A program made the translations under genes and the position numbers. A model generated the notes under the pieces. That model saw nothing but the letters and a program-made list of their open reading frames with translations, ran no database searches and was not told the origin of the DNA. From the NCBI GenBank assembly GCA_018222985.1, contig JAAEZG010000001.1, forward strand, positions 62,001 to 126,000: 64,000 nucleotides of DNA. Reading direction: 5' to 3'. This document shows positions 1 through 64,000 of this stretch, one piece after another. The stretch comes from Gammaproteobacteria bacterium (lineage in GTDB: Bacteria > Pseudomonadota > Gammaproteobacteria > Enterobacterales > Alteromonadaceae). Every line of letters begins with the position of its first letter. Within the stretch, counting starts at the first letter, position 1.

Positions 1-2053
1 ACTCATCACCAACCAGTATGAGTGGCAGTTGGTCGTCGTCTTGCAGGGGCAATATATATTGCGAGTGCCAAGCGATTTGCTCAGGCTGATGCCGCAAAAA
101 ATAATCGGCGGTAAAGCGGCTCCATAATTCGTTAACGGCTTGTGCACTAAAGCCCAAGCTTAACAATAATCCCATTGCATGGGCTTGATGCTGGTGTACC
201 CGTTGGCGCATCTCATTGGCGGCAGAGGTTTTGCTGGTGGCTAAAAATTGCGTGGTTGCTTGGTATAAGTTTTCCAGCAAGGTGGCTTTCCAGTTATTCC
301 ACAGGCTACTGTTGGTGGCACGAATATCGGCCACGGTTAAGCAATATAAATAATCAAGCCGCCGCTGGGTTTTCACTGTATCCGCAAAATCACGAACCAC
401 TTCTGGGTCGTGAATATCACGCTTTTGTGCGGTGACAGACATGATCAGGTGATGACGTACCAACCAAGCAATCAGCTCGCCATCTGCTTCGGGCAACTCA
501 TGTTGGCGCGCAAAATTTAAAGCGTCTACTTCGCCAAGCTCGGAATGATCGCCGCCGCGGCCTTTCGCGATGTCGTGAAAAATGCCAGCCAGAAATAGCA
601 GTTCAGGCTTGTCCATGCGTTTGACAATGGCCGCGCACAATGGAAACTCTTGCTCAGCGTCTTCACTTTGGTAGCGGTATAAATTGCGTACTAGCCGGAA
701 GGTATGCTCATCAACGGTGTAAGCATGGAATAAGTCAAACTGCATTTGCCCGACAATTTGTTGCCACTGGGGCAAGTAATTCGCCAGTAACTGGTGTTTA
801 TGCATGAGCCGAAACGCCGCACCACAGCCTTGCGGGTGTCGCAACAACTGCATGAAAAGTTGGCGACATTGCGGATCGGAATTAAGTGGCTGGCGCAGTT
901 GCCGCCGCGCTTCACGCAACAAACGGATCGTGTGCGCTTGTAAGTGTTTTATTTGAGGATTTTTAGCTACCAACAACATGCAATGAAGCAGGTTTTGTTG
1001 GTTTTCAAACACGCCATCGTGGCGAGCCGCAATTAAACTGCCAATAGCTTCAAAATGCTCATCAAGCAGCTGCGGGTTAGGTTCGGTGCTGCGGCCTAAA
1101 ATGGTTTGCTCAAAAAACTGCAACAACATGTCGTTTAGTTCGGTAACGCCGACAACCGCATTGAAATAGTCTTTCATCATGGCTTCAACCGCCCGTTTAC
1201 CGGGCTGACCATAGCCTAACCGAGCAGCGACGCCCGGTTGATAGTCAAATAACAGGCGATCTTCTTTTTTGTCTGCTTCTAAGTGCAGCGCAAAACGAAT
1301 ACGGCCCAGTAATTGCTGGTATTCACGCAGCTCAAGGAGTTCTTCGGCGCTGATATAGCCATGTTGCACAAGGCTTTCGTCGCTTTGCGTATGAAAATGG
1401 CGCTTGGCTATCCAGCCAATGGTTTGAATGTCGCGTAGCCCACCCGGGTTGCTTTTTACGTTCGGTTCAAGGTTATACGACGTACCGTGATAACGTTGAT
1501 GACGCTGTTGTTGTTCTTCATACTTTGCTTGGTAAAAAGCGCGGCTTGTCCACGGAAATTCGCGCTGCATTTGCCATAAAAAACGCTCAGCAAGGGTGCT
1601 GTCGCCGCATATATAGCGCTGCTCCAGCAAGCTTGTGGCGACAGACACGTCGGCTGCAGCTTGCTCAATGCATTGGCGGGGGTTGCGTACGCTGTGGCCA
1701 ACATCGAGGCGTAAGTCCCAAAGCATTTGCACAAACTGACTAATTAGCTGCTCTTGTTCGGAAGAAAGCGGCTGCTGGTGCAAAAATAGTAAGTCGATGT
1801 CGGACTGTGGATGCAAGGTGCCGCGACCATAGCCCCCCACAGCGATAAGACTTATCGCCGAGTCGGGTAGCTCAAATTGCGCCCACAGCTGGGTTAATAA
1901 TTGATCGATGAATTCACTACGATGGGCCAGAAGATAATCGATATCAGCGGCGATAAAGGTTTCGGCTGACCAAGCTTGATAGGCTTCAAGGCAATCGCGC
2001 CCCGTGGCTAATGTGACCGTGGTTGGCCAGTTAGGTGGAGCGCTATGTGACAT
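1..2053 (-). CDS. glnD: Bifunctional uridylyltransferase/uridylyl-removing enzyme GlnD (3' end outside window)
   Basis: GlnD senses glutamine and adds or removes UMP on PII proteins, controlling nitrogen assimilation. The frame stays open from an ATG at 2053 (minus) to the window edge, giving 684 codons of a family usually near 880. A nucleotidyltransferase motif GGYGRGTLHPQSDIDLL lies near residues 70-90. A metal-binding HD segment (KGRGGDHSELG, then LVRHHLIMS) lies near residues 490-525. The last visible residues (IAWHSQYILPLQDDD) fall before the two C-terminal ACT domains, which are off-window. It starts 4 bases after the map stop, so the two are probably co-transcribed. The truncation is caused by the window, not by mutation. 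Confidence 0.96.
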   Translation of the reverse strand, partial: MSHSAPPNWPTTVTLATGRDCLEAYQAWSAETFIAADIDYLLAHRSEFIDQLLTQLWAQFELPDSAISLIAVGGYGRGTLHPQSDIDLLFLHQQPLSSEQEQLISQFVQMLWDLRLDVGHSVRNPRQCIEQAAADVSVATSLLEQRYICGDSTLAERFLWQMQREFPWTSRAFYQAKYEEQQQRHQRYHGTSYNLEPNVKSNPGGLRDIQTIGWIAKRHFHTQSDESLVQHGYISAEELLELREYQQLLGRIRFALHLEADKKEDRLLFDYQPGVAARLGYGQPGKRAVEAMMKDYFNAVVGVTELNDMLLQFFEQTILGRSTEPNPQLLDEHFEAIGSLIAARHDGVFENQQNLLHCMLLVAKNPQIKHLQAHTIRLLREARRQLRQPLNSDPQCRQLFMQLLRHPQGCGAAFRLMHKHQLLANYLPQWQQIVGQMQFDLFHAYTVDEHTFRLVRNLYRYQSEDAEQEFPLCAAIVKRMDKPELLFLAGIFHDIAKGRGGDHSELGEVDALNFARQHELPEADGELIAWLVRHHLIMSVTAQKRDIHDPEVVRDFADTVKTQRRLDYLYCLTVADIRATNSSLWNNWKATLLENLYQATTQFLATSKTSAANEMRQRVHQHQAHAMGLLLSLGFSAQAVNELWSRFTADYFLRHQPEQIAWHSQYILPLQDDDQLPLILVGDE

Positions 2054-2057
2054 GGGC

Positions 2058-2846
2058 TTAGTTGGTGTGGCGAATAATACGCGGCAGGTCTTCGTCGCTG
2101 CGTAAGGTTAATACTTCAACACCATCTTCGGTCACCAGTAAGGTGTGCTCCCATTGGGCGCTTAAACTACGGTCTTTGGTCAGTACCGTCCAACCGTCGC
2201 GCATGAGTTTTGTATGGCGTTTGCCGGCATTGACCATAGGCTCAATAGTAAAACACATGCCCGGTTCTAATAAGTCGCCTGTACCGGCAGTACCGTAATG
2301 CAAAATTTGTGGCTCTTCATGGAATACCGCGCCAATGCCGTGACCGCAATATTCACGCACAATAGAATAGCCATGTTGTTCTGCATGCTTTTGAATAACC
2401 GCAGCGAAGTCGCCCGTGCGCATACCCGGCTTGACCATTTTAATGGCCATGTACAGTGACTCTTGGGTAACCCGAATAAGGCGTTCTGCTAAAATACTTG
2501 GCTTACCGACCACAAACATTTTTGAGGTGTCGCCGTGATAACCATCTAGCTTCACGGTCACATCAAGGTTCAGAATGTCGCCTTCTTTGAGTGGCTTTTC
2601 GTTCGGTATGCCGTGACACACCACATGATTTAACGACGTACAAACCGACTTTGGAAACCCGTGGTAGTTCAATGGCGCAGGAATAGCACCGTGGTCGACG
2701 ATATAATCGTGACAAATTTGATTAATTTCGTCGGTGGTGACACCGGCTTTAATATATGGGCCAATCATTTCTAAAACGTCGGCTGCCAACTTACCTGCAG
2801 CACGCATTTTTTCGATTTCTTCAGGCGTTTTTATGGTAATGCTCAT
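2058..2846 (-). CDS. map: Type I methionine aminopeptidase
   Basis: Removes the initiator methionine from nascent proteins in the cytosol. At 262 aa it has the usual length of bacterial type Ia enzymes. The five metal ligands are visible: D95 and D106 (LDVTVKLDGYHGDTS), H169 (CGHGIG), E202 (FTIEPM) and E233 (WEHTLL). It is divergent from rpsB, the ordinary gammaproteobacterial arrangement, and lies immediately upstream of glnD. The ATG at 2846 is preceded by a weak purine-rich site (GAGGTG in mRNA sense is absent, but CACCTC on the plus strand reads GAGGTG on the minus). Confidence 0.98.
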   Translation of the reverse strand: MSITIKTPEEIEKMRAAGKLAADVLEMIGPYIKAGVTTDEINQICHDYIVDHGAIPAPLNYHGFPKSVCTSLNHVVCHGIPNEKPLKEGDILNLDVTVKLDGYHGDTSKMFVVGKPSILAERLIRVTQESLYMAIKMVKPGMRTGDFAAVIQKHAEQHGYSIVREYCGHGIGAVFHEEPQILHYGTAGTGDLLEPGMCFTIEPMVNAGKRHTKLMRDGWTVLTKDRSLSAQWEHTLLVTEDGVEVLTLRSDEDLPRIIRHTN

Positions 2847-2954
2847 GAGGTGTTAATAATCCCTACGCAGTTTCGGTGCTTCAATGTGAAGCAAAGCCGT
2901 AAAATATTGCGCTAGTTTACCAATAAAGAGGGTGGTCGTGAAGCGCTGAAAAAC

Positions 2955-2984
2955 TTGATTTATAGGCTTTGTTTATGGTATAAA
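2955..2984 (+). promoter_or_regulatory. Candidate sigma-70 promoter of rpsB-tsf
   Basis: TTGATT at 2955-2960 and TATAAA at 2979-2984 are separated by 18 bases. The predicted transcript would start near 2991 and carry a leader of about 150 bases before rpsB. It is the best sigma-70 match in the map-rpsB spacer. Assignment is by eye only. Confidence 0.6.
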
Positions 2985-2990
2985 GCGCCC

Positions 2991-3140
2991 GCAATTTTTA
3001 ATTGCAAAAACTAACTTAAACACACACATACATCGACACATAGGTCGGGGTGCCCAAAAACTAGCGGCTAACATGGTTGCAGAGTATGGGTCGAACTATG
3101 GGATGTATGGAGGCATAACCCCTTAAAAAGGAAAAAGATC
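2991..3140 (+). promoter_or_regulatory. rpsB leader, candidate S2 autoregulatory (t44-like) RNA
   Basis: About 150 transcribed but untranslated bases precede rpsB. In gammaproteobacteria this position carries a conserved structured leader (t44/rpsB leader) through which S2 represses rpsB-tsf. Here a GGGGTG block near 3047-3052 can pair with the ACCCCTT block just before the gene (3118-3124), enclosing a G-rich segment ending GGGATGTATGGAGG. The position and the closing helix support the call. I have not folded the sequence or matched it to a covariance model. Confidence 0.5.
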
Positions 3141-3872
3141 ATGGCAAACGTGTCAATGCGTGACATGCTGAAAGCTGGTGTACATTTTGGTCACCAAACC
3201 CGTTTCTGGAACCCAAAAATGAAGCCGTTCATTTTTGGCGCGCGTAACAAGATTCATATCATCAACCTTGAAAAAACTGTGCCGATGTTCAACGACGCGT
3301 TGAATTTCTTGCAACACGTTGCTTCAAACAAAGGTAAAATTTTGTTTGTTGGTACTAAGCGTGCGGCATCTCAGCCAGTTCAAGAAGCAGCAGTGAGCTG
3401 TAACCAGTTCTTTGTTAATCATCGTTGGTTAGGTGGTATGTTGACTAACTGGAAAACAGTTCGTCAGTCAATCAAGCGCTTAAAAGAACTTGAAACCATG
3501 AGCCAAGACGGTACGTTCGAAAAGCTGACCAAGAAAGAAGCGTTGGTTAACACCCGCGAAATGGAAAAGCTTGAGAAGAGCCTTGGCGGTATTAAAGATA
3601 TGGCTGGCTTGCCAGACGTATTGTTTGTAATTGATGCTGATCACGAGCACATTGCAATTAAAGAAGCGAATAACTTGGGCATTCCAGTTATCTCGGTTGT
3701 TGATACCAACTCAAACCCTGATGGCGTTGATTACGTAATTCCTGGCAACGACGATGCGATTCGTGCGGTACAGTTGTACCTGAACGCTGCAGCTACTGCT
3801 ATTAACGACGCGCGTGGCGCTGTTGTTGAAGGCAAAGCTGACGATTTCGTTGAAGCTGAAGAAACTGAATAA
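3141..3872 (+). CDS. rpsB: 30S ribosomal protein S2
   Basis: Structural protein of the small ribosomal subunit, needed for S1 binding. The 243-aa product matches the family length. It has the N-terminal [22 protein letters not shown] segment, the [14 protein letters not shown] motif near residues 93-106 and the [19 protein letters not shown] segment near 160. An AAAAGGAAAAAG ribosome site precedes the ATG. tsf follows after 25 bases, the conserved rpsB-tsf operon. Confidence 0.99.
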
Positions 3873-3897
3873 AGTCATCTGATTAGAGGACAAATAC

Positions 3898-4776
3898 ATG
3901 GCTATTACAGCAGCTCTGGTTAAAGAACTGCGCGAGCGCACTGGCGCTGGCATGATGGATTGCAAAAAAGCATTGGAAGAGACCGGCGGCGATATCGACG
4001 CGGCGATCGAAAATATGCGTAAAAGTGGTCAAGCGAAAGCAGCTAAGAAAGCTGGTCGCGTAGCTGCTGAAGGTGTAATCCTGACTAAAACCGAAGGTAA
4101 CGTAGGTACTTTGGTTGAATTGAACTGTGAAACTGACTTCGTTGCACGTGACGAAAGCTTCTTAGCTTTCGGTGACAAAGTCATCAACGCTGCATTTAGC
4201 AACAAGCATTCTGATGTTGAAGCGCTTAAAGCGACGAACATTGGTGACGGCACTGTTGAAGAAGTTCGTGAAGCTTTGGTTGCGAAAATCGGTGAGAACA
4301 TGAATGTTCGCCGCGTTATCACTCTTGAAGGTGGTGACTTGGTAGAAGCTTATGTTCACGGCGGTCGTATTGGCGTGTTGGTTGCTATTACTGGCGGTGA
4401 CGCTGACTTAGCAAAAGACATCGCAATGCACGTAGCTGCAAGTGCTCCACAGTTTGTGAAGCCAGAAGACGTATCAGCAGAAGTTGTTGAGAAAGAACGC
4501 GCAATTCAACTTGATATCGCAATGCAAAGTGGCAAGCCACAAGACATCGCTGAGAAAATGGTTGAAGGTCGTATGCGTAAATTCACTGGCGAGATCAGCT
4601 TAACTGGTCAAGCGTTTGTGAAAGATCCTTCAATGACTGTTGCTGACTTGCTGAAGCAAAAAGGTGCTGACGTTCTTACTTTTGTTCGCTTTGAAGTGGG
4701 CGAAGGTATTGAGAAGAAGTCAGAAGACTTTGCTGCTGAAGTTCAAGCACAAATGGCTGCAGCGAAAAAGGCTTAA
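3898..4776 (+). CDS. tsf: Translation elongation factor Ts
   Basis: Guanine-nucleotide exchange factor that regenerates EF-Tu-GTP. The protein is 292 aa. The N-terminal UBA-like region ([18 protein letters not shown]) and the TDF motif at residues 79-81 that inserts into EF-Tu are both present. The spacing after rpsB (25 bases, AGAGGACAAATAC before ATG) fits co-transcription. An intrinsic terminator follows at 4821-4853, closing the rpsB-tsf unit. Confidence 0.99.
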
Positions 4777-4820
4777 TGCCAATGACGCTAGCCACGACGA
4801 GCTACAGTCGATAATAGAAA

Positions 4821-4853
4821 CCGCATCTTGCTCGGCAGGATGCGGTTTTTTTT
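4821..4853 (+). terminator. Intrinsic terminator after tsf
   Basis: A 10-bp stem, CCGCATCTTG with CAGGATGCGG (one T-G wobble), has a 5-base loop CTCGG and is followed by eight T residues. It lies 44 bases beyond the tsf stop and separates rpsB-tsf from pyrH-frr. Confidence 0.9.
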
Positions 4854-4894
4854 AGGGTAAAACCCAATAAAAAACCTGAACATGGAGCGAACTG

Positions 4895-5638
4895 ATGACA
4901 CCAACCAAACCTGCATACCGTCGCGTGCTACTGAAATTAAGTGGTGAAGCGTTAATGGGCGATGAGCCTTTTGGCATTGATGCAAAAGTTCTGGACCGAA
5001 TGGCTCAGGAAATTAAAGAACTTGTTGAACTAGGCGTTCAAGTAGGCCTGGTTATTGGTGGCGGTAACTTGTTCCGCGGTGAAGGCCTAGCGAAAGCAGG
5101 TATGAACCGTGTTGTTGGTGACCACATGGGTATGCTAGCAACGGTTATGAACGGCTTGGCTATGCGCGACGCATTGCACCGTGCATTTGTTAATGCCCGT
5201 TTGATGTCAGCCATTGAACTTAACGGCGTGTGTGATAGTTATAACTGGGCCGATGCGATTAGCTTGCTGAAGTCGGGGCGTGTGGTGATTTTCTCGGCAG
5301 GTACCGGTAACCCGTTTTTTACGACAGACTCAGCAGCGTGCTTACGCGGTATTGAAATTGAAGCCGATTTAGTTCTGAAAGGCACCAAAGTTGATGGCGT
5401 TTATTCAGCCGACCCAGTGAAAGATCCAAATGCGCAACTTTACAGCCAAATCAGTTATACTGATGTACTGCAAAAGCAGTTAAAAGTAATGGATTTAGCC
5501 GCGTTTACCTTAGCGCGCGACCATAATCTGCCAATTCGGGTATTTAACATGAATAAACCTGGCGCCTTGCGCGCGGTGATTATGGGTGAAGAAGAAGGTA
5601 CACTCATTGCAAATGAAAGCGTGATTGAGCAAGCATAA
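4895..5638 (+). CDS. pyrH: UMP kinase
   Basis: Phosphorylates UMP to UDP in pyrimidine nucleotide synthesis. It belongs to the amino-acid kinase fold and is unrelated to eukaryotic UMP/CMP kinases. The 247-aa product has the KLSGEAL phosphate-binding start near residue 13, [10 protein letters not shown] near 54-63, the [11 protein letters not shown] segment near 148, and [13 protein letters not shown] in the C-terminal half. It lies 12 bases upstream of frr, the usual pyrH-frr pair. Confidence 0.98.
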
Positions 5639-5650
5639 AGGAAATAAAAC

Positions 5651-6208
5651 GTGATTAACGAGATTAAGCAAGACGCTAAACAGCGTATGGAAAAGAGCGT
5701 AGAAGCGCTGCGTTCACAAATTTCTAAGGTGCGCACCGGGCGTGCTCACCCAAGTATTCTAGATGGCGTTATGGTGCCATATTATGGGGTTGATACTCCG
5801 TTGAAGCAGTTGGCGAATATTACGGTTGAAGATTCACGCACGTTAGCTTTGACGGTTTTTGACAAATCATCAGCTGGTGCGGTTGAAAAAGCCATTATGA
5901 CTTCTGACTTGGGCCTAAACCCAGCTTCAGCTGGCACCGTTATTCGCGTGCCGTTACCGCCGTTAACCGAAGAGCGTCGCCGCGACTTGGTAAAAGTTGT
6001 GCGCAATGAAGCAGAGCAAGGGCGTGTAGCGGTGCGTAATATTCGTCGTGATGCGAACAGTGACTTAAAAGAGTTATTAAAAGAGAAAGAGATCACTGAA
6101 GACGAAGAGCGTAAAGGTACTGAAGAAATTCAAAAGCTTACAGATACTTACATTGCGAAAATTGACGAGCTTCTGGCAGAAAAAGAAAAAGATTTGATGG
6201 AAGTTTAA
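5651..6208 (+). CDS. frr: Ribosome recycling factor
   Basis: Splits post-termination ribosomes together with EF-G. The 185-aa protein has the family length and the conserved [14 protein letters not shown] segment near residues 27-40 and the [13 protein letters not shown] segment near 102. It ends in the long helix [12 protein letters not shown]. The start is GTG at 5651, placed 5 bases after AAAGGAAATA. It is co-transcribed with pyrH and followed by a terminator at 6240-6272. Confidence 0.98.
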
Positions 6209-6228
6209 GCAGTTGCTCTGGAACCACG

Positions 6229-6257
6229 TTGGTGGATAGCGCCGTGTCAGGTATACT
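6229..6257 (+). promoter_or_regulatory. Candidate uppS promoter nested in the frr terminator
   Basis: TTGGTG at 6229-6234 and TATACT at 6252-6257 have the ideal 17-base spacing. The -10 box lies in the loop of the frr terminator hairpin. A transcript would begin near 6264 with a leader of about 20 bases before the uppS ATG at 6283. Confidence 0.55.
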
Positions 6258-6272
6258 CGCACGGCGTTTTTT
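6240..6272 (+). terminator. Intrinsic terminator after frr
   Basis: CGCCGTG (6240-6246) pairs perfectly with CACGGCG (6260-6266), followed by six T residues. It lies 31 bases after frr. Its presence argues against the far-upstream TTG at 6229 as the uppS start. Confidence 0.82.
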
Positions 6273-6282
6273 CTTGTATGGC

Positions 6283-7062
6283 ATGACTATGACAACAGCG
6301 GAAGTCTCAACAATTAAAATGCCGCGACATGTGGCAATTATCATGGATGGTAATGGGCGCTGGGCCAAATTGCGCGGCAAACGTCGAACCTTCGGGCACA
6401 AAGCCGGAGCTGAGGCAGTGCGCGCGGCGGTGCAGTTTGCGCGTAAAAAAGGCATTGAGTCACTCACGTTATTTGCGTTTAGTAGCGAAAATTGGAAGCG
6501 TCCTGAGCAAGAAGTTTCAGTATTAATGGAGCTTTTTATGACGGTGCTCAAACGCGAAGTGAAGAAGCTACATAAGCATAACGTGCGGTTACGAATTGTT
6601 GGTGACAAGTCTGCATTTAGCGCTCGGCTGCAAAAGCAAATGCTCGAGGCTGAAACTTTAACGGCGGCAAATACCGCGTTAAATTTAAATATAGCGGCAA
6701 ATTATGGTGGGCGTTGGGACATTGTTCAGGCAACGCAAAAACTAGCGAAACAAGTTCAAGCGGGGCAGTTGCAACCAGACGCAATTACCGAAACGATGTT
6801 AGCTGAGCAACTTGAACTAGCCGACCAACCCATTCCTGATTTGTTAATAAGAACAGGTGGCGAACACCGAATTAGTAATTTTCTGTTATGGCAACTGGCC
6901 TATGCAGAGTTCTATTTTAGTAAGGTACTATGGCCTGACTTTGATGACCGCGAATTTGCTGCGGCCATTGCTGATTTTAGCTGTCGCGAACGCCGTTTTG
7001 GGCTAACTAGCGAGCAGTTACAACAAGCCATTTTAGATACCGATGTGACAACCGGGGAATAA
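6283..7062 (+). CDS. uppS: Undecaprenyl diphosphate synthase (cis-prenyltransferase)
   Basis: Condenses isopentenyl diphosphate with farnesyl diphosphate to make the C55 carrier lipid for peptidoglycan and O-antigen. From the ATG at 6283 the product is 259 aa. Family motifs are [11 protein letters not shown] with catalytic D22, [11 protein letters not shown], and [19 protein letters not shown] in the C-terminal third. A longer frame begins at a TTG at 6229, but that overlaps the frr terminator and adds non-conserved residues. A second ATG at 6289 is also possible. It is followed by cdsA and dxr, an order shared with Pseudomonas and Shewanella rather than E. coli. Confidence 0.96.
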
Positions 7063-7063
7063 T

Positions 7064-7927
7064 TTGCTGAAACAACGTTTACTTACTGCGATTATTTTAA
7101 TTCCGCTAGCTTTATATGTGGTTTTTGCTTTGCCGTTGTTTTGGTTCGCGGCCGCAGTACTTCTACTTATGACAGCTGGGGCTTGGGAATGGGCACCACT
7201 GATGAACGTGACGCGTCGTAGCGGGCGTATTGCGTATACGGTATTTATTGCTGCGGCTTTAGCATGGCTAATGTGGGCTGTGCCGCTTGATAAAGTTTGG
7301 CAAGATGACGAGTTGGCCCCAATCATTTATGGGCTGATTGTTGCCGGCTGTTTATGGTGGCTGGTCGCCATTGTGTTGGTCATCAATTACCCGCGTAGCC
7401 GTCGCGTTTGGTCACGTACACGCTCCATTGTTGGAGTGTTTGGCATTCTAACCTTGCTGCCAGCATGGGCTGGCCTAGTCGCGGTTCGTTCATTGAACTA
7501 CGCAGAACAGCCATTGTTTGGTGGCTTCGCTGTGCTTTTTGTACTGCTACTGGTATGGGCAGCCGACGTTGGCGCCTATTTTGCTGGGGTTAAATACGGC
7601 CGCAATAAATTAATGCCGGCCGTTAGCCCAGGCAAAACCATGGAAGGCCTTTGTGGCGGTATTACCTTGGCCTTTGTGGTGATGATGGTACTGGCACACT
7701 GGTTAAAAATTCCTGCCGAGCAGTTCTCTGGCTATTACATTACCGGTTTGGTGACTGTTATTGCGTCTGTGTTTGGTGACTTGAATGAGAGTATGTTTAA
7801 GCGCTGCGCTGGGGTAAAAGACAGTGGTTCACTACTACCTGGGCATGGTGGCATACTAGACAGAATTGATAGTTTAACTGCGGCACTACCGATATTTACG
7901 TTATCTTATTTGTGGTTTTTAGCCTGA
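7064..7927 (+). CDS. cdsA: Phosphatidate cytidylyltransferase
   Basis: Inner-membrane enzyme that makes CDP-diacylglycerol from phosphatidate and CTP, the branch point for all phospholipids. The 287-aa protein is very hydrophobic with about eight membrane segments. The C-terminal family signature ([25 protein letters not shown]) starts near residue 246. The start is TTG at 7064, one base after the uppS stop, with GGGGAA upstream. dxr begins one base after its stop. Confidence 0.97.
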
Positions 7928-7928
7928 T

Positions 7929-9125
7929 ATGAAGCAACGCATTACCTTACTTGGCGCAACCGGTTCTATTGGCCAGAATACTCTGGCAGTGATGGCGACC
8001 GAGCCTGAGCGGTTTGAGTTGTTTGCCGCCACAGCGAACGGTAATGTCGATGCAATGGCGACGATTTGTCAGCAATATCAGCCGCGTTATGCGGTCATGG
8101 CTGATGAAACCGCTGCCGCAGCGCTGCGTGAGCGAATTTCTTTACTATCAGCAAAAACAGAAGTGCTGAGTGGGCCCCAAGCACTAGCTGAAGTGGCAAG
8201 CGCTGCCGAAGTTGACACGGTGATGGCTGCCATAGTTGGGGCCGCGGGCTTGCTACCGACCATGGCCGCCGTAAAAGCTGGTAAGCGCGTGTTGCTTGCC
8301 AACAAAGAAGCCTTAGTTATGTCTGGCCAGCTATTTATGGACGCGGTTGCCCATTATGGTGCCGAGCTACTGCCCATCGACAGCGAACATAACGCAATTT
8401 ATCAATGCTTACCAGCCGAAGTGCAGCAGCCGCTCGGGCATGCTGACTTAGCTAGCGCAGGTATTCACCAAATATTGCTCACCGGTTCGGGCGGGCCATT
8501 TCGTCAATTACCAATTGCTGAGCTGGCTTCACAAACACCCGCTGCAGCCTGTAATCACCCGAATTGGTCCATGGGCCAGAAAATCTCCGTTGACTCAGCA
8601 ACCATGCTCAATAAAGGCTTAGAGTACATTGAAGCGCGTTGGCTGTTTAACTGCCAACCTGAGCAGCTTCAGGTTGTGGTGCATCCGCAAAGCGTGATTC
8701 ACTCCATGGTCAGTTACATTGATGGCTCCGTACTCGCGCAATTGGGCCAGCCTGATATGCGCACGCCTATTGCCTATGGCTTAGGTTACCCTGAGCGTAT
8801 TCACAGTGGCGTGCAGCCGCTCGACTTTATGCAAATAGCCGAGTTAACCTTTATGCCTGCCGAGCCGCAGCGTTATCCTTGTTTGCAGCTAGCTATTGAT
8901 GCGTGTTGGGAAGGCCAGTGGGCGACCACCACATTAAACGCCGCTAACGAAATTGCCGTGGCTGCTTTCTTGGCAGAACGTATTCCGTTCACCGCTATTG
9001 CTCAGGTTTGTGATAGGGTATTACAACAAATAACGGCTGGGCAGTTGAGCTCCATCGAGGCATTGATAAACCTTGACCAGCAAGCACGTCAACTGGCGCA
9101 GCAACACGTAGAGCGAGTGCAGTAA
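7929..9125 (+). CDS. dxr: 1-deoxy-D-xylulose 5-phosphate reductoisomerase
   Basis: Converts DXP to MEP with NADPH, the committed step of the non-mevalonate isoprenoid pathway. The 398-aa protein has the nucleotide-binding [11 protein letters not shown] at residues 8-18, [11 protein letters not shown] near 123-133, the metal site DSEHNAIYQ near 150, and the flexible-loop and active-site segment [20 protein letters not shown] near 215-235. The stop overlaps the rseP start by one base (TAATG). The product feeds the ispD and ispF steps encoded later in the window and ultimately uppS. Confidence 0.98.
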
Positions 9126-10480
9126 TGGGTAGTATTATTTGGTCATTAGGGGCCTTTGTGCTCACACTCGGTATTCTAGTGACTTTTCATGAGTTTGGTC
9201 ACTTTTGGGTGGCGCGCCGCTGTGGCGTGAAAGTACTGACGTTTTCGGTGGGCTTTGGTAAGCCTATTTGGCAACGACAAGGGCGAGATGGCACCCTGTA
9301 TCAAGTGGGTATTATTCCGTTAGGCGGTTATGTTCGCATGTTGGATGAGCGTGTGGACGAGGTTAGCGCCGAAGATCGGCAGGTTACTTTTAACTCTAAA
9401 ACGCTGTGGCAACGTGCCGCAATTATCGCTGCGGGCCCGGCGGCCAACTTTGTGTTAGCGATTGCTGTGCTGTGGTTAATGTTTGTTATTGGCGTACCTT
9501 CGGTAAAGCCGGTTATTGGTAAGGTACAGGCGAACTCAATTGCTGCCGAAACGGGTATTAGCACGCCGGCAGAAATTATCGCAATTGACGGCAGTGAAAC
9601 GGCTGATTGGCAGCAAGTTAACTTGCGTTTTGCAGCCGCTCTTGGCAACGATGTAGTGGCGGTAACGACGCTTGATGAGCGCAATCGTGAACGTACTTAC
9701 GAACTGAACATTAGTCAATGGCGTTTGCAAGACAACCAACAGCCAACTTATGTAGCGTTGGGGTTGCAACCATTTCGGCCAGAAGTGTCGTTAGTATTGA
9801 GTTATATTGCCGCTGACTCGCCAGCTGCACAGGCCAATTTGCAGGTTGGCGATAAAATAATTGCGTTTGATGGAACTCCTGTAACTGAATGGCCTCAAAC
9901 CAGAGACTTGATCATGCAAGCCGCTGGGCAACAGGTGTTGTTAACACTTGAGCGCAATGGCCAAGTCATTGAGCAAGCGGTGCAGTTGGGGCGCCGTGAA
10001 GCAAACGGTCAGCACTATGGATTTCTTGGGGTAGAGCCAACGGTTGCGGCCTACCCAGAAGAATACCGCTTTACCCAGCAATACGGTGTTATCGATGGGT
10101 TTCTTCAGGGGGCAGAGCGTACCTGGGAGCTCATGGCACTGAGTGTCAAAATGATTGGTAAATTACTGGTTGGCACGGTGTCGGTCAGTAATTTAAGTGG
10201 GCCGGTTGCGATTGCCGAAGGGGCGGGCGCAACGGCAAGTTATGGATTAGTTTATTTTTTAGGGTTTCTGGCTCTAATTAGTGTCAACTTGGGTATTATC
10301 AATCTGGTACCGTTACCGGTTTTAGATGGCGGTCACCTTGCGTTTTTAGCCATTGAAGGCGTGCGAGGTAAGCCTGTATCAGAACGCGTCCAAGAAGTTT
10401 GTTACCGCATTGGCGGGATACTAATTTTTGCGCTAATGGCAATTGCAATCAGTAATGATATTTTGCGGTTGTCGCAATGA
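9125..10480 (+). CDS. rseP: Site-2 intramembrane metalloprotease RseP
   Basis: Inner-membrane zinc protease that makes the second cut in anti-sigma factor RseA, releasing sigma-E. The 451-aa protein has HEFGH (H22, E23, H26) in the first membrane segment and NLVPLPVLDGGH, carrying the third zinc ligand, near residue 395. Two PDZ-like regions lie between them, near 115-200 and 205-290. Its substrate RseA is encoded at 31916. It sits directly upstream of bamA, so protease and a major source of its activating signal are co-localised. Confidence 0.98.
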   Translation: MGSIIWSLGAFVLTLGILVTFHEFGHFWVARRCGVKVLTFSVGFGKPIWQRQGRDGTLYQVGIIPLGGYVRMLDERVDEVSAEDRQVTFNSKTLWQRAAIIAAGPAANFVLAIAVLWLMFVIGVPSVKPVIGKVQANSIAAETGISTPAEIIAIDGSETADWQQVNLRFAAALGNDVVAVTTLDERNRERTYELNISQWRLQDNQQPTYVALGLQPFRPEVSLVLSYIAADSPAAQANLQVGDKIIAFDGTPVTEWPQTRDLIMQAAGQQVLLTLERNGQVIEQAVQLGRREANGQHYGFLGVEPTVAAYPEEYRFTQQYGVIDGFLQGAERTWELMALSVKMIGKLLVGTVSVSNLSGPVAIAEGAGATASYGLVYFLGFLALISVNLGIINLVPLPVLDGGHLAFLAIEGVRGKPVSERVQEVCYRIGGILIFALMAIAISNDILRLSQ

Positions 10481-10516
10481 AACAACATGTACAACATAAC
10501 AATTAAGTAGCACAGA

Positions 10517-13036
10517 ATGACGTTGAAACAGCTGTTTTTAAGCGCCCTAGTTGCGGCGGCTTCGCTTCCTACTCAAAGTTTTGCAGGGGGAGCCGATGAA
10601 GAATCACAAGTATTACAAGAATCATTCGTGGTTGAAGATGTACGTGTACGCGGGTTACAGCGCGTAGCACTTGGTGCGGCATTAACTTATATTCCTATTC
10701 GGGTTGGTGACGAGGTGGATGCAAGCGCTATTCGTAATAGCATTCGAAGCCTGCACTCGTCGGCCAACTTTGAAAATATCGTGGTTAAACGAGACGGCGG
10801 CACGCTCATTTTTGAAGTGACTGAACGCCCAACCATTACCGGCATTGATTACGAAGGCAATAAGGACATTGAAACGGCTCAGCTGGAAGACAGCTTGAAA
10901 GACAGCGGCATTGTCGTGGGTGAGCAGCTTGATCGAACAGTTATTTCGGGCATCGAAACCGCATTAAAGGACTTTTACCATGGGGTTGGTAAGTACAACG
11001 CCAAAATTAATGTCAATGTGATTGAATTACCTCGTAATCGTGTTCGCTTGAAGTTGGTTTTTCAAGAGGGCGATTCAGCGGAAATTGAACAAATTAACGT
11101 GGTTGGTAACGCGAGCTTTAGCGATGAAGAATTAACGCGCGACTTCGAACTCAAAGATCAGTTGCCGTGGTGGAACTTTATCGGCGAAAAACGCTATCAA
11201 AAGCAGCAGCTAAGTGGCGACCTTGAGAAGCTAGAGAGCTTTTACCGCAATCGTGGTTACCTGAATATGCAAATTGAGTCGATTCAGGTGAGCATGACAC
11301 CCGATCGCGAAGGCGTATATATCACTATTAATGTCAAGGAAGGCGAAGTTTATAATATTCGCAATGTCAGCGTTATTGGCGATTTGAAAGGCCGCGATGA
11401 ATTTATTAATAAGCTTGTAGCTATTGAGCCTGGTACCCGTTACAACGCCGCAGAAATGACCTACTTGGAAGAAGCTATCGCCATGACTTACGGGCGTTTT
11501 GGCTATGCTTACCCAGAAGTTCGTGCCATTCCTGATATTAAAGAAGACAGTAATGAAGTTGATATTACGTTTTCTATTAATCCCGGCAAACGCATTTATG
11601 TTAACCGCATAAACTTTGTTGGTAACACCACCACCGCGGATGAAGTTTTGCGTCGTGAAATGCGCCAACTTGAAGGGGCGCCTCTGAACGAAGATCAAAT
11701 AGAGCAGAGTAAAGTTCGTTTAGAACGTTTAGGCTTTTTTGAAACGGTAGAAACCGAAACTCGGCCGGCTGACGGTCATGACGATCGCGTTGATGTTGAT
11801 ATTTTGGTGAAAGAACAACCTTCGGGGAACTTTAACTTTACGATTGGTTACGGTGATTATTCAGGCTTTCAATTAGGGGCCGGTGTGTCGCAAGAAAACT
11901 TCTTGGGTACGGGTAACCGAGCTGCTCTTAATATTAACACCAACCGTTATAGCAAAAGCGCCTCAGTCTCGTATACAGACCGTTACTTCACCAAAGATGG
12001 CGTTAACCTGTCTGGTCAAATGTACATGAGCGAGTTTGACGCGGGTAATCTCGATAACTTTATTCGCTACAATAAAAAACAATATGGGTTAGGTGGTTCA
12101 TTAAGCTTCCCAATTAGTGAAGTGACGAGTCTTAACTTTGGATTGTCTTATCGCAACGAAGAAATTAACGACGTTGAAGGTTACGACCAAGTGACGCGTT
12201 TTTATCGTCCATATGTTGACGATCAAAATCCAAACTCAGGTGTGGCGTTCAATATCTTTGAGTTATCGACGGGCATTAACCGTGTCACGCTAAACCGTGG
12301 AATATTCCCAACTGCCGGTACGCAAAACTCATTGCAATTGGATGCTTCAACACCGAATAGCGATATCAATTACTTCCGAGTAAGTTATCAATTCCGTCAA
12401 TACATTCCGATTACCAAAAGCCATGATTGGGTGTTTATGACGCGCTTTAAAGTGGGTTACGGTAATGGTTATGGTCAAGACGACAATAACAATGATTATT
12501 TATTCCCATTTTATGAGAACTTCCGTGTTGGCGGACAAGATAACCTTCGTGGTTTTGAAGCGAACACCGTAGGGCCACGAGCGGTTTATCGTTATCCGTC
12601 AATTATTTCTGGGCCCGGCGGATACTATGGCGTGCCAACAGAGTTTCCGGCTGGGGCAAGTTCAGATATGCTGTCGGTTAGTCAGTATTCGGTGGGCGGT
12701 AACGCCATGTTTGTTGGTGGCCTAGAGCTTATTGTGCCAACCCCGTTTATTTCGGAAGAAAACAAAAATACCGTACGCACTAGCTTCTATGTCGATGTTG
12801 GTAACGTATGGGATACCGAATTTGATTACGACGGGTATAGCCAGCTTCAGTTGGCGCCACAGTCGTTTGATCTGGAAGATTTCAGTGATCCGTCACGCTA
12901 TCGCGTTTCGGCAGGTGTTTCGTTACAGTGGTTGTCACCCATGGGGCCATTAACGATTTCGTTAGGTCGACCACTGAAAACAGAAGAGGGCGATCGTACG
13001 CAATCGTTCTCGTTTAATATTGGAACAACATTCTAA
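10517..13036 (+). CDS. bamA: Outer membrane protein assembly factor BamA
   Basis: Core of the BAM complex that folds beta-barrel proteins into the outer membrane. The 839-aa precursor has a signal peptide of about 23 residues ending SFA. Five POTRA repeats span roughly 38-430, and a C-terminal 16-stranded Omp85 barrel ends in phenylalanine (FNIGTTF), as the beta-signal requires. The L6-loop motif appears as LRGF within GGQDNLRGFEA near residue 680, a common variant of VRGF. It is between rseP and skp, the standard order. Confidence 0.98.
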   Translation: MTLKQLFLSALVAAASLPTQSFAGGADEESQVLQESFVVEDVRVRGLQRVALGAALTYIPIRVGDEVDASAIRNSIRSLHSSANFENIVVKRDGGTLIFEVTERPTITGIDYEGNKDIETAQLEDSLKDSGIVVGEQLDRTVISGIETALKDFYHGVGKYNAKINVNVIELPRNRVRLKLVFQEGDSAEIEQINVVGNASFSDEELTRDFELKDQLPWWNFIGEKRYQKQQLSGDLEKLESFYRNRGYLNMQIESIQVSMTPDREGVYITINVKEGEVYNIRNVSVIGDLKGRDEFINKLVAIEPGTRYNAAEMTYLEEAIAMTYGRFGYAYPEVRAIPDIKEDSNEVDITFSINPGKRIYVNRINFVGNTTTADEVLRREMRQLEGAPLNEDQIEQSKVRLERLGFFETVETETRPADGHDDRVDVDILVKEQPSGNFNFTIGYGDYSGFQLGAGVSQENFLGTGNRAALNINTNRYSKSASVSYTDRYFTKDGVNLSGQMYMSEFDAGNLDNFIRYNKKQYGLGGSLSFPISEVTSLNFGLSYRNEEINDVEGYDQVTRFYRPYVDDQNPNSGVAFNIFELSTGINRVTLNRGIFPTAGTQNSLQLDASTPNSDINYFRVSYQFRQYIPITKSHDWVFMTRFKVGYGNGYGQDDNNNDYLFPFYENFRVGGQDNLRGFEANTVGPRAVYRYPSIISGPGGYYGVPTEFPAGASSDMLSVSQYSVGGNAMFVGGLELIVPTPFISEENKNTVRTSFYVDVGNVWDTEFDYDGYSQLQLAPQSFDLEDFSDPSRYRVSAGVSLQWLSPMGPLTISLGRPLKTEEGDRTQSFSFNIGTTF

Positions 13037-13059
13037 AATAATAGTTCGAGGAGTTAATC

Positions 13060-13575
13060 GTGAATAAAATCGTAAAAACTAGTATTGCTGCAGCGTTATT
13101 ATCAACTGCATTATTTGCAAATGCGGCTGAAGCGCAGCAGAAAATTGGTTATGTGAATATGCAACAAGTTCTGATGAACTTGCCGCAGGCGCGTAACTTA
13201 GAAGAAACCGTTCAAGAAGAATTCAAAAGCCGCATTGCGGAAATTGAAGAAATTGAAACGAAAATGAAAGGCTTACAAGAAAAAGCCGAGCGCGATAGAA
13301 ACATCATGTCGCAAAGCGAAATGCAAAACATGGGTCGTGAGCTAGAATTACTTGATGCAACGCGCCAAGTAAAAACCAAAGGCTTACGCGAAGATATGCA
13401 ACGTCGTGGTAATGAATTGCGTGACCAGTTAATGGCTGAAGTTGTCCGTAACGCACAAGCATTAGCAAGCGAGCAAAAGTTTGATGTTGTACTAAGCGCC
13501 AACTCATTGGTTTATGCGAACGAAAGTTTTGATTTAACCGATGACGTTTTGAAAAAAATGACAGGTGGAAACTAA
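13060..13575 (+). CDS. skp: Periplasmic chaperone Skp/OmpH
   Basis: Holds unfolded outer-membrane proteins in the periplasm on the way to BamA. The 171-aa precursor has a signal peptide ending ANAAEA (about 25 residues). The mature part starts with the conserved QKIGYVNMQQVL beta strand and continues as a long charged helical hairpin (about residues 50-135), the jellyfish tentacle of Skp. The start is GTG at 13060 after GAGGAGTTAATC. It lies 23 bases after bamA. Confidence 0.95.
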   Translation: MNKIVKTSIAAALLSTALFANAAEAQQKIGYVNMQQVLMNLPQARNLEETVQEEFKSRIAEIEEIETKMKGLQEKAERDRNIMSQSEMQNMGRELELLDATRQVKTKGLREDMQRRGNELRDQLMAEVVRNAQALASEQKFDVVLSANSLVYANESFDLTDDVLKKMTGGN

Positions 13576-13579
13576 GTTA

Positions 13580-14605
13580 ATGCAAACACTGACATTGCAG
13601 CAGCTTGCTGAAGCAATTGGGGCAGAGGTGCAAGGTGATGCATCTTTGCCTATAAAAGGTGTCGCAACGCTTGCCTCGGCTCAGCCGGGGCATATTGCGT
13701 TTTTAGCCAATGCAAAATATCGCAGTCAATTAGACACCACGCAGGCGAGTGCGGTAATTTGCGCTCCCGATGTTGAGTTGCCTTCGGGTATTATCGGTTT
13801 GCGTATGCGTAACCCGTATGTCGGCTTCGCGAAAGCTGCGCAATTACTGGATACTACCCCTTCAGCAGCCGCTGCAGGTGTACATCCGTCAGCGCAAGTG
13901 CATGAGTCAGTAAAGATTGGGCAAAATGTGGCTATTGGTGCCAACAGCGTGATTGCTGAAGGGGTCGTGCTTGGCGATAATGTCACTATTGGTGTTGGCT
14001 GCTATGTGGGTCCGCAAACACAAATCGGTGCACACACGCAGTTGTGGCAACATGTGGTTATTTACCATAACTGCATTGTTGGTGAGCACTGCTTAATTCA
14101 CGCCGGTACTGTTATTGGTGCGGATGGCTTTGGCTGGGCTAATGAAGGCGGTAAATGGATTAAAATTCCGCAGCTAGGTCGCGTGGTTATTGGTGACCGA
14201 GTCGATATTGGTGCAAGCACCACCATTGACCGTGGCGCCCTTGATGATACGGTCATTAACAATGGCGTTATCATTGATAATCAATGTCAAATTGCTCATA
14301 ACGCCTTTATTGATGAAGACACAGCGATTGCCGGCTGCACGGTTTTAGCCGGTAGCAGCCGAATTGGTAAGCGTTGTTTAATTGGCGGTGCAAGTGCCAT
14401 TAATGGCCATATTTCTATTTGCGACGATGTGCAAATAAGTGGCTTTTCTATGGTGATTAAAGAAATTACCGAGCCAGGTGCATATGCCTCAGGTATTCCG
14501 GCTGCGCCACAACGTGAATGGCGCCGCAATGGCGCGCGCTATCGTCAGTTAGATGACTTATTCCAGCGCGTGAAAAAAATAGAAAAACAACTTGAACAAG
14601 AATAA
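13580..14605 (+). CDS. lpxD: UDP-3-O-acylglucosamine N-acyltransferase
   Basis: Third step of lipid A synthesis, adding the N-linked hydroxyacyl chain from acyl-ACP. The 341-aa protein has an N-terminal uridine-binding domain (about 1-100), a long left-handed hexapeptide beta helix (about 105-290) and a C-terminal helix. The family motif [12 protein letters not shown] is present near residue 180. The ATG at 13580 gives the conserved [10 protein letters not shown] start. A GTG 15 bases earlier would overlap skp and adds nothing conserved. Confidence 0.97.
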
Positions 14606-14622
14606 CTAACGAGGATGACGCT

Positions 14623-15075
14623 TTGTCTGATAACGGCGCATTTGATATTAAAGAAATACTAAGTTTGTTACCGCATCGATATCCGTTTTTGCTGGTCGAT
14701 AAAGTTGTTGCTTGCGATCACAAAACCAGCATTCACGCAGTGAAGAACGTGTCGGTTAACGAACCTATTTTTACTGGGCATTTTCCTGAAAACCCAATTT
14801 TTCCGGGTGTGTTAATTCTTGAGGCGTTAGCCCAAGCTGCCGGTCTACTTGGCTTTAAAATCACGTCAAGCAAGCCAGGGTCAAATGACCTATACTTGTT
14901 TGCAGGTATCGACAATGCACGCTTCAAGCGCCAGGTGTTGCCGGGTGACACACTTAATTTGCACGTGACGTTCGAGAAAGAGCGCCGCGGTATTTGGGTG
15001 TTTAAAGGAACAGCCGACGTTAACGGCGAATTGGCATGTAGCTGCGATATTATTTGCGCAAGAAGGGAAGTGTAA
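14623..15075 (+). CDS. fabZ: 3-hydroxyacyl-ACP dehydratase FabZ
   Basis: Dehydrates 3-hydroxyacyl-ACP in fatty acid elongation and competes with LpxA and LpxD for the same acyl-ACP pool. The 150-aa hot-dog-fold protein has [14 protein letters not shown] near residues 15-28 (His active site) and [20 protein letters not shown] near 52-71 (Glu active site). The start is TTG at 14623, preceded by GAGGATGACGC. Its placement between lpxD and lpxA is conserved and coordinates membrane and lipid A acyl flux. Confidence 0.97.
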
Positions 15076-15843
15076 GTGATTCATCCAACCGCGATTATTG
15101 ATTCATCAGCACGTATTGGCAAAAACGTCGAAATTGGTCCTTACAGTATTGTTGGGGCCGATGTTGAAATAGGTGACAACTGCGTCATAGGGCCGCATGT
15201 AGTGTTACGCGGCCCGACGGTGTTAGGAAAAAACAACCGAATTTTCCAATTCGCGTCGGTTGGCGAAGATTGCCAAGATAAAAAATACCATGGTGAACCA
15301 ACGCGTTTGGTTATTGGTGACAATAATATTATTCGCGAATGTGTGACCATTCATCGTGGCACCGTGCAAGACCAAGGTTTAACCCAAATTGGTAGTCATA
15401 ACCTACTCATGGCATATGTACATGTTGCGCATGACTGTATGGTTGGTGACAACGTTATTTTAGCCAATAACACAACCTTGGCCGGCCATGTGCATGTTGG
15501 CGATTGGGCGATTTTGGGTGGCTTTACTGGGGTGCATCAGTTTTGTCACATTGGCGCACATGCATTTACCGCGGTTAACTCGGTGGTGGTGCAAGATATT
15601 CCGCCATATATTATGGCGCAGGGCCATAATGCCGCCCCACGAACCATTAATGCTGAAGGTTTGAAACGTCGTGGTTTTCAGCCGAATCAAATTCTGAATA
15701 TTAAGCGCGCGTTTAAGTTACTTTATCGCCAAGGTTTAACCGTTGAAGAAGCCGTACAAAAAATGCGCGAGCTTGATGCCGACACTGAATTAACCCCGCT
15801 AATTCAGTTCGTGTTGAACAGCCAGCGCGGCATTATTCGATAA
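15076..15843 (+). CDS. lpxA: UDP-N-acetylglucosamine acyltransferase
   Basis: First step of lipid A synthesis: transfers a 3-hydroxyacyl chain to UDP-GlcNAc. The 255-aa trimeric enzyme is mostly hexapeptide repeat (about residues 2-185) with a C-terminal helical domain. The catalytic histidine is in VHVAHDCMVGDN, near H119. The start is GTG directly after the fabZ stop, with AAGGGAAG overlapping the end of fabZ, which suggests translational coupling. Confidence 0.98.
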   Translation: MIHPTAIIDSSARIGKNVEIGPYSIVGADVEIGDNCVIGPHVVLRGPTVLGKNNRIFQFASVGEDCQDKKYHGEPTRLVIGDNNIIRECVTIHRGTVQDQGLTQIGSHNLLMAYVHVAHDCMVGDNVILANNTTLAGHVHVGDWAILGGFTGVHQFCHIGAHAFTAVNSVVVQDIPPYIMAQGHNAAPRTINAEGLKRRGFQPNQILNIKRAFKLLYRQGLTVEEAVQKMRELDADTELTPLIQFVLNSQRGIIR

Positions 15844-15856
15844 CCTTCTCACTATC

Positions 15857-16999
15857 ATGTCAAAATATGCGCCTTTAATTGCCGTTATTGCCGGGGAACA
15901 CTCCGGCGATTTACTTGGTTCTGGCATGCTTCGTGAATTGCGTCAACGCTACCCAAATGCTGAATTTATTGGTGTTGGTGGGCCATTAATGCAGGCTGAA
16001 GGGCTGACTAGCTTGGTGCCAATGGACGATTTAGCAGTGATGGGCATTGCTGAAGTGCTCGGTAGCTTGTTTAAATTGCTTGGTCATAGACGGTTACTGG
16101 TCAACACCTTTCTAGAGCGTCGGCCAGATATCTTCATTGGTATTGATGCGCCAGACTTTAACCTACCTATTGCTAAAAAACTTAAAGCCGCCGGCATAAC
16201 CACCGTTCATTATGTTAGCCCTTCGGTGTGGGCGTGGCGTCAGGGCCGCATACATGGCATTAAGCAGTCAGTTGATCATGTTTTTTGCTTATTGCCTTTT
16301 GAAAAGGCCTTTTATGATGAGCATAACCTACCCGCAACCTTTGTTGGCCATCCATTAGCCGACAGTATTCCCGTAACATGGGATAAACAACAGGCTCGCG
16401 CTGAGGTTGAGCTTGACGCCGAGGCGACTTGGGTAGGTATTTTACCCGGTAGCCGCAAGGGTGAAATTGCTCGCATGGCACCGCTATTTTTGCAGGTGGC
16501 GCAGCAATTGCTACAGCGTCACCCCCATCTTCGCTTTGTAACGCCGATGATTAGTTCTGCCCGCGCGGAACAGTTTCGCGCGTTGCAGCAGCAAATAGCG
16601 CCGCAGTTGCCATTAACCATTATTGATGGTGCGTCACGCACCACCATGGCGGCCTGTGACGCGCTATTGCTCACCTCAGGTACGGTCACGCTGGAAGCCA
16701 TGTTAATTAAACGCCCCATGGTTGTGGCTTATAAGTTTAACTGGTTGAGTTACCAGCTGATTAAACGCTTATTCAAAGCGGCGTTTTTCAGCCTACCGAA
16801 TCTGCTTGCGGGCAAGCGTTTAGTGCCTGAGTTCGCTCAGCACGAAGCGACGGTTGAAAACTTAACAGAAGCATTAGCAACGCAGTTAACCCCTGCGGCA
16901 CAGGAAACACTGGCAACCTTTGCTGACTTACACCAACAATTACGGCGCCATGCCGATGTGTTGAGTGCCGACGTAGTTCAGCAACTTATTAACCGCTAA
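15857..16999 (+). CDS. lpxB: Lipid A disaccharide synthase
   Basis: Joins UDP-diacylglucosamine and lipid X to form the lipid A disaccharide at the inner membrane. The 380-aa protein has the glycosyltransferase family 19 features AGEHSGDLLGSGM near residues 11-23, HYVSPSVWAWRQGR near 120-133 and LPGSRKGEIARM near 196-207. It ends the lipid A cluster. The rnhB and dnaE genes that follow lpxB in E. coli are not here; a redox gene trio takes their place. Confidence 0.97.
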   Translation: MSKYAPLIAVIAGEHSGDLLGSGMLRELRQRYPNAEFIGVGGPLMQAEGLTSLVPMDDLAVMGIAEVLGSLFKLLGHRRLLVNTFLERRPDIFIGIDAPDFNLPIAKKLKAAGITTVHYVSPSVWAWRQGRIHGIKQSVDHVFCLLPFEKAFYDEHNLPATFVGHPLADSIPVTWDKQQARAEVELDAEATWVGILPGSRKGEIARMAPLFLQVAQQLLQRHPHLRFVTPMISSARAEQFRALQQQIAPQLPLTIIDGASRTTMAACDALLLTSGTVTLEAMLIKRPMVVAYKFNWLSYQLIKRLFKAAFFSLPNLLAGKRLVPEFAQHEATVENLTEALATQLTPAAQETLATFADLHQQLRRHADVLSADVVQQLINR

Positions 17000-17103
17000 C
17001 ACTTGCGGTTATTCGATAAAATCGAACAAAAAGCCATTTATTTTCAATAATCAATCGAAAGATTAGAGTCTATACTGTCGTTATATTCTAAGTAGGAGGC
17101 GAC
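16991..17103 (+). promoter_or_regulatory. lpxB-gst spacer: two small hairpins and a weak promoter
   Basis: AACCGC (16991-16996) can pair with GCGGTT (17005-17010) across the lpxB stop, and TTCGAT (17012-17017) with ATCGAA (17021-17026). Neither is followed by a T-run, so neither is a convincing terminator. A TATACT box at 17071-17076 may be a -10 element, but I see no good -35 box. A strong AGGAGG ribosome site sits at 17094-17099. Confidence 0.3.
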
Positions 17104-18060
17104 ATGGGCTTATTAGTAGATGGGCAATGGCAAGATAAATGGTATGACACGGACAGTACTGGCGGAAAATTTGAACGCAGTGCCGCACAATTTCGTAACT
17201 GGTTAGACGCTGACCCGTCGGCTGAATTCCCAGCTGAAAGCGGGCGTTACCATTTGTACGTAAGTTATGCTTGCCCGTGGGCGCATCGCACGCTTATTTT
17301 TCGCAAGTTAAAAGGGCTTGAGCAGCACATCTCTGTGTCAGTGGTGCATCCACTCATGCTCAAAAATGGCTGGGAATTTGCAGCAGCGCCCTTAAATGAC
17401 GATTTATATCAATTAGACTTCTTGTACCAACTGTATTTGAAAGCAGACCCACATTACAGTGGCAGAGTGACTGTGCCCGTGTTGTGGGATAAGAAACGTC
17501 AAACCATTGTCAGCAATGAGTCGGCGGACATTATTCGAATGTTTAATTCGGCATTTAATAACATCACCGGCAACACACTCGATTTTTATCCTGAAGCATT
17601 ACAAGCTGATATTGATCGTATCAACGCCGATGTGTATGACCATGTTAATAATGGGGTATACAAGTGCGGCTTTGCGACCCAGCAAGCCGCCTATGAGGAA
17701 GCTTATCAGGCGCTTTTTGCGCAGCTTGATACATTAGAAACCTTATTAGGGCAGCAAAAATTCTTAGTCGGTGACACTCTCACAGAGGCGGATTGGCGCT
17801 TGTTTACCACTTTGGTTCGTTTTGACGCGGTTTACTTTGGCCACTTTAAAACCAACAAGAAGCGCATTGTTGATTACCCCAATTTATGGGCGTATGTGCG
17901 CGCGCTGTATCAAGTTGAGGGTGTTGCTGAAACCACCGTCATGGACCATATTCAACAGCACTATTACGGTAGTCACAAAACCATTAATCCAACAGGCATT
18001 GTGCCAGTTGGGCCCGATATTGACTTTATGGCACCACATAATCGTGGAGAGGTGTTATGA
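17104..18060 (+). CDS. Glutathionyl-hydroquinone reductase (YqjG/Xi-class GST family)
   Basis: Xi-class glutathione transferases reduce glutathionyl-hydroquinones with glutathione. The 318-aa protein has the diagnostic YACPWAHRTLIF segment with catalytic C57, a thioredoxin-like N-terminal half and a helical C-terminal domain including DTLTEADWRLFTTLVRFD near 225-241. E. coli YqjG is of similar length. It has a strong AGGAGG site. The stop overlaps the start of the pirin gene by 4 bases (ATGA), so the two are co-translated. The precise physiological substrate cannot be read from sequence. Confidence 0.93.
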   Translation: MGLLVDGQWQDKWYDTDSTGGKFERSAAQFRNWLDADPSAEFPAESGRYHLYVSYACPWAHRTLIFRKLKGLEQHISVSVVHPLMLKNGWEFAAAPLNDDLYQLDFLYQLYLKADPHYSGRVTVPVLWDKKRQTIVSNESADIIRMFNSAFNNITGNTLDFYPEALQADIDRINADVYDHVNNGVYKCGFATQQAAYEEAYQALFAQLDTLETLLGQQKFLVGDTLTEADWRLFTTLVRFDAVYFGHFKTNKKRIVDYPNLWAYVRALYQVEGVAETTVMDHIQQHYYGSHKTINPTGIVPVGPDIDFMAPHNRGEVL

Positions 18061-18884
18061 GCGTTATTTTGAGCCGCCATCGCGGCATGCCGGCACAAGA
18101 TGGTGCTGGCGTGAAACTAACCCGAATTGTGAATCAACCGAGCTTGCGCTATCAAGACCCATTCTTGATGCTCGATGAATTTCGCTCGGATAATCCGAAC
18201 GATTATATTGCAGGGTTTCCCCCGCACCCGCATCGTGGTTTTGTCACCCTGACTTATATGCTGGCAGGGCGTATGGAGCACAAAGACTCGAACGGTAATA
18301 CCGGCGTGGTTGAAGCTGGCGGGGCGCAGTGGATGAAAGCTGCGCGCGGTATTATTCATGCCGAAATGCCAAAGCAAGAAGACGGATTGATGTGGGGTTT
18401 TCAGTTGTGGATAAACCTACCGGCGAAGCGCAAGTTAGAAGCCGCCGACTGGGCCGATCATCCGCAGGAAAAATTGCCAGTCATCAACGTTGAGCACGCA
18501 GAAATACGCTTAGTGGCTGGTGAGTTAGCCGGCCAGAAAGGCCCGATTGAGCAAGCTGAACAGAAGTTTTTCATGGCTGATTTGCGACTACAAGCAGCAG
18601 CGACGTTGGAGCTGGCCTCGCAACAGCAAGAAACGCGTTTAGCCTATGTTTACCAAGGCGAAGTGAGTATTAATGGCCAGTTGGTGCCACGCGGTGAATT
18701 GGTGCGCCTTAATGCGCAGGACGATCTCACATTTGTTAGCGGTAGCAGCGAGTCGGGTGTTATTGTTTTAGCAGGAAACCCCATTGGTGAACCGATTGCG
18801 CAATATGGCCCCTTTGTGATGAATACCCAAGCGGAAATAGAGCAAGCCATACGCGATTATCAAGCCGGCAAATTAGCCAGTTAA
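18057..18884 (+). CDS. Pirin family protein
   Basis: Pirins are bicupin metalloproteins; some bacterial members oxidise flavonols such as quercetin, others are redox-linked regulators. The 275-aa protein has the N-terminal cupin metal ligands in PPHPHRGFVT (about H57 and H59) and GIIHAEMP (about H101 and E103), so the metal site looks intact. A second cupin domain follows from about residue 165. It overlaps the upstream glutathionyl-hydroquinone reductase gene and lies 19 bases from a quinone oxidoreductase gene, which suggests a role in aromatic or quinone redox chemistry. Confidence 0.93.
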   Translation: MSVILSRHRGMPAQDGAGVKLTRIVNQPSLRYQDPFLMLDEFRSDNPNDYIAGFPPHPHRGFVTLTYMLAGRMEHKDSNGNTGVVEAGGAQWMKAARGIIHAEMPKQEDGLMWGFQLWINLPAKRKLEAADWADHPQEKLPVINVEHAEIRLVAGELAGQKGPIEQAEQKFFMADLRLQAAATLELASQQQETRLAYVYQGEVSINGQLVPRGELVRLNAQDDLTFVSGSSESGVIVLAGNPIGEPIAQYGPFVMNTQAEIEQAIRDYQAGKLAS

Positions 18885-18903
18885 ATAACGTTGAAGGAAA
18901 ACT

Positions 18904-19878
18904 ATGATGACCACGCCCATGCGTACCATTGTTGCCAGTTCTAACGCCCAGCCGCAGTGGGAGCACCGTGAACAGCCACAACCGGGCCCCGATGAGGTAC
19001 TGATAAAAGTAGCCTATAGTGGCATGAATCGTGCTGACTTCATGCAATTAGCTGGGCACTACCCGCCGCCACCAGGCGCTTCGGATATTTTGGGCCTTGA
19101 GGTGAGCGGTACCGTAGTGGCGCTTGGCAGCGCGGCGCATCAGCTGCAGTTAGGCGACAAGGTTTGCGCGCTGTTAGACTCAGGCGGTTATGCCGAGTAC
19201 GTTGCGGTGCCGGTTAATCAAGTGTTACCCATACCCCAAGGCGTCGATTTAGCTGCGGCGGCGGGTATTTGTGAGGTGTTTGCAACGGCTTGGTACAACA
19301 TTTATGACATTGCGGCAACGCAACCTGGCGAACATATACTCGTGCACGCGGCAGCCAGTGGGGTGGGGCAAGCCGTGTTGCAGCTAGCTAATCAGCGTGG
19401 CAACCCAACCTTCGCGACTGCTGGAAGTGACGATAAATTGGCCGTGGCAGTTGGGTTAGGCGCAGAGAAAACGTGGAACCGTCAACAAGGTTCTTTTGTT
19501 GAGGCCGTAACTGCTTGGGGTGGCGCGGATGTCATTTTAGACCCTGTCGCCGGTGATTATATTGCGTGGAATCAGCAGGTTTTGAAGCAAGATGGCCGTT
19601 TGGTGGTGATTGGATTAATGGGTGGTCGCGCAGCACAATTAGACGCTGGGCGGCTATTGATGAAACGCCAACGCATTATTGGTAGTACGTTGCGCAGTCA
19701 GCCGAATACCGTTAAGGCACGCATTATGGCCGACTTGTTCACCCATGTGTGGCCGCTGTTTGAGCAAAAAAAGATAACCCCAAACATTGATGATGTCTTG
19801 CCAGTGGCAGACGTAGCGGAAGCTTTTGAGCGATTGCGTCATAGTGCCAATGCGGGTAAGTTGCTATTGGTTTGGTAA
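18904..19878 (+). CDS. NAD(P)H quinone oxidoreductase, PIG3/zeta-crystallin-like
   Basis: Member of the zinc-free medium-chain dehydrogenase/reductase family that reduces quinones with NADPH. The 324-aa protein has the GroES-like N-terminal domain (YSGMNRADFMQLAGHYPPPPGASDILGLEVSG, start near residue 36) typical of the TP53I3/PIG3 subfamily. The Rossmann motif is HAAASGVGQAVLQLA near residues 148-162, with no catalytic-zinc cysteines. ATG is at 18904 or 18907; AAGGAAAACT precedes both. It is the third gene of the redox trio. Confidence 0.92.
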   Translation: MMTTPMRTIVASSNAQPQWEHREQPQPGPDEVLIKVAYSGMNRADFMQLAGHYPPPPGASDILGLEVSGTVVALGSAAHQLQLGDKVCALLDSGGYAEYVAVPVNQVLPIPQGVDLAAAAGICEVFATAWYNIYDIAATQPGEHILVHAAASGVGQAVLQLANQRGNPTFATAGSDDKLAVAVGLGAEKTWNRQQGSFVEAVTAWGGADVILDPVAGDYIAWNQQVLKQDGRLVVIGLMGGRAAQLDAGRLLMKRQRIIGSTLRSQPNTVKARIMADLFTHVWPLFEQKKITPNIDDVLPVADVAEAFERLRHSANAGKLLLVW

Positions 19879-19893
19879 CGCGTTGGGGAAAAG

Positions 19894-19978
19894 TGGTGGA
19901 GGGGGCAGGATTCGAACCTGCGAAGGCTGAGCCGTCAGATTTACAGTCTGATCCCTTTGACCGCTCGGGAACCCCTCC
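19894..19978 (-). tRNA. tRNA-Tyr (anticodon GTA)
   Basis: On the minus strand an 85-base class II tRNA starts GGAGGGGTTCCCGAGCGG and ends with an encoded CCA. The acceptor stem GGAGGGG/CCCCTCC is perfect. The anticodon arm reads CAGACTGTAAATCTG with anticodon GTA. A long variable arm and GGTTCGAATCC T-loop follow. It closely matches the layout of E. coli tRNA-Tyr. It ends 16 bases from the stop of the convergent quinone oxidoreductase gene. Confidence 0.97.
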
Positions 19979-19991
19979 ACACGAGGCCGGC

Positions 19992-20019
19992 ATGATAGCA
20001 GATTGAGAGTACCTGTAAA
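19992..20019 (-). promoter_or_regulatory. Candidate tRNA-Tyr promoter
   Basis: Reading the minus strand, TTTACA (20014-20019) and TATCAT (19992-19997) are separated by 16 bases. Transcription would start near 19985, a few bases before the mature tRNA end. It interleaves with a promoter pointing toward xerD. Confidence 0.6.
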
Positions 20020-20031
20020 CCGGTTTATGAT
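20003..20031 (+). promoter_or_regulatory. Candidate xerD promoter
   Basis: TTGAGA (20003-20008) and TATGAT (20026-20031) have 17-base spacing. The start would be near 20038, about 27 bases before the xerD ATG. Its -35 box lies between the two boxes of the oppositely directed tRNA-Tyr promoter. Confidence 0.55.
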
Positions 20032-20064
20032 GTCTGTTGTTATGTCACCAAAGCAAAAACACTT

Positions 20065-20973
20065 ATGAGCCAAAGCATTCCCGTGCACGTTGATGAAGAA
20101 ATAACTCGGTTTATTGAGCGCCTTTGGCTAAAGCAAGGGGTGAGTAAGAATACCAGTTCTGCCTATCAAACCGATTTACGAAGCTTTCAAAAGTTTCTTA
20201 CCGCGGAACAAAAAACCACATTGCTGAACGTTGATCAGCACGATCTTGAACGCTATTTGCTATGGCGACGGCAACAAGGTTTGTCGCCACGTAGTACGTC
20301 GCGCGCATTAAGTGCATTAAAAAAGTTTTATCAATATGCCATGGCAGAGCGCTTGATCAATCACGATCCCACGGCACGATTAGCACGGCCGAAGCAACCG
20401 CAGGCAATTCCTCATAGTTTGTCAGAGGCCGAAGTTGAGGCACTGCTGAACGCGCAACAGCTTGATGACCCGGTACAATTACGCGATAAAGCGATGCTTG
20501 AAGTGCTCTATGCAACTGGGCTACGGGTAACTGAACTCGTCAGCTTAACGGTTGACCAAATTCATTTTCAGCAAGAGCTTGTTCGTGTCATTGGTAAAGG
20601 CAACAAAGAACGACTGGTGCCACTTGGCGAGGAAGCTTTAGATTGGCTGCATAAATACTTTGCTGAGGCACGCGAAAAACTCTATGCCAAACCCGGTAAC
20701 TGGGTTTTCGTTACACGCCGGGGTGGGCCGTTAACACGACAGGCATTTTGGCACCGAATTCGTTATTATGCGCAACAAGCAGATATTCGTTCGCATTTGT
20801 CACCACACACCCTGCGCCATGCGTTTGCAACACATTTGCTGAATCATGGCGCAGATTTACGGGTATTACAGATGCTTTTGGGGCATAGTGACTTGTCAAC
20901 GACACAAATATATACGCACGTGGCTCGCGAACGTTTGCAGCAATTGCATGCAACGCATCACCCACGCGCCTAA
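20065..20973 (+). CDS. xerD: Site-specific tyrosine recombinase XerD
   Basis: With XerC it resolves chromosome dimers at dif under FtsK control. The 302-aa protein has the N-terminal SAM-like core-binding domain (about 10-95). The catalytic residues are Arg in ATGLRVTEL near 150, the His-x-x-Arg of HTLRHAFATHLL near 250, His in LGHSDLS, and nucleophile Tyr in TTQIYTHV near 278. It begins the xerD-dsbC-recJ-prfB-lysS string, the same order as in E. coli, so it is the housekeeping recombinase and not an element integrase despite its tRNA neighbour. Confidence 0.97.
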   Translation: MSQSIPVHVDEEITRFIERLWLKQGVSKNTSSAYQTDLRSFQKFLTAEQKTTLLNVDQHDLERYLLWRRQQGLSPRSTSRALSALKKFYQYAMAERLINHDPTARLARPKQPQAIPHSLSEAEVEALLNAQQLDDPVQLRDKAMLEVLYATGLRVTELVSLTVDQIHFQQELVRVIGKGNKERLVPLGEEALDWLHKYFAEAREKLYAKPGNWVFVTRRGGPLTRQAFWHRIRYYAQQADIRSHLSPHTLRHAFATHLLNHGADLRVLQMLLGHSDLSTTQIYTHVARERLQQLHATHHPRA

Positions 20974-21009
20974 CCGTACAATTTTATATGACTTTAAAAA
21001 GGTAACTGC

Positions 21010-21768
21010 ATGAAGTATTTGGGAGTTTTAGCATTAAGTTTGGTTGTAGCTAGCTGTAGCCCCGATAACCAACGCCTCGATAACCAAAGCTTAGCCGAAC
21101 CGTCGTCAAAAGCGCCGATGATGCAAGGCGACTTTGATACGCGCCATATGCAAAATATGGGCTTTGCGGTTGAGTCAGCGAAGCCTTCTGAAATTACAGG
21201 CCTGTACCAGGTGATGACCGATCAAGGTTTGGTGTACGCGAGTGCTGATGGCCAATTTATTGTTAGTGGTCGTATTTTTGATATTACCGGTGATGCCCCA
21301 GTCAACGTGAGCGATACGGTGCTAAATGCGATGCGCGTCAACGACTTGGCAACTTACACCGACACCATGATTGAGTTTAAAGCACCTAACGAACAGCATG
21401 TTATTCATGTGTTTACCGACTCAACCTGTGGTTATTGCCGTCAGTTACATGAACGTATGGACGGATATTTAGAAAAAGGCATTACGGTGCGCTATCTGGC
21501 GTGGCCACGTTCGGGAATGCAAGGGCGTGCGGCAATGGAACTACAGTCGGTATGGTGCGCCGAAGACTCTAAAGCGGCATTAACAGCCGTTAAAAATGAC
21601 CAAGCCCTGCCACCAGCAGACTGTGCGAACCCCGTTGCTGAGCATTTGGCGCTTGGCCATAAGTTTGGCGTACGTGGCACACCAGCTATCGTGCTGGAGT
21701 CGGGGCGCATGTTGCCTGGCTATTTACCACCAGAACCATTGTTAGCTGAAATTGAAAAAGACCAATGA
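21010..21768 (+). CDS. dsbC: Thiol:disulfide isomerase DsbC, predicted lipoprotein
   Basis: Periplasmic isomerase that reshuffles wrong disulfides, kept reduced by DsbD. The 252-aa protein has the active site CGYC (TDSTCGYCRQLHERM, near 139-142) and a later Cys pair (WCAEDS and ADCANP) matching the structural disulfide of DsbC. The cis-Pro loop is GTPAIV. Unusually the N-terminus MKYLGVLALSLVVASC ends in a lipobox (V-A-S-C17). About 25-30 polar residues then precede the dimerisation domain, which looks like a tether. Residue +2 is Ser, which would direct it to the outer membrane. Stop overlaps recJ by 4 bases. Confidence 0.93.
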   Translation: MKYLGVLALSLVVASCSPDNQRLDNQSLAEPSSKAPMMQGDFDTRHMQNMGFAVESAKPSEITGLYQVMTDQGLVYASADGQFIVSGRIFDITGDAPVNVSDTVLNAMRVNDLATYTDTMIEFKAPNEQHVIHVFTDSTCGYCRQLHERMDGYLEKGITVRYLAWPRSGMQGRAAMELQSVWCAEDSKAALTAVKNDQALPPADCANPVAEHLALGHKFGVRGTPAIVLESGRMLPGYLPPEPLLAEIEKDQ

Positions 21769-23474
21769 GCCTTTCCACAATTAAGCGCCGACCGCAAGCA
21801 CCATTAGGTGAGTGGGCGGCGCAATTACCACCCGTTATCGCCCAAGTACTTGCAAGCCGAGGTATTGTTGATGCGCAGCAGCTTGATCTTGGGTTGCGCC
21901 ATTTGCCGCACTTTAACCAACTAAAAGGCGCTAGCGAGGCTGCACAGCGGCTCGCACAAGCCATTCAAGCTGACCACGCCATTTGTATTTGTGGTGATTT
22001 TGACGCCGACGGGGCTACCTCAACGGCGTTAATGATGTCGGTGTTGCAAGCCATGGGCGCCAAGCGATTAAGCTATATTGTTCCGAATCGCTTTGCTGAT
22101 GGTTATGGGTTGTCACCTGCTGTGGTGGCGCAGGCGCAGCAACAGGGTGCTGAATTAATTGTCACGGTGGATAGCGGTATTTCATGCCATGCTGGGGTTC
22201 AGGCCGCAAAAGCAGCGGGTATTGATGTCATTGTTACTGACCATCATTTACCGCCCAATGAACTGCCGCCAGCAAATATCATTGTGAATCCAAATCTTGC
22301 AGACTGTCCGTTTCCTAGCCCCAATATTGCTGGAGTGGGCGTCGCGTTTTATGTGCTACTTGCCTTACGGCATGTACTGCGCGAGCAAGGGCATGAGGTC
22401 CCGAATTTGGCCCAGTGGCTTGACTTAGTGGCTTTGGGTACTGTGGCTGACGTAGTGAAACTCGATGGAGTAAACCGCATTTTGGTACAGCAAGGGCTGC
22501 AGCGTATTCGGGCTGGGCACTGCCGCCCAGGTATTGCGGCGTTGCTGCAGGTAGCCAACCGCGACCCGCAACAGTTGCAAGCCGCCGACTTAGGTTTTGC
22601 GCTTGGCCCACGCATTAATGCGGCAGGGCGCTTAGATGATATGGCAGCAGGCATTGAGTGTTTGCTTGCCAATAACCTCACCACGGCTCAGCAACTAGCC
22701 GCACAGCTTGATCAGCTGAATCAGGCGCGCCGTAGCATTGAAACCGAAATGCGTGAAGAAGCTGAAGCTTATGTGGCGCAGTTAAACACCACCGAGCATT
22801 TACCGGCGGCCATGGTGTTGTATCAACCTGGTTGGCACCAAGGTGTTGTGGGCATTGTCGCTGGGCGGGTCAAAGACCAATACCATCGGCCTGTTATTGC
22901 CTTTGCCGATAGTGATGACGGCCTATTAAAAGGCTCCGCACGTTCTATCCCGGGCTTGCATATTCGCGACGTACTTGAGCGTGTGCACAGCCAACATCCG
23001 CAGCTTATTGAACGTTTTGGTGGGCACGCCATGGCTGCCGGTTTAAGCCTAGCGGCTGACAACTTAGAGGCATTTCGCGATGCTTTTGTTACCCAAGTTA
23101 ATGAATGGGTTGACGAAAGCATCTTAACCCAAACCATTTGGTCAGACGGCGAGCTTGACGGTAGCTGCTTACAGGAACCTTTTGTGCGCCAGTTAGAAGC
23201 CTATGGGCCGTGGGGACAGGGCTTTCCTGAGCCACTGTTTGACGGCGAATTTCGTATTATTCAGCAGCGCCTTGTGGGTGAGCGCCATTTAAAGCTGGTG
23301 CTAGAAAGCGCCGATCGCACGGTGGTTGACGCGATTGCCTTTAATGTGGATTTGACGGTTTGGCCTGATGCGTCGGTGAGAACGATTCATGCGGCCTATA
23401 AAGTACAATTAAATCATTTTCGTGGACGCACTTCTGTGCAGCTACAACTAGAGCATTTTAATGCTTTGCGGTAG
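21765..23474 (+). CDS. recJ: Single-stranded-DNA exonuclease RecJ
   Basis: 5'-to-3' ssDNA exonuclease of RecFOR recombination and mismatch repair. The 569-aa protein has the DHH phosphoesterase motifs: ICGDFDADGATST near 74-86, IVTVDSGISCHAG near 131-143 and VTDHHLPPNE near 157. The DHHA1 domain includes the glycine-rich ERFGGHAMAAGLSL near 410-423, and an OB-like C-terminal domain follows. It overlaps dsbC and precedes prfB by 47 bases. Confidence 0.97.
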   Translation: MSLSTIKRRPQAPLGEWAAQLPPVIAQVLASRGIVDAQQLDLGLRHLPHFNQLKGASEAAQRLAQAIQADHAICICGDFDADGATSTALMMSVLQAMGAKRLSYIVPNRFADGYGLSPAVVAQAQQQGAELIVTVDSGISCHAGVQAAKAAGIDVIVTDHHLPPNELPPANIIVNPNLADCPFPSPNIAGVGVAFYVLLALRHVLREQGHEVPNLAQWLDLVALGTVADVVKLDGVNRILVQQGLQRIRAGHCRPGIAALLQVANRDPQQLQAADLGFALGPRINAAGRLDDMAAGIECLLANNLTTAQQLAAQLDQLNQARRSIETEMREEAEAYVAQLNTTEHLPAAMVLYQPGWHQGVVGIVAGRVKDQYHRPVIAFADSDDGLLKGSARSIPGLHIRDVLERVHSQHPQLIERFGGHAMAAGLSLAADNLEAFRDAFVTQVNEWVDESILTQTIWSDGELDGSCLQEPFVRQLEAYGPWGQGFPEPLFDGEFRIIQQRLVGERHLKLVLESADRTVVDAIAFNVDLTVWPDASVRTIHAAYKVQLNHFRGRTSVQLQLEHFNALR

Positions 23475-23521
23475 AATACCCGCCCTTTACTTACAATCAC
23501 TGTTATTGAGATTCCAAAACT

Positions 23522-24620
23522 ATGTTCGAAACTAACGCCACTTATGTTGCGATAAAAGAAATGCGCAAGCGCAGCGAATTGCTTCGGGGGTATCTTTGAC
23601 TACGCTCAGAAAGTAGAGCGCCTAGAAGAAGTGACGCGCGAGTTAGAAGACCCAACGGTGTGGAATGATCAAGAGCGTGCACAAGCCCTAGGTAAAGAGC
23701 GCGCAAGTTTAGAACAAGTGGTTGAAACATTAAATAATTTGGCGCAAGGGCTTGAAGACGTTGAAGGTCTTGTTGAACTTGCTGTTGAAGCCGATGACGA
23801 AGAAACCTTTAACGATGCTGTGAGTGAGCTAGACGGCTTAGAGCAGCAATTGGCAACATTAGAATTTCGTCGAATGTTTTCGGGCGAACAAGACGCTTCA
23901 GACTGCTATTTGGATATTCAGGCCGGCTCTGGCGGCACTGAAGCCCAAGACTGGGCCAATATGCTCTTACGTATGTATTTGCGCTGGGCCGAGTCACACG
24001 ACTTTAAAGCCGAGATTACCGAGCTTTCTGAAGGTGAAGTGGCAGGTATTAAATCGGTGACTGTGCGCATTCAAGGTGAGTATGCCTATGGTTGGTTGCG
24101 CACTGAAACGGGCGTACACCGCTTGGTACGCAAATCGCCGTTTGACTCGGGTAATCGTCGCCATACGTCGTTCGCGTCGGTGTTTGTCTATCCGGAAATT
24201 GACGACTCTATCGAAATTGAAATTAACCCGGCTGATTTACGTGTAGACACCTATAGAGCGTCAGGTGCTGGTGGTCAGCACGTTAACCGTACCGACTCGG
24301 CAATTCGTATTACGCACGAACCAACGGGCGTGGTTGTGCAGTGTCAAAGTGACCGTTCACAGCATAAAAACCGCGACGCGGCGATGAAGCAATTACGCGC
24401 TAAATTGTATGAGTTAGAATTGCAGAAACAATTGGCTGAAAAGCAAGCGCTTGAAGACACCAAGTCAGACATTGGCTGGGGTAGCCAAATTCGCTCGTAT
24501 GTATTAGACGATGCGCGTATTAAAGATTTACGCACCGGCGTTGAAAACCGCAATACCCAAGCGGTGTTAGACGGTGCACTCGACCCATTTATTGAAGCAA
24601 GTTTGAAATCAGGTTTATAA
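23522..24620 (+). CDS. prfB: Peptide chain release factor 2 (programmed +1 frameshift)
   Basis: Recognises UGA and UAA and triggers peptide release. The first 25 codons (23522-23596) end CTT followed by an in-frame TGA at 23597-23599. A +1 shift continues at 23598 as GAC TAC GCT, giving a 365-aa protein, the standard RF2 length. The stop-codon recognition motif is seen as KSPFDSG (SPF) and the catalytic GGQ in [14 protein letters not shown]. lysS follows after 10 bases, the conserved prfB-lysS pair. Expression is autoregulated because low RF2 favours shifting at UGA. Confidence 0.97.
23585..23600 (+). promoter_or_regulatory. prfB frameshift signal
   Basis: A Shine-Dalgarno-like GGGGG run (23586-23590) sits three bases upstream of the slippery CTT TGA C (23594-23600), the arrangement shared by nearly all frameshifted prfB genes. 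The T at 23597 is the skipped base. Confidence 0.93.
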
Positions 24621-24630
24621 GGAAACGTAC

Positions 24631-26139
24631 ATGAACGATAAAACGCAAGCCCCTGAGTTGGACGTAAACGAACAAATCGCCCAGCGCAAGGCTAAGCTTG
24701 CTGCGTTGCGCGAGCGAGGCGTAGCATTCCCGAATGATTTTCGTCGTGACAGCTTAGCGGCTGAATTACACGCGCAGTATGACGGCCTTGAAAAAGAAGA
24801 GCTGGCGGCGAAAGGTGTGCGGGTTGCTGTTGCAGGTCGTATGATGACGCGTCGGATCATGGGTAAAGCGAGCTTTGCCACCATTCAAGATATGTCAGGG
24901 CAAATACAGCTCTACGTTGCGCGTGATAACTTGCCTGAGGGTTATTACAACGAAGAGTTCAAAAAATGGGACCTAGGTGACATTGTTGGTGCAACCGGTA
25001 CCTTGTTTATCACCGGCACTGGCGAGTTGAGTGTGCAAGTTGACGATGTACGTTTGTTAACCAAAGCACTGCGCCCATTACCTGACAAGTTTCATGGTTT
25101 GTCTGACCAAGAAATGCGCTATCGTCAGCGTTATCTTGATCTGATTACCAACGAAGAGTCGCGTAACACCTTTATTGTGCGTTCAAAAGTGGTTGATTAC
25201 ATTCGTCGCTACTTCATCGCCAAGCAATTCTTAGAAGTTGAAACGCCAATGATGCAAACCATACCAGGCGGTGCCACAGCACGCCCGTTTATGACGCATC
25301 ACAACGCGTTAGACATGCAGTTATATCTGCGCATAGCGCCAGAATTGTACTTGAAACGCCTAGTTGTTGGTGGTTTTGAGAAAGTATTTGAAATTAACCG
25401 TAATTTCCGTAACGAAGGGCTGTCAACACGTCACAACCCTGAGTTTACCATGCTTGAGTTTTACTGGGCTTACGCGGATTACAATGACTTGATGGACCTC
25501 ACCGAAGACATGCTACGCGGCATGACCACAGAAATTTTAGGTTCAGCGCAGTTTGAAAGTGAAGGCGTACAGTACGACTTCAGCAAGCCATTTGCGCGCA
25601 TGACGGTTAAAGAAGCTATTTTAGAGCATTTGCCAACGGCAACCGACGACCAGTTAAATAGCCTTGAGCGCGCCACTGAGTTGGCCGAGTCTTTGGGTAT
25701 TAAAGTGAAGTCGAATTGGGGCTTAGGCAAAGTTCAAATTGAAATCTTTGAAGAAGTGGCTGAACACAAGCTTATTCAACCCACGTTTATTACTGCATAC
25801 CCAGCTGAAGTATCACCACTGGCGCGCCGTAACGACAATGACCCGTTTATTACCGACCGCTTTGAGTTCTTTGTGGGTGGCCGTGAATTAGCCAACGGGT
25901 TCTCGGAGCTAAACGACGCCGAAGACCAAGCCGAGCGCTTCCGTGAGCAGGTCCAGCAAAAAGAAGCTGGCGATGACGAAGCGATGTTCTTTGATGACGA
26001 TTATGTCACTGCGCTTGAGCATGGTTTGCCGCCAACCGCAGGCGAAGGTATTGGGATTGATCGGTTGGTGATGTTGTTGACGGATTCGCCGTCAATTCGT
26101 GATGTGTTGTTGTTCCCACACATGCGTCCGAAGAAATAA
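24631..26139 (+). CDS. lysS: Lysyl-tRNA synthetase, class II
   Basis: Charges tRNA-Lys. The 502-aa protein has the N-terminal OB-fold anticodon-binding domain (about 55-170, with [16 protein letters not shown]) and class II motifs: motif 1 around [15 protein letters not shown] near 203, motif 2 [17 protein letters not shown] near 258-274, and motif 3 [14 protein letters not shown] near 473. Its translation start follows prfB by 10 bases after AAGGAAACGT. The stop is followed at once by a palindromic repeat element. Confidence 0.98.
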
Positions 26140-26143
26140 AAGG

Positions 26144-26262
26144 CGTTATTCGTTATTCGTCCGTTCGCTTCGCTCACTGTTGGTCCGCGCTTCGCGCTGT
26201 TCGACGAATAGTGAGGCCTCGCCGAACGGACGAACAGCGAAGCGCACGAAAAACGAAAAACG
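26144..26262. repeat. 119-bp imperfect palindromic intergenic element
   Basis: The outer arms CGTTATTCGTTATTCGT (26144-26160) and ACGAAAAACGAAAAACG (26246-26262) are inverted copies with two mismatches. Inside them CGTCCGTTCG (26159-26168) pairs with CGAACGGACG (26223-26232). CTCACT pairs with AGTGAG, and GCGCTTCGCGC forms a small central hairpin. The element fills the space between the convergent lysS and PLP-enzyme genes, starting 4 bases after one stop and ending 1 base before the other. Its layout resembles REP/MITE-type repeats. It may also serve as a bidirectional terminator, although T-runs are weak. Confidence 0.75.
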
Positions 26263-26263
26263 G

Positions 26264-27412
26264 TCATTTCGGTAGGGCTTGAAGAATATCGGCAAGCAAT
26301 TCGTCTTTGTCTTCAATGCCAGCTGACAAGCGCAGTAAATCTGGCGGGCAGGGCGTACCTGCACCTTCTACGCTGGCGCGATGTTCAATGAGGCTTTCCA
26401 CGCCGCCGAGTGATGTCGCCCGTTTCCATAGCTTGGTATTGGCTGCCAAGTGCACTGCTGCTTGTTCACCGCCTTGCACTCGAATTGAAAACATGCCGCC
26501 AAAGCCCCCGTGCATTTGCTTTGTAGCCACATCATGGCCACTAAAACTTGGTAAGCCAGGGTAGAGCACTTCGATTATTTGTGGGTGCTGTTCAAGTTGT
26601 TGGGCTAAAAACATGGCGTTAGCGCAGCTTTCGCGCACGCGTAAATGCATGGTGCGCATACCGCGTAATAGCTGTGCGGCATCATGTGGGCTTGGCACGG
26701 CACCGCCTTGAGCACGTACAGCCCGAATACGTTGCCAATAATCGTTGTCGTGTTTGGTAATGAGCGCGCCGGCAATCACGTCCGAGTGGCCGTTTAAGTA
26801 TTTGGTGGCCGAGTGCATAACAATATCGGCGCCAATCGTTAACGGTTGCGTGAGTAACGGGGTGGCACAGGTCGAATCGACCGCAACAAATGCTCCGGCG
26901 CCTTTCGCTAACGCACTAATTTCGGCAATGTCGCTAATGGTCCACATTGGGTTGCCCGGCGTTTCTAGCCATACCAGCTTGGTTTTTCCCGGTTGTAATG
27001 CCTTGCTCACCTCGCTTAACTGGGTCATGTCGATAAATTCAATGACTAAGCCCCAATCGGTCGCAAAGTTCAGCAGCCAGTTGCGTAATGCCCAATACAT
27101 AACTTTTGGCGCTAACACGTGGTCGCCTGGGCGCAGCCCTTGAAAAACTGCTGTGGCGGCCGCCATGCCCGAACCAAATAAAAGTGCCTGGTGGCCTTGT
27201 TCCAGTTGACATAACAGCTCTTCGACCGGCTTGTAGGTTGGGTTATCGGCCCTTGAATAGATATTACCGGTTGGGTAGCTGTTGTCCTTACCGCGAATAT
27301 AGGTGGTTGCGACATGGATTGGGAGCACCACACCTTGGCTTTCTTGATCTATTTTTCCGAGGGCTTGGGCGAGGGCGGTTGCTGGTGTGTAAGGATAAGA
27401 TTTGCTGCTCAT
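26264..27412 (-). CDS. PLP-dependent transsulfuration enzyme (cystathionine beta-lyase/gamma-synthase family)
   Basis: Member of the Cys/Met metabolism PLP family, which makes or breaks cystathionine and related thioethers. The 382-aa protein has the fold-type I features: YSRADNPTYKPVEELL near residues 52-67, the cofactor-contacting GSGMAAATAV near 80, and Schiff-base Lys in HSATKYLNGHSDV near 201-213. The C-terminal SLGGVESLIEHRAS near 335 is typical of the family. Which member (MetB, MetC or methionine gamma-lyase) cannot be settled by eye; SLGGVESLIEHRAS fits beta-lyase-like enzymes. It stands as a single gene with its own terminator region upstream. Confidence 0.88.
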   Translation of the reverse strand: MSSKSYPYTPATALAQALGKIDQESQGVVLPIHVATTYIRGKDNSYPTGNIYSRADNPTYKPVEELLCQLEQGHQALLFGSGMAAATAVFQGLRPGDHVLAPKVMYWALRNWLLNFATDWGLVIEFIDMTQLSEVSKALQPGKTKLVWLETPGNPMWTISDIAEISALAKGAGAFVAVDSTCATPLLTQPLTIGADIVMHSATKYLNGHSDVIAGALITKHDNDYWQRIRAVRAQGGAVPSPHDAAQLLRGMRTMHLRVRESCANAMFLAQQLEQHPQIIEVLYPGLPSFSGHDVATKQMHGGFGGMFSIRVQGGEQAAVHLAANTKLWKRATSLGGVESLIEHRASVEGAGTPCPPDLLRLSAGIEDKDELLADILQALPK

Positions 27413-27477
27413 GCTGGGCTCTAAATTAGTAACGATTGCACTAGTATACGCTTATTTTTAAGTAAGAAAATGGCCAT

Positions 27478-27506
27478 AAAAAAACGCACCTAAAGGTGCG
27501 TTTTTT
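27478..27506. terminator. Bidirectional intrinsic terminator
   Basis: CGCACC (27485-27490), loop TAAA, GGTGCG (27495-27500) with A7 before and T6 after. It functions for the leftward ygfZ-slyD transcript, and its symmetry would also stop rightward transcription. It is placed between slyD and the PLP-enzyme promoter. Confidence 0.88.
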
Positions 27507-27547
27507 CATCATTCGTCGTTATCTTCGTCGTAAGATAACTCGAGCGA

Positions 27548-28036
27548 TTAACCGTGGTTGTGGTTACCGTCAGCGTGCACATGGCCGTGGTCCAATTCAC
27601 TTGGATCAGCGTCACGTACTTCAACAACTTCTACGTCAAAGTTCAGTGCGGTGCCGGCTAGTGGGTGGTTACCGTCAACAGTGACTTCGTCGTCGTTCAC
27701 ATCAACGATCATCACAGATTGCTCACCTGCGTCAGTGCTGGCGCGGAACTGCATGCCAACAGCAACTTCGTTATCACCGAACAAGCTGCGTGGTACGGTT
27801 TGAATTAAACCTTCATGACGCTCGCCATATGCGTCAGCTGGTTGAATTTCAGCTTCAAATTTGTCGCCAGTGGCTTTACCGTCAAGTGCATTTTCAAGAC
27901 CTTTGATCAACATGCCGCGACCAAAGATAAACTGCAGCGGCTGACCTTCTTTTGATTGATCCAGAACTTGGCCTTCAGCAGTTTTCACGGTGTAGTGAAT
28001 TCCTACAACTTTGTCCTGGCTAATAGTTTGACTCAT
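27548..28036 (-). CDS. slyD: FKBP-type peptidyl-prolyl isomerase, SlyD-like
   Basis: Prolyl isomerase and chaperone with an insert-in-flap (IF) domain. The 162-aa protein starts with VVGIHYTVKTAEGQVLDQS and has the FKBP core plus PLQFIFGRGMLIKGLENAL near 33-51. The IF domain follows at about 70-130, and a short His-rich tail (HGHVHADGNHNHG) can bind nickel or other metals. E. coli SlyD has a longer Cys/His-rich tail, so metal storage is probably weaker here. The start overlaps the ygfZ stop by 4 bases. Confidence 0.9.
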   Translation of the reverse strand: MSQTISQDKVVGIHYTVKTAEGQVLDQSKEGQPLQFIFGRGMLIKGLENALDGKATGDKFEAEIQPADAYGERHEGLIQTVPRSLFGDNEVAVGMQFRASTDAGEQSVMIVDVNDDEVTVDGNHPLAGTALNFDVEVVEVRDADPSELDHGHVHADGNHNHG

Positions 28037-29007
28037 GATTCATCCAATTTATAAGGCAGTGGGTAAATTTCCAAAAGACTCGCGTCATCATCTTTCACAC
28101 GAAGTTTTGTGTCTGCTTCAATATCGTTCGGCAGCACCACTAACATGCTCAGTTGATTGTCAGCACGGCTCACTGCGTTAATTACCGTGCCGGCTCGTCG
28201 CCAGTTTTCGCCAAGCTGCTGTTCAACGGTAGCGCCCGCCACAACAGATTTGCCTTGGCCAACTAAACGAAACATAGCCCGCTTCTGCTTGCCCAGATAT
28301 TTCATCCGAGCGATGGTCTCTTGGCCGATATAACACCCCTTGGTAAAACTAATGCCATTTAACGCCTGAACGTTCAGCATTTGGGGTACATACTCTAATA
28401 GTGTACCTGAAAGTAGGGTGGGTCGACCACGCTCAATTTCAAGTGCATGCCAGAGTGTTTGTTCTGAGTTGGTTGGAAAGCTATCGCGCTCGGTAACCAA
28501 CAAGTACTGATCGGGGTGAACGCCCAAGGTTAACACGACGCCGTCTTCAAGCGCTGTAACAGCCTGCTGTGGCTCCGTGGTTAAAGGTTGTTCACACCAT
28601 TGCGCCATACGTTCTGGCGCTGCTGTGCCAAACACCCCATACAAATGGTATTTGTCACTGGCGTCGATGATGTCGGTTTTGCTAAATACCCCAAACTTCT
28701 GCAACTGCGCCAAACTTGCGGCAATGGCGTCTTTATGTGACAGCAAAAGCACACTGTCACCGCAGCGACTGACAAACAACGTACTCATGGCTTTACCTTT
28801 GTTGTCGCAGTGTGCTGCGAACAACCAGTGGTTAGCGCCGAGTTGTTTCATGTCACAGGAAAGCTGCCCCTGCAAAAATTCATCGGTTTGTGGGCCGGTT
28901 AGCTCAATGACACCGTAATCTGTTAAGGAAACGGTTACGTATTCTGGCTGAGCTTTGGTAAACTCTGTATCTAGCACAATGAACCTCGCTTTTTCATCGA
29001 TACTCAC
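28033..29007 (-). CDS. ygfZ: Folate-binding Fe-S cluster repair/assembly protein YgfZ
   Basis: YgfZ (IBA57 family) uses tetrahydrofolate and helps maintain Fe-S enzymes such as MiaB. The 324-aa protein has the GcvT-like fold and the hallmark KGCYIGQETIAR near residue 227 with the conserved Cys. The start appears to be GTG at 29007 (MSIDEKARF). That codon lies in the loop of an 11-bp inverted repeat (28988-28998 with 29017-29027). It is divergent from sdhE, another respiratory-enzyme maturation gene, and overlaps slyD by 4 bases. Confidence 0.95.
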   Translation of the reverse strand: MSIDEKARFIVLDTEFTKAQPEYVTVSLTDYGVIELTGPQTDEFLQGQLSCDMKQLGANHWLFAAHCDNKGKAMSTLFVSRCGDSVLLLSHKDAIAASLAQLQKFGVFSKTDIIDASDKYHLYGVFGTAAPERMAQWCEQPLTTEPQQAVTALEDGVVLTLGVHPDQYLLVTERDSFPTNSEQTLWHALEIERGRPTLLSGTLLEYVPQMLNVQALNGISFTKGCYIGQETIARMKYLGKQKRAMFRLVGQGKSVVAGATVEQQLGENWRRAGTVINAVSRADNQLSMLVVLPNDIEADTKLRVKDDDASLLEIYPLPYKLDES

Positions 29008-29027
29008 CTAGATGGGGATGAAAAAGC
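28988..29027 (-). promoter_or_regulatory. Hairpin enclosing the ygfZ start, with a -10-like box upstream
   Basis: GCTTTTTCATC (28988-28998) and GATGAAAAAGC (29017-29027) are perfect inverted copies with 18 bases between. In ygfZ mRNA the loop holds the TAGG ribosome site and the GTG start codon. TATAAT on the minus strand (29028-29033) would be a -10 box adjoining the hairpin, though no good -35 is visible. If that box is used the transcript would start within the hairpin, so the fold requires a start further upstream. Confidence 0.45.
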
Positions 29028-29054
29028 ATTATACAAGCCGTTTTAAGGACTCGC

Positions 29055-29327
29055 ATGGAAAAGTTGCAACAAAATGCCGAATTGCTGACCAATAAAAACC
29101 GTCTGCGCTGGGCTTGCCGCCGCGGCATGCTTGAGCTTGATGTTTTATTCATGCCATTTGTAGAAGAAGCTTATGACGACCTAAATGCGCAGCAACAAGA
29201 AGCATTTCGGCGTTTATTAACCTGTGATGACCCGGATTTGTTTGCTTGGTTTATGGGCCACCAAAAGTGCGAAGACCCAGAGCTAGCAGGCATGGTTGAC
29301 TACATTTTAAGCCGCGTGAAGGTTTAA
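29055..29327 (+). CDS. sdhE: FAD assembly factor SdhE
   Basis: Promotes covalent flavin attachment to SdhA of succinate dehydrogenase and to fumarate reductase. The 90-aa protein has the family motif RGMLELD (residues 23-29, RGxxE) and PDLFAWFMGHQ near 60-70. Typical length is 80-95 aa. The ORF starts with ATG after AAGGACTCGC. The downstream ygfX-like gene begins one base after its stop, as the sdhE-ygfX pair does in enterobacteria. Confidence 0.95.
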   Translation: MEKLQQNAELLTNKNRLRWACRRGMLELDVLFMPFVEEAYDDLNAQQQEAFRRLLTCDDPDLFAWFMGHQKCEDPELAGMVDYILSRVKV

Positions 29328-29328
29328 T

Positions 29329-29613
29329 ATGTTGCTGCACATTAGTGTGCAGCCTTGGCGCTGGTTAGGAAACCCGGCGTCGGTGTGGGGCATTAATTGC
29401 CGCACCGGCGAATGGTTAGAATTAACCGCCGCAGAACCACACCCCTGGCAGCAACAACCGTTAAGTTGGGTCACTGCGTGGGGGGCTTTAGTTATTTTGT
29501 ACGCGCCTCAGCAACCACGGCGGTGGCTGTGGTTGCCGAAAAGCTGGCTTGGTGATGCAAATTATCGCCGGTTAGCCCGATTTTTGTTGCGTTGGCGTCA
29601 AAATGCTCGGTAA
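29329..29613 (+). CDS. Short YgfX (CptA)-like protein lacking the N-terminal membrane segments
   Basis: The 94-aa product ends [28 protein letters not shown], which resembles the C-terminal part of YgfX (an LWL... followed by a helix ending in RxLRRxLL). Its position directly after sdhE also fits. Usual YgfX is about 130-140 aa with two membrane helices at the N-terminus. Here they are absent, and only one moderately hydrophobic stretch (about 47-58) remains. There is no upstream extension because sdhE ends one base before the ATG. Its last 42 bases overlap the end of nadB on the other strand. Function uncertain; YgfX has been described as a toxin-like or flavinylation-linked protein. Confidence 0.65.
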
Positions 29614-31176
29614 CGCTTCGGGTAATAAATCTGGGTAGTCCAAATTATAATGCAAACCACGGCTTTCATGGCGGGTCATGGCGCTGCGAACAATTAGCTC
29701 AGCCACTTGCACGAGGTTACGTAGTTCAAGCAAGTTGTTGCTAACTTTAAAGTTACTGTAATACTCGTGAATTTCTTGCTGCAGTAGCTCAATACGGCGC
29801 AATGCACGTTGTAGCCGTTTGTCTGTACGCACAATTCCGACGTAATCCCACATAAATAGGCGTAATTCATGCCAGTTGTGCTGAATAATAACTTCTTCGT
29901 CTGAGTTGCTTACTTGGCTTTCATCCCAGGCTGGAAGCTCTGTAGGCGCCGGGCAGCTCGCCACTTTGGCGATGATATCTTGCGCCGCTGAACGGGCAAA
30001 AACTAAGCATTCAAGCAGTGAGTTACTTGCCATGCGATTGGCGCCATGCAAACCAGTGTAGGCAACTTCACCAATGGCGTACAAATTGGTGACGTCAGTG
30101 CGTGCGTGCAAATCAGTTTTCACACCGCCGCAGGTATAGTGCGCTGCAGGTACAACAGGCATGGGTTGTTGACTGATATCAATACCCAAACTGAGGCATT
30201 TCTCATAAATATTCGGGAAGTGTTCTTGAATAAAGGCTTTTGGCTTGTGCGAAATATCCAAAAACATACAGTCGGCACCAAGGCGCTTCATTTCAAAGTC
30301 AATGGCTCGTGCCACCACGTCACGCGGCGCTAATTCTGCGCTGGCGTGAAAATCTTGCATGAACCGAGAGCCATCGGGACGGCGCAAAACAGCACCTTCA
30401 CCACGTAATGCTTCGGTTAACAAAAACGACTGGGCATTCGGGTGAAATAAGCAAGTCGGGTGAAACTGATTAAACTCCATATTGGCAACCCGGCAACCCG
30501 CGCGCCAAGCCATAGCAATACCATCACCGCTAGCAACGTCTGGGTTACTGGTGTACTGGTAAACTTTACTAGCGCCACCGGTGCACAGTGCGACAAATTT
30601 TGCCGCTACGGTTTCTACCCTTTGTGTTACGCGATTCAATATGTACGCGCCAAAACATTGTGGCGATTCGCCACCTAAGTGTTTATTGGTAATTAAATCA
30701 ATGGCATTTACACGCTCAACAATGGTGATATTAGGGTGCAGTCGTGCTTGTTCAACCAAGGTTGTTTGCACCGCACGGCCGGTTGCATCTGCCGCATGGA
30801 GAATGCGGCGATGACTATGCCCACCCTCTTGGTTGAGGTGAAATTGGCCGTCATCGACACGATCAAAACCAACGCCTATATCAATAAGCCACTGTAAGCT
30901 TTCTTTGGCATGACGTGTGGTAAACTCAACGGCTTGTTGCTCACAAAGCCCAGCGCCGGCAATCAAGGTGTCTTCAATGTGGCTTTCAATGCTATCATTC
31001 TCGTCGAAAACGGCAGCGATACCACCTTGTGCGTAATAAGTAGAGCCTTCAGTAAGAGGGCCTTTAGAGAGAACAATCACGTTGGCATGGTCAGCCAATT
31101 GCAAAGCTAAGGTTAAACCGGCAGCGCCGCTACCGATAATAAGTACATCACATTGATAATGAGCCATTTGTTCCAT
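29572..31176 (-). CDS. nadB: L-aspartate oxidase
   Basis: FAD enzyme that oxidises aspartate to iminoaspartate, the first step of de novo NAD synthesis. The 534-aa protein starts with the dinucleotide-binding motif [18 protein letters not shown] near residues 11-28. It has the succinate-dehydrogenase-like [13 protein letters not shown] near 255 and [21 protein letters not shown] near 373-393. It is divergent from rpoE, a common gammaproteobacterial arrangement. The start codon could also be the ATG three codons downstream (MAHYQ). Confidence 0.97.
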
Positions 31177-31226
31177 ACATTATGTGGAAGTCATACAACG
31201 ATTTTACTGATTTGAATTTTTTTTGC

Positions 31227-31255
31227 GAACTTTTTACTACAACGTCGGTCATACT
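31227..31255 (+). promoter_or_regulatory. Candidate sigma-E autoregulated promoter of rpoE
   Basis: GAACTT (31227-31232), 16 bases, then TCATACT (31249-31255). This has the same box spacing as the sigma-E-dependent rpoE promoter of E. coli (GAACTT, 16, TCTAACC). The start would be near 31262, giving a leader of about 55 bases before rpoE. It places the operon under its own sigma factor. Confidence 0.72.
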
Positions 31256-31316
31256 TTGCAGTTGCACAGCGGGCCTGAAATCTGACGTAGCTAGGGGTTG
31301 AGGAGAATAGGCTCGG

Positions 31317-31895
31317 ATGAGCGAACAAGAAACAGATAAAGCCCTGGTAGAACGAGTTCAACAGGGAGACCAGCGCGCCTTTGATTTGTTGGTAAAAAAG
31401 TATCAACACAAGGTTATGAGTTTGATTTCGCGCTATGTAAAACAACAGGCCGATGTGCCTGACGTAGCGCAAGAAACCTTTGTGAAAGCGTATCGTGCCT
31501 TGGCAAATTTTAGAGGCGATAGCGCTTTTTACACATGGCTCTATCGAATCGCCGTGAACACAGCGAAAAATTATTTGGTTGCGCAAGGCCGTAAGCCGCC
31601 AGCTAATGATGTCGACGCTGAAGAAGCGGAGTATTACGAGGGCAGTGGAGCATTGAAAGACAGTGCTTCGCCGGAAAGTTTATTGTTAACCGATGAAATT
31701 CGTAACGTCGTGATGCGAACCATCGAAGCATTACCCGAAGATTTGCGGCGTGCTATTACGCTGCGAGAAATCGACGGATTAGGTTATGAAGAAATAGCCA
31801 TTGAAATGGATTGTCCGATTGGTACAGTACGTTCGCGAATATTTCGCGCTCGTGAAGCTATAGACCAACAGTTACGACCGTTATTAGAGCGCTAA
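31317..31895 (+). CDS. rpoE: RNA polymerase sigma factor RpoE (sigma-E)
   Basis: Extracytoplasmic-function sigma factor for the envelope stress response. The 192-aa protein is close to E. coli RpoE along its length: region 2 YQHKVMSLISRYVKQQADV near 23-41, FRGDSAFYTWLYRIAVNTAKN near 60-80, and region 4 LREIDGLGYEEIAIEMDCPIGTVRSRIFRAREAI near 147-180. GAGGAG precedes the ATG. rseA, rseB and rseC follow in order. Targets expected in this window include bamA and skp. Confidence 0.98.
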   Translation: MSEQETDKALVERVQQGDQRAFDLLVKKYQHKVMSLISRYVKQQADVPDVAQETFVKAYRALANFRGDSAFYTWLYRIAVNTAKNYLVAQGRKPPANDVDAEEAEYYEGSGALKDSASPESLLLTDEIRNVVMRTIEALPEDLRRAITLREIDGLGYEEIAIEMDCPIGTVRSRIFRAREAIDQQLRPLLER

Positions 31896-31915
31896 ATTGA
31901 GATTGAGGATGCAAT

Positions 31916-32566
31916 ATGTCTGATCGTTTTAAACAGCAAGCTTCGGCATTGTTAGATAACCATTTTAGGGATTCTGACGTCGATGCGGAACGTCCGTTTG
32001 ATGCTGACTTGTCAGCTTTGTTGGACGATCAACATGCCCAAGCTGCTTGGTCTCGCTATGCGTTAGTGGGGCATATTATGCGCGGCGATGCGCAAGCGCT
32101 CCAACAGATTGATATTAGCGTTCGCGTTGCTGAGCAAATTCAGCAAGAAGCTCAGCCAACAAACAATAATCTGGTGCAGCCAAGCGTAACCCAAGGTGGT
32201 GCTCAAGCACGAGCTGCGTCACGTTGGCTGAAGCCTGCCGGCAGCATTGCCATTGCGGCAAGTGTTGCGTTAGTAGCTGTACTGTCAATTCAGCAGCCAG
32301 TATTAGATGACACGCAGCCAGCAATGGAAACCCAAGTTGCGCCGGCGTTAATAACCAACCCATTTGGTGGACGTAACCCTGTGAGCTATAACACGGTTAT
32401 TGAACAACCAATGCCAACAGAGGCCGAAATTGCGCAGCAACGCCAACTTCTGCAAACCTATATGATTGACCATCAGCGTCAAATTCAATTGTCATTACAG
32501 ACAAATGAACAAACGACTGAATCCACTGTTGAAACTGTCAAAGAGTCGCCTGAACAGAATGACTAA
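31916..32566 (+). CDS. rseA: Anti-sigma-E factor RseA
   Basis: Single-pass inner-membrane protein that holds sigma-E until cut by DegS and RseP. The 216-aa product has a cytoplasmic anti-sigma domain (about 1-75, with WSRYALVGHIMRGD near 45-58), one membrane helix at about 108-125, and a periplasmic tail. Ala and Ser in the helix suit RseP cleavage. Its stop overlaps the rseB start by 8 bases, and it follows rpoE by 20 bases. Confidence 0.93.
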   Translation: MSDRFKQQASALLDNHFRDSDVDAERPFDADLSALLDDQHAQAAWSRYALVGHIMRGDAQALQQIDISVRVAEQIQQEAQPTNNNLVQPSVTQGGAQARAASRWLKPAGSIAIAASVALVAVLSIQQPVLDDTQPAMETQVAPALITNPFGGRNPVSYNTVIEQPMPTEAEIAQQRQLLQTYMIDHQRQIQLSLQTNEQTTESTVETVKESPEQND

Positions 32567-33554
32567 ATATATTGCCGCGATTGCCATGTGGTTTGCTGCA
32601 GTCGTGTCTTTTGCCGTACCGGCGCAAACCGATGAGCGTGCAGAACTTGCCGCAAATTTGGGCCAGCAATGGTTTAATCGCATGGCGGACGCGCTTCGTC
32701 ATTTAGATTTTGAGGCCACTTTAGTTCAAGCTCAGGGCCACCGGGTTCAGCCACTCGTTTGGTTTCATGGTAGCTATGATCACGACACCGACCTTGAGCT
32801 ACTTATTTATTTAAATGGCGCGGACATGCGCGTTTTACGAATTGGCGAGCAGAGTTATTATTATTCGGCAGGCGGTGCGCATGCTTATACCTTGCAGTCG
32901 GACGTTACTTTTGGCCTGATTCCTCCGGCGTTCTACAACGACTTCTCGAATATTTCCCAGCATTATCAAATTATTGCCAGTGGTGGTATGCGTGTCACGG
33001 GGCGTAATGCTCAATATTTACGTTTAATAAGCCGCGACAACCACCGCTACCATTACGATTTATGGCTTGATCGTGAAACGGGCATGCTGCTGAAGTTGCA
33101 AATGATGACGCCACAGGGTGAAGTGCTTGAGCAATTGCAATTAACCTCATTTGCAGTGACGAACGAACTTCCCGAGCCATTAATCGATTTAGGTAACTTT
33201 CAGCAGCCGCCAAGAATGTATGGCAGTGATGACTCTGTGCCAATTAAGTTTGCGTTGCAACCAGACTGGCTGCCTGATGGCTTTAAACAACGCGTCGCTA
33301 CGCACCGAGCGTTGCACGACACGCGACTACCAACCGATTACTATCTGTTTAGTGACGGCTTAACAGAAATCTCGATGTATATCACCGACGGTCAGTTACA
33401 AAATTTACCGTCGTTGGCTCTACAAGGCCCAGACTCCATGGTAAACCTACGGGTTAACGGCTATGTAGTCACTGTGGTTGGTAAAGTACCGACTGAAACC
33501 TTACGCCTTATTGCCGAGCGTACGGCAATAAAAGCCACCAAGGACGGTGAATAA
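32559..33554 (+). CDS. rseB: Periplasmic sigma-E regulator RseB
   Basis: Binds the periplasmic part of RseA and protects it from DegS until displaced by lipopolysaccharide intermediates. From the ATG at 32559 the product is 331 aa with a signal peptide ending FAVPAQ (about 23 residues). It has the LolA-like N-terminal fold (WFNRMADALRHLDFEATLVQ near residues 39-58) and a smaller C-terminal domain. A longer frame begins at 32466 but runs through rseA. I chose 32559 because it creates a signal peptide and overlaps rseA by 8 bases, as expected in this operon. Confidence 0.94.
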   Translation: MTKYIAAIAMWFAAVVSFAVPAQTDERAELAANLGQQWFNRMADALRHLDFEATLVQAQGHRVQPLVWFHGSYDHDTDLELLIYLNGADMRVLRIGEQSYYYSAGGAHAYTLQSDVTFGLIPPAFYNDFSNISQHYQIIASGGMRVTGRNAQYLRLISRDNHRYHYDLWLDRETGMLLKLQMMTPQGEVLEQLQLTSFAVTNELPEPLIDLGNFQQPPRMYGSDDSVPIKFALQPDWLPDGFKQRVATHRALHDTRLPTDYYLFSDGLTEISMYITDGQLQNLPSLALQGPDSMVNLRVNGYVVTVVGKVPTETLRLIAERTAIKATKDGE

Positions 33555-33988
33555 TGATTCGTGAACTCGCCGAAATTGTCGCAGTTCGCGATGACAGCTT
33601 GCGCGTTTCGACAGAGCTTAAAACGGGTTGCGGCAGTTGTGCGCAACAGTCGACCTGTGGTGCAGGTATTATATCCAAGGCTTTTTCCGATCGACGTGCT
33701 GAATTTGATGTACGTAAACCAGCGGGCGAATTTCTGCAAGGGCAAGTCATTGAGCTGTTGTTACCAGAGCAAGCATTAACGCAGCTGTCATTAATGATGT
33801 ACGGGCTACCGTTGTTGGCGCTGATGGTTACCGCCATTGGGCTTGGCCAATTTGCAAATATGAGCGAAGGCTGGGTGATTCTCAGTGCGTTCCTAAGCTT
33901 CGGTTTGAGCTTTTATGGGTTAAAGCGTTGGTTGCATCACCGTGATGTGCAAGTTAGTCAATTGTTGAGCGTGCAACAAATCGACTAA
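33554..33988 (+). CDS. rseC: SoxR-reducing/sigma-E operon protein RseC
   Basis: Inner-membrane protein of the RseC/MucC family, positive for sigma-E in some species and linked to reduction of SoxR. The 144-aa product has a cluster of cysteines at C26, C29 and C35 (TGCGSCAQQSTCG), which may hold a redox group, and two membrane helices (about 80-118). It shares one base with the rseB stop (TAATG). A separate promoter for lepA follows. Confidence 0.92.
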   Translation: MIRELAEIVAVRDDSLRVSTELKTGCGSCAQQSTCGAGIISKAFSDRRAEFDVRKPAGEFLQGQVIELLLPEQALTQLSLMMYGLPLLALMVTAIGLGQFANMSEGWVILSAFLSFGLSFYGLKRWLHHRDVQVSQLLSVQQID

Positions 33989-34004
33989 TTTCGCCCGAAA
34001 TTCT

Positions 34005-34033
34005 TTGTTCCTTTCCTCATAAATCAGTATGAT
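34005..34033 (+). promoter_or_regulatory. Candidate lepA operon promoter
   Basis: TTGTTC (34005-34010) and TATGAT (34028-34033) have 17-base spacing, with the start near 34040 and 37 bases of leader. It would give the lepA-lepB-rnc-era-recO-pdxJ genes sigma-70 expression independent of sigma-E. Confidence 0.6.
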
Positions 34034-34076
34034 CAGCGGTTAATTCTCTATTCCATTTGTTTTTGCGGGGGCATTA

Positions 34077-35888
34077 ATGCCAGAAAAGGCGTTTAAGCAA
34101 ACAAATATTCGCAATTTTTCAGTAATTGCGCACATCGATCATGGTAAGTCGACTTTATCTGATCGTCTCATTCAACATTGCGGCGGCTTAACTGACCGTG
34201 AAATGGCTGAGCAGGTGCTCGATTCCATGGATCTTGAGCGTGAGCGCGGTATTACCATTAAAGCGCAGAGCGTAACATTGCATTACACCGCGAAAGACGG
34301 TGAAACTTATCAGCTTAACTTCATTGATACGCCGGGCCATGTGGACTTCTCCTATGAAGTATCGCGCAGCTTAGCCGGTTGTGAAGGGGCGTTATTGGTT
34401 GTTGACGCGGCTCAGGGCGTTGAAGCGCAAACCTTGGCCAACTGCTATACAGCCATTGAAATGGACCTAGAAGTGGTGCCGGTTTTAAATAAAATCGACT
34501 TACCTCAGGCCGACCCAATGCGCGTTGCTGAAGAAATTGAAGACATTGTGGGAATTGAAGCCATTGATGCGGTTCAGTGTTCAGCCAAAACCGGTATTGG
34601 TATTGATGAAGTGCTTGAGCGTATTGTACGCCAAATTCCACCACCACAAGGTGATCCTGAAGCGCCATTGCAAGCACTGATTATTGATTCTTGGTTCGAT
34701 AACTATCAAGGCGTTGTGAGCTTGGTACGAGTGAAGAATGGCATCTTGCGCGCTGGCGACAAAATGAAAGTGATGTCGACAGGGCAAACTTACCAAATTG
34801 ATAAAGTGGGCTTCTTCTCGCCAAAACCAACGGAAACAGGCATTTTGCGTTGCGGTGAAGTAGGCTTCGTTATTGCTGGTATTAAAGAAATTCTCGGTGC
34901 GCCAGTGGGCGATACCTTAACCTTGGCGAAGCAGGCAGCACCGGAAGCCTTACCGGGCTTTAAACGCGTGAAGCCTCAGGTTTACGCGGGTATGTTCCCA
35001 ATTTCGTCAGACGATTATGAGAACTTCCGTGATGCGCTGGCAAAGCTGTCGCTCAATGACGCGTCGTTATTTTATGAGCCTGAAAACTCTGCTGCGTTGG
35101 GCTTTGGTTTCCGCGTGGGTTTTTTGGGCATGCTGCACATGGAAATCATTCAAGAGCGGCTTGAACGCGAATATGACATTGACCTTATCACGACGGCGCC
35201 AACGGTGGTGTACAAGGTGGTAACCAAAGACGGCAAAGAGCATAAAGTTGATAACCCAGCGAATTTACCGGCTGTAAACGACATTGAAACCATTTATGAG
35301 CCGATTGTGGAAGCCAACATATTGGTGCCGCAGGAATATTTAGGCAACGTGATCACGTTGTGTGTGGACAAGCGTGGTGTGCAAACCAAAATGGCTTATC
35401 ACGGTAATCAGGTGGCGGTAACCTACGAATTGCCGATGGCTGAAGTAGTGATGGACTTTTTCGACCGCTTGAAGTCGACCAGCCGTGGCTATGCTAGCTT
35501 GGATTACAATTTTAAGCGTTTCCAAGAGGCGGACATGGTGCGGGTTGACGTGCTGATCAATGGCGACAAAGTAGACGCATTAGCATTGATTACTCACCGC
35601 GATAACGCACAAGGCCGAGGCCGTGATTTAGTTGACAAAATGCGCGAGTTAATTCCACGTCAGATGTTCGATATCGCTATTCAGGCCACAATTGGTACAC
35701 ACGTGATTGCCCGCTCAACGGTGAAGCAGTTGCGTAAAAACGTGACCGCAAAATGTTACGGCGGTGACGTAAGCCGTAAGAAAAAACTATTACAGAAACA
35801 AAAAGAAGGTAAGAAACGCATGAAGCAGTTAGGGAACGTTGAAGTTCCTCAGGAAGCGTTTCTTGCCGTACTTAAAGTTGGTAAATAA
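34077..35888 (+). CDS. lepA: Elongation factor 4 (LepA)
   Basis: Ribosome-associated GTPase of the translation factor family, implicated in initiation and 30S assembly. The 603-aa protein has the G1 motif [14 protein letters not shown] near residues 17-30, G3 DTPGHVDF near 82 and G4 NKIDLP near 136-141. The LepA-specific C-terminal domain ends with [15 protein letters not shown] near 570-584. Length matches the family (about 600 aa). lepB starts 30 bases after it, as in most gammaproteobacteria. Confidence 0.98.
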
Positions 35889-35918
35889 AGAATACGTGCT
35901 CAAGGGAATATACCGATA

Positions 35919-36842
35919 ATGGCAAATTTTTATTCAATACTGTTAACGCTAGTGACGCTGGCGGCGGGTTTGATTTGGTTGTATGACGCAAAATTCAAAA
36001 AGCCGCTTCGCAAAGCTAAAATTGCTGACGAAGAGCAGCGTTTGCAGCAACAACTTGACGACGAGGCGCGTGAGCGACTTGCACCTCAGGGGCGAATAGC
36101 TGAATTTGCGCAGTCGGTATTTCCAATTTTGTTTGTTATTTTAGTTGTGCGTTCGTTTTTTTATGAACCGTTCCGCATTCCGTCGGCGTCAATGATGCCG
36201 ACCATGTTGGCGGGCGATTTTATTTTGGTGCAGAAGTACAGTTACAGCGTACGTGACCCGTTATTTCGTCACGAACTTTTACGCACAGGTACGCCGGAAC
36301 GTGGCGACATTGCCGTTTTCAAATACCCTTTGCAGCCGAATGTCGACTACATTAAGCGTATTATTGGCACCCCGGGTGATCGCATTATCTACCGTAACAA
36401 AACCTTGTACCTAGAGCCTGCTTGCGTGGCAAGTAACGCAGAATGCCCAAAAATGCAGGTGATAGCGCGCGACGTGAAGCAGCAAGATGAAGTGTACTTT
36501 AGCCGCTCAACACCGTTAGTTCGCTATACTGAGCAAATTGGTGATGTAACCCATGATATTTTAATTGATCCGACAGTGGCGCCACGCACGGCTTATTTCT
36601 ACCAACAGCCAGGCACCGCACCTGACGAATGGATCGTGCCTGAAGGGCAGTATTTCTTCATGGGAGATAACCGCGATAACTCCGAAGACAGTCGTTATTG
36701 GGGTTTTGTACCGCATGACAACTTGGTTGGCCGAGCGACCTTTATTTGGATGAGTTTTGAAATGAATCGAGACAGCAACAGCTGGTTACCGCAGTGGGTT
36801 CCAACGGGTGTACGTTGGCACCGCTTGGGCAGTGTGGAGTAA
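35919..36842 (+). CDS. lepB: Signal peptidase I
   Basis: Inner-membrane Ser-Lys protease that removes signal peptides from Sec and Tat substrates. The 307-aa protein has two N-terminal membrane helices (about 3-22 and 63-80). The catalytic Ser is S91 in FRIPSASMMPT, the general base is K146 in DYIKRIIGTPGDR, and the conserved GDNRDNSEDSRYWG box lies near 250. It is followed by rnc after 3 bases. Confidence 0.97.
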   Translation: MANFYSILLTLVTLAAGLIWLYDAKFKKPLRKAKIADEEQRLQQQLDDEARERLAPQGRIAEFAQSVFPILFVILVVRSFFYEPFRIPSASMMPTMLAGDFILVQKYSYSVRDPLFRHELLRTGTPERGDIAVFKYPLQPNVDYIKRIIGTPGDRIIYRNKTLYLEPACVASNAECPKMQVIARDVKQQDEVYFSRSTPLVRYTEQIGDVTHDILIDPTVAPRTAYFYQQPGTAPDEWIVPEGQYFFMGDNRDNSEDSRYWGFVPHDNLVGRATFIWMSFEMNRDSNSWLPQWVPTGVRWHRLGSVE

Positions 36843-36845
36843 AGC

Positions 36846-37544
36846 GTGAGTTTACCCAAGCCGCCAATGAAACAACTGGAAAAAGCCTTTGGTTACACGT
36901 TTAGTAACCGTGACCTGCTACAACAAGCCTTAACCCATCGCAGCGCTGCAGCGCAGCATAACGAGCGCTTAGAGTTTTTAGGTGACTCGGTGCTGGGTAT
37001 TATTGTTAGCGAAGCCCTGTTTGAACGCTTTCCTAATATTGATGAAGGCGACTTAAGCCGCATGCGCGCCACCTTAGTTTGTGGCAAACGCCTGGCGAAA
37101 TTAGCGCAGCAGTTTGAACTTGGTAAATTTTTGGTGTTAGGGCCGGGTGAAATGAAAAGTGGCGGGCATCGCCGAGAGTCCATTCTGGCTGATGCGGTAG
37201 AAGCATTGCTCGGCGCTATGTACTTAGAAAGTGATTTAGTAACCTGTCGCCAGGTGGTTTTAACTTGGTATGCGAAGCAACTGGATAGTATCAAGCCGGG
37301 TGCAAGCCACAAAGACCCTAAAACGCGCCTGCAAGAATATTTACAGGGCCGTCAATGTGCACTTCCAGTGTATGAAGTGGTGGCCACGCAAGGCCAAGCA
37401 CACAATCAACAATTTACGGTAAGTTGCCAAGTAGAAGGTATTGCAGAACCCATTCGCGGTACCGGTACCAGTCGACGCAAAGCCGAACAAAAAGCGGCAA
37501 CCGATGCACTGGCGCAGCTTCTCGAACAGGATAAAACCTCATGA
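36846..37544 (+). CDS. rnc: Ribonuclease III
   Basis: Double-strand RNase that processes rRNA precursors and regulates mRNAs. The 232-aa protein has the signature [20 protein letters not shown] near residues 39-58 (metal-binding E and D), a second acidic site [14 protein letters not shown] near 115-128, and a C-terminal dsRNA-binding domain (about 160-228). The start is GTG at 36846. The stop overlaps era by 4 bases. Confidence 0.97.
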
Positions 37545-38461
37545 CCGATTTGAATATCGATGAAAATATAAGTTCAGCGTCAGCCTTTGTAGCGATAGTT
37601 GGGCGACCAAATGTGGGTAAATCAACTTTGTTGAACCGCATTTTGGGGCAAAAAATTAGTATTACGTCAAGTAAACCGCAAACCACCCGACACCGTATTC
37701 TTGGTATTGAAACCGAAGGCGAACGCCAAATCGTCTACGTTGACACGCCGGGCCTACATAAAGACGAAAAGCGGGCCATTAACCGTTTGATGAATAGAGC
37801 GGCGTCGAGCTCACTGAGCGGTGTTGAAGTGATTTTGTTTGTGGTTGAAGCCGGCAAGTGGTCAAGCGATGACGACATGGTATTGACTAAGCTGAAGAAA
37901 ATGAGCAGCCCAGTGATTCTGGTAGTGAACAAAATCGATCAGTTTAAAGATAAAACCGAATTGCTACCGTATTTACAAAAACTATCAGAAAAACACACGT
38001 TTGCTGAGATAATTCCATTGTCTGCAGAAACTGGCGCCCAAGTTGAAGCCTTGCGTACGTTAGTGCATAGCTACGCGAAACCAGGCGTGCACCACTTTCC
38101 GGAAGACTATGTTACGGATCGTTCGCTGCGTTTTATGACCGCAGAAATTATTCGTGAAAAGCTCATGCGTTTTACCGGTGACGAGCTGCCTTACAGCACC
38201 ACGGTGGAAATTGAGCAGTTCAAGACGGCAGAGTCGGGTACAACCCATATTCACGCACTCATTTTGGTTGAGCGAGACGGGCAAAAACGCATGGTTATTG
38301 GCGCTGGTGGCAGCAAGCTAAAAACCATTGGTAGTGAAGCACGACGTGACATTGAACCATTAGTAGGTGGCAAAGTGCATTTGCAACTTTGGGTAAAAGT
38401 GAAGTCGGGCTGGGCTGACGATGAACGCGCACTGCGTAGCTTAGGTTACGGCGAGGACTAA
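37541..38461 (+). CDS. era: GTPase Era
   Basis: Essential GTPase needed for 16S rRNA maturation and 30S assembly. The 306-aa protein has G1 [14 protein letters not shown] near residues 21-34, switch [12 protein letters not shown] near 68-77 and G4 NKIDQF near 130. The C-terminal KH domain contains [17 protein letters not shown] near 254-270. The rnc-era overlap (ATGA) couples RNase III and Era, both acting on 16S rRNA precursors. Confidence 0.97.
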
Positions 38462-38464
38462 GCC

Positions 38465-39205
38465 ATGGAACCGGCGTTTGTACTGCATCGCTGGCCCTAC
38501 CAAGATAGCAGCTTGCTGGTGGAATTACTGAGCGCACAGCAAGGGCGATTTCGGGTTATTGCCAAAGGGGCTAAACGCCCGAAAAGTAAGTGGCGTAGTA
38601 TTTTGCAGCCGTTTACGCCGCTCTTTGTACAGGCAAAAGGGCGCGGTGAGTTGCTCACGTTGAGCGCCGCTGAAGCTAGCGATCAAGCCATGAACCTACA
38701 GGGTCACGCGTTATATAGTGGTTTTTACGTGAATGAGCTGGTACAACGCCTTACCACCCCCCATCAAGCCATAGACGAGCTGTTTCATGACTACCATGAA
38801 ACGCTAAGCATGTTGGCGCAAGCCAGCCACGTTGAGCCGGTGCTTCGGCGTTTTGAGTGGCAACTGCTGTGTCATTTAGGGCATGGTTTTGATTGGCATG
38901 CAGATGACCAGCAACAACCTTTTTTAGCGGAACAGACGTATCAGTTTAGGCCCGAAAGGGGGTTCTTTATCGCAGCCCCTAACGCGTTAGAAAATAGCGC
39001 GGCTGAAACACCCTTAAACCCGTATTCGGCTACTGAGTTTTTAATGTCAGGCGCTGACATTACGCGCATTGCAGCGTTTGAGCAGCTTGATCAGCGCCTG
39101 CTAAACTTACTTAAACGTATTATGCGATCTGCACTGCAGCCTTATTTAGGTGATAAACCGCTGCGTAGTCGCCAACTCTTTACCCAATTTAAGGACAAAT
39201 CATGA
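38465..39205 (+). CDS. recO: DNA repair protein RecO
   Basis: Loads RecA on SSB-coated single strands in the RecFOR pathway. The 246-aa protein has an N-terminal OB fold ([22 protein letters not shown], start at residue 2) and a helical C-terminal region with [21 protein letters not shown] near 123-143. It lacks the zinc-binding cysteines found in some RecO proteins, as in E. coli. It begins 3 bases after era and overlaps pdxJ by 4 bases. RecA and RecJ are encoded in the same window. Confidence 0.94.
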
Positions 39206-39972
39206 CGCATTCTGCAGATATTGGCCCCATTTTATTAGGTGTAAACATTGATCATGTGGCAACCGTGCGTAATGCCCGTGGGGTGAGCTATCCAGACCCA
39301 GTGACAGCGGCAGCGATCGCTGAACAAGCTGGTGCCGACGGCATTACTGTGCATTTGCGTGAAGATCGTCGCCACATTGTTGACCGCGACGTTGAAATTT
39401 TGGCGCAAACACTGCAAACACGAATGAATTTAGAAATGGCGGTTACCGACGAGATGCTGGCCATTGCTAGCCGTATTAAACCAGCCTACTGCTGTTTGGT
39501 ACCGGAAAAGCGCGAAGAGTTAACCACTGAAGGTGGCCTTGATGTTGCTGGGCAGCAAGACAAAATTAAAGCAGCGGTAAGCCAGTTAGCCGAACATGAT
39601 ATTGCGACCAGTTTGTTTATTGATGCCGATAAGCGCCAAATTGACGCGGCGGTTGCCTGTGGCGCACCAATTATTGAGCTGCACACCGGGCATTACGCTG
39701 AACAAACCAATGAACAACAACAGCAGCTTGCCTTGGCACAGATACGAGATGCGGCTGAATATGCCCAAGCTGCCGGCTTACAAGTTAACGCCGGGCATGG
39801 TTTGCATTACTTTAATACCGCCGCTATTGCTGCCATTCCACAGTTGGTTGAATTGAATATTGGTCATGCGATTATTGCCCGTGCGGTATTAGTCGGCCTT
39901 GAGCAAGCCGTTCGCGACATGAAAGCCATTATGCAGCAAGCGCGCTTACAAGTGCAGCAGCAAGGTCGCTAA
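39202..39972 (+). CDS. pdxJ: Pyridoxine 5'-phosphate synthase
   Basis: Condenses 1-deoxyxylulose 5-phosphate with 3-amino-2-oxopropyl phosphate to form pyridoxine phosphate. The 256-aa TIM barrel has [16 protein letters not shown] near residues 12-27, [12 protein letters not shown] near 48-59, and the C-terminal [11 protein letters not shown] near 196-206. It overlaps recO. In many relatives acpS comes next; here rlmD starts after only 3 bases. Confidence 0.97.
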
Positions 39973-39975
39973 GCC

Positions 39976-41286
39976 ATGGCGCAAATTTACAAACCACAGT
40001 CGCGCCAGGCTAAAAATAAGCCTTTGTTAGCGCAAACTGTGGTTGGGCTTGATCATCAAGGGCGCGGCATTATTCGTACTCCGCAAGGGGTGCGTTTCGT
40101 GGCCAATGCGTTACCCGGTGAAACCGTTGACGTAATTGTTGATGGCAAGTACACAGCGACGCTACTCAAAGTTACAAAACCAAGTGCCCAACGCCTAAAA
40201 CCCCCGTGTGACTACTATGACCGCTGTGGTGGTTGTGACTTTCAACATGTTGACCTCGCCGCACAGGTGGCTCACAAACAGCAAACTGTGCAAGAAATGC
40301 TGAGCAAGTTTGCGGGTATGGAAGCGCAGGTTTGGTTGACGCCGTTACAAGCGGATGCCTGGCATTATCGCCGCCGCGCCCGTTTAGCGGTGCATTATGA
40401 TAGGAAGCGTCAGCAGCTTACCCTTGGTTTTCGGGCGGCGCAAAGTAAACGCATTGTAGCTATCGATAGCTGTTTAACGCTTGCGCAGCCGTTGAATAAA
40501 CTTTTAAAACCACTGCGAGATGTCCTCGCTAAATTGGCATTGGCCAAGCATTTAGGCCATGTTGAACTGATTGAGTTTGCCCAACAGCCGGCAGTATTAC
40601 TGCGTGTAGCAACCCGCTTAGAAGATACAGATAAAAGCCAGTTAGAGGCTTTTGCACAGGCGCATAATGTCGCCGTATGGCTGGCTTATGAGCATACTGT
40701 AGAGCCATTGGTGGCAACCCAGGCGTTACCGCAATATGGCACTGTTGGAGCCATGCTAAGCTGCCAACCGACGGACTTTATTCAAAGCCATCGGCAACTT
40801 AGTCAAACCATGGTAGCCCAAGCACTAGCGTGGCTAGACATTCAAGCCGACGAAGCCGTGCTTGAGTTATTTGCTGGCAGCGGTCATTTCACTATTCCAC
40901 TGGCCCAGGCCGGTGCCAAAGTCACAGCCATTGAGGGGGTTAACTCTATGGTTGAGCAGTTGCAGCAAAATGCAAAGGCAAATTGCGTTGAGGTTGACGC
41001 GTTTGGTGCCAATTTAGAGCAGCCATGGCCGCAACAAAGCTGGGGCGCTAAGGTTTACAGCAAAGCCTTGTTAGACCCTGCACGCGCGGGCGCTGCTGCG
41101 GCGGTTCAAGAAATAGCTAAGCGCAATATTGCCCGTGTTGTGTATGTTTCGTGTGCGCCCGATACCCTTGCTCGTGACGCAGCAACCCTTAAAGCACATG
41201 GATATGTATTAAAACAGGCTCAAGTTATTGACATGTTTCCGCAGACCCATCACATTGAGGTAATCACACTTTTCGAACGGGAGTAA
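39976..41286 (+). CDS. rlmD: 23S rRNA (uracil-1939-C5)-methyltransferase RlmD
   Basis: Methylates U1939 of 23S rRNA with SAM. The 436-aa protein has an N-terminal TRAM domain (about 15-70) and Fe-S ligands C78, C84 and C87 (CDYYDRCGGC). The SAM motif is VLELFAGSGHFTIPLA near 295, and the catalytic Cys sits in VYVSCAPDTLARD near 392-404. Also called RumA. It precedes relA by 4 bases, as in many gammaproteobacteria. Confidence 0.95.
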   Translation: MAQIYKPQSRQAKNKPLLAQTVVGLDHQGRGIIRTPQGVRFVANALPGETVDVIVDGKYTATLLKVTKPSAQRLKPPCDYYDRCGGCDFQHVDLAAQVAHKQQTVQEMLSKFAGMEAQVWLTPLQADAWHYRRRARLAVHYDRKRQQLTLGFRAAQSKRIVAIDSCLTLAQPLNKLLKPLRDVLAKLALAKHLGHVELIEFAQQPAVLLRVATRLEDTDKSQLEAFAQAHNVAVWLAYEHTVEPLVATQALPQYGTVGAMLSCQPTDFIQSHRQLSQTMVAQALAWLDIQADEAVLELFAGSGHFTIPLAQAGAKVTAIEGVNSMVEQLQQNAKANCVEVDAFGANLEQPWPQQSWGAKVYSKALLDPARAGAAAAVQEIAKRNIARVVYVSCAPDTLARDAATLKAHGYVLKQAQVIDMFPQTHHIEVITLFERE

Positions 41287-41290
41287 CACA

Positions 41291-43486
41291 GTGGTTTGGG
41301 TGCGAAGTACGCATGTTGATAAACCGCATCAACAAGGCGATTGGCTAGCGGAATTAAGCTCAGAAACGCGACGCGAGGAATTGCGAGCGCATGCCGAACG
41401 CCTAAAAGCGTTATGTGACAATGCCCAAAAACCACAGCTATTGGTTAAAGGCGAAGAAATGGTCGAAATTCTTATCGGCCTGAACCTTGATCAAGAGTCG
41501 TTAGTTGCCGCCTTATATAGCCCTGCCTACGAGGCTGCTCTGCTAGATAGTGAAGAAGCATTATCGTGGGGTGGCAAAAGCCTACCTATTTTATTAGAAG
41601 CTGTGCAAAATATGCAGACCATTAGCGCGCTGCAGCACTTTCAACACGGCAAACCCAGCTTAGTGCAAATTGACAACGTACGGCGTATGTTACTGGCCAT
41701 GGTGACCGATGTGCGTGCGGTGCTGGTGAAACTTGCTGAACGTATTTGTTTTCTGCGTGAGGTGAAAACCCTGGACGAAGAAACACGGGTATTAGCCGCC
41801 AAAGAATGTAACGAAATTTACGCTCCGCTAGCGAACCGTCTTGGTATTGGTCAGCTTAAGTGGGAATTGGAAGATCTTGCCTTTCGCTATTTACACCCAA
41901 CCACCTATAAAGCCATTGCTAGCCAATTGCACGAGCGCCGTATTGACCGCGAAAACTACATTCAAAATTTTGTCGGTGGCCTGCAACAGGCGCTAGATGC
42001 TGAAGGGGTGAAAGCCACCGTTTATGGGCGCCCCAAGCATATTTATTCTATCTGGCGAAAAATGCAGAAAAAGCATTTAAGTTTTGAGCAATTGTTTGAT
42101 ATTCGCGCAGTGCGCATTATTACTGAATCGCTGAAAGACTGTTACGGCGCTTTAGGCGTGGTACATAGCTTATGGCGCCACATTGCGTCAGAATTTGATG
42201 ACTATATTGCGACGCCCAAAGCCAATGGTTACCAGTCAATACACACGGTTGTATTAGGCCCAGAAGACAAGCACGTTGAAATACAAATTCGTACCCAAGC
42301 CATGCATGACGATGCCGAGCTAGGTGTGGCCGCGCATTGGATGTACAAAGAGGGTAGTGCATCGGGAAAAGGGTCAGGGTTTGAAGAAAAAATCGCATGG
42401 CTGCGTAAACTACTGGCGTGGCACGATGATATGGTCGGCAATGATGGTCTGGTTGAGGAAATTCGCTCGCAGGTATTTGAAGACCGAGTGTATGTGTTTA
42501 CCCCTAAAGGCGAAGTGATTGACCTGCCAAGCGGCGCCACGCCTTTAGATTTTGCGTATTACATTCATTCGCAAGTGGGGCATCGTTGTGTCGGGGCGAA
42601 AGTGGATGGCCACATTGTGCCATTTACCTACACCCTTAAAAACGGCGAACGGGTTGAAATTTTAACTCAGAAAAATGTGCAACCACGCCGCGACTGGTTA
42701 AATCCGGCCAATGGCTATCTGCAAACGCCGCGAGCGCGTAGCAAAGTGGTGGCCTATTTCAAGAAACTTGATCGTGAGAAAAACGCCAAAGCCGGTCGTG
42801 AGTTATTGGAAGCCGAACTCAATAAAATTCATGTGCCATTAAGCCAAGCAGAGTCTGTGCTTGAACGCTTTAATATGGTGCATTTAGATGATTTGCTGGC
42901 GGCAATAGGGGCGGGCGATGTGCGCCTGCATCAGGTTGTTAATCAGCTGAAACCCGCTGACGACAATGCTGCTGAGCGCATTGAACGGTTAACCGCAAAG
43001 GCCCCTAAAACAAGCAAAAGCAGCAGTGGTAAACAAAGCGACGTGACTGTAGAGGGAATTGGTAACTTGCTGGTGCAATTTGCTAAGTGTTGCCAACCGG
43101 TTCCTGGTGATGAAATTCTTGGGTTTGTTACTCAAGGCCGCGGCGTGTCTGTGCACCGGCGCGACTGCGAACAGTTAGTACACTTATTAGAGCAGCACCC
43201 AGAACGCGCTTTGGCGGTGAGTTGGAGCCAACAAAAACGCGGCAATTATCGGGTTAATTTACGTATAGACGCCGATGATCGTCATGGTTTGTTGCATGAC
43301 ATAACCAGTGTGCTGGCGAACGAAAAAGTGAACGTAGCGCAGCTTGACTCACATTCGGATGCGGCCACGCGACAAGCCCGCCTAGCAGTAGGTATTGTGG
43401 TTGCTGACACGGAAAATTTACAACGTTTGGTGAATCGCCTTGGACAAGTGAAAGGCGTACATAAAGTCGAGAGAATAACGCAATGA
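41291..43486 (+). CDS. relA: GTP pyrophosphokinase RelA
   Basis: Ribosome-bound (p)ppGpp synthetase of the stringent response. The 731-aa protein has a pseudo-hydrolase N-terminal region in which the HDxxED motif is absent, as in RelA but not SpoT. The synthetase domain includes YGRPKHIYSIWRKMQKK near 246-262 and ANGYQSIHTVV near 309. A TGS domain (VYVFTPKGEVIDLPSGATPLDFAY, start near 403) and a C-terminal ACT domain follow. The start is GTG at 41291. Stop overlaps mazG by 4 bases. Confidence 0.97.
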   Translation: MVWVRSTHVDKPHQQGDWLAELSSETRREELRAHAERLKALCDNAQKPQLLVKGEEMVEILIGLNLDQESLVAALYSPAYEAALLDSEEALSWGGKSLPILLEAVQNMQTISALQHFQHGKPSLVQIDNVRRMLLAMVTDVRAVLVKLAERICFLREVKTLDEETRVLAAKECNEIYAPLANRLGIGQLKWELEDLAFRYLHPTTYKAIASQLHERRIDRENYIQNFVGGLQQALDAEGVKATVYGRPKHIYSIWRKMQKKHLSFEQLFDIRAVRIITESLKDCYGALGVVHSLWRHIASEFDDYIATPKANGYQSIHTVVLGPEDKHVEIQIRTQAMHDDAELGVAAHWMYKEGSASGKGSGFEEKIAWLRKLLAWHDDMVGNDGLVEEIRSQVFEDRVYVFTPKGEVIDLPSGATPLDFAYYIHSQVGHRCVGAKVDGHIVPFTYTLKNGERVEILTQKNVQPRRDWLNPANGYLQTPRARSKVVAYFKKLDREKNAKAGRELLEAELNKIHVPLSQAESVLERFNMVHLDDLLAAIGAGDVRLHQVVNQLKPADDNAAERIERLTAKAPKTSKSSSGKQSDVTVEGIGNLLVQFAKCCQPVPGDEILGFVTQGRGVSVHRRDCEQLVHLLEQHPERALAVSWSQQKRGNYRVNLRIDADDRHGLLHDITSVLANEKVNVAQLDSHSDAATRQARLAVGIVVADTENLQRLVNRLGQVKGVHKVERITQ

Positions 43487-44283
43487 GCAATAGCAACTTC
43501 AGTGGAACTCAAGCCTTACTTAAGGTGATGCAGCGTTTGCGTGACCCCAACGGCGGTTGCCCGTGGGACCTGAAGCAAAGCATGACCAGCTTAATTCCAT
43601 ATACCATTGAAGAAGCATATGAAGTAGCGGCGGCGATTACCGAAGGCAACCCCGATGAAATCAAAGATGAATTAGGCGATTTGCTCTTTCAAGTGGTGTT
43701 TTACGGGCAACTGGCGGCTGAACAGCAACAGTTTACCTTTGACCAGATTGCGCAGCATACAGCCGATAAGCTTATTCGGCGCCACCCGCATGTGTTTGGT
43801 AGCAGTACGACCCAAACCGATGAAGAGATAAAAGCCCAGTGGGAGCAAATAAAAGCTGAGGAAAGAGCGGAGAAAGAGGGTTCTGATAGTGTTTTTCACG
43901 GTATTCCGGATAACCTGCCGAGTATTTTAATGGCGCAAAAGTTACAAAAACGTGCCGCCAACGTTGGCTTTGATTGGCCAACTATAGCCCCTGTAATTGC
44001 AAAGATTCATGAGGAAATCGCAGAAGTTGAAGAAGAGCTGGCGAAATCAGAACGTGACCAACAAGCCTTAGAAGCCGAAATTGGCGATGTGTTATTTGCG
44101 GTAGTGAACCTAGCGCGCCATGCGCAGGTAAACCCTGAACATGCATTGCGCCGCACTAATGTGAAGTTTAAACAACGTTTTCAGGCCATTGAAAAACGCC
44201 TTGCAGAAAACGACCAGCAACCGGCGCAATTATCACTAGATGAGTTAGAGGCCCATTGGCAAGCCGTAAAAGTTGAGGATTAA
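43483..44283 (+). CDS. mazG: Nucleoside triphosphate pyrophosphohydrolase MazG
   Basis: Hydrolyses NTPs and dNTPs to monophosphates; in E. coli it can lower (p)ppGpp. The 266-aa protein has two MazG repeats. The first has EEAYEVAAAI near residues 39-48 and KDELGDLLFQVVFYGQL near 61-77 (Glu/Asp metal ligands). The second has EEIAEVEEELAKS near 173 and EAEIGDVLFAVVNLARHA near 193. The relA-mazG overlap is notable because both act on the same nucleotide pool. No mazEF genes lie between them. Confidence 0.95.
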   Translation: MSNSNFSGTQALLKVMQRLRDPNGGCPWDLKQSMTSLIPYTIEEAYEVAAAITEGNPDEIKDELGDLLFQVVFYGQLAAEQQQFTFDQIAQHTADKLIRRHPHVFGSSTTQTDEEIKAQWEQIKAEERAEKEGSDSVFHGIPDNLPSILMAQKLQKRAANVGFDWPTIAPVIAKIHEEIAEVEEELAKSERDQQALEAEIGDVLFAVVNLARHAQVNPEHALRRTNVKFKQRFQAIEKRLAENDQQPAQLSLDELEAHWQAVKVED

Positions 44284-44285
44284 CG

Positions 44286-44311
44286 AAAATCACACGGCTT
44301 TATGTGATTTT
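44286..44311 (+). terminator. Hairpin after mazG, weak terminator
   Basis: AAAATCACA (44286-44294) and TGTGATTTT (44303-44311) are perfect inverted copies with an 8-base loop, 2 bases after the mazG stop. The stem is A/T-rich and the T-run is part of the stem, so termination is possible but not certain. The order TCACA then TGTGA is the reverse of a CRP site. Confidence 0.5.
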
Positions 44312-44314
44312 AAA

Positions 44315-44343
44315 TTGTCGGATTGCAGTGCTTCGGGTATACT
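44315..44343 (+). promoter_or_regulatory. Candidate pyrG-eno promoter
   Basis: TTGTCG (44315-44320) and TATACT (44338-44343) have 17-base spacing, with the start near 44350 and a 45-base leader. The leader shows no initial C-run like the one used for pyrG attenuation in Gram-positive bacteria. Confidence 0.6.
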
Positions 44344-44379
44344 GTTTTCCCGTCTTGAAGCAAATCCCTTTTAACCTGA

Positions 44380-46032
<1,653 letters not shown>

Positions 46033-46048
46033 GCGCCGCGTGTATTAA

Positions 46049-47359
<1,311 letters not shown>

Positions 47360-47384
47360 GCACCGCGCGAACTAGGTCGCCACC

Positions 47385-48026
47385 ATGACACAGCAAGGCG
47401 ATATTTTTCAGCAGCTCACGTCTACCACTCGTGTAGGCGTGAGCTCTGCTGCATTTGCAGAGCTGTGTACCGCGCTTTATGAGCGCGAGTTAAATTTGCT
47501 GGCACACCAACCCCAAGTGTCGACAGGCCTTTTGCAGCGCCGGTTACAAAGTTTGCCTTACCATGTCAAAAATGCCGCACGCGGTATGCTTGAAAGCGAT
47601 GCGCCATATTCTCTAGATATTCAAAATGCCAGTTGGCAGGCGCCGCAAAAACGTCAATTAACGGTGAGTGCAACACAAGGCGCAAAACTACAGAAATGGT
47701 TGTTACGCCAAGCTCGGCTGGGCGACACTGTCGCGATTTTTGATTGCCGAGGGCCTATTCAGTTAGCGCGATTAGACTCGATTGATCGTATCGACACTGC
47801 GCAGCAACGCGTGCATTGCAACATGCACGGTTGGTTCGACTTTACCGGCCGCTGCCAAGACACCGGTATTGATTCATCGCAACAAGCGCAACTTTCGCTA
47901 CTTAAACCCGATGCGAGCAATTTAGCCCCCGCGTTTTGTGGTCATCAGTGGAGCCATAAGGGCAAGGTTGATCCGCGAACGTTAACATTGCGCGAAGTAT
48001 TGTTGGCGACAACGGTCGACTTTTAA
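47385..48026 (+). CDS. Hypothetical protein downstream of eno
   Basis: I do not recognise this 213-aa protein. It has no signal peptide or membrane segment. The N-terminal half looks helical (AAFAELCTALYERELNLLAH, LLQRRLQSLPYHV) and the centre (about 85-150) is beta-rich with GDTVAIFDCRGPIQLARLD. Three cysteines lie after residue 100 (about C122, C145, C157 region) with scattered histidines (CNMHGWF, CGHQWSHKG). That suggests possible metal or redox chemistry but forms no known motif. Codon use is like its neighbours. It lies 25 bases after eno, so it is probably co-transcribed, and ends 2 bases from the convergent permease gene. Confidence 0.75.
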   Translation: MTQQGDIFQQLTSTTRVGVSSAAFAELCTALYERELNLLAHQPQVSTGLLQRRLQSLPYHVKNAARGMLESDAPYSLDIQNASWQAPQKRQLTVSATQGAKLQKWLLRQARLGDTVAIFDCRGPIQLARLDSIDRIDTAQQRVHCNMHGWFDFTGRCQDTGIDSSQQAQLSLLKPDASNLAPAFCGHQWSHKGKVDPRTLTLREVLLATTVDF

Positions 48027-48028
48027 GG

Positions 48029-48748
48029 TTATAACGCCCCCCAAAAGGCAATAACACTAGCCGCCATAACCAATAACAGACTGATTTTTCGAAACAAACG
48101 CTCAGACAGATAGCTACTGACATTGTGTCCTACCCATGCACCAGCAATAGCTCCAACCAACAAGCAAATCATGGTTGCAATAAAGTCAGTGTGATAAAGC
48201 CCTTGCGCGCTAAATGACACAATATTGGTTAGTGCTAATACCCAAAAGAATACCGTTAATGTGGCACGAAAGGCCAAGCGGTCAAGGTTATTACCGGTAA
48301 GAAATAACACCACTGGGGGGCCGCCTAAAGTCAGTGCACCGTTGCTAAATCCGGCCAGTAGTCCAGTGAGGAATTGCAGGCGTTGACCACTTTGGTGGCG
48401 CCATTGCAGCCCAAACCAAAACAGTATGGCCACCATAAAAATCATCACGGCCATGGCCATTTGCAACCAGTCTAGGCGCATGTAGGCCAGCAAATAATTG
48501 CCGAGCAGGGTGCCGATAATGCCGCTCAGCAATAGCGCTCGCCATTGTTTCAGCCGAACATGATGACGCAAGGCCCAAGCTAGGTAGGTTGCCATGACAA
48601 AATTAACCACCGATAAGGTTGGCGTAATGACGGTTAGCGGCAATAACAGGGTTAACAAAGGCACCGCAATAAGGCCCGAACCAAAACCGGTAATGCCTTG
48701 CAAACAGGCACCGAGAAACATAATGGCAATAATTATTAGGTATTCCAT
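48029..48748 (-). CDS. TauE/SafE family permease
   Basis: Members of this family are inner-membrane exporters or transporters of sulfite, sulfoacetate and related anions. The 239-aa protein has seven or eight hydrophobic segments. The N-terminal half carries GACLQGITGFGSGLIAVPLL near residues 13-32, and the internal repeat has LLAGFSNGALTLGGPPVVLFL near 130-150, both typical of the family. The substrate cannot be assigned. It is a lone gene on the minus strand, convergent with the eno-linked hypothetical gene at a 2-base gap and divergent from ftsB. Confidence 0.85.
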   Translation of the reverse strand: MEYLIIIAIMFLGACLQGITGFGSGLIAVPLLTLLLPLTVITPTLSVVNFVMATYLAWALRHHVRLKQWRALLLSGIIGTLLGNYLLAYMRLDWLQMAMAVMIFMVAILFWFGLQWRHQSGQRLQFLTGLLAGFSNGALTLGGPPVVLFLTGNNLDRLAFRATLTVFFWVLALTNIVSFSAQGLYHTDFIATMICLLVGAIAGAWVGHNVSSYLSERLFRKISLLLVMAASVIAFWGAL

Positions 48749-48769
48749 AACCGCTCGTGTTATTTGTCG

Positions 48770-48798
48770 TTGGGCTTTGTGGCAAAGGTCGATATACT
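48770..48798 (+). promoter_or_regulatory. Candidate ftsB operon promoter
   Basis: TTGGGC (48770-48775) and TATACT (48793-48798) have 17-base spacing. The transcript would start near 48805, about 60 bases before the ftsB start, and would serve ftsB-ispD-ispF-truD and probably the genes beyond. Confidence 0.55.
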
Positions 48799-48864
48799 AG
48801 CAGAATCGTCGCGCCAATTTATAATAATCAACGACGGTCTCTGAGAAAAGCTACGGGAATGCCT

Positions 48865-49155
48865 ATGCGACTTCTAAAAGTACTGTTTATTGTTGCTTTA
48901 GTTGCACTGCAGTATCGGCTTTGGTTTGGTAAAAATAGTTTACCGGACTATTGGGCACTGCAGTCCGATGTGCAACGTCAGGCCGAAACAAATCAGCGTC
49001 TTGAGCAACGAAACCAAGTTTTAAAAGCAGATATTACCGATTTGCGCGACGGCCAAGTTGCCCTCGAAGAGCGGGCGCGTAATGAGCTTGGGCTGATAAA
49101 AGAACACGAAACGTTTTTTCGGCTGGTTCCCATTAAACAATCAACAAATGAATAA
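48865..49155 (+). CDS. ftsB: Cell division protein FtsB
   Basis: Bitopic inner-membrane protein that links FtsL and FtsQ in the divisome. From the ATG at 48865 the product is 96 aa. It has one membrane helix (about 3-20), the conserved LQYRLWFGKNSLPDYW near 15-30, a coiled coil (about 35-70), and ERARNELGLIKEHETFFRLV at the C-terminus. GGGA lies 6 bases before this ATG but abuts the alternative ATG at 48859, so 48865 is preferred. A frame opening at 48757 would overlap the promoter. ispD follows after 5 bases, the conserved ftsB-ispD pair. Confidence 0.95.
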   Translation: MRLLKVLFIVALVALQYRLWFGKNSLPDYWALQSDVQRQAETNQRLEQRNQVLKADITDLRDGQVALEERARNELGLIKEHETFFRLVPIKQSTNE

Positions 49156-49160
49156 ACTCC

Positions 49161-49856
49161 ATGGATAAGCATCCCTCATTGGCTGCCGTCATCCCTGCTG
49201 CGGGCGTTGGCAGCCGAATGAAGTTAGCAACACCGAAACAATATCTGACTATTGCCGGGCAAACCGTACTGCAACACAGCGTTGCCGCGCTCGCGCAAGA
49301 CCCCCGAATTCAACGAATTTTTATTGCCATTGCTGCCACCGACACCTACGCGCAACAACTTCAGTTTGCTGTGGATGTGCCCATAACCTGGGTTATGGGT
49401 GGCACGACGCGGGCTGCCTCGGTAGCCGCTGGTGTGCATGCGGCTCAGCAACAGGGCTACGCCTTCGTTGCCGTGCATGATGCCGCGCGCCCTTGTTTGC
49501 AGGCCGATGAACTTGCCGCAGTGATCAGCGCCGGTATGCAGCATAGCGATGGTGCGCTGTTAGCTATTCCGGTTGCCGACACCTTAAAACGAGCTGACGG
49601 GAAGGTTGTACGTGAAACCTTAGCGCGTGAGCATTTATGGCGGGCACAAACGCCGCAGGTGTTTGCCAGCGATAAACTATTGCAAGCCCTTACCAAAGTT
49701 GGGGTTGAAAATGCAGCCATTACTGACGAAGCCTCAGCCATTGAATTACAAGGTGGCCAACCACAGCTGGTTGAGGGGCGCGCCACCAATATTAAAATTA
49801 CCCAACCAGGCGACGAAGCCTTGGCAACAATGTATTTAAACAACAGGAATTTATAA
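49161..49856 (+). CDS. ispD: 2-C-methyl-D-erythritol 4-phosphate cytidylyltransferase
   Basis: Adds CMP to MEP in the non-mevalonate isoprenoid pathway. The 231-aa protein has the nucleotide-binding [21 protein letters not shown] near residues 9-29 and [16 protein letters not shown] near 102-117. Stop overlaps ispF by one base. Dxr, earlier in the window, makes its substrate, and IspF acts two steps later. Confidence 0.97.
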
Positions 49857-50332
49857 TGCGAATTGGTCATGGTTACGATGTCCATAAGTTCGGTGGCGAT
49901 GGGCCGCTGACACTTGGCGGCATTCAAGTGTCTTATGCAGAAGGTTTAATTGCTCACTCTGACGGCGATGTGATTTTGCATGCCGTTGCTGATGCTTTGT
50001 TGGGCGCAGTAGCCTTAGGTGATATTGGCCAGCACTTTCCTGACACCGACGATACTTATGCCGGGGCCGATAGCGGCAAGCTATTACAGCATGTGTACCG
50101 TTTAGTGCTCGACAAAGGCTTTGTGTTGGGCAATCTTGACGTGACCGTGGTTGCGCAAGCTCCCAAATTAGCTGAGTACATTCCTGCTATGCGCCAACGT
50201 ATTGCGCAGTTGCTTAATGCGAATGACGACGTGATCAATGTCAAAGCGACCACCACCGAAAAGCTCGGATTTGTAGGGCGCAAAGAGGGCATTGGTTGCC
50301 ATGCTGTGGTACTGGTGGTGCCGCATGACTGA
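49856..50332 (+). CDS. ispF: 2-C-methyl-D-erythritol 2,4-cyclodiphosphate synthase
   Basis: Zinc enzyme forming MEcPP. The 158-aa protein has the zinc ligands in GYDVHKFG (about D8 and H10) and the H of [20 protein letters not shown] near 34-53. It includes [10 protein letters not shown] near 58 and [19 protein letters not shown] near 134. It overlaps ispD by 1 base and truD by 8 bases. Confidence 0.97.
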
Positions 50333-51359
50333 AGCTTATTTACACGGAAAACCAAGTTGCCAAGGCGTATTTAAAGCCAGCCCTGAAGACTTTCAAGTCA
50401 CAGAAATACTTGAACTACCGGTTACCGAGCCAAGCGAACAAGTTGGTGAGCACCAATGGCTTTGGGTAGAGAAAAAGGGCGCCAATACAGCGTTTGTGGC
50501 GTCGCAAATAGCCGAGTTTGCAGGGGTTAAAGAACGCGATGTGAGTTATTCGGGGTTAAAAGACCGCCACGCGCTAACCTACCAATGGTTTTCGGTGCAG
50601 CTGCCGGGGCAGGCATTGCTCGATTGGGCCCGGCTAGACCACCCAGAATTTAAAGTTTTAACATCGGCTTTGCAGCCACGTAAATTGAAAACCGGCACCC
50701 ATAAAGGCAACCATTTTGTGCTCAGAATTCGCCAAATTGATCAGCCCGAAGCTTTTGCGCAGCGTTGGCAAGCGATTGTTGAAAAAGGCGTACCTAATTA
50801 CTTTGGGCCGCAGCGCTTTGGCCACAATGGACAAAATATTGAACAAGCAAAACGTTGGTTTAACGGTGAGTTAAAACGCCGACCAAGCCGTCATCAAAGT
50901 GGTTTGTATTTGTCAGCTGCGCGTTCCTTTTTGTTTAATCAGGTGGTACACGAGCGGCTGAGTGCAAATCGATTGCAGCCAGAAGTAGGCGATGCGATGA
51001 TGTTACAAGGTAGCCAATCGTTTTTCGTTGTCGAAAGTATTGATGACGCGCTTAAAGCGCGCTTTGCCAGTGGCGATATTCAACTGACAGCACCATTGCC
51101 GGGTAGTGGCCGACAGCTGACCCAAGCTGCGGTTGCTGAGCTTGAAGCTACGGTATGTGCGCGCTTTGCAGAATTACACCAAGGGCTACGCAAACAACGT
51201 ATTGATGAAGCTCGTCGCGCGCTATTGTTGCAGTTGCAAAAGCCGCAATTACGTTGGCTTGCCGATGATTGCGCCGAGCTTGAATTTACGCTTGGGCGTG
51301 GTGCTTTTGCCACCAGCGTTTTGCGTGAATTAATCGACGATGTACCGCTCGAAGAATAA
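50325..51359 (+). CDS. truD: tRNA pseudouridine(13) synthase TruD
   Basis: Makes pseudouridine 13 in tRNA-Glu. From ATG 50325 the product is 344 aa with the start [17 protein letters not shown]. It has the catalytic-aspartate segment [16 protein letters not shown] near 77-92 and [18 protein letters not shown] near 155-172, both TruD hallmarks. A longer frame starting at 50292 lies inside ispF and is rejected because 50325 makes the usual short overlap. surE follows after 34 bases. Confidence 0.96.
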
Positions 51360-51393
51360 CGAGATAGTCATTTAATACAAGGTAATAAAACTC

Positions 51394-52149
51394 ATGATGA
51401 AGTTACTAGTCAGCAATGACGATGGAGTTCATGCGCCGGGCATTGAAGCGCTTTATTTACGCCTAAAAGAAATCGCACAAGTTAGGGTCATTGCGCCCGA
51501 TCGCAACTGCAGCGGTGCAAGTAATTCACTGACGTTGCATAATCCGTTGCGCATGCAAAAATTGCCTAATGGTTTTTATTCGCTCAATGGCACGCCAACT
51601 GACTGCGTGCATTTAGGCACCAACTCGCCACTAGCCGATGATGTTGATTTAGTGGTTTCGGGCATTAATGATGGGCCGAATATGGGCGACGATGTGTTGT
51701 ATTCAGGCACGGTGGCTGCGGCAATGGAAGGGCGTTTTATGGGGCTACCAGCTATAGCTGTGTCCATGGGCTCACACAACGATGCGTTCTACGACACCGC
51801 CGCTCGTGTGGTTGCAGATGTGGTGAACCGCATGGCAGAACAACCGTTACGCTTAGATACCATTTTAAATATTAACGTGCCGGCAATGCCTTATGAGCAA
51901 CTTAAAGGCTTTAAAGTCACGCGTTTGGGACGTCGTCACCGGGCGGAAACTATGGTGCAAAGCAAAGACCCGTTTGGGCGTGATATTTTTTGGTACGGGC
52001 CTATTGGCGGCCATCAGGATGATGCCGAAGGCACCGATTTTCACGCGGTAAGAGAAGGCTATGTGTCCATTACGCCAATTAGCCTTGATATGACCGCGCG
52101 TAGTCATCAGGATACCTTATCAACATGGTTGGCTAATACGACATCATGA
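51394..52149 (+). CDS. surE: 5'/3'-nucleotidase SurE
   Basis: Metal-dependent nucleotidase of the stress-survival cluster. The 251-aa protein has the metal-binding [16 protein letters not shown] near residues 5-20, [14 protein letters not shown] near 36-49, [11 protein letters not shown] near 66-76 and the [22 protein letters not shown] loop near 90-110. The start is ATG at 51394 or 51397. It overlaps pcm by 4 bases in the surE-pcm-yqaA-nlpD-rpoS string. Confidence 0.97.
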
Positions 52150-52781
52150 TTCAAAACTTTCAAGGAATGGCACGTAAGTTAACCGCAAAGCTACGTGCCG
52201 AAGGCATTTCAAACGAGGCTGTATTGGCCGTTGTTGAGTCAACCCCACGGCATTTGTTTATGCCCGAGTCGTTAGCTCATAAAGCGTATGAAAACACCGC
52301 TTTGCCGATTGGGCAGGGGCAAACCATTAGCCAACCATTAATGGTTGCGTCCATGACGCAATTACTAATGCAGCATGATTGCCATAAAGTGTTAGAAATA
52401 GGTACAGGTAGTGGCTATCAGACCGCTATTTTGGCACAGTTAGTTGATCAGGTGTTTTCGGTTGAGCGCATTGCTGAATTGCAATACCAAGCCAAGCGGC
52501 GGCTGAAAAAACTGGATTTGCATAATGTGTCGATGCGTCATGGTGACGGCTGGCAAGGGTGGAAAACCAAAGGCCCATTTGACGGCATTATCGTGACCGC
52601 TGCCGCCAGCGAAGTACCGCCTGCATTGTTGCAACAACTTACCGATGGCGGTGTTATGGTGATTCCGGTTGGAACCGTTACGCAGCGCCTTATTGTGGTG
52701 CGTCGTTTTGGCGATGAGTTTGAACAAAAGGAGTTGGGCCAAGTGAAATTTGTGCCATTAGTACCAGGGGCCACCGTATGA
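52146..52781 (+). CDS. pcm: Protein-L-isoaspartate O-methyltransferase
   Basis: Repairs damaged aspartyl and asparaginyl residues using SAM. The 211-aa protein has the substrate loop [19 protein letters not shown] near residues 54-72, the SAM motif [18 protein letters not shown] near 83-100 and [21 protein letters not shown] near 134-154. It overlaps surE and yqaA by 4 bases each. Confidence 0.97.
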
Positions 52782-53356
52782 AAATTTTTGGTTGGCTATA
52801 TGACAAAGTACTTAGCTGGTCACAACATCGCAATGCGCCGAGTATTTTAGCGGGGTTGAGCTTTTCTGAGTCGGTGATATTTCCTATTCCACCGGATGTC
52901 ATGTTAGCCCCCATGGCCATGACGCAACCAGAAAAAGCCTGGCGTTTTGCATTGATTACTACCATAGCCTCGGTACTCGGCGGCATTGCTGGCTACTGGC
53001 TCGGCTACTTTTTATTTGAACCTGTGGTGTTGCCATTGGTTGAGTGGGCTGGCTACCAAGAGAAACTGGCGCGGGTTACTGACTGGTTTCATCTTTATGG
53101 CTTTTGGATTATTTTCATCGCTGGTTTTTCGCCACTTCCATATAAATTATTTACCGTAACCGGCGGAATGCTAAGTGTTGCGTTTATTCCCTTTGTGCTG
53201 GGTTCGTTGATCAGTCGCGGCTTACGGTTTTTTTTAGTGGCCTGGTTACTCAAAACAGGTGGCCCCAAAATGGCCGTAAAATTACGCACCTATGTTGATC
53301 GTATTGGTTGGGGGGTGGTGATACTTGCCATCATAGCCTATGTTTGGACGCGTTAA
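52778..53356 (+). CDS. yqaA: YqaA family inner-membrane protein (DedA-related)
   Basis: Integral membrane protein of the VTT/DedA-related YqaA family. The 192-aa product has about five hydrophobic segments, the [20 protein letters not shown] segment near residues 27-46 and [18 protein letters not shown] near 112-129, matching the family's re-entrant motifs. The biochemical role is not established; related DedA proteins act as lipid transporters or in membrane homeostasis. It sits between pcm and nlpD, an arrangement found in several marine gammaproteobacteria, and overlaps nlpD by 17 bases. Confidence 0.88.
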
Positions 53357-54188
53357 TTTTTACCTGATTTTTACCACGCTGCTAGCCCTTGTTTTATCAG
53401 GGTGCGCGCAACCGAGCGAACCGGCCCCCGTTACACGATTATACAAAGGCAAGTCGATTCATGACTTTGAACGCGCTAGTTTAGCGGCGCGCCACTATGA
53501 GGTTGAAGCTGGCGATACGCTTTATTCTATTGCCTTTAGAGCCAATGTGGATGTGCGCGAAGTGGCTGCTTGGAATCAAATTCCAGCACCTTATACCATT
53601 GTTCCAGGGCAAAAAATCAATCTACAGGCGCCCGTGGCAAAGCCAGCACAAAGCATTGCGTCGAAGCCCAAGAAAGAGTATGTTGGTAAACAAAATAAAA
53701 GCAAAGCTGTAACAGTAAAACAACAGGCGCAAGCCAAGCCAGCAGTATCGGCAACGAACAAAGCACCTGTTTTGAGCAATAGAAGCGAACCAGCACTGCC
53801 AGCGAGTAAGGATATCCGTTGGCAATGGCCTACACCGGCTAAAGTTATTCGAGAGTTCTCAACCGCTGAAGCAGGAAACAAAGGCATTGATTTTGCCGGA
53901 AGCGAAGGGGATCCTGTTTACGCAGCCGCGAGTGGGAAGGTGGTTTACGCAGGTAATGCTTTAAAAGGTTATGGTCAATTAATTATTTTGAAACATAACG
54001 ATGATTACATTACAGCTTATGCACACAATCAAAAGTTGTTGGTCAAAGAGCAACAGTGGGTAAACAAAGGCGATGAAATTGCCGCAATGGGGGATACTGA
54101 CGCAGAACGCGTTAAATTGCATTTTCAGGTGCGGTTTCGTGGCAAGTCAGTAAATCCTCGGCATTATCTGCCTCGGGGGACGCAATGA
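53340..54188 (+). CDS. nlpD: Lipoprotein NlpD, LysM and degenerate M23 domain
   Basis: Outer-membrane lipoprotein that activates amidase AmiC at the septum. The 282-aa precursor has a lipoprotein signal ending LALVLSGC (C22). A LysM domain follows ([20 protein letters not shown], start near 50), then a linker rich in Lys/Ala/Pro, and a C-terminal M23 fold. The M23 zinc ligands look lost: the usual H before GID is replaced (NKGIDFAG) and the usual HxH appears as KLHF, consistent with a non-catalytic activator. rpoS follows with a 4-base overlap; in relatives the main rpoS promoter lies inside nlpD. Confidence 0.94.
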
Positions 54189-55153
54189 GTCGAGATCAAG
54201 AAGAGATTGAAGAGATTGATGAGCAAGAATTGCTGTCAATGGAACAATCCGCAGCGGATAATAGTGACGAAGCGTTCGAAGAAATACTTGCGAACCGCGC
54301 GAACTATCAGAAAAAAATGGATGCCACTCAACTTTACTTAAGTGAGATTGGTTATTCACCGCTATTAACAGCCGAAGAAGAAGTTCATTTTTCCCGCCTA
54401 GCGCTTAAAGGTGACGGCAAAGCACGTGCACGGATGATCGAAAGTAACTTGCGCTTAGTGGTTAAAATAGCGCGCCGTTACACCAATCGAGGCTTAGCGT
54501 TATTAGACCTAGTGGAAGAGGGTAATTTGGGTTTAATTCGTGCGGTGGAAAAGTTTGACCCTGAGCGCGGCTTTCGTTTCTCAACCTATGCTACTTGGTG
54601 GATTCGCCAAACCATTGAACGCGCGATCATGAATCAAACGCGTACCATTCGACTTCCTATTCATGTGGTTAAAGAGCTTAATAGCTATTTACGTGCGGCT
54701 CGCGAGCTAGCTCATACGCTTGATCACGAACCAACAGCTGAAGACATTGCAGAAAAACTTGATGTGTCAGTGGCCGATGTGACCCGAATGCTGCGACTTA
54801 ATGAGCGTGTAACCTCTGTAGATACCCCCATGGGCGGTAGTGATAACGATAAAGCCTTGGTCGATATGCTGACCGACGATAACGACTATGGGCCTGAAGG
54901 CGAAATGCAAGAGAATGATGTGCGCGAGCACATTATGACCTGGCTTGAAAACCTGAACGAGAAACAGCGCGAAGTACTGGCGCGCCGCTTTGGCTTGTTG
55001 GGTTATGAGCCGGCTACGTTGGAAGATGTGGGCCGTGAAATTGGCCTCACGCGAGAGCGGGTAAGGCAAATTCAGGTGGAAACATTGCGCCGTTTACGCG
55101 ACATGCTAAGGCAACAAGGCCTTAGCCTTGATGCCTTATTTCACCGCGACTAA
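54185..55153 (+). CDS. rpoS: RNA polymerase sigma factor RpoS
   Basis: General stress and stationary-phase sigma factor. The 322-aa protein has [19 protein letters not shown] (region 1.2, near residues 44-62) and region 2 [55 protein letters not shown] (about 90-145, here cited as a span). Region 4 carries [27 protein letters not shown] near 279. Length is close to E. coli RpoS (330 aa). It ends 7 bases before the convergent mutS stop with no terminator between. Confidence 0.97.
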
Positions 55154-55160
55154 GCTTTAT

Positions 55161-57731
55161 TTACTTTAGGCGTCGCTGCCAAGTTGCCAACCAGGTTAAA
55201 GCTTCCAGCGGCGTGAGCTCATTGATATTCAATTCGTTCAACGCCTGTTCAAATTCACTTGGCTGCATGGCTGGCGGTGTCGCTTCTGTCGAGGCAAATA
55301 AGTCCGCTTGATCGGCGGTAACTTCATGTTTATGCGCTTGTTCAAGCTGTACTAAGTGACGCTTCGCCTGTGCCAATACCGGCGCCGGTAACCCTGCCAA
55401 TTGTGCCACTTGCACCCCAAAGCTACGGCTTGCTGCGCCGTCTTTTACTTTGTGTTGGAACGCAATGGTGTCGCCGTGTTCAGTGGCTTCCACATGCACA
55501 TTAACCGCACCTTGGTGTTTGCCAATGGTTTGGGTTAATTCAAAATAGTGCGTGGCAAATAGTGTTAGCGCGCGGCTGTTATCAAGTAAGGCTTCGGCAC
55601 ACGCCCAGGCTAACGCTAAGCCGTCATAAGTGGAAGTACCGCGACCAATCTCATCCATAAGCACCAAACTTTGTGCGGTTGCATTGTGTAAAATGTTGGC
55701 GGCTTCGGTCATTTCAACCATAAACGTTGAGCGGCCTGAGGCTAAATCGTCAGATGCACCAATGCGTGTGAAAATACGATCAACGGGGCCAAAAATAGCC
55801 TGTTTAGCAGGCACAAATGAACCGCAGTGCGCCATAATTGTGAGCAGCGCAGTTTGGCGCATGTAGGTTGATTTACCCCCCATGTTTGGGCCGGTAATCA
55901 ACAACAAACGTCGGGCTGGGTTCAGTGACACGTCATTGGCTATGAATGGCGTGGTTTGCAGTCGTTCAATAACCGGATGCCGAGCGTCGTGAAGTTGAAT
56001 TTGTACGTCACTGCTTAATTGTGGACGCGCGTAATGATGGTCGTTAGCGTGCGCGGCAAAGCAGCGAAGCACATCAATTTCCGCCAACGCTTTCGCCGTC
56101 GCTTGCAGCGCAACTAGGTGCTCAGCAATTTGTTCGATCAAATTGTCGTAAAGCCATTTTTCACGAGCGAGGGCGCGGCTTTGGCTTTGTAGTACCTTGT
56201 CTTCATAGGTTTTTAATTCGGGAATAATATAACGTTCGGCATTTTTTAACGTTTGACGACGTTGGTAGTCCGCCGGAATTTGGTGGCTTGCTGCACGGCT
56301 TGCTTCCAAGTAATAACCATGCACTTTGTTGTAGCCAATTTTTAAGGTGCTGATACCGGTACGTTGGCGTTCGCGCGTTTCAATTTGTTGCAAAAAGTCG
56401 GTTGCGCCAGCGGCAAGCTGACGTTGCTCATCAAGCTCGTCATCAAAACCGTCTCGAATGACACCACCATCGCGAATCAACACTGGCGGTTGTTCCACTA
56501 GCGCGGTATCGAGTAAGTCTGCAAGCTCTGGAAACAATTGAATGCTTTCGGCCCAAGGTTTAAGAGCCTTTGCCTGCAATAATTGGTGTAAATGCGGCAG
56601 CGCGTGGAAAGCACTGCGCAAGCGGGCTAAATCGCGTGGACGCGCAGATCGTAAGCCTATGCGGGTTAGAATGCGTTCCACATCACCAACTTCACGCAAA
56701 TAGTCGTGAATGCCATGGTAGTCTGACTGTTGCAGCGCGGCGACGGCATCATAGCGCTGTTCAAGTATGTGGTGATGACGCAACGGGCGTTGTAACCAGC
56801 GTTGCAATAAGCGGCTTCCCATTGCGGTGCTGGTGTTGTCGAGCACATTAAATAGCGCCGTTTTCTGACCGCTTAGCGAGCGCACGATTTCTAAGTTGCG
56901 ACGTGATACCGCGTCAAGCACAATAGCGTCGTCATAGCGCTCCGCAATAATAGACGTGATGTGCGGTAAGGCTGCTCGCTGCGTTGCGCGAACGTAATTT
57001 AACACAGCTCCGGCGGCGCCAATGGCTTGAGGAAGATGGCCGATACCAAAGCCATCAAGGTGGGCCACCTGAAATTGGCGCAAGAGCATTTCATGGGCGC
57101 TGCTTCGATCAAATTCCCACTCAGGGCGACGACGGCTGCAGCTACAGTTCAATTCGCGTTCGGAAAATTCCCAGGTTTCTGGGTATAACACTTCGGCTGG
57201 CTGTAGACGTTCTAACTCGGCCCGTAATTGCTCACGCCCGGTGACTTCAAGAACGCTAAAGCGGCCGCTAGCCATATCTAAACAAGCCAAACCGAAACTG
57301 TCCCCGGGGGCAATGGCGACGAGTAAGTTCTCGTGTTCGGCGCTTAGCAATGCTTCATCGGTTAAGGTGCCGGGGGTAAGTACCCGAACAACTTGGCGCT
57401 CTACTGGGCCTTTACTGGTTGCGGGGTCGCCAATTTGCTCGCAAATTGCGACCGATTCGCCAAGCTCCAGTAACCGTGCCAAATAGTTCTCGGCGGCATG
57501 GTAGGGAACACCAGCCATAGGAATAGGCTGGCCATTACTTGCACCGCGCGCGGTGAGGGATATATCTAACAGCTCAGCTGCGCGCTTGGCGTCGTCATAG
57601 AATAACTCGTAAAAGTCACCCATACGATAGAATAAGAGCGTGTCAGCATGCTCTGCTTTTATACGCAGATATTGCTGCATCATGGGCGTATGAGTTGATA
57701 AAGATTGTGTGTTATTTTGTGCGTTCGACAT
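55161..57731 (-). CDS. mutS: DNA mismatch repair protein MutS
   Basis: Recognises mispairs and starts methyl-directed repair. The 856-aa protein has the mismatch-binding domain I with [18 protein letters not shown] near residues 38-55 (the Phe-x-Glu wedge). The ATPase Walker A is [20 protein letters not shown] near 611-630, followed by [18 protein letters not shown] near 690 and [11 protein letters not shown] near 722. The C-terminal tail [16 protein letters not shown] matches the tetramerisation region. Divergent from pncC-recA; convergent with rpoS as in many relatives. Confidence 0.98.
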
Positions 57732-57783
57732 GCCTGTTATTATCCGTATAGAGTCGATATACCGCTGATCAAGGAATAGCGAA

Positions 57784-58266
57784 ATGGTATCACAAACACG
57801 TCATGATTTAGCAGCCGTTTTCGGTAAATGGTTGCAACAAAAACAGTGGCAAATGGTTACCGCTGAGTCATGCACCGGTGGTGGAATCGGTTATGCTATG
57901 AGCGCAGTGCCAGGAAGTTCGGCGTGGTTTGCTGGTGGCTTTATCACCTATAGCAATGACATGAAGCATCACTTACTGGATGTGCCAACATTTACCTTGG
58001 CGAAGCATGGGGCTGTGTCAGCAGAAACAGCTGCGGCCATGGCTCGTGGAGCATTAGCCAATAGCGGTGCTGATTTGGCCATTGCCGTGACTGGTATTGC
58101 CGGGCCTGATGGCGGAAGCGATGAAAAACCGGTGGGGTTGGTGTGGTTTGGTTTAGCCTGGGCTAACCACTGTATAACCTGGTCACAAAACTTTGAGGGA
58201 AGTCGAACCCAGGTGCGCAAAGCCACAATTGAGGAGGCTTTGCGAAGTTTTGAAAAAATAACTTGA
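57784..58266 (+). CDS. pncC: Nicotinamide-nucleotide amidohydrolase PncC (CinA C-terminal family)
   Basis: Deamidates NMN to nicotinate mononucleotide in pyridine-nucleotide salvage. The 160-aa protein is a stand-alone CinA C-terminal domain. It has the catalytic-Ser region [22 protein letters not shown] near residues 25-46, [14 protein letters not shown] near 52-65 and [21 protein letters not shown] near 101-121. AAGGAAT precedes the ATG. Its TGA stop lies within the recA -35 box. Confidence 0.95.
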
Positions 58267-58290
58267 TACTGTATAAATTTACAGTACACT
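58263..58290 (+). promoter_or_regulatory. recA promoter
   Basis: TTGATA (58263-58268), 16 bases, TACACT (58285-58290). The layout (TTGATA followed directly by CTGT, 16-base spacing) is the same as in E. coli recA. The -35 box overlaps the pncC stop codon. Confidence 0.85.
58267..58286 (+). promoter_or_regulatory. LexA operator (SOS box) of recA
   Basis: TACTGTATAAATTTACAGTA is a perfect match to the consensus CTGT-N8-ACAG with extended flanking TA/TA symmetry. It fills the spacer between the recA -35 and -10 boxes, so LexA would block RNA polymerase directly. Confidence 0.93.
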
Positions 58291-58326
58291 TACTAGCAAC
58301 ATGAATAACTAAAGACGGACACTATC

Positions 58327-59394
58327 ATGAGCAACGATAAGCAAAAAGCACTTGATGCAGCGTTAGGCCAAATTGAGCGTCAATTTGGTAAAGGTTCAAT
58401 TATGCGCTTGGGCGACAACCAAGCTATGGATATCGAATCAGTATCAACCGGTTCATTAACATTAGATATCGCATTAGGTATTGGTGGCCTGCCATTTGGT
58501 CGTGTTGTCGAAATTTATGGTCCAGAGTCAAGCGGTAAAACAACCTTAACTTTGCAGGTTATTGCCGAAGCACAGAAAAAAGGTAAAACCTGTGCGTTTG
58601 TTGATGCTGAGCATGCGCTAGACCCTATTTATGCGGAAAAACTTGGTGTAAACGTTGATGAATTGCTGGTTTCACAGCCCGACACCGGTGAGCAGGCACT
58701 TGAGATTTGTGACATGCTCGTGCGTTCAGGTGCCGTTGATGTCGTTGTCGTCGACTCTGTAGCCGCATTGACACCGCGTGCTGAAATTGAAGGTGAAATG
58801 GGCGACAGTCATGTTGGTTTGCAAGCACGTTTAATGTCGCAAGCGTTGCGTAAGCTGACAGCGAATATTAAAAAATCAAACAGCATGTGTATTTTCATCA
58901 ACCAAATTCGGATGAAAATTGGTGTGATGTTTGGCAACCCAGAAACCACCACGGGCGGTAACGCACTGAAGTTTTATTCATCCGTTCGCCTTGATATTCG
59001 TCGCACTGGCGCGGTGAAAGAGGGTGATGAAGTTGTGGGTAACGAAACGCGCGTGAAAGTTGTGAAAAATAAAGTGGCGCCACCGTTTAAGCAAGCTGAA
59101 TTCCAAATCATGTATGGCGCTGGTATATCGAAAGAAGGTGAGTTAATTGATCTTGGTGTGAAACAGAAGATCGTCGATAAAGCCGGCGCGTGGTATAGCT
59201 ACAAGGGTGACAAGATTGGCCAAGGTAAAGCGAATGCCATGAAGTATATGATTGAAAACCCTAAAGTGGCAGCCGACATTGAGCAACAAATTCGCGAGCA
59301 GTTATTAGCGAAGCCAGTAAAAGCACCGAAAGGTGGCGCTGCAAATGTTGCTGATGACAATGCCGATGTTATGATGGATGACGATCTTATTTAA
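58327..59394 (+). CDS. recA: Recombinase RecA
   Basis: Strand-exchange protein and coprotease for LexA. The 355-aa protein has Walker [11 protein letters not shown] near residues 67-76, Walker [13 protein letters not shown] near 140-151, loop L2 [38 protein letters not shown] (about 192-229, cited as a span) and the usual acidic C-terminus (VMMDDDLI). SOS control is shown by the upstream LexA box. No recX gene follows; rssA begins 21 bases downstream. Confidence 0.99.
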
Positions 59395-59415
59395 TCATTC
59401 AGGACGAACGTTAGC

Positions 59416-60435
59416 ATGAGTCATGTTCAAGTTGCATTAGCCCTAGGTTCAGGGGCTGCCCGAGGCTGGTCACACATTGGTGTTATTAAAGCCTTAAAAG
59501 AAATGGGCATCGAAGTTAACATGGTCGCAGGCACTTCAATCGGCTCCCTTGTGGGGGCCGGTTTTGCTTCTGGCCGACTCGATGAATTAGAAGAGTGGGT
59601 GCGAGACATGGGCCGCTGGCAGGTGTTTAACCTGCTCGATTTTGGTTTTAGTCACGGTGGCTTGGTGCAGGGCGAAAAAGTGTTTAATCACGCCCGCGAG
59701 CGTTTCGGCGCAATTAACATTGAAGACATGCAAGTTACTTATGGTGCTGTAGCCACCGATTTATTTACTGGCCGAGAAGTTTGGTTGCGTAAAGGCGATG
59801 TGTATGACGCCTCACGTGCGTCTTGCTCAATGCCTGGCTTGTTGGCGCCAACTGGCATTAATGGGCGCTGGTTAGTCGATGGTGGCTTAGTTAATCCAGT
59901 ACCCGTGTCGTTATGTCGCGCGTTGGGTGCAGATTTCGTTATTGCGGTGAACTTGAACTCACAGCTCACCACCACAGCGGTTGAGGCACGTAACAAATAC
60001 CTAGCACCTGGTAAAGATCATCAAGAACGTGAGCCCCAAGCCGACCTACATGGGCATAACACGCCAACGACCACACAGCCAGCAGAAGGCAATAAGCCGA
60101 GTGATGAAGCCGAAGAAGGGTTCTTCAAAAGCTTCCTATCAACAAGCCAAAGCTATTGGGATGGCATGAAAGAAAAGTTCAATGGCCCATCGTACAAAGC
60201 GCCGGGCATGTTGGGCGTCATGGCAGGCTCTATTGATATTATGCAAGAGCGTATTACTAAGGCTCGTTTAGCAGGTGATCCGCCCGATATTCTTATTCAG
60301 CCGAAGCTTGGACATATTAGTCTGATGGAATTTGAGCGCGGCAATGAGGCCATTGATGTGGGTTATGAAACCACAATGCGTATGAAAGACTTCATTCTCT
60401 CAGAGCTACAACTCTACTCCGAACGTCGTGGCTGA
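59416..60435 (+). CDS. rssA: Patatin-like phospholipase RssA family
   Basis: Predicted serine acyl hydrolase. The 339-aa protein has the patatin oxyanion motif LGSGAARGWSHIGVI near residues 10-24, nucleophile S41 in GTSIG, and the catalytic Asp D155 in VDGGLVNPVPVS. A hydrophilic insert (about 195-240, rich in Gln, Pro, Thr, Glu) separates the catalytic region from a C-terminal IQPKLGHISLMEFERGNEAID segment near 295-315. In E. coli the rssA-rssB pair is linked to RpoS turnover, but rssB is not beside it here. It follows recA by 21 bases. Substrate unknown. Confidence 0.88.
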   Translation: MSHVQVALALGSGAARGWSHIGVIKALKEMGIEVNMVAGTSIGSLVGAGFASGRLDELEEWVRDMGRWQVFNLLDFGFSHGGLVQGEKVFNHARERFGAINIEDMQVTYGAVATDLFTGREVWLRKGDVYDASRASCSMPGLLAPTGINGRWLVDGGLVNPVPVSLCRALGADFVIAVNLNSQLTTTAVEARNKYLAPGKDHQEREPQADLHGHNTPTTTQPAEGNKPSDEAEEGFFKSFLSTSQSYWDGMKEKFNGPSYKAPGMLGVMAGSIDIMQERITKARLAGDPPDILIQPKLGHISLMEFERGNEAIDVGYETTMRMKDFILSELQLYSERRG

Positions 60436-60446
60436 GAAGAGCAAAA

Positions 60447-60605
60447 GCGATATTAGCTAGTGGATATTAGATATCAGCTAACAACTAACAACTAACAAAA
60501 AAGGCGCCACATGAGGCGCCTTTTTCCTTTCTGATATCCGATATCCAATAGCTGCTATCGTACTTGCCTTTCTTCTGATATCTAATATCTACTAGCTAAT
60601 ATCGC
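60447..60605. repeat. Inverted-repeat element between rssA and putP
   Basis: A 31-bp arm at 60447-60477 (starting GCGATATTAGCTAGT) is repeated inverted at 60575-60605 with 30 of 31 bases matching. Between the arms lie a short ACTAAC repeat (three tandem copies of AACTAAC type near 60480-60496), a bidirectional terminator and an extra partial copy of the right arm. The whole structure spans 159 bases in a convergent spacer and resembles a small non-coding mobile or REP-like repeat. Confidence 0.78.
60497..60525. terminator. Bidirectional terminator between rssA and putP
   Basis: GGCGCC (60503-60508) and GGCGCC (60515-60520) enclose ACATGA, with six A residues before and five T residues after. 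The symmetric A/T tracts let it stop both rssA (rightward) and putP (leftward) transcripts. Confidence 0.88.
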
Positions 60606-60615
60606 AGTTGCCCTT
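60531..60615. repeat. Tandem 41-bp degenerate repeat, two copies
   Basis: Copy A (60531-60571) and copy B (60575-60615) match at 32 of 41 bases, both beginning CTGATATC and ending TTGCC followed by T-rich bases. Copy B is also the right arm of the surrounding inverted repeat and runs into the putP stop codon (60614-60616). Confidence 0.7.
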
Positions 60616-62137
60616 AATGGTGCAACTGCTGTTCCATTTTATCGAACGTTGATTGCAACTGTGCATCTGGTTCAGCCGTTAAATGGCTTACCACAAGAAC
60701 GGCAATGGTGCTAAGAATAAAGCCTGGAATAATCTCATACACCGTGCTACTTAAGGTCGCACCGTCAGCTAGCACTGGCGCGTATATCCAGAACAATACG
60801 GTAGCGGCACCCACAACCATACCGGCTAAAGCACCGTGACGATTCATGCGCTTCCAGAACAAGCTAAGAATAATCACCGGACCAAATGCCGCACCGAAGC
60901 CAGCCCAAGCATTCGCGACAAGACCTAAAATGGTATTTTCTGGGTCCCACGCTAATGCGATAGCAACTAACGACACCAGTAATACCGAAATACGGCCAAC
61001 AGTCACTAATTCTCTGTCGCTAGCGTCACGGCGTAAAAAGGCTTTGTAGAAATCCTCGGTTAATGAGCTTGAGGTAACCAATAGTTGCGATGAAATGGTA
61101 CTCATAATCGCAGCTAAAATAGCAGCTAACAAGAAGCCTGAAATAAGTGGGTGGAATAAAAACTGCGAGAAGATGATGAAAATAGTTTCAGCATCTTTTA
61201 ATTGCATTTTTGTCTCTGCAACGTAAGCAATACCCACAAAGCCGGTTACCATGGCACCAATAATGGAAACAAACATCCACGAGATACCAATGCGACGCGC
61301 CGCCGGTACGTCTTTAACCGAACGAATTGCCATAAAACGCACAATAATATGCGGTTGCCCAAAGTAGCCTAAACCCCAAGCTAGCAGCGAAATTATGCCG
61401 AGAAAAGACAGCTGGTTGAGCATGGGGTCAGCTATGTTTGCGTCGCGGAAAAAGGCAAGAAAATCAGGGTTGATTGACTCAACCGTGTTGGTCACTTGGC
61501 CAATACCACCTAAGTCAAAAATGGCGACAATAGGTACCAGCACAAGCGCAACAAACATGATGCAGCCTTGCACAAAGTCGGTCATAGAAACCGCTAAAAA
61601 GCCACCAAATAGGGTATATGCACAAACCACACCCGCAGTAACCCAAAGGCCTAGGCTGTAGTCTAAGCCGAACGCTGAGCTCGCGAAGAGCTTACCGCCA
61701 GCAACCAGACTTGCTGATGTATATAAAGTGAAGAAAACGATAATGACTACCGACGAGAACACGCGTAAAAGGCGGGCTTTGTCGTCAAAGCGATTGGCAA
61801 AGTAGTCAGGAATGGTAATGGAATCGTTGGCAACCTCGGTATAGGTTCGCAACCGTGGTGCGACAACGATGTAATTTAAATACGCACCAATGAGCAAGCC
61901 AACAGCTATCCATAATTGCGACACACCGGAAACGTAAATGGCGCCGGGTAAGCCCATGAGCATCCAACCACTCATGTCTGAAGCCCCTGCCGAAAGGGCA
62001 GTAACCGCCGGGCCTAGCTTACGGCCGCCGAGCATGTAGCCCGATACGTCGTCAGTTGATTTTTTATATGCATAAAGGCCAATGCCTAGCATAACGATAA
62101 AATAGAGCGCTAATGAAACGAGTGTACCTGTTTCCAA
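60614..62137 (-). CDS. putP: Sodium/proline symporter PutP
   Basis: Sodium-coupled proline uptake at the inner membrane, family SSS. The 507-aa protein has about 13 membrane segments. Early signatures include YMLGGRKLGPAVTALSAGASDMSGWMLMGLPGAIY, cited as a span near residues 34-68 with the sodium-site Asp and Ser. VTAGVVCAYTLFGGFLAVSMTDFVQG lies near 166-191. The start is TTG at 62137; the AGGAG ribosome site overlaps the sapF stop codon, so it is probably translated from the sap transcript. It ends inside a repeat-bearing spacer. Confidence 0.95.
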   Translation of the reverse strand: METGTLVSLALYFIVMLGIGLYAYKKSTDDVSGYMLGGRKLGPAVTALSAGASDMSGWMLMGLPGAIYVSGVSQLWIAVGLLIGAYLNYIVVAPRLRTYTEVANDSITIPDYFANRFDDKARLLRVFSSVVIIVFFTLYTSASLVAGGKLFASSAFGLDYSLGLWVTAGVVCAYTLFGGFLAVSMTDFVQGCIMFVALVLVPIVAIFDLGGIGQVTNTVESINPDFLAFFRDANIADPMLNQLSFLGIISLLAWGLGYFGQPHIIVRFMAIRSVKDVPAARRIGISWMFVSIIGAMVTGFVGIAYVAETKMQLKDAETIFIIFSQFLFHPLISGFLLAAILAAIMSTISSQLLVTSSSLTEDFYKAFLRRDASDRELVTVGRISVLLVSLVAIALAWDPENTILGLVANAWAGFGAAFGPVIILSLFWKRMNRHGALAGMVVGAATVLFWIYAPVLADGATLSSTVYEIIPGFILSTIAVLVVSHLTAEPDAQLQSTFDKMEQQLHH

Positions 62138-62141
62138 AGCC

Positions 62142-62942
62142 TTACTCCTGTGTTGTTGTGTGTTTAAGCGCTTTATTCAATTGTTCCGATTGCAGCAAGT
62201 TTTTACTAATTTGCTCTTTCGGATTTGTTAGTAGCGCCTGTGTCGAATCAAACTCAATCATTTTACCACGATGCATTATTAAGATCTTGTCAGCAACGTG
62301 CTTCACGATCTCCGGCGAATGTGAGGCGAAAATAAAGGAAATACCCATATCTTCCTGAAGATCGAGAATTAGGTTAATAATTTGAGCTCTAATCGATGGG
62401 TCTAATGAGGCGAATGCCTCATCGGCTACGATAATTTGCGGCTCAAGAATAATGGCACGTGCAATACATACCCGTTGTTGTTGCCCACTGGACAGCATAT
62501 GCGGGTAGAAATGAAAATGGTCGGGCAGTAAGCCTACTTTTTGCAAGATCACATAAACCCGCTCAAGTTGTTCAGCCTGGCTCCAACCGGTATTAAATTT
62601 CAGCGGTTCGAGCAGCTGGCGGCCAATAGTTAGCTGCGAGTTGAGAGAGCTTAAACTGTCTTGAAATATCATACGAATTTCGCGACAACGGGTTTGGTAA
62701 TCATGCGGGTTCAGCAATTCACCATTGAGGTATATTTCACCGCTGCTTGGTGCTTCAGCACCTGCAATAAGCCGCGCGATGGTTGATTTACCCGAGCCGG
62801 TTTCGCCCATAATAGCAATGGTTTCGCCGCGCTGAATGCTAAAGCTTAGCGGTTCTAACGCACAGATACGACGTTGCTTTAGCCAACCATTTTTGGCGCG
62901 GTAATATTTACTGATGTTTTTGACTTCCAGCAAGCTAGTCAT
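62142..62942 (-). CDS. sapF: Peptide ABC transporter ATP-binding protein SapF
   Basis: ATPase of the Sap (peptide/antimicrobial-peptide) importer, Dpp/Opp-like. The 266-aa protein has Walker A IMGETGSGKSTIARL near residues 44-58, signature LSSGQQQRVCIARAI near 156-170 and Walker B IIVADEAFASLDP near 174-186. It overlaps sapD by 8 bases and is followed after 4 bases by putP, so the genes share a transcript. Sap ATPases in E. coli are also tied to Trk potassium uptake. Confidence 0.93.
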   Translation of the reverse strand: MTSLLEVKNISKYYRAKNGWLKQRRICALEPLSFSIQRGETIAIMGETGSGKSTIARLIAGAEAPSSGEIYLNGELLNPHDYQTRCREIRMIFQDSLSSLNSQLTIGRQLLEPLKFNTGWSQAEQLERVYVILQKVGLLPDHFHFYPHMLSSGQQQRVCIARAIILEPQIIVADEAFASLDPSIRAQIINLILDLQEDMGISFIFASHSPEIVKHVADKILIMHRGKMIEFDSTQALLTNPKEQISKNLLQSEQLNKALKHTTTQE

Positions 62943-63933
62943 GGCTTTTCACCTCTCGAATAGGGAAGTGACAGGCAAATTCGCGTTGCTTAAATTTGGT
63001 CAATCGCGGTTGGTGAATGCAGTCGCGACGTGCATTCGGGCAGCGTGGTCCCAAGCGACAGCCAATGGGCATGTGCTGCAAGGTCGGTATGGCCCCAGTA
63101 AGGGTAGGTAACCTTGTTTTGGGCGCGATGTCTTGATCAAAAAAGCTCATTTGTAGCATGGCTTGCGTATATGGGTGCATGGGCGTTGTCAGTAGCTGTT
63201 CGGTGGCGCCTGACTCCATTAACTGACCACAATACACCAAGCTCATGCGCTGACTTTCTGGCACTATCGAGGTTAAGTCTTGCGTGACCATGAGAATACT
63301 CATGCCTTGACCGGCACTTAGCTTGGCCAATAAGCGGTAAATTTGGTTGCGAGTATTGGGCTCCATAGCGGTTGTTGGTTCATCGGCAATCAACAATTTC
63401 GGATTGTGCGCAATGGCCATGGCAATACTGACTTTTTGCGCCACGCCCTCGGAAAGTTGATATGGGTAACTTTCCATAACTTTTTGATGATCTTTAATGC
63501 CCACACGATGCAGTAAGCGTTCGGCGCGTACTGTGCGAGACGCTTTGCGGCGTAAATAAATACCTTTAAGGTCTGCTTTGGGTATGGTTTCGCGAATTTG
63601 GTCGCCAATTTTGGTGTTTGGATCGAGATAACTGCCGGGGTTTTGGAAAATCATGGCCATGTCTCGCCCAGTAACCAAACGACGTTGCGCAGGGCTAAGG
63701 CTTAGCAAGTCATAATGACGCCACCAAAGCCGGTCCGCGGTGATTTTCCAGCGCGGATTAATAAACCCCATAATTGCTTTTGCCAACAAACTCTTGCCTG
63801 AACCAGACTCACCCACAAGGGTGTGAATTTCGCCTTCAGCAAGTTGCAGGCTGACCTTGTCTAACACTTTCACGGTGCCAGCACTGGTTTCTAACTCGAT
63901 GGTTAAATTGCGAATATCTAAAATGGTACTCAT
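62935..63933 (-). CDS. sapD: Peptide ABC transporter ATP-binding protein SapD
   Basis: Second ATPase of the Sap transporter. The 332-aa protein has Walker A LVGESGSGKSLLAKAIMGF near residues 37-55, a signature-like LSEGVAQKVSIAMAI near 163-177 (less canonical than LSGGQ, as in E. coli SapD) and Walker B LLIADEPTTAME near 183. The C-terminal oligopeptide-transporter extension (GCRLGPRCPNARRDC near 293-307) holds Cys residues typical of Opp/Dpp-type ATPases. It overlaps sapC by 4 bases and sapF by 8 bases. Confidence 0.93.
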   Translation of the reverse strand: MSTILDIRNLTIELETSAGTVKVLDKVSLQLAEGEIHTLVGESGSGKSLLAKAIMGFINPRWKITADRLWWRHYDLLSLSPAQRRLVTGRDMAMIFQNPGSYLDPNTKIGDQIRETIPKADLKGIYLRRKASRTVRAERLLHRVGIKDHQKVMESYPYQLSEGVAQKVSIAMAIAHNPKLLIADEPTTAMEPNTRNQIYRLLAKLSAGQGMSILMVTQDLTSIVPESQRMSLVYCGQLMESGATEQLLTTPMHPYTQAMLQMSFFDQDIAPKTRLPTLTGAIPTLQHMPIGCRLGPRCPNARRDCIHQPRLTKFKQREFACHFPIREVKSHD

Positions 63934-64000
63934 GTGCCACGAACTCGCTCTTGAATGGCTGCGCGTAAACTATCGCCAAGTACATTAATAGACAACACGG
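63930..64000 (-). CDS. sapC: Sap/Dpp-type ABC permease, C-terminal end only (probably SapC)
   Basis: The minus strand reads VLSINVLGDSLRAAIQERVRGT then TGA, whose last bases overlap the sapD start (ATGA). N-V-L-G-D-S-L-R is the common C-terminal end of DppC/OppC/SapC permeases (GDxLRDALDP in others). Only 22 residues are in the window; the rest lies to the right. Position next to sapD-sapF supports SapC. Confidence 0.8.
   Translation of the reverse strand, partial: VLSINVLGDSLRAAIQERVRGT

Follow-up and report, generated by a model that had tools for sequence, protein, structure and literature searches.

The spacer between two convergent genes of this Pseudidiomarina genome, which we take to be rssA (59416-60435, forward strand) and putP (60614-62137, reverse strand; these and the other gene names used here are the earlier reader's or presumptive names from the sequences), is filled by a palindromic element. 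The best explanation, and on balance a probable one, is that this element is a non-coding palindrome with arms of tandem heptads, and that the PF05635 protein IVP (23S rRNA-intervening-sequence protein) is the putative specificity and mobility factor of such palindromes. Taken together, the heptad palindromes and the IVP genes flanked by heptads suggest a previously undescribed type of mobile DNA.

Within the window (the whole stretch of DNA that was analysed, 64,000 nucleotides), the inverted 31-bp arms described in the first-pass annotation were recovered at 60447-60477 and 60575-60605, with 30 of 31 bases identical (BLAST E-value 6e-10 within the 64-kb window), as were the diverged inner copy of the right arm (60529-60571 versus 60573-60615, 34 of 43 positions identical at a spacing of 44 bp) and, in the centre, the ACTAAC repeat (60478-60497) and the symmetrical terminator (60498-60525). 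In full, the arms extend out to 60437 and 60615 (41 nt, 90% identity), the rssA stop codon lying 2 bases before the start of the left arm at 60437 (Table 1). A single 7-base register runs through the arms and the ACTAAC stretch, with an identity of 0.73 at lag 7 over 60447-60497 and of at most 0.35 at lags 3-6 and 8-13, and the ACTAACA count is one unit lower in the orthologues of G012 (P. donghaiensis) and G019 (P. woesei) than in the genome under study (G000). The string GATATYMGATATC, with up to one mismatch allowed, has 6 matches in the window compared with 0.10 expected, 4 of the 6 being in the rssA-putP spacer. The predicted RNA fold of the element lies 10.8 and 11.2 standard deviations below shuffles for the two strands. 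A comparison of positions 60300-60800 with Rfam gave nothing at the curated score, only sub-threshold matches to microRNA and sRNA families that were taken as hairpin or terminator look-alikes, and the locus that holds the element (L001) gave no match at the gathering score. The tandem 7-base units that mark the heptanucleotide SSR (STRR) class are present in the element, which contains no PF05635 ORF and does not lie in a 23S rRNA helix.

Table 1. Coordinates, in the window, of the parts of the rssA-putP element and of the element downstream of lysS.
Feature	Position	Strand	Description
Left arm	60437..60477	+	Outer end AAnnnCAAnnnCG, then GATATTA GCTAGTG GATATTA GATATCA G
ACTAACA heptads	60478..60497	+	Register common with left arm
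Rho-independent terminator, symmetrical	60498..60525	.	14+14 nt, GGCGCC core
Inner right arm, diverged	60529..60571	-	44-bp tandem duplicate of outer right arm
Outer right arm	60575..60615	-	End overlaps putP stop codon (60614-60616) by 2 bases
Family B element after lysS	26140..26262	.	CGTTATT heptads, boundaries by eye

The arms belong to a family of degenerate heptads, GATATTA GCTATTA GATATYR GATATTA (family A), with about 44 sites in this genome. The earlier proposal of a multicopy repeat element was borne out by a genome-wide search of the assembly (2.44 Mb, 14 contigs), which gave at least 45 match clusters, at least one of which (C11:174253) looks like a chance intragenic match; the list is a lower bound because 40 of 64 first-look candidates were scored. 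By pattern count the genome holds 85 family A arms. A profile made from 12 arms and searched against 8 kb of the window, 35 stretches of the same genome and 80 named loci yielded 162 clusters, 133 with both arm types and 29 with one, counts that are no genome-wide rates since the loci had been preselected for arms. The left type (L) precedes the right type (R) in all 133 mixed clusters, and tandem arms are common (88 LR, 17 LRR, 12 LLR, 7 LLLR and 9 longer layouts). The same consensus, AAnnnCAAnnnCGATATTAGCTATTRGATATYRGATATTAG, emerges from 126 left and 133 right ends, and outside the arm ends conservation falls near background, with a weak T bias over three positions. Identity at lag 7 within the arms is 0.728, compared with 0.281 after shuffling. 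An asymmetric core of the GATGTWTCGGG type occupies 46 of 131 centres, and is replaced at rssA-putP and a few other convergent loci by a terminator-like hairpin. The rssA-putP copy has the AAnnnCAAnnnCG ends, the GATATTA-type heptads and the L-centre-R layout of the family, its terminator taking the place of the usual centre of about 30 nt. No target-site duplication of the kind that marks an IS-derived MITE was detected in 115 elements over 486 combinations of offset and length, the best giving 28% identity versus 25% for shuffled pairs. Family A arms lie at or close to the ends (L064, L068) or starts (L049, L065, L066) of several contigs of this assembly, two of which have identical sequence there, and longer arrays have therefore probably been collapsed in assembly. 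At L048, about positions 2500-2700, four tandem right arms (units of 43-44 bp) follow an apparent tRNA 3' end.

Convergent siting, which the first-pass annotation had noted, holds for rssA-putP itself and fails as a rule: before orthologues were collapsed, 26 of 146 placed elements were convergent and 30 divergent, compared with 90 in tandem surroundings (49 with both neighbours on the minus strand, 41 on the plus strand), and 5 elements apparently lie inside ORFs. Many copies adjoin a stop codon or a ribosome-binding site. With orthologues collapsed, 19 of 43 tandem loci have a stop codon no more than 3 bp from the element and 21 of 43 have the next start codon 5-25 bp from it, and at least one end abuts a stop codon in 12 of 15 convergent loci (both ends in 5), all distances being based on simple ORF calls, so that some are wrong. 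In a subset of right ends (L058, L061, L213, L216 and L228) the sequence CGCACTAAGGTTTT closely precedes a start codon, and the ribosome-binding site thus appears to be part of the element.

Presence of the arms varies among relatives, as the earlier reader had envisaged: they occur in the rssA-putP spacers of G000, G019, G012, G011 and G022, that is, in 5 of the 25 genus genomes in which putP was found. Neither of the two results that would have refuted the earlier reading, single-copy arms and an identical spacer in distant relatives, was obtained. Two of the 20 genomes without arms apparently have a different upstream gene (by eye), and the spacers of G040 and G009 carry short heptads of another sequence; that of G009 (L090) has a CTGTTCA heptad array directly before the terminator. 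By eye, relatives that lack the arms also have a terminator-like hairpin, of differing sequence, in the spacer downstream of putP; the GGCGCC core of the terminator in the window is common to the arm-less G010 and G021 and absent from the nearer G040 and G015. Among the matches listed in a pattern scan of genome contigs, at least 80 loci, all belong to Pseudidiomarina or to an Idiomarina-named MAG, and of 16 genomes from other genera of the order, 6 gave weak matches to the element (best E-value 4e-7).

Three families were distinguished in these spacers: A (GATATTA heptads), B (CGTTATT heptads, the lysS type) and C (GTAGCCCGGCG, resembling GTAG REPs). The lysS element, which starts right at the lysS stop codon, had been assigned to a different family from the rssA-putP element; this stands at the level of sequence (GATATTA versus CGTTATT) and is too narrow in that both are heptad palindromes. 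The heptad of the lysS element is of the kind that flanks the IVP gene of this genome. A- and B-type families replace one another in orthologous spacers of sister species. Across two regions of conserved gene order in six closely related genomes, scored by regular expression (which missed some elements, such as the G040 copy at s11-12, a B element by eye) and with some spacers lying between doubtful short ORFs, 8 spacers hold more than one of the families A, B and C across species, and none of the three was seen in 13 spacers that were scored in three or more genomes; one further spacer has A in five species and B in the sixth (by eye). Scars of A ends remain beside B or C elements at ndk-rlmN in G019, G012 and G015 and at s10-11 in G012 (by eye), and are read as replacement in place. 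Family C, which looks like a true GTAG REP, is placed in several spacers (hscA-fdx, hisS-yfgM and others in G019, G012 and G011) such that the TAG of GTAG is the upstream stop codon.

The near-identity of the two arms had earlier been read as pointing to gene conversion or a recent origin. This reading is not supported, since arms that differ at no more than one core position are found in 20 of 107 elements. Gene conversion between arms was likewise rejected over the 107 pairs, core identity being 0.826 within elements and 0.819 between them. In G022, both arms at rssA-putP carry the rarer heptad GCACTTA, which would fit local conversion at this spacer alone. Covariation was examined in 56 flank-independent elements chosen by flank orthology (selection by arm similarity, which kept 25 of 107, was too harsh), and appeared at position 20 (P at most 0.0015 in three resamplings), weakly at position 27 and at no other position, while identity of the variable end triplets was a little rarer than expectation (P 0.004-0.021; 56 elements). 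Selection on RNA through G-U wobble pairs was rejected, with 57 sense and 57 antisense mismatches and hence no sense-strand bias; together with the few covarying positions this makes strong selection for an RNA stem less likely.

The connection with IVP comes from the solitary arms. A look at these loci for a full IS with family A ends gave 5 solo L/R pairs less than 4 kb apart, 3 of which enclose a PF05635 ORF (the others being L130, 3182 bp, and L163, 1050 bp); in these three, from G011, G022 and G023 (P. tainanensis, P. marina and the Idiomarina-named MAG), the arms are 406 bp apart, both ends fit AAnnnCAAnnnCG and GATATTA heptads flank the gene. The ORF enclosed in G011 was compared with Pfam and NCBIfam and matched PF05635 (E-value 1.6e-34) and TIGR02436, 'four helix bundle protein', while the others were assigned by PF05635 search. 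A PF05635 gene is present as one copy each in 17 of 26 genus genomes (in the genome under study at G000:C5:340893-341183), and none was found in 14 control genomes. It stands before a MurJ-like gene in 14 of the 17, other genes following it in G009, G010 and G012. CGTTATT-type heptads flank it in G000, G019, G012 (where the IVP copy is truncated), G040, G015, G003, G013 and G041, and other heptads in G017, G004, G005, G010 and G002, those of G009 being weak. Lag-7 identity of at least 0.6 was reached by the flanks of 12 of 17 genus loci (16 of 17 with slightly different flank cuts) versus 0 of 16 controls, both flanks reached at least 0.55 in 9 of 17, and inverted repeats scoring at least 13 in 11 of 17 versus 0 of 16. 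Between G000 and G019, IVP is 64% identical and the downstream gene 97%, from which IVP looks to have been exchanged in place, its arms along with it; the G000 protein is 76-78% identical to its counterparts in G013, where the downstream gene is 91% identical, and G010.

The same arrangement extends beyond the genus. Among 274 sampled genomes of Gammaproteobacteria, 57 match PF05635 (52 above the curated cut-off), 49 of the 57 with a single match. In 29 loci, the best-scoring per genome with the genome under study excluded, flank lag-7 identity reached 0.6 in 23 (6 missing the threshold), versus 3 of 25 controls, which were stretches 700-900 bp away and, as with the flank controls in general, mostly coding sequence. 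It reached 0.55 on both sides in 14 of 29; no other lag tried (4-6 and 8-13) exceeded 3 of 29, and one control lag (12) gave 5 of 25. Inverted repeats scoring at least 13 occur in 19 of 29 class loci and in 0 of 25 controls. PF05635 is present in 31 of 72,556 plasmid records, 29 of them cyanobacterial; of 15 plasmid loci read (14 cyanobacterial), 11 passed at lag 7 (4 missing the threshold) versus 1 of 15 controls, 5 passed at lag 8, and 9 had inverted repeats scoring at least 13 versus 1 of 15. Phage records searched for the protein gave no match. Other non-coding gaps of the same loci contain heptads in 0 of 5 class and 2 of 2 plasmid cases, the genus loci having no such gaps. The more alike two IVPs are, the more alike are their heptads (Mantel P 0.0005 for 42 of 46 loci, 4 being dropped for weak heptads or short proteins; 0.022 for the genus alone and 0.001 for the class alone), a correlation that shared ancestry alone could give. 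At L282 (277-2799), one of the 29 class loci, a 23S (LSU) rRNA gene contains an IVP relative interrupted by stop codons, and 6 of 32 loci scanned have a tRNA gene no further than about 100 bp from the IVP match (L271, L274, L276, L277, L278 and L279). In the cyanobacterial plasmids L283, L296 and L294, IVP sits between CRISPR genes (cas6/cas4, cas10/cmr3), where such copies are probably intercistronic insertions rather than CRISPR components.

Arm load is higher where the gene is present. The 17 genomes with IVP hold 0-369 A and B arms and the 9 without it 0-16, a difference with a one-sided P of 1.3e-4 that is uncorrected for phylogeny and includes two IVP-less genomes below 90% completeness. 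The family flanking IVP is not necessarily the abundant one: the A-rich G000, G019 and G040 (85, 123 and 35 arms) have IVP flanked by B, G012 has 42 A arms and a truncated, B-flanked IVP, and G022, with an A-flanked IVP, has the most B matches (304). Two unusual IVP heptads are not dispersed: all 6 matches of the G005 IVP heptad in its own genome, and all 24 of that of G010, lie at the IVP locus, the G010 pattern being multi-site in G041 and a few others. The TTGGTTA pattern shows copy locations alone; its control counts equal its own since it is near-identical when reversed. The anatomy firmly ties IVP to heptad palindromes, and points only weakly to IVP as their mobiliser.

Several known systems resemble parts of this one. 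Palindromes of the ERIC/YPAL type are, as here, about 100-170 bp long, sited in transcribed spacers and without coding capacity; they have a fixed consensus, unlike the heptad arms described here, and we know of no link between them and an IVP gene. In the 23S rRNA intervening sequence (IVS) with its S23p ORF (PF05635, TIGR02436), a PF05635 ORF likewise lies inside stem-forming terminal inverted repeats, the arrangement found in G011, G022 and G023. The elements described here differ in lying between protein genes, the copy in the window also lacking an ORF, and multicopy non-coding derivatives do not figure in the IVS accounts available to us; in the Coxiella 23S IVS, the S23p ORF is preceded by tandem heptamers (PMC4990558). 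REPs and REPINs with RAYT, as outlined in PMC3733652, are also inverted short units with tens of extragenic copies and a repeat-flanked protein gene, whereas family A has no GTAG ends, its arms are 7-base tandem repeats and the linked protein is PF05635 rather than a Y1/HUH transposase. The heptanucleotide repeats of Nostoc and Xanthomonas (PMC4692102) and the TAACTGA repeats of Beggiatoaceae (PMC4679880) are likewise tandem 7-base units, dispersed and intergenic, but the portions of these two papers at hand describe neither a link to PF05635 nor an L-centre-R element with fixed ends. A literature search over titles and the openings of abstracts returned nothing tying PF05635 to dispersed heptad palindromes, and of five arm strings of 15-17 bases used as queries, one matched, in a fungal paper.

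Under the preferred explanation, IVP would act as specificity and mobility factor, its five-subunit ring gripping an arm of about five heptads, one heptad per subunit, on single-stranded DNA or RNA. It would help to copy the hairpin into transcribed spacers, by way of RNA or single-stranded DNA, and gene-less, non-coding copies would survive there; the rssA-putP copy may be an old, passive product, now a long hairpin around a two-way terminator. We infer the pairing of subunit and heptad, and the copying through RNA or single-stranded DNA, from the following observations. S23p of X. campestris is described as a toroidal homopentamer (PMC4990558), and sequence comparison gave a single relative of solved structure, 2gsc, with 5 chains. 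In addition, PF05635 is reported (PMC10053308) to resemble in sequence and structure Avd, an accessory protein of DGRs, which use reverse transcriptase; Avd acts with that enzyme in the DGR.

Passive growth is an unlikely alternative, in which heptads expand by polymerase slippage and template switching at hairpins makes palindromes of them, with no transposition and with IVP merely tolerating the sites. In one survey, as cited in PMC4679880, heptads were the commonest 5-11-nt repeat class in most genomes, 7 nt having been proposed as a polymerase footprint, and the varying ACTAACA count among G000, G012 and G019 and the frequent tandem arms agree with slippage. Sharp common ends and the asymmetric centre (46 of 131) at unlinked loci, however, need copying from place to place, the arms within an element are hardly more alike than those of different elements, and IVP genes in several groups are flanked by heptads that differ from gene to gene. 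Retention for a host function, as an mRNA hairpin, terminator or RNase III site and whatever the origin, seems to us no more probable than passive growth: the very stable predicted folds, the terminator in the rssA-putP centre and the right ends CTAAGGTTTT, an apparent ribosome-binding site before several genes, are offset by equal G-U counts on the two strands (57 versus 57), by little arm covariation and by orthologous spacers that often hold other families in close species and none in more distant ones.

Exchange of spacer alleles between species by homologous recombination, the elements themselves not replacing one another, would explain why the types at s10-11 cross apparent species groups and why its right flank follows type, with an identity of 0.993 between G000 and G012 (same type) versus 0.927 and 0.933 for the other pairs. 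Over eight spacers compared in G000, G019 and G012 (seven of the multi-family eight, plus s18-19), however, flanks of 150 bp are no more alike between copies of one element type in any consistent way (left 0.922 for the same versus 0.923 for different types, right 0.965 versus 0.951), and the A-end scars (by eye) stay beside B and C elements; we regard exchange as decidedly improbable. Mobilisation of family A, in the manner of REPINs, by the Y1 (RAYT-type) transposase of the genome would account for the inverted pair, the short spacer, the missing target duplication and the extragenic siting, and Y1_Tnp is encoded in 19 of 26 genus genomes. It is nevertheless very improbable, as the end profile has no GTAG at family A ends, Y1_Tnp has no match in the element-rich G022 or in G023 (88% complete), G014, G020 and G007 have Y1_Tnp and no A or B matches, and A arms are absent from beside the gene at 6 of 6 usable Y1 loci.

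The heptanucleotide repeats of spacers and the function of IVP/S23 proteins have so far stood apart, each lacking an explanation. Should both belong to a single system, each could be put to a direct test: IVP gains a ligand that can be read beside its own gene, and an extensive class of 'junk' repeats gains a candidate mobilising protein; this would also caution against taking IVP genes in CRISPR or other operons as functional partners. A wider and more doubtful proposal, possible in our view yet short of probable, is that IVP/S23 proteins confer specificity on a widespread class of mobile DNA, each ring reading its own heptad, with one repeat per subunit, and driving the copying of heptad-armed hairpins into transcribed spacers and 23S rRNA. 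Rings that read their own heptads would account together for the orphan intervening sequences of 23S rRNA, for the intercistronic palindromes that substitute for one another in Pseudidiomarina, and for the long-known heptanucleotide repeats of Nostoc, Xanthomonas and other organisms.
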